A DNA stretch of 64,000 nt, from the NCBI GenBank assembly GCA_032164295.1, contig JAJHTX010000004.1, positions 248,001 through 312,000 on the forward strand, read 5' to 3'. This DNA is from Inonotus obliquus. Taxonomy: Eukaryota; Basidiomycota; Agaricomycetes; Hymenochaetales; Hymenochaetaceae. The notes under the pieces are model-generated. The model made no database searches. It was not told the DNA's origin and saw only the letters and a program-made list of their open reading frames with translations. Positions 1-64,000 of this stretch are shown here, piece after piece. Every line of letters starts with the position of its first letter. The stretch's first letter is position 1. A program made the translations under genes and the position numbers.

Positions 1-21
1 AACCCTCCACGGAGATAAACA
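1..21 (+). repeat. 3' end of the 5' LTR
   Basis: These 21 bases match the last 21 bases of the 3' LTR (9879-9899) without mismatch and end in CA, as LTRs do. The rest of the 5' LTR lies upstream of the window. Confidence 0.85.
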
Positions 22-23
22 TC

Positions 24-41
24 TGGATTAAACTCCCTTCT
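24..41 (+). other. Putative tRNA primer-binding site
   Basis: TGG at 24-26, two bases after the 5' LTR, followed by ATTAAACTC. A PBS normally begins with TGG, the complement of the tRNA CCA end, a few bases inside the LTR. The priming tRNA was not identified; it is not an obvious initiator-Met match. Confidence 0.5.
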
Positions 42-123
42 TGGCAAGCTTAAAGGAACAAGCGCAGACTACTGCCAATAAAGGTAATTGTGATAGCACG
101 AACTAGTCATTCAAATAGACTGA

Positions 124-513
124 TTGAATAATTCCCTTATCCAATCAGTAGGCCACCTGGAACGGCAAATAGACATCAGTAACAACCACCGAAACCTAGA
201 ACCACAGGTCGGGTTAACATTGGAGCGTACAAAACAAACGCAGGAACGAGAACGAGGAGCGCCGAAGGATATAGACGCGTGGAAGCTAATAGCGAGGCAA
301 CCAATTTGGCAAGATCTCTACTGGGATCATTTCAAGACAGGAAGGGTTATAGGCAAGGTATCACCTACACCACACGAGAGTGTATTTAAGAGAGCACTAG
401 AAAACGGAGGAGGAACGTTATACTCCGCGCAAGCACACGCCAACCTATTACACCGAATACTACTAGCCCTACTCAACGGAAAGAAAGAGAAAGCAAAAGC
501 AAGTAAAGTATAA
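124..513 (+). CDS. Met-less open frame A in the retroelement leader (function unknown)
   Basis: An open frame of about 130 codons between an in-frame TGA (121-123) and TAA (511-513). It contains no ATG codon at all. It is polar, rich in Arg, Gln, Glu and Asn, and ends in a Lys-rich tail (KKEKAKAS). No domain was recognised. It lies between the primer-binding site and frame B and is in the same frame as B, separated from it by stops at 511 and 532. If translated it would need a non-AUG start or readthrough. It may be no more than open leader sequence, and confidence that it is a protein is low. Confidence 0.3.
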   Translation: MNNSLIQSVGHLERQIDISNNHRNLEPQVGLTLERTKQTQERERGAPKDIDAWKLIARQPIWQDLYWDHFKTGRVIGKVSPTPHESVFKRALENGGGTLYSAQAHANLLHRILLALLNGKKEKAKASKV

Positions 514-549
514 GCACAAAAACCGAATATATAATTAAATATAACTATA

Positions 550-2148
550 GTGGCTTACGAAGGAATATACGCGGGGCTGGTTACAGTATTCATATTTGGT
601 ACGATCTACTATAGGACAGCGATCACAAGTGCGCTCAGACGAGGAACAAGACTACTTCAATACCTGTCTATTTACGAACCCTACGCAACGCAGTGGGGGA
701 TATATCACTACTCAACTGCCATTGGAACGCAAGTGGACCGATTGGCCGGAAGGATCGAACTAATCCTCAACACACAGGCTGAAAAGGATCAAGCATTGGG
801 AGTGTACCTAGACCATCAGTTCAATCAACATATCGAGAAACATAGCCGCTGGCACAGGAGTAACGACGAGGCACACCATATCACCAGAACGTTAGTAAGG
901 TACAACCAGACAGAGCTAGGCATCCTCAGGACAATAACGAGAGAAGTACAACATACCTTCGAGACGCTACAACGAAGACAAGAAGAGCACATAGAGCGGT
1001 GGACTGCCCGAGAACACCGAGACGCCGAATTTCAGCGCGAACTATTAGATAAAGTAAGCCGCATCGAGACAAACTTCCTACGCCTAAGGAATCAAGTGTC
1101 GGATATCAGAGTCGCACTCGCCGCGTGGGAAGGAGAAGAGAGACAGCGGGAGGAAACAGAAATCCAACAAGACTGGAACACCGTCGGATCGTTATTAGGA
1201 GACGATCAAGATCAACCAACGCCGGAACTAACTCAGTCCGAAGCCAGTTGGGAATCACCGAACGAATCGGAGCAGAACGGAGGAGAGTGGGGAACAGGGA
1301 GCCGTTGGGCAAATTCAGAACCAAACAGGTTTAGGGACTTCAACGGAGACGAAAGTTACAGGCACCCAGACTCGCCAATTCCCACTATTCCAGACGAGGA
1401 ACCGGAAGAAGGAGAGATACAATTACACGTAGTCGACTTCAGGGCCCAGACGGAAAACGAAAGTGAGAACCTAACTACAATCACGGAGGAAGAAGAAGGC
1501 ATTAACCAAGAAAGTAGTACCTCCAGGGTTACATTTGATAACGGGAGAAGACTACCAAGCGGCATTAACGTTACTCGAGATCAGACAGGGAACGTCCGCA
1601 TAGACCTGCGAGGATTGGCTAGGTTAAACATAAACGAGATAGTCGAGGAAGTAATTACAGAGCTACAAGAAGAACTAAAACCGACAAACGAACAAATCCC
1701 AACAATAACCATTAGTCGCAAATATCATCGAAAAGCAGATCAGGACAGAATAGTTAAAGGAATCATAGGTCGAATCCGAGAACAAAGGGAAGCGAACAAT
1801 AGGAAAGAAGAAACCAGAGAAGTCCAGAAAACCGAACGAGAACAGGGGATAATTGAAGAGGTAGAAACGAGAGGAAGGTTGGTATTGTATTATTCCCCAG
1901 GATCCACGACCAGTGGCAATTCAGAAGAATTCTCCAGCTCATTCAGCGACGTTAGTCAAGCCCACAGTAGCAACACCACAGAAGACGAATACCTAGAAGA
2001 CAATTATCGAAGGCATTTAGCGTTACTAGAATTCGACCCAGCAGAACTCGAAATCTCAAAACAAGAGCTTAGAGACCGATTGACTTGGGATTCAAGCGAA
2101 GATGACGAGCCTACAAATGAGTATGTCGCAGAAACCACCGAAGTTTAG
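550..2148 (+). CDS. Met-less open frame B (about 530 codons) upstream of and overlapping gag
   Basis: A long frame with no ATG codon anywhere in it. The first codon after the preceding TAA (532) that could serve as a near-cognate start is GTG at 550. A CTG at 577 has G at -3 and G at +4, which is good context for non-AUG initiation. The product would begin with a hydrophobic stretch (LVTVFIFGTIYY), continue into a Gln/Glu/Arg-rich segment with coiled-coil character (roughly codons 75-200), then a very acidic Ser-rich half. It overlaps the gag start by 47 nt in another frame. An open frame of this length in decaying DNA suggests coding constraint. Homology was not recognised. An alternative is that it is an extended gag leader joined to Gag by frameshifting. 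Confidence 0.5.
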   Translation: MAYEGIYAGLVTVFIFGTIYYRTAITSALRRGTRLLQYLSIYEPYATQWGIYHYSTAIGTQVDRLAGRIELILNTQAEKDQALGVYLDHQFNQHIEKHSRWHRSNDEAHHITRTLVRYNQTELGILRTITREVQHTFETLQRRQEEHIERWTAREHRDAEFQRELLDKVSRIETNFLRLRNQVSDIRVALAAWEGEERQREETEIQQDWNTVGSLLGDDQDQPTPELTQSEASWESPNESEQNGGEWGTGSRWANSEPNRFRDFNGDESYRHPDSPIPTIPDEEPEEGEIQLHVVDFRAQTENESENLTTITEEEEGINQESSTSRVTFDNGRRLPSGINVTRDQTGNVRIDLRGLARLNINEIVEEVITELQEELKPTNEQIPTITISRKYHRKADQDRIVKGIIGRIREQREANNRKEETREVQKTEREQGIIEEVETRGRLVLYYSPGSTTSGNSEEFSSSFSDVSQAHSSNTTEDEYLEDNYRRHLALLEFDPAELEISKQELRDRLTWDSSEDDEPTNEYVAETTEV

Positions 2149-3040
2149 AGGAAGAGATAAGGAGAACGTGGATGTATTTATAAATAAAATGATTAGTAAT
2201 TTTGCATGGATGGATGCGCAAAATCAGAGCAACAAACAAGCGGCACTAACAGATAGTAACAAAGCCTATATCATGTGCCAATGCATGGAAGAAAAGGCTG
2301 CCACGTGGGTAAGCACAGCGTTAAAAACAAATCCGCTAGATATGATAGGAAAAGGGCAAGTATGGGAAATGTTTGAAGAATTCTTGACCTACATAAGGAG
2401 TAACCACAAACAATACTACGACCCTGTAGAAGACGCAACGAATAAATTAGTAAATATTGTACAAGAAGGCTCCATATTGCAGTACAATAGCGATTTCGGA
2501 AAGATAGTATCAGAATTAGATAAGGCAGTATGGCCGGATAAGGCACTTACAGTATTATACAGAAGAGGGATGAAAGATTATATTTATGCGCAATTAGCAG
2601 GACAAACGGAAAGCGCGAAATGGACGCTAGCAAACTGGATGAGCCGAGCAGTAGCACTAGAAGGCGCAAGATATGGCGCCAAGGCAAGAACTAAGACCTT
2701 CACGAGCAACTGGGAAAAACCCCAGAGGAGAAAAGACGATGTAGTCCCAATGGACGTAGACGTACGAAAATTCAGGAAGAGGACTAATAAAGGAAAACCC
2801 AGGTACCGGAGTAACCAAAAACCGAAGAATACGACGGGTTGTTACAGATGTGGTAAACCAGGTCACATTGCCAGAGAATGCAGAGTGAAACCACGAGAAG
2901 GAAAACCTCCGAGTAGACTGGGCTATCAAAAATTCAAGAGAAGATTGATAGGAGAAGAATCGGAATATGAAGGCTCCAACGAAGCTAGCGATAACGAGAA
3001 AGAAAGAGAACCTAAAGAGGATTTTCAAGAAAGCGACTGA
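2102..3040 (+). CDS. gag: Gag polyprotein with CCHC zinc knuckle
   Basis: 312 codons from ATG 2102 to TGA 3038-3040. The ATG is the first on the + strand of the window in any frame, which supports it as the start. The N-terminal two thirds look like a gypsy Gag capsid (VDVFINKMISNFAWM, later YYDPVEDATNKLV). A basic stretch follows, then one CCHC knuckle, CYRCGKPGHIARECRV, near residue 247. The acidic C-terminus overlaps an open stretch of the -1 frame (from 3016), from which the protease frame continues, so -1 frameshifting is the likely way Pol is made. No canonical slippery heptamer was found in the 25-nt overlap. The product would package element RNA in the cytoplasm. Confidence 0.88.
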   Translation: MTSLQMSMSQKPPKFRGRDKENVDVFINKMISNFAWMDAQNQSNKQAALTDSNKAYIMCQCMEEKAATWVSTALKTNPLDMIGKGQVWEMFEEFLTYIRSNHKQYYDPVEDATNKLVNIVQEGSILQYNSDFGKIVSELDKAVWPDKALTVLYRRGMKDYIYAQLAGQTESAKWTLANWMSRAVALEGARYGAKARTKTFTSNWEKPQRRKDDVVPMDVDVRKFRKRTNKGKPRYRSNQKPKNTTGCYRCGKPGHIARECRVKPREGKPPSRLGYQKFKRRLIGEESEYEGSNEASDNEKEREPKEDFQESD

Positions 3041-3984
3041 TCGAATCGGCTGATCAGCGCGCAAGAAAAGGGACCATAACGAAACCAGAAGGAAGATGGT
3101 CGCGGGTAAAAGCGAAATGGAAACGCCGATGGACGACCCCGGTAAAACCAAATACCGATCATCCAAAACTGAGGATATACCTCAGTCAAGGGGGAAAGAG
3201 AAACCTACCAATAACAGCAATGATCGACTCAGGATCAGTATTAACAACAATTAGTCCTAATACCGTCAAACGATATGGACTAGATACGGTAAAGAAACAG
3301 AGTCCTGCCCAAATTAGAAATGCAGATGGAACGCTAACGAATAACGGGTGGAAGGAAAGCGTTAGAGCATGGGTGGATACCGGAGCATCAAGAGGAAATA
3401 TGGAACTCGCAGTAGTAGAAACTACAGGAGACAAATTTTTATTAGGAAATGATTGGATAGCTAACTATAAGCCAGTCATAAACTGGGAAACGGGTAAAGT
3501 AACAACTAGATTTGGAGAAGCCAAATTGTTAGGAACTCGGAATATGATAACGATGGAAAGGATGGCTCGATATCAACAGAAAAGAAGAAGAAAATCCCGT
3601 AAAATCAGATCTCCACTGCGAAGAGACTCCGAAGAAGGGTCCGAATCCGAAGGAGACACGGGATTAACAATAAGGTGGAATACCATGGGAAAGGCAAGCT
3701 TAGGGAATTTACCGACACCACCACCAAGGTCCGTACAAACCGCGGTGATTGTGGTGCCTCCAGAAGGAATACGGCCAACCACACTAACGCCTAAGGATGT
3801 CACAGTATTGCCAGCACCAGTAATGCAGTATAGGGAGTTGCAAGAAGGAATCGAATCCGACCCAGAGGAAGTCGCAAGAAGGAATCGAATCCGACCCAGA
3901 GGAAGTCGAAGAAGTAGAAGAAACTACGGAAGAAAGGGACGAATTCCAAGAACAAATCTTGAGAAACTTTGGGAAATTAGCTGA
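3016..3984 (+). CDS. Retropepsin-like protease region of pol (frame-shifted at its end)
   Basis: The frame is open from 3016, the overlap with gag. The first ATG is at 3220 and begins MIDSGSVLTTISP, matching the DSG catalytic motif of retroviral aspartic proteases. The domain runs to about 3540 (GNDWIANYKPVINW). The linker then becomes acidic until 3873, where a 34-bp tandem duplication throws the reading frame into an Arg-rich out-of-frame tail ending at TGA 3982-3984. The original frame continues in the next register from 3908. The product would mature Gag-Pol. Confidence 0.8.
   Translation, partial: RGFSRKRLIESADQRARKGTITKPEGRWSRVKAKWKRRWTTPVKPNTDHPKLRIYLSQGGKRNLPITAMIDSGSVLTTISPNTVKRYGLDTVKKQSPAQIRNADGTLTNNGWKESVRAWVDTGASRGNMELAVVETTGDKFLLGNDWIANYKPVINWETGKVTTRFGEAKLLGTRNMITMERMARYQQKRRRKSRKIRSPLRRDSEEGSESEGDTGLTIRWNTMGKASLGNLPTPPPRSVQTAVIVVPPEGIRPTTLTPKDVTVLPAPVMQYRELQEGIESDPEEVARRNRIRPRGSRRSRRNYGRKGRIPRTNLEKLWEIS
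3840..3907 (+). repeat. 34-bp tandem duplication that breaks the pol frame
   Basis: Two identical 34-bp copies, 3840-3873 and 3874-3907, each starting gcaagaaggaatcg. Because 34 is not a multiple of 3, the frame shifts by +1. Directly after the second copy the new frame reads EEVEETTEER and continues as the acidic linker into RT. The register change is explained by this event alone. Confidence 0.93.
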
Positions 3985-6900
3985 AGAACTGCAAAGACTA
4001 GAGGAAACAAATCTCGAAGACCCGCCGAGATCACCAGAAAGAACGGAAATAGCACTCCCAAGCATAGAACAAATAATATCCGGGGAAACACCGAGTAAAA
4101 GATTACCGCCGCAACCACCGCCAAAAATGCACCAAGTAGGGCAAGGCGGAAGTAGAATAACTAGAGAGAGGAAAACGAGTTACCAAAAGGCCCGGGAAAA
4201 CAAAACTAAACCAGAAGAGGTGGTATACGACCGAAACATGAGAATAACTGTACAAGTAAACGATCAAAAACCCCAAAACCGAGAATATAGCTGAAACAGC
4301 AGGATGAAAAGGGAAAGGACCGAGCAGGAAACAACAGCAATTAAGAAATTAAATAAGTATAGCAGTATGGCACAAAAGTACTCCCAGGAAAAAGCAAGGG
4401 AACAAGGACGATCACAAATAGGAACGACTAAGCATTGGAAATCCTTGGTGCCTAAGGAGCTATGGGATTTCGGGGAAATATTTAGCGAGAACAATTCAAA
4501 ACGACTACCGAAGCACAATCAATGGGATATGAAAATAGTGTTTAAGGAAGGACAGGAACCAACAGCGAAACGAACCATTTATCCGCTAACGCCACTAGAA
4601 CAAAAGGCAGTGGAAGAATTCATAGAAGACAATTTGGCAAAAGGATGGATCAGGAGATCCACTTCAAAGTACGCAATGCCGGTATTCTTCGTCGGAAAGA
4701 AGGATGCAGGGGCAAGAATGGTAATAGATTACCGACCAGTAAATGCAGTTTGTGAAGTAGATCAATACCCGATACCCATTATGCACACGCTACCCGACAA
4801 TTTGGGAAAGGCCAAATAGTTCACCACGCTAGACCTTCGATCAGGATACAATAACATACGAATCCAAGAAGGAGACGAACATAAGGCCGCATTCCAAACA
4901 CATAAAGGAGTATTTGAACCATTGGTAATGCAATTCGGAATGATGAATTCGCCAGCAGTCTTTCAACGAGCTATGAACGAACTATTCGGAGACATGTTGA
5001 ACCATGGAGTGATGATTTATCTAGATGACATCATTATCTATGCTGAAACAAAAGAAGAACTGTTACAAAAGACGAGGAAAGTACTAGCTCGAATACGAAG
5101 AGCAGACTTCTATCTGAAACCAGAAAAATGCTTCTTTAACAAGCAAGAATTAGACTACTTAGGATTCATAGTAAATAAGGACGGATTAAAAATGGACCCG
5201 TACAAGCTCAAAGCAATAGAAGAATGGCCAGTACCGCAAAACAAACGAGATATAAAGAAGTTTACAGGATTTTGTAATTTCTATAGGAAATTTGTCAAGG
5301 ACTATGCAGCAATAGCAAGGCCGATGAAGAAACTAGAATCCAAGAAACAAGCCTTTGTATGGGGAGAAGAGCAACAAAGGTCGTTTGAAGCCCTGAAAAA
5401 GGCCGTAATCACAGGACCAATACTAAGGAGACCAGACTATGACAAAGCCTTCGTAGTAGAAACAGATGCGTCGGACTATGGCATGGGAGCAGTATTATCA
5501 CAAGAACACGAAGGAAAACTACATCCTATTGCCTATCTCACGAGATCCTTTACAACAACTGAAAGGAACTGGCCAGTATCCGAAAAGGAACTGTACGCAG
5601 TTGTAATCGCGCTAACTACTTGGAGACACCATTTAGAAGGAGCGAAACATACCATCATGGTACTATGCGACGCGTTGAACCTGAAGACCTTCATGAAAGC
5701 ACAACGAGTCGGACGAAAACAGGCCCGATGGGTCACGGACGTACTAAGTAGATATCAATTCAAAATCGACTATCGACCAGGAAGCAAGAACACGAGGGCC
5801 GATGCGCTATCCAGGAGATCAGGATATGACGAAGGAAAGAATGATAACAAGGACGTGATCGTATTACCGAGAGAAAGATTCGTCAACCCAAAAATATTTG
5901 ATCGACAAGCTAGAAACAGCACGAGCGAGGGAATGGTACCGCCAAACGATAAATTAATACCCGGACAGGACCGGAAAAGGGATGTATTATACACCTTCCA
6001 CGACTCACCAATGAGCGGACATCCAGGAACAGACAAGACGATAGCGGCAATAGAAGAAATCTATTGGTGGCCGAACATGAAAGAAGAAATTAAGGAATAT
6101 GTTGCCTCATGCCACATTTGTCAAAAGAACAAACCTAGGAGGGGACGAACACAACCACCACTGAAACCATTGGAAATACCAACGGGACCATGGAAACATA
6201 TCACCATGGATTTCATTACAGGACTTCCAGAAAGCGAGGGCTATGATGCGGTGCTAGTGGTAGTAGACCGGTTTTCAAAAATAGCAACGTTTATTCCCTG
6301 TACTAAAGAAACAGACAGTAAGAAAACAGCGAAGATGCTATTGGACCACGTATTCACGAAACACGGACTACCAGAAAGAATTACTAGCGACAGAGGCCCA
6401 CAGTTTACAAGCAACTTTACACAAGAAGTATATAAAGCCATGAATATTGACAATGCGCTTAGCACGGCACATCACCCACAAACAGATGGGCAAAGCGAAA
6501 GAGTAAACCAGGAACTAGAACAATACTTAAGGCATTACGTAAACACAGCGCAAGATAACTGGGCGCAGTACATCCACATGGCAGAGTTTGCTTATAATAA
6601 TAGAGTACACGCAGCAATAAAGAAGTCACCATTTGAACTCCTTTATGGACGGAAATTGGAAATATTGCCCATGGGGCAAGCGAACGCACCAGACGCACAA
6701 GAATACATTAAAAAGGTATGGGAGGTACAGAAACAAGCAGAACAGGCGCTGATGGCGTCAAATGAACAAATGAAGAGATACACCGATAAACATAGAAGAG
6801 CAGAATTGGAATTCAAGGTAGGAGATAGGGTAATGATAGACGCTAGAAACTACAATATAGTAGTACCCAGCAGGAAGATAGGGCCGAAGAATTTAGGACC

Positions 6901-7615
6901 ATACAGAATAATCAAACAACATGGGCCATTGAATTATGAACTAGAATTACCAAAGAAGATGCGCATACATCCAGTATTATATGCAGGCAATCTTATTAAA
7001 TATCAAGATAGAATAGTAGATAACACCACGGAAGACCAAGAAGTACCTTCGAATCCAGTCATTATAGAGGACGACGAATACGAAGTAGAGAGAGTACTAA
7101 ATTCAAGGAAAACAGGACGGAAATATTACTTCTTAATAAATTGGAAGGGATACGGGGCAGAACACGACTCATGGGAACCATTGGGAAACCTAGGAAACGC
7201 CACGGAAAAGATCGAGGAATACTATCAGAAACACCCACAAGCGGAGAAACCAAATTACATCGACGGATGGATTAGAAGGAATAACGAAAACGAAGAGAAA
7301 GGGAAACGAACAGCCAAGAGAAGGATGATAAATACCAGGAACCCGATAAAAATAAAGGATTTCGCGTATGACGAAAACGACCCATTACACACCAATCCTA
7401 GTGGTTCATCGAGAACGGGTAATCTAGAAGAAACATACCAGAGAGTCAAAAGTCCACTATCCAAGGAACAACATTGGGAGGAAGACGACGACAAAATCAG
7501 GATGAATCCTGATCATGCCATAGAAGGAGATAAGGACGGAGGCCGCATCCGGCAAAGAAGTAGACGGTTAACGAAGCGGAAACCTACGGGTTCACACGAG
7601 GAACATGGTATATAA
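3908..7615 (+). pseudogene. pol: pol: RT-RNase H-integrase-chromodomain, two in-frame stops
   Basis: One register holds the whole enzyme. The acidic linker ends at TGA 4292-4294. The RT N-terminus (from ATG 4304; FFVGKKDAGARMVIDYRPVN) is cut by TAG 4817-4819 just before FTTLDLRSGYNNIRI. It then stays open to 7615 with FGMMNSPAVFQ, the YLDD catalytic box (5019-5030), RNase H (ETDASDYGMGAVL; SEKELYAVV), integrase HHCC zinc (HPGTDKT, CHICQKNK), the D,D,E core (TMDFITG, TSDRGPQF, GQSERVNQELE), a GPY/F-like region (GPYRIIKQHGPLNYEL) and a chromodomain (YEVERVLNSRKTGRKYYFL, WKGYGAEHDSWEP) near 7075-7225. The chromodomain places it among chromoviruses, which target chromatin marks. Both stops fall in conserved or linker sequence, so they look like mutations rather than programmed sites. 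Confidence 0.92.
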
Positions 7616-7883
7616 AGAAAAGAGTCGCCGACGAGATACCAGTATCCTTATCAATTCCTTTCACCACCGCCATCAAAACCCTAAACACGAGTACCAACGC
7701 CGAACGAAAATGTCGAATACCATAAAGCTCGTACTCGCAGTAGTAGCGTTTGGATTGGTCATCATGATGAGTCTGATAATACAATGGAGAATGCAATTTT
7801 GGATATGGAGACAGGTGCGCAATCATTACAATAGAGAGATGGTAACCGTTAACCAGCTATCAGGAATTAAATCACCCGCCTGA
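7605..7883 (+). CDS. Small membrane-segment protein frame after pol
   Basis: ATG at 7605, overlapping the end of pol by 11 nt; 92 codons. A basic N-terminus (KEKSRRRDTS) precedes one clear hydrophobic helix (LVLAVVAFGLVIMMSLII) near residues 45-62. The frame ends at TGA 7883. A second register is open from 7846 (QELNHPPEDEGVDQNP) and continues into the acidic frame below, so the two were probably one protein split by a small indel near 7845-7880. The position after integrase recalls env-like accessory genes, but there is no homology evidence for an envelope. Confidence 0.5.
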   Translation: MVYKEKSRRRDTSILINSFHHRHQNPKHEYQRRTKMSNTIKLVLAVVAFGLVIMMSLIIQWRMQFWIWRQVRNHYNREMVTVNQLSGIKSPA

Positions 7884-8349
7884 AGATGAAGGCGTAGATC
7901 AAAACCCGATAGCGTTTGCGAACGGAAATGAAGATGAAGATGAAGATGAAGATGAAGATGAAGATGACGATTACATACCGATGCCGTTCATCCCCTGGCC
8001 AACCGAGCAACAGATAGTGCAAGAAGGAGAACTATGGGCAAACGTAACAGCGCCCTCAAATGAAGATTGGGGAGACATCTCTACGTGGGGAGCAAACTGG
8101 CCAGCAGCGAACGACCCAGCACACTGGGATCACGAAACGTTCTGGACCGACGACGAGTTTATTTTTGACAACTGGACGCCGGAACAATTAAACGAAATCT
8201 ACGAGATAAGAAGGACCGCGAGAGAACAAATGAGAAACGAGTTGGTAAATCGAGCAGCGCTGGAGAGAGCGCTAGAAGAAGAACAGAACGCAGACGACGA
8301 AATATGGGTGGACATTCAGTTATGGTCGTCGAATGTAGAAGAATTTTAG
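7846..8349 (+). CDS. Acidic, Trp-rich accessory frame of the retroelement
   Basis: Open from 7846 (after TAA 7843-7845) to TAG 8347-8349; the first ATG is at 7981. It contains a pure Glu-Asp run from six GAAGAT hexamers, then a Trp- and acid-rich domain (DWGDISTW, PAHWDHETFW, IFDNWTPEQL) and a helical Arg/Glu C-terminus. No family was recognised. It may be the C-terminal part of the membrane-segment protein encoded just upstream. Confidence 0.45.
   Translation, partial: PLTSYQELNHPPEDEGVDQNPIAFANGNEDEDEDEDEDEDDDYIPMPFIPWPTEQQIVQEGELWANVTAPSNEDWGDISTWGANWPAANDPAHWDHETFWTDDEFIFDNWTPEQLNEIYEIRRTAREQMRNELVNRAALERALEEEQNADDEIWVDIQLWSSNVEEF
7930..7965 (+). repeat. (GAAGAT)6 hexanucleotide repeat
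   Basis: Six exact GAAGAT units followed by GACGAT. It encodes an Asp-Glu run in the frame open from 7846. Slippage here cannot change the frame, because the unit is 6 bp. Confidence 0.9.
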
Positions 8350-8424
8350 CTCAAAATGGGCTTAAGAATTATGAATAAAGAATATGTGTCATGCATTCCT
8401 TATGATTATGTCAGATGCATTCCT

Positions 8425-8435
8425 AGAAGGGGGAG
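8425..8435 (+). other. Polypurine tract
   Basis: agaagggggag lies immediately before TGTTAG, the proposed start of the 3' LTR. Plus-strand priming needs such a tract. No comparable purine run sits next to a TG further downstream with equally good spacing. Confidence 0.7.
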
Positions 8436-8478
8436 TGTTAGAAAGGTAGTATTATCCATCATTAATAAGCCAATAACT

Positions 8479-9249
8479 ATGAGCGTCCTACGTTGGATAC
8501 AAGAGCGGTTAGCGGCAGTAATACAAGTACTAGAACAGCCCATCGTTCCTCCGACACCGCGAAGCAATATATTACGATGTTGCAACACGTGCCGCCCAGC
8601 TAAAGAACTAGCTGGAGGACTAATGCGAGAATTAATCAGAGAGATCACGTACGGAGACATAATGAACGGACAAGCCGATATAATGATACGACGTCGATTT
8701 GTAGAACTAACCTACGACCCTAACCAACAAATGCAAAAGGCTTATGAAAGGGAGATACGAGTATTATCCTACGACGCCGGACACTTTGTAATGATGATCG
8801 GAATACGAAACGTAGCACAGGAAGGAAGACACGAACGATGCGACGCAGCTATAGTAGATGTTGACATTGCCTACAAGCGAGACCAAGCTGGAACGAACGA
8901 GAGAACTGCATATGCTTGGGGGCATTGGATAATGAATTACATAAGTCGAGGATTACCTTATGGATATACCATAATGGAAATAAAGGTAGAACAGTACGGC
9001 GGAGTAATACACCTACAAGGAGTACAAGGGATAACCCTACAACGCGCCAGGACAACGCCAGGATATACACGAGTGCAAACTATTCGAAACTGGCTGACTG
9101 TACCACGACCGATCCTACCGATACCAACGAGACCCGAAATACAAGGACAGATGACTCAGCAATTACCTAGAATAGCTGAATTAGATCAAGTGCCGTTACC
9201 TACACAAGGATCAAACCTATCTACAAGATGGTACCGCCCACTACACTAA
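8479..9249 (+). CDS. Open frame inside LTR U3, unknown function
   Basis: 256 codons from ATG 8479 (MSVLRWIQERL) to TAA 9247-9249. The frame is also open upstream to ATG 8356, outside the LTR. Features are a Cys cluster (CCNTCRP), a mixed alpha/beta-like central domain (RRRFVELTYDP, HFVMMIGIRNVAQ, AWGHWIMNYISRGLPYGYTI) and a Pro-rich tail. It is free of lesions although pol is broken. Being in U3, it would be carried at the 3' end of the genomic RNA and duplicated in both LTRs. No homologue was recognised. Confidence 0.55.
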   Translation: MSVLRWIQERLAAVIQVLEQPIVPPTPRSNILRCCNTCRPAKELAGGLMRELIREITYGDIMNGQADIMIRRRFVELTYDPNQQMQKAYEREIRVLSYDAGHFVMMIGIRNVAQEGRHERCDAAIVDVDIAYKRDQAGTNERTAYAWGHWIMNYISRGLPYGYTIMEIKVEQYGGVIHLQGVQGITLQRARTTPGYTRVQTIRNWLTVPRPILPIPTRPEIQGQMTQQLPRIAELDQVPLPTQGSNLSTRWYRPLH

Positions 9250-9396
9250 ACTAATCAAAGAGAGGCTAGTAACACAGAGGTAGTGAAATGAGGAAGGAAG
9301 TAAAGAGAAAGCACGGACCAGGTATCATAGAGGAAGAAACAGATAAATACCATAAACAGTAAGTAACAAGGTAGTAACGTCACACATGTAAATTAG

Positions 9397-9405
9397 TATA
9401 TAAGG
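9397..9405 (+). promoter_or_regulatory. LTR TATA box
   Basis: TATATAAGG about 500 bp before the LTR end, the expected place for the retroelement core promoter. From here to 9899 there is no ATG on the + strand. Confidence 0.65.
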
Positions 9406-9899
9406 AGGCCATCGTAGAGCCGACCTAGTAGTTTAATCCAAGTCAAGGGACCCTACCATAAGTCCCTAAGTTAAATCGTAACATCAATTACTTGCGAGCC
9501 AGTAAATTACCAGTAGCGACACGGCTGAACTAAACCGATTGTGTGAAATCGAAGTAAAGCTAAAAATACGGATTGCAACTAGATTGTTCTCCCTATTGTC
9601 TGCACGGTACGAGCTACTCACAACGTAGTGCGATTCCCGATATTCCCTTATCGTGAATAACAATCAGTATAACAATCGCGTCTGCACGCCGACTTAATAC
9701 TGTACGATTATAGTATCAGGTTCAACTGCAATATTAGTTAGTTGCTAGTTGTTTCAGATCGGATCAGCTACACAGTCCACTAAGGTGATTAGCAATTCCA
9801 TAACCAGTATTGTAGAATTTGGATTAACCCCTCAAACCGAGGAATTAGCCAGATTGGTCCGTCGATCAAGAATCAACGAACCCTCCACGGAGATAAACA

Positions 9900-10413
9900 G
9901 CCTCTCGTTCATGAACAGGACTGCACAGTTGGTCCGGATGAGCATATGATAACAGTGGTACTGGACAAAGGAGGGGTACTTGCAAATGATGAAGATTGCC
10001 TACTTGGGCTCCCTTTTTGTAAGCTGTTCGCTTCATTTACTTATTCATGAAGTGAGTACTCGCTCTTGCATTGAAGACCAAGTAGCATATAAGCAGGGAC
10101 TAAGAATAGTAGTCCGCGATCCAAGTGGAAGTGATAAATCAAACGCAACAGGTATATTACACAAGGCGACCGCCGTCAAGAGAAAATCAGCAGCAGGAAC
10201 CTCGGCCTCGGGTTCTGGTTCAAAAGAGCAGAAACGAACCAAAAAGTGATACTCGGAGGACCGTCCAACATATGAGCTTAGGATTGTACTACATCAGAAA
10301 TAGCATTGTTATTTTAGTTATCTCTAATATTTATTGCCTTATACAGTCGCAAGACCAAGATGCGTTTGCAGTAGAAGTATACTTAACAGAACTAAGCTGG
10401 GAATATATTTATC
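9900..10413. other. Flank of the retroelement; no supported gene
   Basis: Mixed unique sequence. One short + frame ends in a Ser/Lys-rich tail (GSGSKEQKRTKK, stop at 10247-10249) and could be the last exon of a gene disrupted by the retroelement. No start or splice structure could be supported. Confidence 0.4.
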
Positions 10414-10486
10414 GTAAGACACTATAGGTACCGTTGTAGGTACCGTTGTACCTTATAAGGATAGGCAGGGGCGACCAGGAATTAGT
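10414..10486 (+). repeat. Direct repeat DR, copy 1
   Basis: gtaagacactataggtacc followed by a second ggtaccgttgtacc and aaggataggcaggggcgacc. It is repeated at 13020-13159, where about 70 extra bases separate the two conserved blocks. The copies bracket the relic gene at 11187-12377. Confidence 0.75.
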
Positions 10487-10952
10487 TCGAAAGTTGCACA
10501 CTATCGCACAACCACCTGGCCTGACCCGTTCGAGAGCGATGCGTGGTGCTTGTGGCTCACAAGAGTCACAACATTTTTATTGTACCAAGTGAAGCCAACA
10601 GTCTTTGACCTCCTTTGGCCAACCTCCCATCACCTCCCATCAAATCCTACACTCTAAGCGAATGTGGCTTTCAACGGTCTTCTCAATTTCCATACCCCTT
10701 TTCTCCCTTTGCTACCTGTTTTGGACACTTTGGATTGGCACAAGAGAATGATTAGGAAGTCTTTGACCAACTGATTGACCCGATAAGTTCATCGACGTGG
10801 CTGCATTGACCGCATTGGCTGCATTGGCTGAAGGCCTTACCTTGCGTATGCTGCGCTTAAATTATTCTGGTCCAAACAGGGTTCTTTCTTTGTTATGCTT
10901 GATTAAAAAACTGCGAGGTGTGACATCTGGATGCTGTGGCTGGCTTGTCGGC

Positions 10953-10959
10953 TATAAGG
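10953..10959 (+). promoter_or_regulatory. TATA-like element upstream of the relic gene
   Basis: TATAAGG about 230 bp before the ATG at 11187, followed by a pyrimidine-rich stretch (10985-11080) typical of fungal transcription starts. Confidence 0.4.
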
Positions 10960-11186
10960 TATTAAATGCGGCGTACTCCTCAACACCACTTCTCAACTTC
11001 TCTCAGTGGACCGTTCCTCCTCTCTCATCTGCTTCTGCTTCCGAGTCCCTTCCGGGTTCTTGTTCCAGCATCTTCCTAACCGTACTTCTGAGGTTCGTCT
11101 TTCCAGCATTGCCTCTTGTGACGAGGCGAGAAGCTAACCATCTTCCTGACTTTGATAGCTTGATTTCCTCACTACGCTTTTCGAAC

Positions 11187-12377
11187 ATGGACACAGAGAT
11201 GGCACCATTCCCAGGTCTTCTTGATGACCTGCATATGGACTTTCCGAGCCTGAACTGCGAGGGCCCTGATGCTATGGTCATGCCGCTCGACGAACTCGAG
11301 GCTGGTCTCGCAGATCTGAATTTTGAGAAAATGGCTGGCTCCATCGCGATTGCGTTATCCAACGAGAGCAACGACCCCAACATATCCACCTCAACCCCCT
11401 CGATGGAGGTACAGGTCGAGCCCGACGCTATGCCCGTTTTCTCCAATATATTTGATGAGCATGGTAACTTTCGAAGAGAAGGTATAAATCCCGTCCCCAT
11501 GAGTATTGCATCTCAGTCAACCGCCAACTGCGATGTCAGCTTGAATTACGATACAAACATGTTACGCAAAATGGAGGAATTCCACGCGTTCTACAATGCG
11601 CTAACCGCCCAGAATGCCAACTCTAACCTTCCCCTCGAGGATTTTGGCGTCCTGGGCGCTGCAACTGAGGCTGCAACCGAGGCTGCAGTCGAGGGCACGA
11701 TTGCAGCAACCCTGTGCCCGCCCCCTCAAGAGGGTACAATAGTAGACGATGGACAATTCTATCTCGGCTACTATGGCGGCAACGAAGGTGCTTCCAGCAT
11801 CTCTGCTTGCATCCCGTTCGCCGAGACATCCTATTTATCGTCATCCAGCACGGCGTCATGGTTAGATTAAACCTATGCATGTCAAGGTTTACTGTCCAGT
11901 CAACCTGAGGCCTCCAACTCATCCGTCGAGGAGAAATTCTATGACACCGACCCATTCCAATACGCCCCCCCCAGAGTGTCAAGGCATGGCGGTAGACTCC
12001 TCCACCTCCCAGAACGTCAGCCGGCCATGCGAGTCGTTCTTCGCCGATGAACCTCAGACCGTCGAGCAAGACACGAGTTCAACCCGGAGGTATTCAACCC
12101 AGGGGTCTCCAACCCGCAGGCATCCAACCCTTAGGAAACCAGCTTTGCAGGAACCGCCTCCGGCGATTTCCTCCGAGCACCTGTTGCTTTCCGCCCCACC
12201 AACTACGCGAAGCTGATATCCGAGCTCGAGTCGAGTGAGGAAAAGGAGTCCAGCGTCGAAAGCGAGTCCAACGCCGAAAAGGAGTCAAGCATTCTCGGAC
12301 TTGACATTGGTCCGTTTGACAATGGTGTCCATGTGGCATGTGACTGCCAGAAATGTCATCTGATGGGAGTGGGCTGA
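11187..12377 (+). pseudogene. Uncharacterised gene relic with three in-frame stops
   Basis: One register reads as protein from ATG 11187 (MDTEMAPFPGLLDDLHMDFP) to TGA 12375-12377 (ending ACDCQKCHLMGVG), 397 codon positions, interrupted only by TAA 11868, TGA 12048 and TAG 12132. Between the stops the same register stays coherent: SSVEEKFYDTDPFQYAPP, then RHEFNPEVFNPGVSNPQ, then FRPTNYAKLISELESSEEKE. Each stop is one C-to-T change from a sense codon (CAA, CGA, CAG). The predicted protein is acidic, with an Ala/Glu repeat (ATEAATEAAVEG) and a C-terminal CxCxxC. No family was recognised. It is flanked by direct repeats, so it may be cargo of an unidentified element. Confidence 0.6.
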
Positions 12378-13019
12378 ACGAAGGACTTTGACGCACCTCA
12401 CCCTATGGAACCTTGCCTTGCCGGTTGCGGTTTTGGAGACCCTATCAACAGCGACAGTGATTTATACTATACGGCCTTTCTTTCCTTTTTCGTTAATGCA
12501 TATTTACATTCCTGCAACCACATTCCTTACTTAATACATACAGGCTTAGCTAATTACAATCTATGACAACTTTATCCCGCCATTTCCTTTCATGCTTTTC
12601 CTATTCTATTATTACTCATTCTCGATGACTCATTATTCTTCTTTCCGTTTAACCTGACGACACTTACTCATCTTTACTTATTCTTGCTGACTCGTTGGGC
12701 CCCATTGTTTGTTTGCTCATATTTACTTGCTGCTAGTCAGCACCTATTTAGAGTAGAACTTACCCACGACCAAAGTGTATATAAGGCTGGATCAGAGAGT
12801 TAGGGATTCCCCACTCTCTTGTTCTAGTACTATCACCTACGTCGCAGGTAAGTCGTATGATACCTGTATATTAGATAGACATTCTAATCTAGTACTATCA
12901 CTTACATCACAGACTACGGTCTTTTGTGATTTAGTGGTAGCTTGCTTTCTTGCCCGCCTATGTCTCTGATCCCTGTGATCGACATCTCCGACTGCGCAAA
13001 GTGTAACAATATGTTCATT
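12378..13019. other. AT-rich stretch with a promoter-like segment; possible solo-LTR remnant
   Basis: TATATAAGG at 12778-12786 is followed by gattccccactctc and two copies of tctagtactatcac (around 12820 and 12890). The segment ends near gtgtaaca, about 13010. The layout (TATA, short repeats, TAACA end) resembles a fungal LTR, but no second LTR or start was found. No gene is supported. Confidence 0.3.
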
Positions 13020-13159
13020 GTAAGACACTATAGGTACCATTGTAGGTACCATTGTACCTTTTGTAGAAACATTCTGGGATTTATACAGGCCCTCTTTATC
13101 CTTGTTTAACTCTCTGGCAGGTATGAAAAAGGATAGGTAGGGGCGACCGGGAATTGGTT
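13020..13159 (+). repeat. Direct repeat DR, copy 2
   Basis: gtaagacactataggtacc, ggtaccattgtacc, then about 70 bases absent from copy 1, then aaggataggtaggggcgacc. Same orientation as 10414-10486. Confidence 0.75.
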
Positions 13160-14667
13160 ACAGGCATGGTCGTGGTGCTAGTGTGAATCGTCAATGATCT
13201 GCATGTCTAAAGTAAGCGAGTGATCGACTGTTGATCATCAAGATCGGTATGCTCTGCTCACGCTGACAGCATCACTTCTGCTCCTCTCAGTACTTGTTAT
13301 GAGAAACGAGAAACAAAGAAACTGTTCACCGCAGCTTTAAACTCTGTGCTGTGCCGGCTTCTGCTGATAAAGCTCTTGATGCTCTTGGCATCATAAGCTT
13401 TAGAATCTGATCAGGCACCAGGGTCTGTTCCCCCGGTGCATTGTAGTTTTGAGAGCAATTTCAGACATTGCCTTCTTGCCTTCTGTTTTATTGGAGCATA
13501 GACACCCCATTTGAGAAGGTGTCTGATCGAGTAACGAACAAGACAGTGGAAGGAGAGCCCATATAAAGGTACAATTTTTTTTGGCACACCAAAAATTCGA
13601 CTCGACCATGTCAGTGAGACCAGCCCAGCAACCTTGTGAACTTTACAAAAATCGTGCACTTTGCGATGATTTATCTACTATATAAACAAACCACTCCTGA
13701 GCTTGTACTACTCTACTATATATCCTAAAGAGTTCAGTATGCGGGTGACTTGGTCTTGGGTCGGTAATCTGGTCAGTACTTTATCAGCTATTATCTTACA
13801 CTTGTGGTGGACGTAGGGATATGCATCGTACCGTAAAGTACAAGAACAGATTGTATATATACGGACACACTCTGTAATCGTATGAAGGTATAGCTATGTG
13901 TTTACAGATCTGTATTCTATGCCCCGTTCTCCAGATAGATCTGTATACGACCATATACAGGTTACGATCATATGGGGTGATCAGCTGTTCTCATGGAGCA
14001 GTACAGTACCATGGATGCATGCTAGATGCTTCTATCCACTCACTGGCATATCTGCGAGGCTGAATTTCTGGGAAAATATCCTCAAAAGGTGAGCAAGTCA
14101 GCCCCACGTCAGCCTTTGACTTGGAGGACTTCAGTGAAGTCGATTCAGCTCATCCTCCCATCCTAGAGGTATAGATTATCTATCCATGGATAACTAAGTA
14201 TTCTGGGCTAACCCCTTCTGATGTGTCTTGTTGATTATCTTTTAAACCGTACATACTACCGTATTGCCATATACGCCTATTGTGTATCCATAGCTCACTT
14301 GGAAACAAAGACTACGGAGTCGGCCAGTATGACTTGGCTCCCGTAATGGATTTCAGCTTTACCGTATACATACACTGCGGAACTCTAGATGGACGCCAAA
14401 GGAGGAACTTGGATGTCTTGGACGATAGAACGACTGCTTGCTGCTATATTGCTTCATCGAATTGAGTTGCTTGTTGGTGTACAATTATCTGATACTTTGG
14501 TCAGGGGCTGGTGCTTGGATGAAGTACATCCTTCTGCTATCCCGGATTTAAATCGGACTGACGCTCTATGTCTACTTTACTGTCAGAACTACTTCTTCAC
14601 TGGGAAAACCTGATGGGTATAGATAGCATCCTCCATCTCAGATGACCACTGGCGCTCCAAGCTTATA
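13160..14667. other. No gene supported
   Basis: Short open frames only, without coherent introns, domains or codon bias. No RNA gene or repeat was recognised. Confidence 0.5.
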
Positions 14668-15050
14668 CATCACGAGAAAGTCAAAATAAATCCTTACGAA
14701 GTTATATTATGTAAAGAGGTATAGACATTTTTGTCAGCATATTATCAAATCAAATCGCTTTATTAGAATTATATGCAAAGTAAAAGCAATACATTTGATT
14801 ATAGGTATTATCTCATTCATGTAGTTCAATGTATACACAAAATAGGCATTGTATATGGATGTAAGGTGTATATAAGGCATAAATTCCTATAATATTCCAG
14901 GCTTCATATTTTTATTGTATTTATACGGCTATCGGAAAAGCTATTCTTTACGTGTAGACACAGTACAAGTATGATAGTCCAAGTAAATAAGTTTCGGAAC
15001 GACTAGATACATTATTGTAAGGTAGTAAACTTGTTAGAATAATAGTTGGT
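14668..15050 (+). repeat. AT-rich dispersed repeat, copy 1
   Basis: Begins atcacgagaaagtcaaaataa and ends gttagaataatagttgg. Diverged but collinear similarity to 26320-26600 (atcacgaaaatctcaaaat ... actagaataatagttg), same orientation. The two copies flank the Plavaka/DUF6698-like gene pair. Confidence 0.5.
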
Positions 15051-18000
15051 AGGCTATACTCAAAGTACAGGAGTTATATATTCCTAATTTGCTGAAAAAC
15101 TATCTTTTTGAGCTAATGGAAGGTATTTCTCAAGATGTTAGGTATCATAACATGGTTAATTAAAGCATATCAGCAAAGTATTATGCTTTGCTCACAACTG
15201 AAATTATTTTGTTGTGTTTAGATAGTAAGTGTACTTTCTTTGTGTATGCGAACAGAATGACCACAAAATTTCTGAATCGAGAACCCGAGCCCATCTACAG
15301 ATCTGCATATCCCTCCGAACAATCTGATCCTTCTTTCTCCTCGTCCCTTATGAGTGACACTTCGGCTTCTTCTTCATCTTCGACCACCTCTTCCTCAGGC
15401 TCCGATTCATCTCCTTCGCCTTTGTCCTCCACATTCACATCCTCATCTTCAACTTCCTCCTGAAGGTTCGGCTCATGCGGTTCTTCTGGTGGCTCGATAT
15501 CCATGTCGCCCAATGCATCCCCCAAAAGGCCATCATAAAGGTGCCACGTACTCTTGTGACCAACTCTGCCACCTCGGTACCTCATGAACATGTCCCTATC
15601 AATAAATCTATGGTATGTAAATACAAGCGAAGAAGAATAAATAATACGGTACTCACATGTTCACATAGTAAAACAAATAGTCTTCTTGTTGCAGACTTGA
15701 AGGTTTTCGTACAAGAGAAGGTGGAAGAAGAGCCCTCGTTCGTCCTTGAGAAAAATCAGGTATCAGGTGTGCTGAGTGAAGAATCAAGTTCGGGTCAAGA
15801 AATCCAAAGGAGTCAGGGTCCCTGTAGTGCACGAACTGTACCCGAGGCAATCGCTTCTCTGCAAACCCAGAAGGATGACTTGAGTCGAATTAAAACCATC
15901 GTACCCAGGTGATATTCATCGCGCTGGGTGTTGTTCTAGTTGAGCCAGCTCCCAAATAAGATACATCAGCATGAAAAAGACCGACTATTCGAGCATATGA
16001 GTACGGATGATCAGATTCGAGACCTCCAGATAGCACCATTATGTCTGGATGTGTTCTGGGGTTAATCAAGTCCATTTCCCGACGGAGGTCGTAAGTAGTG
16101 TAGTTAGTGCGCAGAGTCTTGTGCTGATAGAACCTGTCCAGTTTAATTCGAAGATTTCTGAGTTCGTAAGTGACATCATCAGTACGCTGAAGAATGCGAC
16201 TGAGGATATGAGCGTGGATTTTTGGCATGAAGTCCTGAGAGTTCAACGTTAGTAAGACCCAGTCAACCAGAGACCAGAAGCATCGGAGTGACAGCAATGA
16301 TGAGGAACAGAAGCTCTACTGTGTCTATGTCACTCGGGCCCGGGCCTCAACGATCACTCTGCTTGTCAAGACACTCAAGGAGAATGACGCGATGAAGTAC
16401 TAACCGCAAGTGCAGGGTCTTTCTCGTTCTCATTAGCCCATGAAGAAATACTTATCCAGTACCTGTGCGAGTTCGACATGTGGTAATGAGCCTCAGGATC
16501 AGTTCTGGCGAGGTCCTCAGTGGCGTCAGCAGAAAGCTGTAGACTTTTCTTTTTCTTGGCTTTCTCTAGTACCACCGCCTCTGCAACTCGAGCCCTAATC
16601 TTGCGCAATACATGAACACATCCCTCAAACGTAGAGACACCTTTGGAAGCATTTTTCTTGTTGGTTCTCGCAAACATTCGCTTGACATGTTTATGTTGTA
16701 ATTCACCCTATCAAAAAGTGAAGTTAGAATGCATTGCAAAAAAATTGCACGGATAAAAGAGATTATAATTGCCTAGAGCGATTATAATTCACCATGATTA
16801 GTTATAAATATACTCATGATTTGTGTACTGTATGAATCTGTTGTTCCATACTTTCGTATTTTTTCCGGGTATGAGCCAAGGAGGTGAAGTTTGATCGTAC
16901 TGAGGCTGAGATCTTTTTTTTGGGGATCAGAGTTCACAGGTGGTCCTTTCCTTCCACGTTTCTTGATAATAGCTGCCTGGCGGCGGCCCCTTGCTATTAC
17001 TTCCTTCTTCAGCTCCCACGTTTGATATTCAGAGCAAGTAGTTTTTTTGAAAAACTGCAGTTGCTTGCCCAAGTCTACCGTAGCTTTTTCGAACAGAGTC
17101 AGTGTTGTTTCGGTATGTTGCCGGAGTTTTGCATAAGCATGCCAGGTCCCAAGTATGAATAGAAGGTCAATAATAATTTTATTGTGTCTTCTAGACGTAA
17201 GGAGTCCCTCGAAAACCAGAATTGCGCACTAAACAGTACAATAATCAATATATGTCAAACAACAAATGAAACAAAAATTGAGTTAAAGCATCATATCCTC
17301 GAGCGATTCTTTTCTATCACAGCAAACCTCCTACATTTCAATATACACGATCTGGAGTCCTTCGTCTGTAACGATGACTTTCGAGGACTCGCAGATTGTA
17401 TCAAGAAACACATCCCACCTCACCTCGAATATGTGTACCTTTACTAGGCACAACATCTTCGACATTCAAGGCTCTCCTGATATGCTCGATGTGCTTTCTC
17501 CTGTTCTGGTTTGAGGTGCTAAGCATTTTACTCACTTGAAGGAGGTCCTCAAAATCACAGGCTGCGAGCCGTGTCATCGCAGCAGTGTTTTTAGAGAAAC
17601 GGCGGATTGTATCTCTTCCGTACGTATGGATGAGACAATATCTAGAATACTATTTGAATATTTCAGTTGACAACGGTCCAGTTTGTGCGTGCTTACCTCT
17701 TGTTGAAGATTGATATTGTATCACCGCTGTGAGCAGTGAGTATCCAGATGAGATGCGTAAAGATTGATTTCTAAACCCCGAGCTCGAACTCATGCAGGAC
17801 ATCGGGAACAAACATTTCAAAGAAATTGAACCCACTTTCCGAAAGCACGGAGAAAGCGTTCTGAGAGAAGATATGAAAATACAAGCAATCAGTAACATAT
17901 GAAAATACAAGCAATCAGTAACGAAAGTACAAATACACTTATGAAATGGACTCACACGAACTGGTACAAGAGATTCTTCCCCCAAAATATTTGACACTGC

Positions 18001-18966
18001 CATCGATTCAACCCCTTTTCCAAACTTGAATATTTGTTCTCGAGCCTGGTCAACGGTGTATCGTCTTGCAAAGTTATTGATCCGTTTATGCATTCGGCGT
18101 TGTCTGTCGATCTTTGTACCAAGTGCTTCAATATTGTCTCGATGAATTGTGCATTCTTGACATGGATACGAGCCAAAATTACATAGAGTTGCAACGAGCA
18201 TCCTAAGAGTTAAGTTGTCAGAATGGAAATAGCCAGAAAATTAAAAAAAAGGGAGAGACAAAACCTATAACTTACCGCTCAGGATAGTCAGCAGAGTAAA
18301 CCATAATTCTTGGGAACAGACGGCGAGTAACTTTGTCAGAGCAATCAAATTCGACCCTATTCTTATATGCTTCGAGGAAATCGGGATGGAAAAGAACCAT
18401 TTTGATAACTGCCTGCATAAGTTCACGTCTGAGGAACGTAAGCACGTTTGCAGAGGCGGATCTTCCGAAATACTCAATGTAAACGTCCTGGACACTTGCT
18501 GGAAGCTGTAAGTAGGGAAATATTGCACATAGAATCAAGATATTCAGTGCATAGAATCAAGATAACCCTATAAATTGCTTACCAAAGGTATATAGGCTAA
18601 ATGATGGCAGATATGCATCGTAGTCTTACAGCATGCTAGCTTGGACCGGCTCCCAAGGAATAGATACAGAGGCCAGAGAGAGGTGTTCCCAAAATTCGAC
18701 AAGTGTGTTGAGTCAGAATATAGCATGATGGGCAGCACAAAGTTTTCAACTCCATTATCGGCTGGTAGCGCTCGTATTTCTTCATGAGCTCTAAGCCAGG
18801 CGTCCGACGAGTATAACTCTCCATAGACACACTCCTTCGTTGAGCTGTAGGGAGGCCGCCAGTACTCCTTGTATGGTGTATAATGGAAGGGGGGGTGTCC
18901 GGGTCATCAAGTGCAGAGAGGGCTGTTTCCAGCAGCGAGCGATAATTAATACCAGTGATTTCGAAC

Positions 18967-18971
18967 ACCGG
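18967..18971. repeat. Target-site duplication ACCGG (left copy)
   Basis: Matches 22159-22163. The pre-insertion site reads gaacaccggggcacc on the + strand. Confidence 0.8.
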
Positions 18972-21900
18972 TGAATGTGCGAGAACGCGGCCGGTATCAG
19001 AAGTACCGGACAAGGAGGGTACAATTTAGATGCGTTGGGAGGGCCGGTACGTGGCGGTACTAAGTCGTACAGTCACAGACAAGTCGTCAAGAGAGAATAG
19101 TAGGGCCTGGCTGGATTGATGAGTACAGGAGGCTATAGGTGACCGCTCCAGAGGCGAGGTATCAGGAGACGATCGATACCGAGACGAATCCGTCGATACC
19201 GAGTCGTCTGGTGTCCGGTATCACGGTAAATGTGCGAGATCGCGTCCGGTACCGAAATACCGAGACGAGGGGTGTATGGTTTTAAGTGGGGGAGGGCTAA
19301 TACGTGCCGGTACTTAACCAGTACGGTCACGGTACTTGTTGTCTATGATAAGGGGGAGTTAATGGATGGGCTGGAAGTGAAGGGTATGTGATTCTGGTAT
19401 GAAAAGGACAGGTTAGAATGTGGGAAAAACTTCGGTACAGGTCGGTATGGGAGAGAACGTAGCAAAACAAGAGTCTAATACCGTGGGAAAAACCTCGGTA
19501 CAGGTCGGTACAGAAAGAAAGGGGTCGGTACCATGGGAAAAATGTCGGTACAGGTCGGTACTTGAACGAACGGGTTCGGTATGTGCAGAAACGTTGTAAA
19601 ACAAAAGCTCAGTACAGAAACGAAAGGTGGATGTGCAGAATTCAAAGGATAACAAAACGTCGGTACCATGGGGAAAACGTCGGTACAGGTCAGTACTGCA
19701 AGGAAACTGCTAGCACGGGGTGGTATAGCAAGAAACAGTCTGGGGGAGGCTGGTGGCTGAGAGTGTTGACTGGACTGGGATGGAAACCTGAGCCCTCACA
19801 CGGGAGGCTAACTCTGAAGGTTCACTTGAGACGGAACTGGGATGGGACTGGGACGAAGCTTGAGATGAGACTGAGATGGAACTGAGAAGGGGGTGAGGAA
19901 ACCCGAGCCCTCATGTTAGAGGCTAGCTCCTAAGATTACCTCCAGAGCTACTACGTACAGGAGGAGATATTTATACTACTGTACCGTAGTTAGCTCATAA
20001 GTCCAAAAGGAGAAAGTAAAAAGGAAGATCAAAACAAAGAAAAATGTCATAAGAAGAATGATTACAGCCATCAGGGGGACAACAAGAAAGGGTTAGGGAG
20101 GACAAGATACCAATGAAAACGTAGCATATAGTACCCCTGGATGAAAAGTCCTCAGGACAAGAGATTTGAACCCCTGCCAAACGATACCGACGCGTTCCTG
20201 GTGGCACCGGACCTGAAAACCTTAATGGATACTGACCCTGAGCTTCCCCAAAGAACTGGCATGCATACTCCAACCATCAGGAATGAATACCAGAGAGGGA
20301 GACGTCCGATTCATGTCATGAGAGCATGTTGAATTGTCAATTTGTCTCGGTACCGGGTTTCTCGGCACTCGGTACTCTCGGTATTCTCGGTACCGGGTTT
20401 CTTGGCGCTCGGTATCGGTACTCTCGGCGTTCGGTATCTTGAGAAATGTGACCGACAGTTTCTCTAGGTGTGCTGGTGAATACTGGAAGGTGTAGATGGG
20501 ACTGTACCGTAGCATGGGGTAAGCGTAGAATGGGATACCGGGGTTGATACCGAGCTCAGCTGCACGTAGTTCTCTTCAACGGTAGAGAGATCGAAGCAGT
20601 AGAGAAGGCGAGCTGAGGGGGTGTTTCTGATGGGACTAGTCATGAGACGAGAGGCGAGGGCGACGAAGACGATAACGATGACTACCGGTATCGATACCGG
20701 CGACTACGAGACAAGACGAACGAATGGGGACTTGAACGAGATGAGCAAAACCCGGACCTTCACTCTGGAAGTTCCTCTCAGATTAGCTGGTCTGCTACAG
20801 TAGAACATGCAGGCTATAAATACCATAATACCGTAGCCATTCAAGATACCAAATGGGGGGTTTTTACAAGTCGAATCATACCGCAATCCGGTACAAGAAA
20901 GGGAACATAAAGTCGAATAGAATGTAAAATTATAATCAGGGGAAACATAAGATGATGAATGAATAAGAAATTTTATCAGGGGGTAGCTAAGAATAGGGTG
21001 GGACGAGACAAGAACCCAATGAAAACTCACGACGAGTGATACCGAGGTAGGGTGGCGGTACCGACGTCGACCAGCGCTAAAATAAGGACGTGTCTCAAGC
21101 TACCGCATGGGCGCTCCTGGCGATGTCCCTGTCGTCTCCTTAGCAGGAGAAGCACATCATCCTGATTTACCTTTGTTCCGGTATCATGATCCGTGCGGCG
21201 TCAGTCTGGGTGTCTACCGATCGATCGGATGGCGTGCTCCGATGTTGACGTATCGGTACAACCCAACCTTGGCAATGGAGTACTCTACTGCTCGGTACCA
21301 ATCAGTACCCTGGGATCGTCCCTGAGCATCAACGAGATCGCTCGAGCCCCTCGATATACTCTACCGCTCGGTACCAATCAGTACCCTGGGATTGTCCCTG
21401 AGCATCAACGAGATCGCTCGAGCCCCTCGATATCGATCGGTACGCATTGCCTGACTCGACTGGGCATTGCTTGGCTTCCCCTCCAAGTCGGATCGATGGC
21501 CTCCTCCGAGATCGAAGCAGCGTACGGCGGACTTGATTCATTTCCCAACCTTCCTCTCGACGTAGATCTCCGAGGGCGTGGTCTCGACCTAGCACACGTT
21601 ACGAACTCCAGTACCGGAGCGGACCATCGGTATCAACACCGGTATTGTCGGTATCGATGCATGGCAGTTCAGAAGGGCATACCGTCGGACTTGGAGCTTC
21701 AACCATGATCCAACTCTTCGCAGCAACATATGGCAGACCGATCGTAGCTTTGTGAGCCTTTCCCTCTGGTATGGGCTGTCGAGGGCGTAGTATCGACTAG
21801 ACGTGGACTATTAAGTGTCGGTATCAGGATGGGTGGACGGTACGGTATCGGTATCATCGGTATCGAAGTCTGGTGGTTCGGTACTGTGATGGAAGACGGG

Positions 21901-22158
21901 CGTAGGGATTGGTGATTTGGTATTGGCGCAGAAGTCTGGCTAAACATATGCAGGACCAGTTCTCAATCGTTCTTAGCCTTGTCGAATCGCAGAAGCCTCG
22001 TACTTTGTTGGAACCGCAGGCGTAGATAGGATGGCAGAAGTACCGTGGTCCGAAGAGAAGTAAGAAGCAGTAGAATCACAGAAGTATTGTTAATTGGAAG
22101 AAGCGGTAGAATCGCAGAATTAAGCCCATATTGATTGTAGCCTCCGGTATTACTCTTT
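18972..22158. mobile_element. 3,187-bp CGGTAC-rich insertion inside the Plavaka gene
   Basis: Bounded by the 5-bp duplication ACCGG (18967-18971 and 22159-22163). Removing it with one copy joins the flanking exon halves in frame (GEAGAPV to FEITG), which fixes both borders exactly. It begins TGAATGTGCG and ends ACTCTTT; no terminal inverted or long terminal repeats were seen. It is dense in CGGTAC/GGTATC motifs. No coherent protein was found, so it is a non-autonomous or unclassified element. Confidence 0.85.
21281..21432 (+). repeat. 76-bp tandem duplication inside the CGGTAC-rich insertion
   Basis: Two copies, 21281-21356 and 21357-21432, each beginning tactctac-gctcggtaccaa and including tcagtaccctggga. 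They differ at only two positions that I can see (t/c near the start and c/t in gggat-gtcc). Confidence 0.85.
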
Positions 22159-23478
22159 ACCGGGGCACCAGCTTCACCTTCGCCTTCAGAGCATTCGTCC
22201 TGGTTCTCACCAGGTAGCTTGATCTTGACGGAACCCATGCGCCAGCCATCAAGCTAGATAAATAGCTTTAGTCATGCAATTTCCCGAGTATTGGAATCCA
22301 CTCACATTGGTTGTCTGTGCACTATCCTCCTGCATTTCAGGATCATCTTCTTGGAAGACGAGTTGATTGTTCTCACGTTTCACACTGTAGTCCCTCAAGT
22401 CATCTAGATTGAAATCAGGGTGGAGGATTATATCATGGACAAGTCTGTCCACTTCATCGTAAGTCTTTGTCGTTGATCCAGTATTCGCCCACTCTGTCAG
22501 AAAGAATGTTATTGCGTTCTTGAAAGGTGCGTAAATGTTCTTGATGAAATCTGGAAGGGATACATTTGACGACGGCTTTTCAGGAACAGAGAATTTTGAG
22601 GTGCTACAGAAGTCTTCCAGACCGAGATACTCATCAGGATCACCAGCGGGTTGATCAGGATAAACTCGATAAAGCGTGTAATTGTTGGGTTGGGATGTGA
22701 ACTCAGGGCATAAAGCGATTGCTTCTGTATGTCTCGGAACGGGATCTGGAGCAGGGACAGGTGGAGGAGCAACAGACTGAGGTGGGACATGGTCCAGGAG
22801 ATGTGGTAGGGATGTGGTAGGTAGTGCGACCGAGGTTGAGACGGAAGGCATGAAATCGATAAATCTGGCCGGCATTCGTCTCTTTCATTTCGACCCAGCC
22901 GGAAGCTCTGGTTGTGCATCAAGCAACGGTGGAGGAGGTGGAGGAGGTGGAGGAGGTGGAGGTGGTGTTAGTGACGGCGGCACCACTAGATCAACTTTGT
23001 CGTATAGATCCATAGGAGTGCTGTGAGTCTCAAGCAACATGAATTCCATCTGTTCTTGATAAAGGTGTGCTCTATCACTCTGCCAAGAAGGACATAATCA
23101 AGTCTACTCACCTCTAGCCTTTACGTTACCATTTGAACTCCTGAGTGAACGTGAAGTATTCATCCTCACTTTGCATTTGCCCTGGTGAACTGAGAGCCCC
23201 CTCGAAATACCAAAGTCTTCTCCACAGAATTCACATGTGTATTTCCTTCCCATACCAGATGATCATTATTATAGGTGTCATGAATCATGTTTATCACCTC
23301 GGGTTACGCAGAAGCTGATCTCGTAGTATTGAACGTCGACTCTGTACTAGTAGTAGGTCAAGCAGGAGCAGGAGCGAGCAAGGTACTTGCAATAGTCCCA
23401 AAGGTAGATGTCAAGCCCAGAGAGTAATAATTCGCGGTCTGACTCAATTCCGTAGTAGGCAAGTGAAATACTAGTGCG

Positions 23479-23593
23479 TGTCAATTGGAGAAACACGAAC
23501 CTGCTGCGCGACTGCGTGACAAAGTATATGCACACGTGACCCGTGAAGTACTATTTCATGCACGCAAGTCGCGTGTGCCACTCTCAATTGACA
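23479..23593. repeat. Nested inverted repeat between the two divergent genes
   Basis: The outer arm tgtcaattggaga (23479-23491) pairs with tctcaattgaca (23582-23593). The inner arm cgcgactgcgtg (from 23507) pairs with cacgcaagtcgcg (23561-23573). Each pair has one single-base indel. The right arm ends seven bases before the ATG at 23600. It could be a small MITE or a cruciform promoter element. Confidence 0.7.
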
Positions 23594-23599
23594 ACCACA

Positions 23600-25479
23600 A
23601 TGCCTCGTACATGCATCGCCAGGTCAAACGGAAGCACCAGAAACCAGGCAGCACCATATCCGACTCCCACCACAGAACCACCGGCCCTAAGCTCTGATGA
23701 CACAACTATACGAGGGACATCGCCGCTGTTCGCTCCAAATGAACAGCCTGCAGATTCCGATTTGGGCCCTGGAAAGCGGAGAAGAGTTAACGCAGAAGAA
23801 ATGGTAACAAAAAAAGGGAGATCCAAAAAAGAAGAGTACATTGTTGATTCTTTACGTTCGATATATTGATTTTGAGAGCATATACCTAGTCCGTGGGATG
23901 ACACCCATGCCTGAATTCTTCAACTCAGGCAGTCGATCAAGAGGAATGTGGACCTATGGGTCCACATTCTGTCAGTGATGAACTACGGGGCGTCATTAGA
24001 GGCAGTTGAGGCCCACAGAGGAATGAATGAGGGAGACCCGGGTTACGATGCAGAGACATTGAAAACGGCACAGAAAGTCATCAAGAACTGGTGAGTATAT
24101 ATGCATTATTCTCATTCCATCGGCATCTCAATCAACTTTCTTCACCACAATGTCCCATCTCTTGCTCACAGCGCGAAGAATAAAGAGATCTACACGAAGG
24201 CATACCAAGGAATCAAGACATTGTTTGCGAAGAAGTGGAGTTATATATGTGCCTTGATGAATGAAGAAGAGGACTTACTTTGCCTCCAGGTACGTCGTAC
24301 AGTCTATCGTTTTCATGTCTCATTGAACTACAGCAGTTGATTCTAGGTGAGGGATGCCGCTAAACAGGGCCGCAACAACGACATGGGAACACTAAAGAAC
24401 AAGGCCAACCTATATGTACTGAAGGAAGGGTCTCCCGACCCTCTGCTTGATAGGTTCCATGGTAAGGCACATCTCGGAACGAATCACAAGCAGCTACTGC
24501 ATATGATCGTTCCAATGTCCGTTCTTCATAACCATGGGGAAGACGAAATGTAAGTATTCTAAATATACTGTTCTATTACTTATTCTTGTTTCTTTTTGGT
24601 GTGCACTTAGTTTCGAGCAAGACATTCAGTCAGACGAGTACAAGATCGACCACAAATCTCTCCCGTCCTTCCTATTCGAGGTCGAAAAGTACAACCCAGC
24701 CAATCTGGCAGGTACTCTCCTTCGAGGCTATCTACCTGTTTCTGTAAGTTCCCATGCCGAGCACAGCTATGTTATCCGACAACTATGTATCAAGATTAAG
24801 ATATTCATGTTGAAGCAGAACATCTTCTGGCTGTATAGTAATACTAACAGCACTCATACAGGTTCTTCGTCATGTTTTTACTTCTCCTTCATCTGCAACA
24901 GCTGAGCCGGGCAGGAAGGGGCGAGCAACACATCCCTCAAACCCAGAAATCCTCAGACTGAAGGAGGTTACTCCGGAAATAATTGCATACACTTGTGTTC
25001 ATGTAAGTTCGTCGCTTGTATGTTTTTCTCTGAGAACTGACTCGCAATTTTCTAGGCGCGCTTTATGATATCGAAACTGGAATCATGGGGGGAGGTGGAT
25101 GAACGGTTCAACATGAAGACATTCTATTACACCATCATCAATATGTTTAAGCCGAAAGATTCGAGGTGGGCAAAAGAGACGATGGTGTGGTGGAATGAGT
25201 GAGTGTTTTTTTGTCCTATGATTTCCGCTTTGTGACTGTTATTACATGAGTAGCCAAGTGTTCGGTAAGCTTGAGGAAGAAGACGAAGACGATGAAGACT
25301 ACGACTCGAACGACGAAACCTCAGTCACAAACATCCTAGCATGCATTTGGACGGATATTGAAATGGCACCACCGGCACCACCGGCAGCAACAACAGCAAC
25401 AACAGCAGCAGTCGAAGAAAGTCAAACTCAACCAGACTCTCAATATGGCTTCAACATGAGTTTCCCATCAGAGAACTAG
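23600..25479 (+). CDS. Multi-exon hypothetical protein resembling the Agaricomycete DUF6698 family
   Basis: Start ATG 23600 (MPRTCIARSNGS). Exon 1 is Pro/Ser-rich with a basic stretch (GKRRRVN) and its donor, near 23840-23890, was not resolved. The other exons fit GT-AG and keep phase: 23933-24090, 24172-24289, 24347-24549, 24611-24743, 24862-25002, 25056-25198, 25254-25479. Landmarks in order: NVDLWVHILSVMN, AKKWSYICALMNEEEDLLCL, GKAHLGTNHKQLLHMIVP, LLRGYLPVSVLRHVFTSPSS, TPEIIAYTCVHARFMIS, KTFYYTIINMF and WWNDQVFG, then an acidic, Ala-rich tail. From memory, this R-V-x-x-H-x-F-T-x-P-S-S ... ARF ... WWN-VFG order is that of DUF6698 proteins; their function is unknown. No stop or frameshift was found. 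It starts 347 bp from the Plavaka ATG, on the opposite strand. Confidence 0.6.
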
Positions 25480-25877
25480 AACTTGATCTCCACTGACCGC
25501 TTTTCTTCTTGCAACTACTGGTATCTCACCAAGGCAACATGTATATCCTCAAGATAAACCAGCCTCGATATTGTCTTGCTCGGATCTTGCTCTGCCCATC
25601 TCCGCGTCTTCACTCCTGCTGGCTTTGTAACTCGGCTTTGTAACTCGGCTTTTGCGCAAATTCTCTCTGCCAAGATTGCCGTTGTAGATTACTTGTCGTT
25701 ATACTCATCACTCTACTCATCACTCTAAATGTCTCTTTTTCAATTCTAATCATTATCTTACAGTGTGGATGATGTAAATCTGCCGCTACAAATTTGCTGG
25801 CACTGGCACTAATATATATATGTGTACTCGCTCTTCTACTATGCTGGCAAGGAGCAAAAATAACTGCAAAACTTGAA
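25480..25877. other. No gene supported
   Basis: Sequence downstream of the DUF6698-like gene. It holds small tandem repeats (tgtaactcggctt twice, atcactctactc) and AT-rich sequence. Confidence 0.6.
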
Positions 25878-26183
25878 CTGGCTTGTACAAGCTTGTATGT
25901 GCTTATAGCACTTATATACCACCATCATGCTGACGAAAATCAACAATTATTTTAGTCACTTATAGGTCGGTGAGGTCTGCTATATCCACTTATGTATATC
26001 TGCATATAACTATCACACTTACACATATCTGAAAGAAATACAAGGCTTTCATCCGCTTATTGTGCCTTCTCGTCGCTTATCAGATCGTGAGGTCCGCTAT
26101 ATGAAATTTCATAAAATACGCAAAAAATACAAATTTTAGGGGTTTATATGCAGCATATATGTACCTTGACTTTCTCGTGATGT
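25878..26183 (+). repeat. MITE-like ~300-bp repeat, copy 1
   Basis: ctggcttgta ... gcacttatataccacc ... tcacttataggtcggtgagg ... tcgtgatgt. Collinear with 28914-29209 over its whole length, same orientation. Multiple CACTTATA motifs. In copy 2 the ends read gcacttatatacc and ggtatataagtgg, which are inverted repeats. Confidence 0.75.
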
Positions 26184-26319
26184 ATTCATTACTTGCAGCT
26201 ATGAGCCTACGACAACAACACAATCTCCTGTCCTGGGTTAGGTATCATCTTCCGAATCTCCACTCAGCAAAAGATAGGACTCTTCTATAAAGTTGTTACT
26301 TCGATCTATAGGTGTTATC

Positions 26320-26600
26320 CATCACGAAAATCTCAAAATAAATCTATACAAATATACATTATATAATCATGTCCAAGCATCTTAGTCATCATATACAGGG
26401 TCCATCGCGATTTTAACTGGATTATAAGTGAAGTACAAGTCGTATATTTGATTGTAAGCATAGAATAACGACTTTCGCTCGCCATAAGGAAATACAATGG
26501 TAACAGTCTGCATATAGGTACTAAGAAAGCCATTTGTCTGATTTACAGTGTAAATATCATTGTAATTTTGTGTTTATAGAGTAACTAGAATAATAGTTGA
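26320..26600 (+). repeat. AT-rich dispersed repeat, copy 2
   Basis: Diverged relative of 14668-15050 in the same orientation. Shared blocks: atcacga-aa-tcaaaataaa, gtcatcatat/gtcagcatat, tatttgattgtaa/catttgattatag, agaataatagttg. Confidence 0.5.
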
Positions 26601-26949
26601 AGCTATACAAGTCTAGAACAAATATTCTTGATCTCTTATTATCCAGGAAAAAGAATTTCAAGAGAACCAAAAGTTCTCTTGAGATTTGCTTGTCCCTTAT
26701 TAGAGTTGTTGAGTGCATATATTGAGAGGGTAAGTGCGAAATACTCATTACAAACGATAGAAACAAGTTCTTGAGTAAAAAAAATCAGCTTGCGAAATAA
26801 TAAGTATCACGACAGAGTTATTTTCTTCTCATGTTGACAAGTTAGTACGTGTGACATCATCACTTTATTCCATACTTATTCAAGTCCGATGTGTCGTCTC
26901 TTCCTTCTGCCACCACCATCTCGTGCATCCCATTCTTCTATATTCCCTA

Positions 26950-27260
26950 GATGTCCACCATCGTTTCTTTGCTGAGAAGTGCGATTGGGATTTTACGCGT
27001 CGAGGAAGTTGTTTACTATACAAGAGGGTTACAGCCATCCCACGATCAAAGATGAGACCGCAGGTGTTAGCACTTTCGCGCGTGTCCTACAGGACCCAAC
27101 GGGAGTGCGATGGCACAACTTTGTAAAGCTGGTTTTTCCATTTATGCATCGTGGATTTGCACGGTTCTGATGCCTTCATGTAGCTATGATCCGGAAAAGG
27201 AGACGAGATATTTTGGCTACAAGAATCAGGGTGCAACATGCTACATGAACTCATTGTTAT
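26950..27260 (+). pseudogene. Captured fragment of a USP7/Ubp15-type deubiquitinase gene
   Basis: Plus-strand pieces in two registers read DWDFTR, then KLFTIQEGYSHPTIKDETAG, FARVLQDPTGVRWHNFV and FGYKNQGATCYMNSLL followed by TAG (27258-27260). This is the join between the MATH domain and the USP catalytic domain of USP7/Ubp15/Ubp21 proteins, including the catalytic Cys box (NQGATCYMNSL). The stop replaces the Gln that normally follows LL, a CAG-to-TAG change. Upstream and downstream parts of the gene are missing, so this is a fragment, not a gene. Confidence 0.75.
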
Positions 27261-27281
27261 AGTCGGACCTATAACCAACCT

Positions 27282-28200
27282 TTACAACCCTTTCACGTCA
27301 GGAACAACGGCTTGTCCACCGAGTCTACCTTCAGTAACTACTTTGATCGACACGCAAATAACTTCATTTGCAAGTGACGAAAGTTGGGCAATCATGCTGT
27401 TCATGGTTTCCTTTAGGTCCAACATTTCACCCTGCACATCTACGTCGACAACCTTGGACAAGTTTCTGTGCGCGATAGCCTTTGTGACTTTCAAAATTGA
27501 ACACACTTGGTTAGTGAGGTTGCTTGCCATTTTCTGCACGACCCTGATGAGTACCATTGTTGTGAATAGGTTCTCCAAATAGTACACTCACGTCCACATT
27601 GCGAGTCAAGTCTGCCCAAATGCCCTGAACGCCTTCAACACAAGCCTGTCCACTGAGGATACCTTATGTACCGACTTCAAGCGCGACACGTGTGACTTCG
27701 CTAGCGAATGTGCTAAGCTGGTCCACCATGGAATTGACCGTCTCCTTAAGAGTTGCCATTCCACCCTCGACCTGAATTTATACCTTCTGGGTCAAGTCAC
27801 CACGTGCGACAGCAGTAGTGACTGCAGCAACAGACCGCACTTGATCCGTTAAGTTTGAGTGCATTCGGTTCACGATATCAGCGCCCAAGTAAAGATCGAT
27901 AAAGAATGAAGCAAACATACGTTAACTGTAAGCCATTCCCATACTCCCTCTGCATCTGGAACGACTACTTGACCTCCCAACTGACCCTGACTGGCTACTT
28001 CAAGTGTGAGCCTCGTATCCTCAGTAGCTAACGCTCTCAGTCGACTAACCATTCCGTTTACAATATTCTTGAGATCCAGGATCTCTCCATCCTTGGAGAG
28101 GTCTTCGACGGCGACAGCTTCCGCAACCTGTGCTTGGGAAAGTCCAATATCATATATCTCAGAGATGATTATGAAACAATGTGTCCGGGAAGGTCGAGTT
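27282..28200 (-). pseudogene. Fragment of a Nik1-type (group III) hybrid histidine kinase gene, HAMP repeats
   Basis: Minus strand, N- to C-terminal: a first HAMP unit near 28170-27920 (GEILDLKNIVNGMVSRLRAL, GQLGGQVVVPDAEGVW), a second near 27840-27605 (DLTQKV, stop, [28 protein letters not shown], stop, GILSGQA), a third near 27545-27285 (VQGEMLDLKETMNSMIAQLS, GRLGGQAVVPDVKG). Two TAA stops lie in unit 2. A GT-AG intron relic survives between units 2 and 3 (GTGAGT from about 27591). Fungal Nik1/HK kinases carry such HAMP arrays and signal osmotic stress; the kinase core and receiver domains are absent here. Confidence 0.82.
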
Positions 28201-28672
28201 ACCCGTCCTGGCCAAAAACATCGGCATATCACCTCTCTTCGATCGTAGAGCCTCTGCGCATATCGCACATTTGTAGGACGGTGCATACTTTATCCCTCTC
28301 TTTTGGTGAGCTATGGTCATATTTATGCATGCATCCACCTCAGAAAAGGAGAACGGATCCGACCAGGTCATATACATGGAGTCGAGAGGTCGAATGAGGC
28401 TGCACTCAATTTTCGAGCCGAATGTTATGGTAGTCTATACGACAGCGATTCAGGTGACGAACGTACCAGCGTTTATCCTGTGCTCGAGACACTTTTCCTT
28501 CAGGAAGTAGGTTTCAAAGAGGGTGCTGATTGGTGGATCGCTTTCATTGAAGTGCCGAAGTTTTGAGGGAAAGTCCAATGTCACATATCTCAGAGATAGA
28601 TACGAAAGCAATGGGTTGAGTTATCTGCCTTGGACGAAAATATCGGCAAGTCTCGACGTGAAGCTAGGGAGC
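28136..28672 (+). repeat. Two copies of a ~110-bp segment (28136-28253; 28563-28672)
   Basis: Both start gggaaagtccaat-tca-atat followed by ctcagagat. They encode related + strand peptides (GKSNIIYLRDDYE, GKSNVTYLRDRYE). The source gene was not recognised. A further + frame between the copies (28303-28566; ETLFLQEVGFKEGADWWIAF) looks coding-like but has no recognised family. Confidence 0.55.
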
Positions 28673-28913
28673 ACATTTGGAACGGTGGGGTGGTGGGGAT
28701 CTTCTTGGCAAGGCATTGGTTGAGGGTATGTATCCTTGGTATGTCTATCAACCTACGCGTTCTGAAAAGAACATGGTATGTGCTGAGGAGTGCGTTGAAA
28801 CGAAGCCTTCAATGTTGTTGTATAGTAGTCATGTTTGAAGTACAAATCAATTTAGCTACATTTTTGCTATTTCATTGAGTGATAGTTTGGGAAAAGAACT
28901 ATGGGTCATTGAG

Positions 28914-29209
28914 CTGGCTTGTATGCACTTATAGCACTTATATACCACCATAAGAATGACAAAAATCAACAATTATTTTAGTCACTTATAGGTCGGTGAG
29001 GACCGCTATATTCACTTGTACATATCTGCATACATATATCAGGATTTCACGTATCTGAAAGATATACAAGGATTTCGTCCGCTTATTGTACCTTCTAGTC
29101 GCTTGTCAGATTGTGAGGTCCGCTACATTCACTTTCATAAAATTTATTAAATTTACAAAATTTAGGGGTATATAAGTGGCATATATGTATCTTGACTTTT
29201 TCGTGATGT
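28914..29209 (+). repeat. MITE-like ~300-bp repeat, copy 2
   Basis: Same orientation as 25878-26183, 3.04 kb downstream. Together the copies flank the USP7-like and Nik1-like fragments. Confidence 0.75.
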
Positions 29210-30064
29210 CCAGACATACCGAACCAGGATAATATCCTTGTAGCTGAATTGGAGAAGTGTGTTGTTCCCTACCTCGTATTAGGATGATTCCTGGACCTGG
29301 GAGTGGATCTTCCGTTAGTGAAGGAGGAGTGTCTATTTCTGAAGATTAGTAAACGATCGTCTGGGTATGTATTGATTGGTTAAGATTTCGGTAGTATTGG
29401 GATATATTACGATCATTGATTGGGGCCAATCTTGAAAACAGACAAATGTTTAAGGCCAAGGCAAGTGACAGAAGGTTTTATGTCTGGAGAAGGAATGGAT
29501 GGCTAGAGGTAATGCGTTGAGGTGTTGATCTGTATCTTTGCCTGGCTTCCAGTAATATTCTCGGTCAGCTGTATTCTAGAGAGGACAAGAGCATCCCTAT
29601 TGCACATTGTGCATCTACACGAAAGTGGATTGTTCGATTCGAATCCAATGCATGTAAAACTTGTGCATGGGTATGAAGAGACTCTAGACGAAATCTTAGG
29701 TGAGTAAGAAAGTCATTCTTCATTCTCTTCATAGCTTACATCCAGGGCCTCCAAAATTGTCTGTTTACATGCCATAGTAGTCACTTGCATTACGTTGCAA
29801 AGGCAGGAACGTCCGTGCTCTCTTGCACTTTATTTATTATTAGAGTGTTGAATCTTATGGTACTTTCAGCTTCTCCTTCAGCGAGTTCTTTGTCAGGATC
29901 GCAAACACACATTGGAGAAAGAACGGGATGTAGACAATTTATATACAAACGGCCTGGAAAATACCTGTAACTCCAAAGTATCATCAAAACGAAAATATCA
30001 TACCTCCCACTAGAAGACAAAGTACAATGGACTAATAATTACGCACAAACTACGCCTCTCAGTT
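29210..30064. other. No gene supported
   Basis: Short frames on both strands without splice structure or recognisable domains. It lies downstream of the STAND gene relic on the minus strand. Confidence 0.5.
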
Positions 30065-30261
30065 TTACTGTCCCTCGAAGCCTTTAAAATTCTTATGCCA
30101 TTCATCACCCAGAACACAGCCAGCAAAATCTAGCTTAGTCGTGAGATGATAACCAATTGCTGTGGTATGGGGTGTCCAGAGACTCGGACAGATATCTGGA
30201 GGGATCTATTTTTTCCTCGAACCCAACCATCTTTGGTGACCCAGCTCGACGGCATACCCAG

Positions 30262-31527
30262 TAGGGTTCCGAACGTATCGGATACACATATGGCCATATG
30301 AATACGACCGTATAACTGACTGTTCAAACCTTTATATGCATACGGAAGGCCCGTATACGGAAGATACAGCGTATACAAAGACTTCTATATTCCGTAACCC
30401 CAGAACATAATTTATTACCTTTTTTGTAAGTATACTATGCTATATGGTGACACCCTGAAGGGTTTAAAGTCTGGCACATTGAAAACAAATGTCTCAAGAC
30501 AAATTTAAGAGAATCAGCGTGAATCAGTATTATATTGTGATCATAGGAGGAGTTTGAACAGCTACTTATAATGCAGTAACTCCTTCTTTGTTCTTTTCTT
30601 GACTCGACACATGCAAGTTTCCGATTCCCACAGAAGGAAATATACCTTTTTCCATCAAAATAAGACGGAAAATTCCGTGCAAAGTGCATGTGAGCTAAAA
30701 TTCCGTATACAGTCAAAGACGCGTCCTTTGAACACCCAATTGAAATTGGGCCCAGAGAATGCCAAACGCCAGTTTTCTCAAATTTAAACACACAATCTTG
30801 GAGCTTATTACGAAAGCTACTTGCTGAATTTTTTTCGGGGCAGAAAACGCTGTGGAAAAATAGATATGGGTCCGTGAAGAAAGTGAGGAAAATGTCACAA
30901 GACTCACTCCTTTGAACACCTTGTGACGTAATGTCACGATTACACTTGGTTACAAATGATTTGCCGAGAGATCTACTTATGGCAATATGTCGATCATTTT
31001 TCCAGTCACACTTTGCGAGTTTTATGTGTTATTAATCGATTGAAGAATCATTTCATCACGAAACTTGGCACACACATAACCAAAGTAGCATGCTTTAAGA
31101 ATATATCATAAATGTTTTGAGTAGAGACCCAGAGCATCTGCAGGATGACCCGGTTTAGATCCAGCTCTAGGAATTACACCAAATTTCGACAGTAAATGTT
31201 TTTTCTAGACTCAACATTTTACTCAATTTTTCTAAGAATTTGCACATGTACCAGCACAGTCATTTCTAACATCCTGCTATTTTTTCGAGGTGAGAAACGA
31301 AGAATTGGGTGAGAAAAGCCTAGGTGTTCAAAGGAACAGTCCTGTTTAAAGGACGCGTCTTTGACTGTACGGAGAATACGCCTTATAAGAGTTTTTTTGC
31401 TTTCCTCATACGCATACGGCCGTATATATCCGGCCCGTATATTTTCTTGTTTCCCCCTCATACGATCCGGCCGTATCCCGGATACGGAAACCCGTATACG
31501 CGTCATATGCATACGTTCGGAACACTA
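30262..31527. mobile_element. hAT-like MITE (1,266 bp) in the WD40 region
   Basis: 8-bp target duplication ATACCCAG (30254-30261 and 31528-31535). Termini TAGGGTTCCGAACGTAT on the left and, inverted, TAGTGTTCCGAACGTAT on the right. TAG-initial short inverted repeats with 8-bp duplications are typical of hAT elements. It is non-coding. Removing it with one duplication rejoins the host gene as SLGMPSSWVTKDGWVRG. It contains the mariner-like element below, so the hAT-like insertion is the older of the two. Confidence 0.87.
30710..31367. mobile_element. mariner-like MITE, copy A (658 bp), nested in the hAT-like MITE
   Basis: Flanked by TA (30708-30709 and 31368-31369). Inverted termini CAGTCAAAGACGCGTCCTTT. 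The interior is collinear with the elements at 48524-49193 and 47050-49801 (aaaaatagatatgg, ctcctttgaacaccttgtga, tttttctagactcaac), but its outermost ~14 bp differ from theirs (CAGTCAAAGACGCG versus CAGGAAAATACTG). Confidence 0.87.
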
Positions 31528-34500
31528 ATACCCAGGCTCGACAGAAATGAGATACCTCTGGCATAAAGATCCGTTCGCCTTGGGACGATTCGCGAGTGGC
31601 GGGAAAATTGTTCATCTAGGGAAACAGCTACAGCGGACCGAACGTCCCAAGTACGTGTCAATCCATCTCACGAACGAGAAACAATTTGACTTCGATCCAG
31701 CGAGACGTGCATTGAAGTTATGGGGCTTGCATTCTCCTGCAATGGGCCGGTGGCTGGTACGGTGCACCGTGCGCATCCCATACACGGGCTGTCTTGTCGT
31801 GAGATCCCGAAGCAATACGATTTCCATCCGGAGAGAAAGCGACAGAAGTAACATAGCTATCATGCCCTTCGAACGGTCCAGCGACGAGCTTTCCGGTCTC
31901 CGCATCCCACACCCGCACTGTATAGTAGCCTGATCCCGAAATAATGCGCTTCCCGTCCCCAATAGAAAGCGACAGAAGTGATGTTATCTTCAAGCGCCGG
32001 TGGAATCGAACTGGGAAGGGAGTAGTCATTCTGCGAGTCGGGCACATTGACTGTGTTGTCATTCGATCCTGATGCAATCGTCTCCCCTTCGGGTGAAGAT
32101 GCAACTGGGTATGTAATACTAGTAGTAGTACGCCTCGTAAATTCTCTCATGCATGGTTGTGGCGGCTTTGTACCAATTCTTCGTACGTGAACGACCGGAT
32201 GATTCTTTGAGTAGTGTTCTGAAACCATGGAGTCTGCTCTCGAAAGCGAAAGCGCCGAAAGGTATATATGCGGTACGCTTTCTGAAATTGGCAACGCGAA
32301 AATACTGGATAGCCTATAGGCATCCCATAGAAAGGAAGAAAGTTCGACGGCACTTGTCTGCTAAAGTTTCAGTCCCTTCATCGATAGACTAATTACAACG
32401 TACTGACCGCGGTCCATAACATGGCCTCAAGCAGAGCACGGCCGGCCCGCCGTCTGAAGTGCTTGGTCAAACTGAGCGCTTCGAACCAATACAGTAGACG
32501 GCTTCTTGCAGAAACTTCTAGTTTCTTAGCTAAGTCGGTCGAGTCGGGAGGACTGGGTACGTCGCAAAGATCATGTTCAGCCCAATATCGGCAAGCGTAA
32601 TCCAGATCGGGGGGGGGGGATATTCCGCCTCACTCTACACTTTCAACTTCGTCCACGTGTTCATTACGATTGAACGATGCCACTGCAGGTTGCAGATGTT
32701 AAATTGAAGCTTGCCGTGCATGACATCAAAATATCGCTCGGCAAGGTGCTTCTTCTGTATAGCCACGTCGACATACCTGACTGCCCAGCACGGTTAGGAG
32801 ATATGAGGTAATCAGAGAACGACGTGTGATAAAGGCGGACAGGTTCATTGACGTTGTCGGGGTGTAGATAAGTACACTCCAGAGGCGGGAAATAATATGC
32901 TTCGAGGATAGCGAAGGAGGAAGGCCTAGGAGGGCATCGATAGCAGGGACAGAAAGTGGCGCTTTGCCGAGAAGGATGGCACTTAGGACTCGTGAGAAGC
33001 ATTCTCGTGACCTCTCCTCTTCCCAGCGTATCTCAGAACCTTCAAGTACCCAATCATATAGGTGAGATAAGTCGAATCCAGGACCTGTATCCTTGGAGCG
33101 ACAGCAGTCAACCAGTCGCTATTCTCAACCATAAGAACCGTGTTGAGAATACTCAGTCGCGTGTAAGAGACTCTATATTTCATGTACGGTACCCGTTGAG
33201 ACTACTACGGAAAGATGGTAGGAATGAGAATCGTGTACATGTGCGGAAAGGGCTCACCTCAGTCGCGTGAAAGAGACTGAGGTGGCACGGACTACGGAAA
33301 CATCTTATATACTGTACGAAAAAGGAAATGTCACGGGCTGACCGACAGCGGGCATTGCGTCGATCACCAAACTAATACGTCTAATTCCAGCAAACCGCAG
33401 TCGATGGCATCGACTCGATGCCCAAACGAAAAGACCGTCGGCCATTTCACTCAAAAGCTCCAACTATTCGATCCAGTCCTCTGGCGATTCTTTCGCATCC
33501 GTCAGAATTGGATGCATCTTGTGCTCAATGTATCGAGATACATCCGCGCGGCTCTCCTGCGATGAGTGGTGAAGCTCTAACGGAAAGACACCTGGTCCGG
33601 CTAGAGCCTCAGTTAAGTCTTCCTCCGGACGGCTCGTAATCAAGAATCGGAACGAAGATGGAAGCCTACGGAACTGCTCTTTGATAATCTTAAGCAACTG
33701 TTTGCGAGCATGAGATGTGCCACATTCGTCAAGCGCGTCTAGAACAACGGCAACAGGACCCTGTATAGAGCCCGCTGCCGCCGCCAATGGTTCGAGTAGA
33801 AGCTTCTGGAACTGGGCGTCAAGCGAAGCAGAGACAATGCCGTTGTCACGTCCGCTAGCTTCCGCAATCTTCTCCGCGATGACCTGGTCGAAAGATGCCA
33901 GCCAGAACGCGATAATGCGGATGAAACTGCTCGGATCGGACTTGCCACGAACGAAAAAGAGGTAGGCACCACGACGAGACATGCGTAAGCACTCCTCGGC
34001 GATGGTCATGCTGATGGTGCTCTTCCCCGTGCCTGCTGCACCAGAAAGCCAGAGAATATTCTCCTGCGTCTCCGAGAACAGCCATTCCGTGATTTGATTC
34101 AGATATTCTGTACGAGTGCCAGGGAGACACTGATCTTTCTCGGATGCATTCATGTCAGCAGGGGCGAGCTCGTTTCGCAAATCTGGTGACAAACATCAGG
34201 CAATGTAAGGAATAATCATAATCAACACTCACATATAGCGTTGACCTTTCCAGACATCCGCGCGGAGACAAAGGTTGTCTGAAGGGTCGTTCCGTGTGCT
34301 AATGCATCCCTCAGATCGTTGAAACACACGACGAACTCGTCAATTTTCTGCCCTTGACCGGACTTGACCATTCGTTCTTAAACCAATCCTCAGTCCCTGA
34401 GCATGATGAACATATTGCGCCAGAGTTACCCACCGATGAATTCGGGTCGAGTGTACTGCCGAATGAAGAGGCAGCATTCCGTTGTCTGCCGAAGAAATTC

Positions 34501-34788
34501 GACTATTTTCGATTGCAAAGGGTCGATCCTGTCTCGCAATGAATCAGCGCGCTCAACGTGAATGAAGGTCTCCTCCATCAAGCGCACAAGTCCAATAACC
34601 TTCTGGTCGGCCTCGATCTGCTTCATGGCAGCCTTTGTGTGATCTTCAGGCGGGTCTGCAAATCTCCAAGCATAACAGTTACAAGTACGTTGTAAAGTGA
34701 TGATATGACCTGCCATGCAGCATTTGCGTATGGGTGAATCTGAGAAGTACCGATCAGTTGATGGTCAAATTCCGTAGTGACTTCGGAC

Positions 34789-35370
34789 TAGGGCTCCGCA
34801 GCGGATCGGATATCCCGGATAAGATACGCCGGATCCGCTATCCGCCCGGATGCGGATGAGTTTTGGAGGGCAAATATCCGGGCGGATATATACGCGCGGA
34901 ACCGGATATGACATTGGAAATCCGCCGTATCCGCGCTTATACGCCATCTGCTCAAGGATGACGAGATAATAATGAAATACATGGAATTCAATAGTCGAAT
35001 GACCCTCCAAAGAGCCAAAACCTTTTGGTAAGCCGGGGTTGGTGTTCGTTTCACTAGGTTTCCAAGTATAGAATACGATTTGTCTGACGTTACTGCCAAG
35101 CCAAGAATCTGGTTGAGTGACGGCGGGATTTCACATTTTGCACCTTCACCAAGCACCATGTTGACCATTCGTTGACATTGTGTTTTCCCAAAAGCACCGA
35201 TGGCACTTCGTTATATGCACGTTGGAAGGTCCTGGGCCATTTTTTTGCTCTGTAAGTAAAATATTAACCTTGGTCGCGGATATGCCGGATACGCCTTATA
35301 AGATACGCGCGGATGCGGATGCGACTGAAAATATCCGCGCGTATCTTATAAGATACGCTGCGGAGCCGAA
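34789..35370. mobile_element. hAT-like MITE (582 bp) in the N-terminal part of the STAND gene
   Basis: Flanking (c/g)TTCGGAC, 34781-34788 and 35371-35378 (7 of 8 identical). Ends share GGCTCCGCAGCG in inverted orientation. The interior is rich in alternating GGATAT/CGGATA/TATAAGATACGC palindromes. It is non-coding and interrupts the linker between the C2-like and NACHT parts. Confidence 0.75.
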
Positions 35371-36162
35371 GTTCGGACGTACCGCTGTGACCTTATCCAC
35401 GAAATCAGTGAACATCTGTATTTGACCAGGTCCTTCTGCTTATTCACTTGTTCCAGTACGTTTCTGGCAGTAGCTGCGCCCTGTGCAAGAGCCGAATTCA
35501 CCATTTTCAGCTGCTTCACATCCTCCTCGGCGGCAGCAAGCCCCGCACCCGCCGCCTGTTTGCCATCGACAAACTTCAGGCGCAGGAAGAGGGTAGCCGT
35601 TACGGCTGCTAAATTGCGATCACCACGAGGTGAACGAAGCTTTCGTTCGACTGAGCGCGAGTCAGTAAACTGCCATCAGGCGTGTAGACACCGAGTTCAC
35701 CCCTCACCATCACCGTTGGTGCTTTCTTGAAACACTTGTAGCTTCACTGTAGCATCTCCGATGCATGATCTTAGAAGTGTTCCTTTGTGCTTCAGTTCAA
35801 CGACGAGATCAATCGCACGAGAACGCTCCTGTACGTTTCTGTGGGAGGACATTAGTGTATATTTCGGAGCGATGAGAGGACTGCTGCTACATACAACACG
35901 AGTTCCTCGTTCCACTCGGGCGATGTGGTCCTTTCCAATGTTCGGGTTTTCCGCACTTGATTGCCAAACGTCACCTAAGCATAGGTTTTTGGTGCCTTGC
36001 TACCCCACTCGACAATCTCTGCACGAAGAACTGGGGCAAATATAAGAGAATTAGTTTGAGTGAGCGGAAAGAGGAGCACCTTCCAGTGTGAAGTGAGTAG
36101 CCGTCATGATGGGGAACCTGGGACCTCTCCCTGACCTTTATCTGCCCATCTCCGTCTCGCAT

Positions 36163-36762
36163 GATTTAAGATAAGCGCCATCCTTTCGTAAGGATTATGG
36201 TTATGAATCTGATTCTGGGTTGTTTCAGAAGAGAAAAGGTTCTGAGCGCTTGCCAAGCGTGTGAAATGACCCGAACGTACTACCTACACCTGCCAGAGTC
36301 TTCAATTTGCCATGTAATTATAGTCCACTGCTCACCTCTCGCTATCAGACAGTCTCTATCAGCGCTTACTGTTCACACGTAAGTAAGTATATTGTTTGCC
36401 TGAGTATAGAGCTGACAATCATCCGGCATTCTGGCGGTGAATCCATGTCGGGATGTCGATCATGTCGATCTAGTCTCCGGCATTTTGGCATCTACTACCC
36501 TCTCCAAAATGATGTTGTCTAATGTCCAGTCCAGATTACTTCTCTTTATGTAAAATTTTGAACCCCACGAAGAGTCGACCTTATCTTGCGACTAGCGTGC
36601 CAAATCGTTCGGTTCAAGGGATGAATCTCTTCGTATTTATCTATCTCTTACACAAACACAGAGAAGCTAAACACAGTCCATACACGTCGATCCCTCTCGA
36701 ATGTCTTTGGTTACTCTGTCCATACACTGGCAGTGCACCATCCCCCCCACATCCCATCCAAA
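36163..36762. other. Intergenic, no feature supported
   Basis: Region between the STAND relic and the small-exon gene. Only short frames without supporting features. Confidence 0.5.
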
Positions 36763-38103
36763 TTACTTGTGCGGATGTTGGCGCCTTCCCTTCTTCACAG
36801 ATTCCTCATCAGTCCCAGGATGAGCAAACATTCCCCTGATACTATCATCAGTATCCGAAGCAGTGCTGGGACGAGGTTGACTACTGGCGCTAGGAGGAGG
36901 CTGACTGCTGGTGCTGGGACGAGGGCGGTTGCTGGTGCTATGACGAGGCTGACTGCTTTCATGTGACGCACGTCCTGAATCCCGGGGTAGGTCCAGCGAT
37001 TCGGCAAAGGGTTCTGTGATACCAAGATAATATAATGAGATTGCACACTTCAAAGGAAACACCACTTACCACCCAAACGGCGCATGCCTGCTGCGAAGGA
37101 GCTGCGATCTAGTCATCGAGGAGGAACATTAACAACAGGAATTTCACCCGTGATTGCAAAGTATTTCTTACCAGCCGGTTGACTAGAGGATCCAGAAGCT
37201 GAAAGTTGCAAGCAGATTTTCAATTGATCAGCAATTGGAATCTCGTTCGACTTTGCTGAATGTTTCTTACCGGTCGGTTGACTAGAAGATCCAGAAGCTG
37301 GATGGTAACAACGATTTTTCAACTAATCAGTAATTGGAATCTCGCTTGCGTTTGGTAAGTGTTTCTCACCATGCACTGGAAGCTGCGGAACGGGAGGAAT
37401 AGCAGCGGGATCTAAACGATCGCGTTCAGGAACCAAGCAATCAACTTGTCTTAGGTAGGCAAAATCTACCAACCACGAGAATCGCCCTTGCTACTGCTAA
37501 AAATCTGACTAACATTCCTCGCAAATATGTCTTTCAATGATGGCTTCTTCGTAGGACCAGGCGGCGGAGCTCGATGGGTAGACTGTGTAACCGGACCTGT
37601 ATGAGATCCAGCGGTGTCACGATGGGAAGTTCCTCCACCTAGACAATATCAAATAGTAATCCAATAACTAATGGTTCCTAGTTAGTCTCGCTTTACTCAC
37701 CATGAGTTTCTGGTTCTGTGATTGGATCCTCTGCACATGATCATTTAATCCAATGTTTAATTGGAAAGTCAGTCATGGTTATCCCAAGTATGGTGGCCAA
37801 AACTCCACTGACCAGTGTTCCGTGTGCGACGCCCGAGAAAACTCCGCAATCTGGATTTCTCTGTCGCGTGCGGTGCAGAAGGCCGTCTAATCAACCACCC
37901 GCGGTGACACTTATAAATGACCGAGAGATGACTCACTCTTCTCCTTGCCGCCTTTCTTGTCCTTGTCCCCGCCCTTGTCTCCTGTACAGCATCAGCCCTC
38001 TCACCCGCACTCGGGAATCAAATGCTGACTCACCGTGACCCCTGTTATGGTCTCTGCCGCGTCTTTCATCACCACCACCACCACCACCACCGTGAGTTGC
38101 CAT
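36763..38103 (-). CDS. Hypothetical Gly/Ser/Pro-rich protein encoded by many small exons
   Basis: Minus strand, ATG at 38103 (MATHGGGGGGGDERRGRDHN). Small exons are separated by GT-AG introns: DKGGDKDKKGGKEK near 37945, DPITEPETHG near 37715, SHRDTAGSHTGPVTQSTHRA near 37600 continuing to LKDIFAR, two ASGSSSQP-G exons, and a last exon of SSQPRPST-type repeats (GMFAHPGTDEE) ending at TAA 36763. Low-complexity and charged, no domain recognised. A TATA box precedes the start. The exon chain is a proposal from splice motifs and composition; some junctions are uncertain. Confidence 0.5.
37141..37338 (-). repeat. Tandem 99-bp exon-intron duplication
   Basis: Two copies (37141-37239 and 37240-37338), with the start of a third near 37360. 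Each contains, on the minus strand, cagcttctggatc-tctagt, cgg and the donor gtaagaaa, encoding ASGSSSQP-G. Exon and adjacent intron were duplicated as a unit. Confidence 0.75.
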
Positions 38104-38214
38104 ATTTGTTTACTCGACTTCCTCTGGGATTACTGCTCGATTGTCTGTAGACGCTGAGACTGTTGAAGAGCTGAAGAGCTTGAATGTGATGACCAGCCAG
38201 CATGAAATCGGACC

Positions 38215-38223
38215 CTTTTTATA
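38215..38223 (-). promoter_or_regulatory. TATA box of the small-exon gene
   Basis: TATAAAAAG on the minus strand, about 112 bp upstream of the ATG at 38103. Confidence 0.55.
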
Positions 38224-39588
38224 CTGTAATCCCTATGATATTTCATGTTAGTTTGTTAGTCGGTCGTGAAACAGCTCTTCATGCCAAGCCGATACCCGAG
38301 TCTACATCGCGCAATTATCAGAGGGATATAGTAGTAGACGGAAGCATCGAGAATCCCAGGAATATGATATTGGTTTCTCTAGGTTGGCAGTACCGGTTTC
38401 CGTCCGGCCCCGAAAATATCTTTGTAGGCCGCCTCGTAAAGCAAAGCGTTGCTTGGGAGCTAACATTGTTGTCAACAACCCATCGCCGGGGTTGACAAGG
38501 ATTTGATTAGAGCATTTTACGACACCCTATGAGGCCGCATATTTACTTTCGGCCATCAGACGCTCAAGAGGCACCAGCGAAGTTGAGACCGAAGCAGCAC
38601 AAAGTGGAATCGCGACAGTGAGCGTTAAAAACTTTCCACAAAGACAATTAACAAAGTCGTAGAGCAAAAGAGTCGTGAAGCAGCACCAAGTAAGTGTTTC
38701 ACGGTGGAAGATGTTTTCAAAGTTCGGCATGGAAAGGGGGTTTGGAGGTATGGCATCCATACGTAACTCGAGCTACTTATAGAAAACCTCGAAACGGTGA
38801 GCACATGAGGAAGGGGATCTAAGGCAGCCTCGGCCACTTCCCGATTTCGCATCAAAAACCCTTAAAACCTCGTATACGGAAGATCGTACCTTACGCAAGT
38901 CCGAGTCATGGTGACCTTATTCTTCGCCATGTGTATCTTCAAGCAAGGAAAAACACTATCCCGGCAGACTCGGCTACGTCGTATCATGGACGCGAGCGAT
39001 AGATAAGTGGCCCTCGCAGAGTGGTCACGTCTCCTTGAATCCGTCTATCTCGTATCTGTGAGGTGAGGTGAGAGCTTAGGCCTTAAGCTAGGCCTCAAGT
39101 TTAAGTATTGTTTTTTTGGATGAGTGACGAGAGTAGCGTGACGTGATACTAGTCACAACACGGGATTGAGAGCGTGGGACGATAGTTCCAAATCTGAGCT
39201 ATGTTCTTCCTCGCCACAAACTGATGACTCGCCACTAGCGTTGCTTTGCACATTCATCAGCAAGTGTAACTGGTTTTGGTTTCAAGAATGCCTACGTTTA
39301 GCCGGCTCTTGTCGTTGGCCTTGTACAAGCCCAATGGTTGTGAAGCCTTGACGACTCCAAGTTCTCGGTCGCTAAACTGTCAGCCTCTTCTGTGCTCAAA
39401 CTTATTCGACCTGAGACTGTTACCCCATTCTCGAGTCAAACGAGGGGTTGGATTCTCACCAGCCCTTCCAGCCTCAACCTCTATTTCCCATTGAACGCTG
39501 CTCTCTGGCTCTTGCTCATCTGTGGCGACACACCCTCCAGTTCTTGGGTCATACTAGGGATTCGTCAGTTGGTCCTGGCAACGCCGCC
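38224..39588. other. Intergenic region and 5' UTR of the next gene
   Basis: Divergent intergenic stretch. No gene supported. The frame of the next gene is open upstream of its ATG but lacks another ATG. A poly-T run lies at 39110-39117. Confidence 0.5.
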
Positions 39589-41173
39589 ATGACCGCCGTG
39601 TCCAGAGGTCCTCAATCTGTGTCCAGGTTCTTACGCTCATATGCGCCAGACACGTTTGAATGGGAGAGTCCCGAGTATGTTCCTCAGACGCGTCGTTTCA
39701 TCTGGGCGAAGCCGATTGCTTTGGGATCTCATTCGTCTGTGACTCCGACTTGGAGCCTGGCAGCTGAATCTCGGAAAGAAAATTCTACTGTCTCTACTTA
39801 CAGTTATGCTGCTGCGCTATCCGATGGACCTCCTTCGTCCCCTGGTTCTGAGTCTCTTTCAGACATGTCTATATCGCTCTCGGATGCTGGCTCCTTCTCT
39901 GGACGATGCTTCTCGATTCTACCTCCAATGGATCGGACACGGGCAGCAACACCAATAACTCCCGATGCTCGTATTGATGCTACTTCTGGCTTTAGAACGC
40001 TGTCTGATATGTCCATATCGTCTTCTCCTATCTCATCCTTTCCGCTACAACTGTCGGAGGACTTCGATGGCTTCTTGCACAACATGCCAAAGCAGACTGC
40101 CTGGGATTCGCCTCTGAACCACGCTCCTCTGGACTACTTGCCATCGCTTGCTCGAGAGATGAAGTCTGGTGACAGCGCTACACAAGAGAGCGACGATAAT
40201 GACCCAGATGCTGCGTCCGTTAGCAAGATTCTGGAGTGGACGGCGTCCCTATTTGTGTCTGTGGCGAGCTCTGTGCTGTCATATTCTATCCAACCTGGTG
40301 TCGACGACGTCCCTAGGCCGACTTGTTTGAATTCCAGAGACCCTTCTGCTAGCTTTGACGAGCTTGATGAAGTGTCCTTCACACCATCATCTAGGAATCC
40401 AGATGTTTGGTCATCCGCTCCTGAATTGATCGTCAAGATTAATTCTACGCGCACAGAAGGTCCGGCGAAGGACATTCAAGCCAACCCACTATCAATCCTC
40501 ATGCCCGGCTTCATTGAACACGGTGGTATTAACCCCGAGCAGGTACGTTATCTCATAATGCACTTCTTTTTTATGGATGGAAAGAAGTCAACTTGCATTT
40601 CATCAGCCGACAACTGCAAAACCCGTATGCATGTGGGGCCGACGGCTTGAGCGTATTCCGAAGGTGCGCCTTGCCGGACAACAAGAAGCCGTCTATTGTT
40701 TCGACTCTCGTAAGCAGCGACAGAAACAAAAGGCTCGGGACAGCGATTCCGTGGGACCAGGCGATTCGAGAGGTGGAAATCGACATGCAACTTCGAGTTG
40801 TGTTAGCAGCAGCGGTGCTGGAATCTCTAATAAGGAACGACAACAGCCAACACAGATCTTCTATCGTGCACGCCCATTGGACGCGCAGTTTGTGAGACGG
40901 GAGTTGCCTGCTACGCCTGTTGACGCGGTCAAGATCACGCAAGGGCAGGTGTTGCTTCAGAATATCAGGCCAGTGAGATTCAACGCAACTGGCGGTGCTA
41001 ATTTCCAGTCCGTCGGAGGTTTCCAACCGCAATCAAGTCAGTCAACCACGGGACGGCTTCCACTCGCTCCGCGAACCAATGGCGTCGACCAGGGTCGTCG
41101 TCAGACGAAAGGTGCGACTGCGCCAGCCTCTTTGCTGCTCGTAAAGAAGATTCCTGGTCGAGGTTTTCTATAA
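39589..41173 (+). CDS. Uncharacterised basidiomycete protein, two exons, 506 aa
   Basis: ATG at 39589 in good context (gccgccATGa). Exon 1 is 39589-40542, the donor is gtacgt, the acceptor is cag at 40604-40606, and exon 2 is 40607-41173; phases agree. The protein is Ser/Pro-rich at the N-terminus (FEWESPEYVPQTRRFIWAKP, repeated LSDMSIS motifs), acidic in the middle, then has MPGFIEHGGINPEQ and a basic Gln-rich C-terminus (QIFYRARPLDAQFVRRELP). It looks disordered, with no catalytic motif and no domain recognised. The intact frame and clean intron indicate a real gene. Repeated short Ser-Pro and LSDMSIS motifs would suit a regulated scaffold, but that is inference. Confidence 0.75.
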
Positions 41174-42494
41174 ACGTAATATCGGTACACTCGCTTTCTC
41201 CGCATGCTGCAACTCGAGTCATAAACGCTGTCCTCCATCACGCGCTATCCTTAAGTATCTCCTCGTATCTATCCTTGCTGTGTTCTCTTGCTTTTTATCC
41301 ATTCCTTTTATCCAACAACGTGTTTTCTTGTCTTGTTGTCACGTCAATTTAATGCTTTTGTAACCTTATTTTTCGTTTCTATTGTTCTCTTGGTCTATGC
41401 TTTTTCAGTTGCTTGGTATCCACGTGCGGTGTATGCACGTACCTAATCTAAAATATCTATGCATACTTGGATCATCATTACCAAATCTGGAGATAGGACT
41501 TGCCCAAGTGAGGTGGTTTTGGGGATTTGTATTAATCGGTGATTTAAGAGATTCAAAGGATACAAAAGGATTCAAAACGTGTTCGGGAAGTAGGGAGAGC
41601 TCTTACCTAGTTGGGGCGAGAAAGGGAAGGAAGGGCAAAAGAAAAGAAAAAAGGGTTGTGGTCGGCGGCGGAAGATAGGTGGTTTTGTGCGATGTAGGCC
41701 CGTTGGCCTAAGCGTGCCAAATCGGCCTGCGCTGCGGCCTCAAGGTCCGTGCTCTGAATTGGTACGGATTGCTGTGTCAGAAAGTGATATGGTGTGCATG
41801 CGCGTAAGGCATGACGCATTTTTTTTCTTGAAAGAGCCACCGTTCCTATTCTTGTCCTTGAGGAACGTCCTTTTAACGGGTAGGCGCGTACGCGTGTGCG
41901 CTGTAAAGGAGACAGGTGTGATAGGGTAGGGCCTTTTGGTGTCGGTGTTTCGTATATAGATGAGGGCTTTTGGGATGGATTTGATGTTTTGGTTCCCCCT
42001 TGTCATCTGCTTGACTCCTTTTTCAGCTTGGAGAAGGGACGAGGAGATCTTTGACTGTGGCGGCGACATTGGTTTGAAGGTACGCGAATAGCCATCGTGA
42101 AGTTCGGGACCAACTCGGAGACTTTGACGCGTCAAGCCGCGCGTGCTTGCTTGTTTGCTGCTCAATCTTTTTTTCCACGGTACGTAGGTGGCTTGGATCG
42201 ACGAGTTTATAACGTGAACTGACCTGGATGATTTTTTTCTTTCCTCTCACTTCCATCTTCCAGTGTCAGAATCCCAATTCCTGCCTACCTCTCCCCTCTC
42301 ACTCTCTATTCACCCACCCCGCTCCCACCCCACCTCTTAACACCCCCACTCCCTTCGTGAAAGAAGTGCATATATCTCGTTGATTAAACGTGTGGACATG
42401 CTACGGATATGTATTCGACAGCTGATGACTCCGAGGTGAGTTGAATTATACTTGTAATGTCCTCGGGAGCTTACGTGTGGATATCCCCCCTGCG
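41174..42494. other. Intergenic region / promoter of the patatin gene
   Basis: Contains CT-rich tracts (42280-42355) shortly before the patatin start. Several short frames, none supported. Confidence 0.55.
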
Positions 42495-44090
42495 ATGTAT
42501 GCGTTTGACCAGACAACAAAATCTTCAATTTCCCCTTCGAAGAAAATGAAGAATAAGCCGCAAGCGCTGGAGATCATGAGTCCTAGACTTGAGACTGTCG
42601 TCGATGATGATCAAGAACATGAATACGAGCAGGATCAGTTCCAATTTCAGTCATCGCCATCATCATCGCCAACAAGGATTTGTTTCCCGACTTCGCCTCC
42701 CGGAACGTCTCCTACTACCGATGCAGTAACGTATCCATGTGGTCCAAATCGTTCGCGTCGCCCAATACGTACTTCGACATGCTCGTCTATGCATTCTTCC
42801 TCTTCCCATTCTTCAACATCGTCTTCATCTTCTTTGTTTTCCCGTGTCTCTGCTTCGAGCTTTCGCACAAACCGGACAAGCATCTCGTCTTATCGCTTTC
42901 CTGCCTCTCCTTCACTGTCTTTTGCTTCCTTATCTTCAGCGTCGACTTCGTCTTCTGTGACATCGTGCGCGGTACCCCTTCTTCCTCCCTACGCCCCGAA
43001 TCCTCTTTTGCAGGCTTCTCCGGAGGACGCCAAGGCGATTCTTACGCTCGATGGAGGAGGTGTACGAGGTGTCTTTGCACCTCTATTCTTGAGCGAGCTA
43101 CAGAAACATCTACCACCTGATGTCGACGTTCGTGAGCTCCTCGATCTCGTTGGTGGGACATCCACTGGTGGTATCGCCGCCCTCATGTTCGCGCGTATGG
43201 GTCTTCCCCTCGACAAGGTCATCAACACGTATCGTGAAATGCCCAAGAAGCTGTTCGGTTCTAGGAAATTAAAAGGCCTCTGGTGGCTACTTACCAACTC
43301 CCAGCACTCGACAAACAAGCAGCGCAAAGTGTATTCGCGTGTTGTCAAGGAGGCTCTTGGGGATGCTGAAGCGTTGTTGAAGCCATGCGTCGAGGATGCG
43401 GAAGATTCACCCAAGGATGCTGAACCTACACTGCAAGTGCCCGTGTTCACTGTGGCTGTTGACGCAGCGGATCTTTCAAAGCCTACCGTGTTCACTTCGT
43501 ACACGCCGATTTTCGAAGATCCTCGTAAGAGCGCCGACTCCCTGCCGACACCGGAACAACAAGACGATGTGACGATCGTAACAGCAGCACTTGCGACGTC
43601 GGCTGCACCGACTTATTTCCACCCAGCCACACACGCAGGACGCTCATATGTCGATGGAGGTGTAGGGTTTAACAATCCCGCGGAAATCGCCCTCAGACAA
43701 CTTTCGACACTCTATGGTCCTTCAGCATTCGCGAATACGTTGATCTCGCTCGGTACGGGAAGGAAAAACGAGAACCCGTATCGGCCTGGCGGTAGTAAGC
43801 CTCGCTTGCGTTCTGGCGTCGCTGGTATGTTCAACATGCTTCGTGCCTTTGCGCACATGGCTACGGATGCTGAAGGCGTACATGCGAGGCTTGAAGAGCG
43901 TTTCGCGCAGACTGGAGGGTACTTCCGATTCAATCCTGTTGGACTTGAGGATGTTGTGCTGGACGACTGGACAGCTGTTGACGATGCTATCAAGGCTTCA
44001 CTTGCGTACCTTGCGCTACCTGAGACGCAAAAACGGCTTGATGAGCTGGCCGAGCGTCTTCTTAGAGCTCGAGGATTTGTACCGGAATGA
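42495..44090 (+). CDS. Patatin-like phospholipase / acyl hydrolase
   Basis: 531 codons from ATG 42495 (MYAFDQTTKS) to TGA 44088-44090, no intron. The first ~170 residues are a Ser-rich, probably disordered leader. The patatin domain then follows: AILTLDGGGVRGVF (oxyanion hole), LVGGTSTGGIAAL (nucleophile Ser in GTSTG, near residue 220) and YVDGGVGFNNPAE (catalytic Asp in DGG, near residue 386). ISLGTG is the usual downstream motif. Such enzymes hydrolyse acyl esters of membrane or storage lipids with a Ser-Asp dyad. An upstream ATG at 42398 followed by a possible donor (gtgagt, 42436) leaves a short 5' exon possible, but the chosen start is the first in this frame. The ~450 bp to the P450 stop is a convergent 3' region. 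Confidence 0.9.
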   Translation: MYAFDQTTKSSISPSKKMKNKPQALEIMSPRLETVVDDDQEHEYEQDQFQFQSSPSSSPTRICFPTSPPGTSPTTDAVTYPCGPNRSRRPIRTSTCSSMHSSSSHSSTSSSSSLFSRVSASSFRTNRTSISSYRFPASPSLSFASLSSASTSSSVTSCAVPLLPPYAPNPLLQASPEDAKAILTLDGGGVRGVFAPLFLSELQKHLPPDVDVRELLDLVGGTSTGGIAALMFARMGLPLDKVINTYREMPKKLFGSRKLKGLWWLLTNSQHSTNKQRKVYSRVVKEALGDAEALLKPCVEDAEDSPKDAEPTLQVPVFTVAVDAADLSKPTVFTSYTPIFEDPRKSADSLPTPEQQDDVTIVTAALATSAAPTYFHPATHAGRSYVDGGVGFNNPAEIALRQLSTLYGPSAFANTLISLGTGRKNENPYRPGGSKPRLRSGVAGMFNMLRAFAHMATDAEGVHARLEERFAQTGGYFRFNPVGLEDVVLDDWTAVDDAIKASLAYLALPETQKRLDELAERLLRARGFVPE

Positions 44091-44544
44091 ATCTGGACCT
44101 CCAAATATCAGGCGCATCACACTTCTGCAAAATCACGACATTGTCACATACTTCATGAATCCCCCCCCCCTTCGAGCTTCCTCTCTTCTTTCGATCTTCT
44201 GATTATATATTTTCTTCCTGTCTTGATGCACGCTCGTTTCTGGTGCTCGTTTCTTTCCTGCTTCTCTGACTTCGGCCTTTACCTGCTCTCTTGATCCTCT
44301 TCGTCATTGGTTTCGTTCATTGTACTTCTATCGCTTTCCGCTCAACTCGACGTTCCTTCGTTCATATTTTCGCTTTATTTTCAAATCGTTCACCGTTCAT
44401 TTCATTTTGTAAATAAGTATCTGCGGAAGTCGGGTCAATTAAACAATTCCTGACGGAGATAGATGAGAAACTGTACAGAATATAAACTCCTTGTACAATC
44501 TCTCCCCCTATCTGCAACGCCGATAACAGATAGTTGGGCAGACT
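44091..44544. other. Convergent 3' region between patatin and P450 genes
   Basis: T/C-rich untranslated sequence. Nothing else seen. Confidence 0.7.
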
Positions 44545-46658
44545 CTAGTGCTCAAACCGACGCACACGCATAGGCAAGGCATACCCTTCTTCGCCCGCAA
44601 CTTTTGGTCGTGGCAAAATAGTGGTGATCGTGTCGATCTTTGTCTCGGGACCATCGCGCATCTCAAATACGTAATTTCGAATGAGGACAGACAATACAGA
44701 CTGGTGTAAACCATCCCAGTTAGCCTTCGTCCGTGATGCCCGGAGCAAGTTTGACGATAACACATACCTTGAACTCCGCGATAGCAAACGCACGTCCTAA
44801 ACACGTTCGCGGTCCATCGATGAAAGACAGGATATGATGGTATCCCTGTATTTCTTTTGCCTTCGATGTCAATCCCGCTTCGTTGTCCAACCATCGCTCA
44901 GGTTTGAATTCCTTTGCATCTGGTCCCCAAATCTCTTCCGAGCGGTTGATTGCGCGAATGGGTACCATGACTGCCGATCCTTGTGCCACAGTGATATGAT
45001 CGACCTTCTCCCCCGATGCGGTTGTGATGGGATTGCTCAGCGGAATGACGTCATCGTACTTGGCCTATGTGTTCGCTAATATTTGAGTATGATCCGTTGT
45101 GCAGTGGGGAATTGGTGAATACGCACAACTCGACCTGTCTGTCCAACTGGCGGATGTAAGCGAATAATCTCTCGTGTGACAGAGTCAAGATAGGGTAATT
45201 CGTTCGTGAGCTGGTCGTACGTAGGATCTTTGCTGGTGAATTCGGCGAGCTCTGCGCGAAGCTTGTCTTGCTTATCCGTGTGTAATGATAGTTCAATCAA
45301 GGCCCACGTCAAGCTGACTGAAGCATAAATGTTTAGTTGTGAGTGCATGTAGTACTAGTCAAAACAAAGTTACTGACCGGATGTTGTCTCGTAGCCAGCT
45401 AAGATTAGGACTTTCATCTGTTAATAAAATCAATTAACCTGAACTTGACTCGAAAAGTAGTTAAGTACCTGAGCTAGAACCTCTTCAGGCTCTAGTCGCA
45501 ATTCAGAATCTGCATTTTCTGCTTTGACTGAACTGAAGTTCAGCCCTGGAAGAGTCTATGGCAGTTGAAAGTCGACTCACGCAGACTCCCCATTAAAGAC
45601 CTCGACGTATCCGTAGCACCACCACCCACCGCCTTTTCATTCCGGCTTCTTTCAAGCAACTGTTCCGAAACCTCCTCCATAGTTTTGTGCAATTTCTTGA
45701 TCATTCGAGTGCGGCGATCCGGAATTCTTAAAATGATTGGGAGAAGCGCGCCGAGAAGCAGGATTATCATAGCCATTGGGGGAGCTGATCCGAAGGAATC
45801 GAAGACTTCTTCGACTGCGGAGTGTTCACCGTGTAGAGCGCCAAACTCGTGTCCAAATCCCGCGATGCCGATACTATCGAGAGCGACGCAATTCATCCTG
45901 AAAAAGAGATGCAGGTCAATTGCACTGAAGTTTTCCTGGAAAGTGACCGACGCGTACCATTTCTGGACGTTGATGATAGCCTCGTCTGTGTTCGATGACA
46001 TTACAAGCGTATCCCAAGCGGTCTTAACCTTCACATTTTGAGGTCAGCACATCGCAGGATTCGAGTTTCCAGAATACGGCTAACCTTGTAGGCCGAATCG
46101 AAAAATACAGGAGTCAGACTACGAATCGCAGCATTACTGAACGCAGGAGTAAGCGCCTTGCGTTGTCTGCATGACCGCGTCAGCATTTCCGATGCATCAT
46201 GATGCAATTTCGCACCCATTACCTTCGATGACTCTCTCCATCCGACCACAAGAGTCCCCGACCAACCTAAATGTGTCAATTAACAAGCACCATGAAGAAT
46301 ATGGGTATGAATAGCATACAAGGTTCGCAACCATCCTCTTCCCGAAGTTACTCTGCACGTAAGTAAACGTCTGCTTGGAATAAAAATGCGCAACCGCTCT
46401 TGGATCCGTCAACATCGTCCTCCTTCCACCAAACGCCGTAGGAACTTGGAACACCGGTCCATATTCCTTCGCCCACTGTTCGTATAACGCTCCAGAGTCG
46501 CCTTTGATTATTTCCTTGGAGACGCCAAAGAACAGGCTTGTTGAAGGTGGACCGAGGAGTTTGGTTGTTTTGACACGTCTGCGGATGGATTGAGCGAGTT
46601 TATAGACCGTCCAGGCTCCTCCGAAGAGAAAGAGGATGTCGAGATAGCTTAGATTCAT
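44545..46658 (-). CDS. Cytochrome P450 monooxygenase (first of two)
   Basis: Minus strand, ATG 46658, stop TAG at 44545. Exons 46320-46658, 46223-46266 and 46085-46166 join in phase; further exons follow. The N-terminal membrane anchor is LSYLDILFLFGGAWTVY. Landmarks: RKALTPAFSNAAIR (C-helix), FGHEFGALHG, the I-helix AGYETTS (near 45395, the oxygen-activating Thr), ELPYLDSVTREIIRLHPPV (ExxR), FKPERW, and the heme loop FIDGPRTCLGRAFA with the Cys thiolate ligand (near 44800). All catalytic elements are present. It is an ER-bound mono-oxygenase needing a P450 reductase; substrate unknown. The small internal exons around 45900-45960 are only approximately placed. Confidence 0.9.
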
Positions 46659-47049
46659 TGCCGTCGTCTGTATGAAGCGTAGTTGCTGGAATGCGTCACT
46701 CGAGGTGGGTATATATAGCTAACAACAAAGCGGTGTACACAGTGTGAGAAGATATCGGAGATTTCACCGATTGACCACTGACAAGAGTCCATCGTAATCA
46801 TTTACCCACCGTGCTGGACACGCAGGAAAGTTGGAAAGGCCACTGAGCCGCTACGACGCGTAAGTGCCCGCCCATGCAAAACGAAGCCGGCAGAAGAGCT
46901 CGTTCGTGTATACTCGGCACGAGTTTGATGCCCATTTGCTTCAACTACGAATTCCTGCTGTTGCTTACGTTGTTTTGTTTCTTTACCATTCAATACGTAT
47001 GAGCGCGATACCATTGGTTTGATGACTGCTATCATAGTGGACTGCAATA
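46659..47049. other. P450 promoter region; no other feature supported
   Basis: Upstream flank of the P450 gene up to the MITE nest. tatatatag near 46711-46719 lies on the + strand. Confidence 0.5.
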
Positions 47050-47291
47050 CAGGAAAATACTGTTCCTTTAAACACCAATTACAAACTTGTCCCCATGTCT
47101 TTCCACACACAACTTTTCAGAAGTTAAAATACATTTTCATGGAGTATACTATAGGAGACACATGCTGATTTTTTTCTAAGCCGGAAGGTGCGCTAGAAAA
47201 ATAGATATGGACCTGGAAAGAAACAAGGGCCCCTGTCACGGAAAACGACTCCTTTGAACACCTTGTGACGTAATGTCACGCCAATATCAAT

Positions 47292-48121
47292 GGTACCTGG
47301 CACGGCCTATGTAATTTCCGTGACATTCCCACGGTCCCTTCCATGGCTAAGCGGCGATCGACACGGATTCACCTGTTCCACTTTTTGTTTTGAGATTCGA
47401 GGGCCCGTCCTCCCTTCCACAACTTTACAAAAAATCTGAAAAAATGTCCAAAAATTATTTTTCGACACTCTGAACAAGGTGGTAAGAAAAATTACAAAAA
47501 CTGTCCAACAGATTCCAAGATACGGCGATTTTTGACACATATATAAATAACTATGACACTTCTTAAGAATTCTTTTTTAACAAAATCTTTATTTTTCGTT
47601 AAGATTTATATTTCTGAAAGAAATATGACAAGAAAGCCTGAATTCATTGAGCTAGGAAGCATATATGCTGCTGTGTCTACTGTATATGCTAATCTCTCCA
47701 CCAGTATGTCAATTTTTTTCGCATATAGTTGACAGAACCACCCTAATACACACATACATCATGTCCAGGCAGTTTTAAAGGAGTTTTATAAGTGTTTTCA
47801 GAGGAAGATATGGTCGTGCAAAAAAGCCAAAATAAGATCACGTGACACATAAGTGAAAACAGTTATGTATATTCTGCCTGAATATCACCTACAATCGATT
47901 CGGATTTGGTATATTTCACATCAGATAGTTATTCCAAGCCTTTTCATGTTGAAAGGAAGGGACAAATAACTCAAATTATGTGGAACTACATATTCAAGGG
48001 ATTTAGTGGGGGACCGGAAAGTGGGACATGAAGATCGACGCGAGTTACTATAAATGGAAAGTATTTGAAACTCCGCCCGGGAAAAAGTGGCACGGATTTT
48101 TTATAGGCCGTGCCAGGCACC
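47292..48121. mobile_element. Mutator-like MITE (830 bp)
   Basis: 9-bp target duplication AATATCAAT (47283-47291 and 48122-48130). Inverted termini GGT(A/G)CCTGGCACGGCCTAT, with weaker pairing continuing for about 20 bp (TCCGTG blocks). 9-bp duplications are the hallmark of the Mutator superfamily. Non-coding. Confidence 0.88.
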
Positions 48122-48142
48122 AATATCAATTACACTCTGGTT

Positions 48143-49382
48143 CACGGCGGGCAAAATAGGATATCAGCGGGCATTAAATTTAAAGAATTTTTCTTGCAAT
48201 TATTTTAAATATCAGTAAGCATATCGACCTTGCCAATATTATTTATATAAACCACGTGCCCATATTTTTTATATTGATATGGATATCGATTGGGTTGATA
48301 TTTTAAATTCCCATCTGTTTTTATGCATATCTTCCTGAAAGATAGTCTAAACATCTACTTTAAATCTCGGTAAGTATATCATACTACAGGTGGGTACATA
48401 AAGTCTTCGGCACCCCCGTTTTAGGAAGGTGGATTTGCATGCTTTATGTGGTAGAATAAGCGTCGGGTAGCCCTCGGCAACCTGGTCATATCGGCAAAGA
48501 CTTGGGATGGACTTGGTTGCTTACAGGAAAATACTGTTCCTTTAAACACCAATTACAAACTTGCCCCTAGGTCTTTCCACACACAACTTTTCAGAAATTA
48601 AAATACATTTTCATGGAGTATACTATAGGAGACACATGCTGATTTTTTTCCAAGCCGGAAGGTGTGCTGGAAAAATAGATATGGACCTGGAAAGAAACAA
48701 GGGCCCCTGTCACAGAAAACGACTCCTTTGAACACCTTGTGACATAATGTCATGCCAATATCAATTACACTCCGGTTGTAATGAATTGCTGAGATATCTT
48801 ATTTTCTCAGCACGCCGATCATTTTGACTATCACACTCTTGAGATTTTCTTACAATATTAATTGATTGAGCAGCAGTTTCTCCCTGAAACTTGGAGTGAA
48901 AGTAGACTATGTAGCATACTTTTAGATTATCAGGTTATCTATACAGTTAAATAACAGGGGGAATTGCAGGATGAATTGGTTTCGACTCAGGTCTGTGAAT
49001 TTCACCAAATATCAGCACTGTATAATTTTTCTAGACTCAACAGCTTGCTCAAATTTCTTGTAAATTTGCAGACTCAGTGATACATACTATCCTTTGGTTC
49101 ATGCATGTTTATGAGATGATAAGTGAAGAATTGAGTGAGAAAAGTCATGGTGTTCAAAGGAACAGTACTGTTTAAAGGACCGGTATTTTCCTGTACTCAA
49201 AAAGGCATGCAAATCACCTTCCATATTTGGGGGGTGCTGAAGACTTAATGTACCCACCTGTATCAATCCCGCCGGTATTATAAATATAAATCACGTGCTG
49301 ATATGCTTGCCGATATTTGAAATTTCGGCAAAAAAATAATTTTAAATACCGCACCCTCTGATATTCTATTTTGCCTGCCGTG
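48143..49382. mobile_element. CACTA/Harbinger-like MITE (1,240 bp) carrying a nested element
   Basis: Inverted termini CACGGC(G/A)GGCAAAATAG, 16 of 17 paired, with a 3-bp duplication GTT (48140-48142 and 49383-49385). Interior outside the nested element is about 568 bp, AT-rich and non-coding. A 3-bp duplication fits CACTA or PIF/Harbinger; the family is not settled. Confidence 0.8.
48524..49193. mobile_element. mariner-like MITE, copy C (670 bp), intact
   Basis: TA target duplication at 48522-48523 and 49194-49195. Termini CAGGAAAATACTGTTCC and, inverted, CAGGAAAATACCGGTCC. Nearly identical to copy B, so both inserted or were copied recently. Non-coding. Confidence 0.9.
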
Positions 49383-49801
49383 GTTGTAATGAATTGCCGA
49401 GATATCTTCTTTTGTCAGCACGCCGATCATTTTGACTATCACACTCTTGAGATTTTCCTACAATATTAATCGATTGAGATGCAGTTTCTCCCTGAAACTT
49501 GGAGTGAAAGTAGAATATGTAGCATACTTCTAGAGTATCAGGTTATCTATACAGTTAAATAACAGGGGGAATTGCAGGAGGAATTGGTTTCGACTCAGGT
49601 CTGTGAATTTCACCAAATATCAGCACTGTATAATTTTTCTAGACTCAACAGCTTGCTCAAATTTCTTGTAAATTTGCAGACTCAGTGATACATACTATCC
49701 TTTAGTACATGCATTTTTCTGAGTTGATAAGTAAAGAATTGAGTGAGAAAAGTCATGGTGTTCAAAGGAACGGTACTGTTTAAAGGACCGGTATTTTCCT
49801 G

Positions 49802-51082
49802 ACTGCTTTATGTCCGAGATGACCGACTATGTCAACGATTATTAATACGTAATACAAGTTACGTCATCCAAAAGATACCTGCCTGCTTTGCAGCCATATC
49901 CTTAGGACCACTCTACTAATCGTGATGGGTAATGCATACTAGCTTACACAAATTCGCATTCTAGAGGGACTACACATGCTTACAAACTGATTCCCAACCG
50001 CAGCATTTTCTGAAATCCCTCGGTCCCTCCGGCTCAACAAGTCAGTCTCACCTGATAATTAACATTTTTTGAGCCACATTGACATATTCTGATATCTTTA
50101 AGGCATTAATATTCCAGCGGAGGTCATTCCTCACCTCCCTTCTATTAATGTTCTAGTAAATTACGTTGGTAATGTGAGTGACTTCTTTTGAGGGCATTGG
50201 CCAATGTCTCGAGGACTCGGAGGAGTAGGACTACTTGAACAAGCTGACTGTGACTCAGACGCAGCGACAAGGGGCAGGTAACAGTTCAACGAGAAGGCAA
50301 TCTTGACTTACGACCTTCTGAAGACCAGACCAAGTGCCTCTCGTCCTTGAAGGTAATGAGGTATTTGTATATCTCCGCAACTCTAAGGACAAGAAATGGG
50401 ATATTCTGAGATGCATAGAGTAGAGTGAGAATGACGAACTTACACGAATGTGTGGTAGCTGTCCCGTAATGTCTTGAGGAAGAGCTTGCTCTTCATGGCA
50501 AAGACATGTCGAGACAGAGGGCCTCTTGAAAGGGATGTTAGGCCTAGGGAGAACGTAGTCGCCTGTGGTCAATTTCACAACCAGAGAAAGATGTGTGAAG
50601 CACTCCAAGTTGCATATATAATAACGTGGACCATCTCCAAGAAAACGCACAGGGACTGTTAGAGCATTGTATCAGAACGAACGAAAGACACGGTCCTCAC
50701 CTCATTACTTGATAACCAAGACCTTGATTCAAGGTAGGAGAAAGTTGATATTATGACACCAAGGAGACGGAAGGCAAGATCGCACTATCACAGTAGCATT
50801 ATTGAGCGAATGACGTTAATCGATTACTTGAAGTGGCAAAAAGAACAGAGACATGGCCGTAATGTCCAGGAGAATATTTCGTCGAATAATTTTATCAGTT
50901 GCTGATGCAAATGGTCCAGTGAATAAGAAAGCACAAACAGCCAGAGGCTTTTGTGCTTGTTCCTTCAACGGTCATAGTACTAACTAGTGAACCGAAGGGT
51001 GAAATTTTGAATTGCCACAAGATTGACTTAGGGCCGGACACGTTGTTATATTCCTGACATAACCATGGTGGGTAACAACAAT
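49802..51082. other. Mostly unassigned; possible minus-strand exons at 50255-50650
   Basis: A minus-strand frame at 50650-50255 includes TGDYVLPRPNIPFKRPS and QALPQDITGQLPHI, which read like protein with possible small introns (donor gtaagtt near 50443). No family was recognised and no full gene can be built. The rest shows nothing. Confidence 0.3.
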
Positions 51083-52650
51083 CTATCTCCTCTTGACTGA
51101 CACCACTATATCCTCGCCACGAATAGACGGAGTACCCATATTCTCCTCCGTCCACGCAGCCTCTGCGCCAACTCCATCAACACCCTTCACGCCTTCCTCC
51201 AACCCAGAAACAACATCAACCTCATACTTCTCCATCCAAACCTTCAAAATCAAATCAAACATCAACATCCTCGCTAATTTCTCACCAGGACAAGCATGCG
51301 CCCCTAACCCAAACTGAACAAACTCGACTTTCTGAAACCAAATGGAGTATACGTTTGGATTGGGTTCGGAGAGGAAACGGTCTGGGGACCAGTTGGTGCT
51401 GTTGGTGTAGATCCCGTAATGGATTGTTTGGGCATCTTCGCGTTGGGTTGTGAGTGGTGAACATGCGACGAGTGTACCTGAGGGGATTGTATGACCTGAG
51501 ATGGTTGTTGTGTTTTTCGTCCTACGCATTATCGTCGCGTTTGTATATAATCGACCTGTCTCTCGGAAACAGGCTTCGATGTACGGTTTACGTGCGTCGG
51601 AGGGTTGGAGTGCTTCTTCGCGAATACGCTCGAGTGAACCGGGAGTTCGACGTGCGTGAAGGAACATCCACGGAATCGTCATAGCGAGATTTGCGTGCCC
51701 GCCAAAGACTACAGTCATAATATGCGTGCCATAGTATTTCGCAAACTTATCCCCGGTTTGCGATACGATATAATAAAAGTAGTCGCCACGTCCTTTATGC
51801 TTCTCTGGATTGTTAAGAATGTCTTTGAGTTCGATATCGATAAGTTCGTTGAATCGTTTCCTCGTGTTATATAGTGCCCTTCCGGGTTTCGTATATTTCC
51901 AGAGAGAGGGAGGGACGACTCGTAACATTGGATGTTGGAGATCGCGTTCGAATTGGGACATTCGTGGGAATAGCTCGTCTCCGTGTTTTCTGTAGAACTC
52001 TTCTCCGACTAGGATAGTCAACATACACGAGATGACGAGACGCGACATGCTTCTGAATAGCGGGACCGTTCCTTTCGTAGACCATTCTTCGAAATGTTCG
52101 TCCGTTAGTTTGGAGCACCAGTCCATGTAGGTTTGCAGTCGGTTCTGGTTTTGAAGCGAGTATTTGACCATTTTGAAGCTGACTGCCGACCAATCTGGAT
52201 CGTCCATCACTGTATATTATGGGAATTGTCTTGAGCATCAAAGTCAACGTGAATAACAGAAACTGTGAGTTACACACTGCCTTGGACTGTCGCACCCATG
52301 GCCCACTTGATCGCTTCAATAAAACTCAACTTATCCTCCGCAGCGCGCAACACGGTCTTATTCCCCTCCGGACCAAGCAAGAACACAATCTTAACCGCCA
52401 AAAGATCTACGCAAAAGACATCTCCTAGCTTCCTCCGAGTTTTCCGTAGAAACTCGGCAGGATCCTTGCTGTACTCGACGGGCACGCGTAGTCGAGCGCC
52501 GAGAGATTCCTCGCCTGCATAGGGAATGTTGGGTGAGATCCGTGTCGTGAATCTGTGTATGGTGTAGAGGAGTCCACCGACTAGGAGAGTTGGGAGGAGA
52601 ACAAGTGGTGCTGAGATGTATTTAGAGAGGAGGGCTTCCGTCTTTGCCAT
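51083..52650 (-). CDS. Cytochrome P450 monooxygenase (second), two exons, 499 aa
   Basis: Minus strand. Exon 1 is 52278-52650 (ATG 52650), one intron GTGTGT...ACAG, exon 2 is 51083-52209; total 1,500 nt, in phase. The N-terminus has a hydrophobic anchor (APLVLLPTLLVGGLLYTI). Landmarks: VVFGGHANLAMTIPW in the I-helix region, where the usual acid-Thr pair is replaced; ExxR in ACFRETGRLY; WSPDRF; heme loop FGLGAHACPGEKLAR with the Cys ligand (near 51290). The SGHTIPSGTLV and CPGEKLAR motifs recall the CYP51/CYP7-like group more than the other P450 here. Substrate unknown. The same-strand MFS gene lies about 690 bp upstream. Confidence 0.9.
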
Positions 52651-53342
52651 TATGTACGGTTGTCAATACCAGGATCTTTGTGGTGTATCAGCCTTTGAGC
52701 AAAAGAAACCGCGTAGATACGTTGTAATCAAAGTTAGTCAGTATGATGGTCCAAAGTAAGAAAAATATGGACCTCACAAGCTGTGAGCTGATATTCTCGA
52801 CTACTAGCTGGCTAGACGTCAAGGCGGGGGAGTATGGAAGAAACGTTTGAGACAATAGTTCGTTCACCAGCATTATTAGTATGCACCGCATCACCTACAC
52901 AAGGTCCGCCTTCATCCCGTACAACTCTTGGCAGCACGAGCGCTACGTTTCCAACTTCAGGGTTGCTGGAGATCGCAAGTATGGGATAGGAGATCATGTT
53001 CCGAATCCGTGGTGGGCGAATGAGATCGCGCCAAAATGAAACCGTATGTCGATCCCAATTTGCTGATTTCATATGACCTACCTTACCTAATACTTGTACA
53101 GGATGATTGCCAAGGATGTGTCCCTACTTGGTAAGTATTTCCCGAAAGAGTATGCGTCCTTTGAAGTTCTCATCTCAAACAAAAGGCTGTCATTATTGGG
53201 ACAGTAGGACACGCAGAACTACCGACTGTAGAGATAATCTATGAAGCGTGTTAGTAGAATGGCATGATCGAGCGAACTCATCAGCACGTACTTCAAAACG
53301 AAAATCCTCTCTGGTTCTAGTGCATAGCAATTACAAGAAGGA
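52651..53342. other. Intergenic, no feature supported
   Basis: Promoter side of the second P450 and 3' side of the MFS gene. Only short frames. Confidence 0.55.
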
Positions 53343-55625
53343 TTATAAAGCGTAACGGAAGTCTGGATGTCTATCACCTAATTCTGCCCACGCTCGATCA
53401 CCACCATCCTGCAGTACCTTAGGATCGTCCGAGTCTTTAATATATGGAGCGAGTAGTTCAGCCCGCTTGAGCTGCTTTTGCTTTGTTGCCCAGGAGAGGT
53501 AGAGAGTGTTGAGTGTAGAGAAGCAGAGGATGAGGGCCGAGCTGGAGGAGATTGAGTAGTGTGCTTGGCGGTCTAGCGAGATAGAGAGAGACATACAAGC
53601 TGATGTTAAGGATGGCTGCCCGTGTGAAGCGTGGGGCTTCTTTCGAAGGATACATCCATGTACTCAATATCCCTCCCTAAGTCACAAGGTCAGTCCACCA
53701 CGAAAAGCACTAGATACAGAAAAACGAACAGAATTCGTAGCAACGAATCCCAAAGCAACGCTTGTCGCCCTCCGATAATGCGGTTCCGAGTTATTTGCCA
53801 TCCACGCAGACAAGAGCGGTGGGAGAGCATACGTTCCTGATACGGAGAGGAATAGGGACCCGTATGACACGCTCTTAGATGTCGAACCTATGTAACAGCA
53901 AGTTGTGTCAGTAATTTTAGTTCCAGAACGAGGATGGCTTAAGGTCAATAAGACGCACGGAGGAAGACTACGTATCCTATCATCGCAATAATTGCGTTGA
54001 CCGCCACGAATGCTGCGCGCTTCTGGAAGCGATCCGAGAGATACGAGCTGATGAGCGTGACTGCAAATTTAGAAATCACAATTAATGGAAAGTCAATCAA
54101 TAATTGGAGCAGAAGTACCGGTAAATCCAGCCGCGAATGGACCGACGCTGATCAGTTGAGTGTGCGTCGGGTTGTATCCAAGTTGATTGACGATAGATGG
54201 CAAGAACAGTGCAAGCCCTAATGTGTCCTTTCAGACAACGAATATCTTTTCCCAGGAGTAACCACTGACCGTAAAGAGTCGTCCCATTCATGAACAGAGC
54301 CACAAAGTTGATCAATACATGAGGGGATGACATAGAGCGCCAGACTTGGACGAAAGAGAACGTGTCAAGTGGCGAGGCCGTTGGTCTGTCGAGGATGAGA
54401 CGTCGCGAGACTATGCTAGATACGCGCTCTAAACGTCAATTTCGGTTTCTTTGATTAAAAACGTCACGTACTCCCTCTCATACTGCGTCAAGAAGCGAAG
54501 TTCTTTCGGAGTCGAAGGCGTGAAGAAGAATGCAAGTAGGCCAATGATAATGGTGAATATTCCTTCCTGTTAACCAATTCGTAACATTTCCAGTCATTAT
54601 TCGGATTGGAGTATGCGGAAGTGGCACCAACAAGAATGAATACCCATGCCCATCCGGGCCGCCCTCCTATCCCATCCATGTTTATAATCGCAGCTGCGAG
54701 CAAGCCCGAGAAGGCACCAGAAAGTGATGCAGCCGAGAAGAACATAGCGATTCTACGTGTGTATACTAGTGAGTACTGTGATGTTCTTTTTTGTAGGAAT
54801 AAGACCTACCTCAGGGACAGTTCCTTGCGCGTATAGAAGCCGGAAAGGTACAGCACGATTCCCGGGAACATCGGTCCCTCAACTAAGCCAAGAAATGCGC
54901 GTATCGTGACCAAACCCGCATACGAGGTAACAGTGCCTATACATATGATCGAGAATAATGAATGAAAGCGAGCTTAAAGCGGATATTAATATTGACATAC
55001 CTTGGAGCGCGCATATCATTCCCCATACCGTGAGAATTGTGGGCATTACAATTCTGGGTCCGATCTTCCGGAGAAGCAAGTTCGACGGAAGCTCCGCGGC
55101 TATGTATGGCCTGTGTCACACAGCAAAAATAGTCAATGATTTTTAATTGAATGGTATGAATGTTATGTCAGTTTGCCATTAGTAAAAGATGGTCGGAACG
55201 CCGCACACGTAGAGAACGGTGATGCAGATTTGGTACTGCTTGTCAGTGAGACCCAGGTCTCTTTGAAGGCCTGCTACTCGAGCGTTGCCTGGCATAGGGT
55301 GGTCAGAACAAAACACCCCATCGGAAATGCAAGTAGTCGCCCACCAATATTTGCTCGATCCTAGATGTGGAGGGGCCAAGGTCAGCGACTATTCACATCG
55401 CACGAGAAGTGGAATAGAGCATACGAGGAAGGACAGCAGGTAGAACATAGTCATTAGAGGGATCAGACAATAGTCCAACTTCCTGACGATTCGTTTCTCT
55501 TCCGCAGGGTCGATTTTGAGCAAGTCCAAGTCCTTCTCTTCTGGGGATTCCTCCACAGTAGCCGAGTGATCCGGAGACGACTCGGACGGCTTCAAAGTTT
55601 CTTCAGCGAACGATTGGTTCATCAT
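53343..55625 (-). CDS. MFS transporter, anion:cation symporter (allantoate permease Dal5-like) family
   Basis: Minus strand, ATG 55625 (MMNQSFAEETLKPSES), stop TAA 53343. Exons are separated by short GT-AG introns. Landmarks in order: PAEEKRIVRKLDYCLIPLMT with YLLSFL (TM1), DRANIGNARVAGLQRDLGLT (the ACS-family DRxNIGNA signature), AAELPSNLLLRKIGPRIVMP, RAFLGLVEGPMFPGIVLYLS, IAMFFSAASLSGAFSGLLAA, NMDGIGGRPGWAWVFIL, NFVALFMNGTTLYG, IVNQLGYNPTHTQLISVGPF and a basic C-terminus ending PDFRYAL. The family moves small organic anions such as allantoate, nicotinate or pantothenate with protons across the plasma membrane. No lesion seen; exon ends are approximate. Confidence 0.88.
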
Positions 55626-56622
55626 GGTCTACTCGTAGTACGAAGAGGGTCACGGTAGAGATGATAGAAGCGGGACGGTCAGTGGGACGAATGAAGGAAA
55701 GTAATGGAAGCGGGAAGCCAACAGGGAGATAGAGCGAGCAGGCCACGGTAAATATAAAATTCCACTATAGGACACTGCCAGGTAATGCCATCAATTGTCA
55801 CGAAATGTAATCAGAGCCGATGACATATGTTTCGCCATTTTTGCCACATGACACCCAACGATTAAAATTTCAGTGTTTAGCATGACCCTGATACTCTGCT
55901 GGTCCCGGTAAATGGGCAGAGTTTCGGTGAATGAATAGACGGTGATCCGTTAGTATTACTATTAGGAACAAGGAGGCGGAAGCAAAGTGACCCGCAAAAT
56001 TAAAACTTTATGGCATGGGTCACCTGATCGTGTCTATTTATAACGCAGCACCCGTGATGACATTCGCACGTGTGCTCGACTGTCACTAAGGTCAAGAACT
56101 AGTAGGGCATATATCATATCGCATGATATCTTATTTTGCCACTTGAGGGCGGCAACCCGGGGCGGGGCCGCGCCGCCTGCCGCCTACGGGATATATGACC
56201 CAGCACGCACGTTCCATGTAGCATGTTACAGCATGTGACGGAATCGTATCATCGAATCGCACATGACAATGCACCGAGGTAATTGTTGATCACAGATGAA
56301 ACCCACAGCAAGGACCCCTTTTTGTCGGTCCTGGAGACCATCATAGCTCCATTGCAAATGATGCTTGCGTTGAGTGTGTCCTGATGGGACAAGTTCGAAA
56401 GCTATTCCATGTATGTAGTTTCGATCGATCTCCACGGCAGGCAAATTAATTTAACTACAGATACAGCGCAAAGACAGCACCAACTTCATCTAGGAGTTCA
56501 ATGCAATTAAAATACCAAGTCCATAATAATAGTGCAAGAAAAACCGCCATCAGCGCGGTCGGTGATAGCATCACAGAGAAAATTGATCCCAGCAGATAGA
56601 AAGGTGGATCAAGAAGAAGAAT
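55626..56622. other. Intergenic region with a GC-rich block
   Basis: MFS promoter and 3' side of the phosphatase gene. A strongly GC-rich block at 56144-56196 (gcaacccggggcggggccgc and ccgcctgccgcctacggg) stands out from AT-rich surroundings. No gene supported. Confidence 0.5.
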
Positions 56623-59600
56623 TCACACCATTTTCTGCTCCTCGAAGAAAGTACGAGCAGTTGTAAGAAGCACCATCTGTTCATCCAACCAGAGATGCCC
56701 AACTTCCTCCTTGGCACGCAACCGCGCCTCTTGGTCAACCGACTTGACCGTAACACGAAACGCAGCAGAGATGGGCCTATGGTCAGATACGTTCGCTTCA
56801 TATCGCCTATAATGCACATTCTGCACTCGTTCGGCATTCCTTGTCCTGTAGAGTATCCGATCACACCATGCAGGAACGCGACTCTTTTCGGACGTGTCGT
56901 AGTTGGAGGAGCGTCGGTCAAATTTGTAGGTCGGCGCGAATGTAATGGGTGCTTCGACGAAGGTATGTAGACGGAAGCTGCGATTGAAGCGCATTTCTTT
57001 AAGTAGCTGGTCATGCTGGAGGAGGAAATCGATCTGCCCAGAATGGACGGCGGAGATAGTTGCGTCTCGCCGGAGGTCAATACGGTAGTTCAGGTCCCCA
57101 TTGAGCTGGAAACGGTGTCAGGCCCCCGCATATTTGATAAATCAATGAAAATGGCACGTACGAAAACGAATTCATGGTCGAGAACCATCGTCCCGTCTCC
57201 TCCTCCGGCGTAAGCAGTATAATCAGAATCAATGTGGGAAGGGGTGAACACTTCCTTCTCGTCCAGAATGGCTGCGACGTCAGCATTTCGTTCCCGGACA
57301 TGGTTTTGCCCAGCGGCCAAATGGCAGTTTATGAAGCAGATGGAAGAGTCGTCGATCACGAGGCGAGCGACAATTCCTCCCTGAACGCAAAGACAATCAG
57401 ATAAATGTCGGATTCATCTTGAACATAGGGCTGCTAACCTTATTACCATACATCCCGCCTATACCCCGTTTCACAGTTGCAATCCCAATGTCCTTCAGTC
57501 CCTTTCGTTCTGATGACTTGATAAAGACGCATGTAAAGAGTCCCACAAGGTTCTCCGCGTGCACAACGGTATACGGACACTCTGGAGGCATAGCAAGGCG
57601 CACTGCTAGAGCTAGTCGATCATGCCACATCTTATATGAGCGAGATACTTTCTCGGAGATGGAGCCATCTGGAGCTTTCTTCTTGCCACCAAGCAAGACA
57701 GTTTTTGCAGCCATCTTGCGATTTCCCAGGTCTATCAACTCTTGGAACCCAAATACAATTATATCAGGAGATTCCACAGATCCGAGCACTTCGTTGAGAA
57801 AGTTGATATTCTCTGGACACCCGTTCAATGTATCTGGCTTTGCGGCATCGACGTTCCAGGAAACGATGAGAACCGTCAGAGGTCTAAAACGGGAAAAAGA
57901 GGCCTCGCGCTTCAAAAGCTCATAGTCTAGACAATATCGCAAGAGTGTGTTAGAGAATTATTGAGACACAGGAAATGTGAGACCATACCAATCCAGTTCA
58001 CCGCCAGTAACCCGTCCCAGAATCGAGCCATTTCGTCTCGACCTACACTGACAACCGAGAGTTGTTCATACTTCTCAATACTGAACGGGTCGATAAATAG
58101 TTTCTGAACAGGCAGTTCCGAATGCGCCATCCAACAATTTGTGACCACCCAAGGTTTCCATCGAATGTCATATGCGTTAATCATACCTTTCCGGCTTCCT
58201 GCCCATAAGCGATCTCCGACGCCCTGAAGGCAGAGGACATCCGAAGCCGATATTTTGACCACTTCGGTACAGGCAGGCAGATCACCTTCTAATTGCACGT
58301 CCCAAATGGTTATAAAGCCTCCCTCATGCCCGAGGAAGACTTTCCCCGGCTGTGGATGGAGGACAGTCCCCGATGTAACCGCGCCGACATGTTCGAGTGG
58401 AAGTGAAGACTTGCCACCAGACGCTTGGGTAAATATATTGTAGACACGGACAACTGGTCCACGCGCCGATGTCCCATTAGCCGGGGTGGTGCCAGATGAA
58501 CCAGGGCCACCGGATGTCCATAGCAGGTCTCCCATAATCTTCGCGAATCCCTGTTTCTCTGTAATGCGCACAACATGCGGCGTCGAATTCGTAAGCATCG
58601 TAGCACAACCTCCAGCGTCCCTATCAGGGGCAAACACAAGCACTTTCCCACTCTCGTCCAATGACACCATAGTCATGCCGTGCCTGAAGATATGTGTAAC
58701 AGCAGCAGTGTGAGCCGCATAGCGGACTGTGGTAACAGTACCAGTGATAACGTCGAGCTCCCAGATCGAACCATCTTTCGTACCGACCCATACAAATCTG
58801 CCGCGATCAGCATCATTATCTGCACACCTGAACTCCATGCTTGTCACCCTCGGATCCTTCCCGCGCCAATCAAAACCTGAGTCCTTCAGATCAATATTGT
58901 ATACGTAAGAATCGGATGAACGGCTCAGGTCATACACCTTGACGTGGTGGTGAGCCGTGACGACGTATGCGCCAGCGACGGCAATGACACCGGTATGTGC
59001 AGTGACGGGGATCCGTGCACGTGCAAGCTCAGGGCGAAATGAAAGCGGTGGCCGACGGGAAGAGTGACTGGCGTCAGGAAGGGTGTCTGCGGCTCTCGCT
59101 CCTTTACCCTGCATCTCCTCATCATCACTACTTTCTGAATCCGAACCCTCGTTGGAAGGAGGCTTCCTTGGAGGTGGCAACTTATCCCCCAATCCAATCG
59201 TACGAACTGGAGGCGGCGCGAACTGAGCCTTACGCTCCATCAAAGCGGGTGCTGAGCGATAACCATCGTGTGCTTCAGCTTCGTGAGCGTCCACGGTGCA
59301 CATACGAAGCGGCTGTCGCCCGTTAATAGGCAAGTCTCTTATAGTATTGGGAGGACTCTTGCGAGCGGGAAGAGGAGGAGGAACTTGCAAAGTAGGTGCA
59401 ACCGAGTTTGCAATCGGAGGATCCTGTGCCTCGATTTTTGAAATCCCAACAACCGGTGCCTCAACAGCTTGTAAAGGAAGGGAAGTATAACGAGGTGGTG
59501 GAGGTCGGATGGTGGAATATATAGAGGGAGAGGGAGGTGGAGGTCTCTGAAGGAGCTCGGTGTTACTGTGAGGCGAAGAACTGGTTTCCTCCACCGCATT

Positions 59601-60429
59601 CCCACTTGTTGGAGTGGAGCCATCGGACTGGAATGGATTGGAGGGAGGACGGGACGGGAGTGGAGGAGCCGAAGGCTTATGGTCTTTCACTTCATCAAAA
59701 CGGATAAAGGGACCATTCTCCGACAGACCATCGACATTCTGTCGATGGTTGCTTTGGGAAGGTCCTACATCTTTGAGATGATCTGAGGTAGATATGGCTG
59801 AAGAATGGGATGCAGCACGTGTTCCTGGTACTTGCACCGCACGCGAGGAAGGTGAGGAGGGCCCCGCAGCACTACTGCATCCCAAGTTAGAGTCAATAAA
59901 GAGGCAGAATTAATATGAGATGAGCTCACTTCATGGACAATTTGCTTCGCAGTGATGCGACTCCACTAAATGGTGGTCCATTATTTTCAGGAGCCTCCTC
60001 AGTTAGAATCGGAGTCGGAGGCGGAGGCGGTCTACGGGTGATTAACGATGTTTTATCCTGTGCAGGTATAGTTACAGTAGGTCTTATGACGGGCGAGCCC
60101 CCAGGTTTGGGGGATCGCGGTGGAGGGGGAGGGGGCGGGCGTCTGCCGACTTTCAGGTCGGAGGAAGAGCTTGAAGTACGAATGTGATGTGCGAGCGCGG
60201 CGGTCCCGCTTCCATCCGAACCCAGTTCACTGTTTGAGAGGGCGCGCTGTCTTGTCGTGCTTGGCGACAGCAGGTCATTTTCAAGATTCCGGAGTAGAGA
60301 ACTCGTTGACGAAGAGGCTCGTGTCGGCGTTGATGAGACCGGCGAATTATCGTGTGCAAGCTTCTCAAACTTGCTCCGAAGGGCGCTGACTGCAAGCGAC
60401 GGCGACTCCTCTAGATCCTCTGTAGACAT
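56623..60429 (-). CDS. WD40-inositol polyphosphate 5-phosphatase
   Basis: Minus strand, ATG 60429 (MSTEDLEESPSLAVSALRSK), stop 56623. Exon 1 59930-60429, exon 2 from 59874; later introns near 57960-57900, 57440-57380, 57160-57110 and 57015-56995. The N-terminal 350 residues are Ser/Pro-rich with poly-Pro runs. A beta-propeller follows (RVTSMEFRCADNDADRGRFV, WVGTKDGSIWELDVITGTVT, LWAGSRKGMINAYDIRW). The catalytic domain has all 5-phosphatase boxes: VSWNVDAAKP, IVFGFQELIDLG, GGMYGNKGGIVARL, CFINCHLAAGQ, GDLNYRID, PAWCDRILYR and SDHRPI. It removes the 5-phosphate from PI(4,5)P2 or soluble inositol phosphates. The WD40-plus-IPPc order is shared with plant 5PTase12-14-type proteins and fungal relatives. 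It shares a 273-bp divergent promoter with SMC3. Confidence 0.92.
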
Positions 60430-60702
60430 CGCGGGTGATCATAAGTCTATGGTCGTCGTCAGCGACGAGAGTAGCGTCAACGACCGCTACAGCGACAACG
60501 ACGAAAAGTATTGAGCAGAAATAAATATATTAGAGAAGTCCATGACGGTGGCGCGACGGTTGCCTTTTCAGGGGTTGTACTCGAAATAAGAATATTTGAC
60601 AATTGATACTTCTAAATATGGAGACGTGACTAAACGCGTCGAACAAGCGTGACTCACTCTCATATGTGTCACGTCCGTTGAGCGCGTCTGTTCATTACCA
60701 CC
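60430..60702. promoter_or_regulatory. Shared divergent promoter of the 5-phosphatase and SMC3 genes
   Basis: Only 273 bp separate the two ATGs. No strong TATA in either direction. Contains gtgacgcg-like and gacgtgac motifs (near 60465-60480 and 60625). Inferred from position. Confidence 0.5.

Positions 60703-64000
<3,298 letters not shown>

Follow-up and report, generated by a model that had tools for sequence, protein, structure and literature searches.

A predicted AUG-free leader of 2.5 kb with two open frames in a self-primed Ty3/gypsy retrotransposon of Inonotus obliquus, read as long leaky scanning to gag

Described systems and the layout of the element

Ogre is a plant LTR retrotransposon with an extra ORF before gag. 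Additional ORFs upstream of gag-pol (ORF0) are likewise carried by the plant LTR retrotransposons Retrosat2, RIRE3 and RIRE8, in an account whose passages on these elements mention neither AUG avoidance nor non-AUG starts (PMC3485330). In the self-priming elements Tf1 and Tj1 the element's own mRNA carries at its 5' end the complement of the primer-binding site (PBS) (PMC4600332). MLV glyco-Gag, an in-frame extension of Gag with an N-terminal signal sequence, starts in good context at a CUG codon 264 bases upstream of the gag AUG (PMC3265304). In the cellular gene POLG/POLGARF, where there is also a uORF, a CUG-initiated ORF lies ahead of and overlaps an AUG-initiated ORF reached by leaky scanning, the two starts being 53 nt apart (PMC10742948). 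Rice tungro bacilliform virus (RTBV) and the badnaviruses are reverse-transcribing elements whose polycistronic RNA places ORFs I and II, without internal AUG, ahead of the capsid-RT ORF. In RTBV approximately 10% of ribosomes start at the AUU codon of ORF I, the first long ORF, and the others continue scanning for 900 nt, aided by the absence of internal AUGs; before this stretch, ribosomes shunt past a structured, uORF-containing leader (PMC5902531).

The window analyzed here, 64,000 nucleotides of I. obliquus DNA (contig JAJHTX010000004.1, positions 248,001 to 312,000), begins in the last bases of the 5' LTR of an element lying on the + strand. Pfam matches in this copy occur in the order RVT_1, RNaseH, Integrase_H2C2, rve and Chromo (1e-12), with the chromodomain at the integrase end, and by this domain content the element is a Ty3/gypsy chromovirus (chromodomain retrotransposon). 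Its LTRs (TG...CA, 1464 bp) are identical, the 5' copy spanning -1442, outside the window, to 21, so that only its 3' tail (1..21) is included, and the 3' copy occupying 8436..9899. The identical LTRs and a 5-bp target duplication (GCCTC) indicate that the insertion is probably recent. Caulimoviridae are non-integrating DNA pararetroviruses without LTRs and integrase, and the LTRs, integrase and target duplication present here place the element outside that family.

The gag gene (2102..3040; Ty3_capsid and CCHC zinc knuckle) starts in the context AAGAUGA at the first AUG of the predicted RNA and is followed by a protease frame (3016..3984, aspartic protease) and a pol frame encoding RT, RNase H, integrase and chromodomain (3824..7615). 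Two stops interrupt pol in the window copy despite the identical LTRs, and siblings with an open pol frame of 1521 aa exist. A further 3' open frame (7846..9249; 468 codons, with an internal and a terminal stop counted in) ends inside the 3' LTR, within which its C-terminal part (8436-9249) lies; Pfam searches with 7846-8346 and 8350-9246 gave no match, and a similar peptide is encoded upstream of the leader (from position 2) at L026, a locus of the diverged family F2. ARAGORN and Rfam scans of the 64-kb window produced no matches. Outside the element, repeated segments of ~230-685 nt that are 67-96% identical were observed at 30708-31370 and 47047-49801.

The PBS of the element, TGGATTAAACT (24..34), lies two nt past the 5' LTR and pairs perfectly over 11 nt with AGTTTAATCCA in the LTR (9430..9440), and a TATA box (9397..9404) begins 33 nt upstream of that site. 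The Tf1-type arrangement, a PBS complementary to the RNA 5' end, is therefore found against an RNA end that is itself predicted from sequence, namely 9430 in the 3' LTR copy, corresponding to 449 nt before window base 1 and giving a predicted leader of 2550 nt. Similar self-priming pairs were present in related families of the same genome, with a perfect 11-nt pair both in F1, the family of the window copy, and in L026, 13 nt in L027 (the other F2 locus) and 11-16 nt in F4-F7, where TATA is found at -34 or -35 relative to the predicted RNA 5' end. Recurrence of this layout in F2 and F4-F7 suggests that the prediction of the RNA 5' end is systematic. In F3 no self-priming pair was found, and this family was excluded from leader counts; F8, first set aside as decayed or nested, has such a pair and was counted. 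The element differs from Tf1 and Tj1 in adding two apparently coding frames ahead of gag, and its own predicted leader is very long and AUG-free.

ATG content of the leader and its sibling copies

The original prediction held that no ATG occurs in any frame of 1..2101, that the R-U5 part of the LTR (9397-9899) is also free of ATG, and that the genomic RNA would accordingly have some 2.5 kb of AUG-free leader. Direct counting confirmed this, with no ATG in 1..2101 (the first being the gag start at 2102), none in 9397-9899 (the nearest being at 9386 and 9911) and none in the 2550-nt leader predicted from self-priming. The figure of approximately 33 ATGs expected in 1..2101 proved an overestimate, T being scarce in the leader (A 0.37, T 0.17): shuffling with dinucleotides preserved gave an expectation of 16.0 (sd 3.1), and of 22.4 (sd 3.3) for the predicted leader. 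None of 1000 such shuffles reached zero for either sequence, the lowest counts being 7 and 11, respectively, and ATG was the most under-represented of the 64 leader trinucleotides (observed/expected 0), the next being TGA at 0.45. Synonymous-codon shuffles were also run on the two open frames of the leader, A (124..513) and B (550..2148). Out-of-frame ATGs were absent from B against 10.3 expected (0/1000 shuffles as low) and from A against 2.5 expected (36/1000 as low).

An A-rich, T-poor leader might be expected to hold few ATGs by composition or chance, an explanation to which we give practically no weight and which the original prediction had already set aside. It is contradicted by the dinucleotide- and codon-keeping shuffles, which rule out chance, composition and codon usage, and by the trinucleotide CAT, which was counted 26 times in 1..2101 (about 25 had been claimed) and occurs at expectation in B (14 vs 14.0) and likewise in A. 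It is also contradicted by gag and pol, which have a composition similar to that of the leader and normal ATG content; within the same element, the ATG counts of the synonymous-codon test were 13 vs 13.8 expected for gag, 9 vs 9.2 for the protease frame and 34 vs 33.6 for pol. The longest ATG-free run within 2102-9385 is 304 nt, and beyond 9911 the longest runs are 470 nt (+ strand) and 627 nt (- strand).

Sibling copies of F1 were sought in the 36-Mb, 30-contig assembly and frame B was found at 16 places with 97-100% identity, two of them interrupted by insertions. The leader was without ATG in 10 of the 16 copies and contained a single one in the other six. Among the 14 uninterrupted leaders nine had no ATG and five had one each, all five private to their copy; four of these derive from ACG, present in most other copies, and one from GTG, and that of L016 is in frame within B. 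In the two interrupted copies, for which leader pieces were counted, one ATG was found in one and none in the other. Many ATGs in sibling leaders, named beforehand as the outcome that would tell against the prediction, did not occur in F1, where the maximum was one per copy. Private variants (88) created ATG five times against 4.8 expected, and the 77 variants present in more than one copy never did so against 4.3 expected (P 0.013, the kinship of the copies being ignored). New mutations create ATG at about the neutral rate, and none is found among the variants common to copies. Taken with the related families described below, among which there are exceptions, the two kinds of shuffle and the sibling copies support selection against AUG over the whole leader, as had been proposed.

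Coding evidence and candidate start codons of frames A and B

A single open frame of 532 codons had been noted in the leader. This frame, B, was borne out, with 532 codons counted from a candidate GUG start at 550, and a second frame with coding features, A (129 codons after an in-frame stop), is present as well; in the window copy both are devoid of methionine codons. Variable sites at first, second and third codon positions, counted over the 14 uninterrupted copies, numbered 4/6/19 in A and 26/14/68 in B. Synonymous changes were in excess in both frames (18 vs 9.6 expected in A, 69 vs 35.1 in B), with omega-like ratios of 0.30 and 0.28, the shuffles and ratios being computed on closely related copies, and no synonymous excess was found in the other two frames. 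Indels in B are of 3 and 6 nt only, in contrast to those outside the frames, which are of 2-8 nt and not confined to multiples of three, and frame A is open in 16 copies. The diverged family F2 (L026 and L027) encodes both products, with 30% identity for A and 33% for B. This selection pattern and the conservation in F2 indicate that A and B are probably protein-coding and under purifying selection.

Comparison with databases gave little indication of what such products might be. Pfam searches with A and B from the window gave no match at the cut-off and those with the F2 versions only sub-threshold ones, and among PDB sequences B had no match and A two weak, unconvincing matches. No relative of B outside its own genome was present among 7987 candidates scored; for gag, two proteins were found outside the genome, without genomic context, and viral contigs searched with gag and RT gave no matches. 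AlphaFold models of A and B were of low confidence (mean pLDDT 54 and 46, respectively), that of B suggesting an acidic, mostly helical protein following an N-terminal hydrophobic segment. The absence of Pfam families and of a database relative of B, along with the lack of a proven start codon, would fit a situation in which scanning is needed for gag alone and A and B are relics of genes that have ceased to be translated. We consider this improbable, as the frame-specific omega-like ratios were obtained among 14 recent copies, B indels keep to multiples of three and the proteins are conserved in F2.

As no AUG precedes gag, both frames must, on the evidence of their sequence, be initiated at codons other than AUG, barring an AUG brought in by splicing. 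A conserved start codon was sought for A and none could be fixed. For B the candidate is a GUG at 550..552 (context AUA-GUG-G), which has a purine (A) at -3 and G at +4, is conserved between F1 and F2 and is invariant in 14/14 F1 copies. The 12-nt sequence ATAGTGGCTTAC is identical in F1 and F2 at the point where similarity of B begins and is likewise invariant in all 14 F1 copies, and positions 514-531 vary in both sequence and length. B therefore probably starts at GUG 550. In both F1 and F2 the N-terminus of B contains a hydrophobic stretch resembling a signal anchor; however, counting upstream codons shifts the best 19-residue hydropathy window 2-3 residues upstream, and the F2 codons upstream of the GUG are likewise hydrophobic, so that the hydrophobic segment fits the GUG without fixing the start. 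A non-AUG start in good context followed by such a segment would recall MLV glyco-Gag (PMC3265304). Glyco-Gag is an extension of Gag, whereas B is a separate frame, out of frame with gag, that ends just inside it at 2148, and B is not a glyco-Gag of the MLV type. As in POLG/POLGARF, a putative non-AUG ORF precedes an AUG ORF and runs into it, at a start-to-start distance of 1552 nt (GUG 550 to AUG 2102) as opposed to 53 nt (PMC10742948).

Splicing could provide the AUG that A and B lack, if a leader-less spliced RNA made Gag and A or B was read from other spliced RNAs with an AUG in an upstream exon. A conserved intron-like block of 65 nt is in fact present at 84-148 (GTAATTGTG...ACTGAT...CAG) and has a 66-nt counterpart in F2 (L026 1433-1498; GTAAYTGTG, ACTGAT, AG), and with its flanks joined, frame A of both F1 and F2 extends upstream as far as the same PBS stop. 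Removal of the block, however, creates no AUG and leaves B in place, and a leader-less gag RNA would render AUGs in the leader harmless, yet no frame contains one anywhere between the predicted 5' end and gag. Splicing is for these reasons regarded as unlikely, albeit the most credible of the alternatives to scanning.

Related families and the proposed translation of the leader

The F2 leaders depart from strict absence of ATG. That of L026 contains two ATGs, one shared with L027 (ACG in F1), which in the context GAGAUGA opens a 30-codon uORF, and one private (ACG in F1, ACA in L027). That of L027 contains eight, comprising five that are ACG in L026, the shared one and two that have otherwise arisen; L027 looks decayed, with stops in the A, B and gag frames.

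Of family F4, 17 copies were compared, and in 16 of them the gag start was located. Its leader ORF, B4, starts at a weak AUG (UAUAUGC) that is invariant in 17/17 copies and lies 835 nt upstream of a strong gag AUG (ACAAUGG) in the 16 copies with a gag start. No further ATG occurs between the two in 14 of these 16, the exceptions being L048 and L058, and over the whole leader, or from the start of the locus to gag, the B4 AUG is the sole ATG in 12/17 copies, one or two extra being present in 5/17. In L032 (3647-4528) B4 has 293 codons and its initiator is the only Met. An omega-like ratio of 0.20 was obtained for B4, with 46/66 changes at third positions and a stop in 2/16 copies; out-of-frame ATGs numbered 0 against 2.1 expected (63/1000 shuffles as low), a result that is weak alone. 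No credible homology between B and B4 was found by BLASTP or profile comparison. F4 would thus appear to use a weak AUG where F1 and F2 appear to use GUG. B and B4 each share 47 nt with the start of gag, in the same relative frame, and the F2 ORF stops 23 nt short of gag, and this difference between overlap and gap disfavours frameshifting or stop-start coupling between B and gag.

Low ATG counts were also observed in three further families. In F5 one ATG is present in L035 (leader 1100 nt) and two in L036, in F6 there is none in either copy (790 nt in the first), and in F7 there is none in L039 (1270 nt) and one in L040; counts as low were reached in 1/1000 shuffles each for L035, the first F6 copy and L039. 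The AUG of L035 (UACAUGU) opens a 73-codon uORF (1645-1866), in which 4/6 differences between the two copies are at third positions, and a coding signal sought in leader ORFs of F6 and F7, in two copies each, received no clear support. The self-primed family F8, with six ATGs in the L041 leader and a single one in that of L042, shows that the AUG-free rule is not universal. In F1, F2 and F4-F7 the ATG-poor zone ends at the gag AUG, and its upstream limit precedes the predicted RNA 5' end by 39-62 nt in five of these six families and by 155 nt in F6.

These data are best read as long leaky scanning of the kind described for RTBV, nearly three times longer and in an LTR retrotransposon. We propose that the genomic RNA is polycistronic and translated by cap-dependent scanning, A and B having weak starts past which ribosomes leak to gag, and assign this a probability of roughly 0.7. 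The 40S subunit would enter at the RNA 5' end predicted from the self-priming sequence. A minority of ribosomes would initiate at weak sites, a non-AUG codon for A and probably GUG 550 for B, the latter yielding a protein with an N-terminal segment like a membrane anchor, and the majority would leak past and scan 2550 nt from the 5' end before encountering their first AUG, at the start of gag. Any AUG in the leader would capture scanning ribosomes and so would be purged in all frames, even within A and B. Scanning in this manner would explain why ATG is lost in three frames, from coding and non-coding sequence alike, between limits set by the RNA start and the gag AUG. Of the original proposal that ribosomes scan to gag, the purging of AUG is supported by the shuffles and siblings, and scanning over this distance is what we infer from it. 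Our confidence in scanning fell slightly after the hydropathy check and the counting of ATGs in F8.

Internal ribosome entry at gag or at B, with the leader left unscanned, might be suggested by the length of the leader and by R-U5, which is somewhat more structured (mean MFE per 120 nt -23.1) than gag (-19.2) or pol (-17.9). The region of A and B is structured about like gag and pol (-18.7), and internal entry leaves the loss of AUG along the whole leader unexplained; we see only a slim chance that it operates here. Leaky scanning remains the preferred reading and, as in RTBV, upstream ORFs with evidence of coding are free of AUG as far as the AUG that starts the following ORF, with F2 and the private variants as exceptions. 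The AUU start of RTBV ORF I might have its equivalents in the candidate GUG of B and the weak AUG of B4 (PMC5902531). The element differs from RTBV in the distance, 2550 nt from the predicted 5' end as against ~900 nt, in having no uORF in most copies, in being an LTR retrotransposon and in that both of its upstream ORFs are AUG-less.

The kind of mechanism is thus already known and, within the literature surveyed, its extent and the carrier element are new; the portions of that literature covered describe no AUG-free leaders or non-AUG leader genes for LTR retrotransposons. A wider proposition, which we hold somewhat less firmly than scanning itself and still favour on balance, is that a self-primed Ty3 lineage produces two proteins, both conserved and one of them anchored in a membrane, solely from non-AUG codons, that the host ribosome scans more than 2.5 kb, two coding frames included, efficiently enough for Gag to be produced, and that AUG has been purged from whole genes, leaving the first AUG 2.55 kb from the 5' end. 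Gene-prediction programs that demand an ATG would overlook entire genes of such elements, and copies with a newly arisen private AUG in the leader would constitute a natural mutant series. If the reading is correct, the element would represent an extreme case of natural leaky scanning, with approximately 2.5 kb without AUG and some 660 codons without methionine, and two questions would become testable, namely the distance over which a eukaryotic 40S subunit is able to scan in vivo and the means by which a gene lacking AUG is expressed and maintained.
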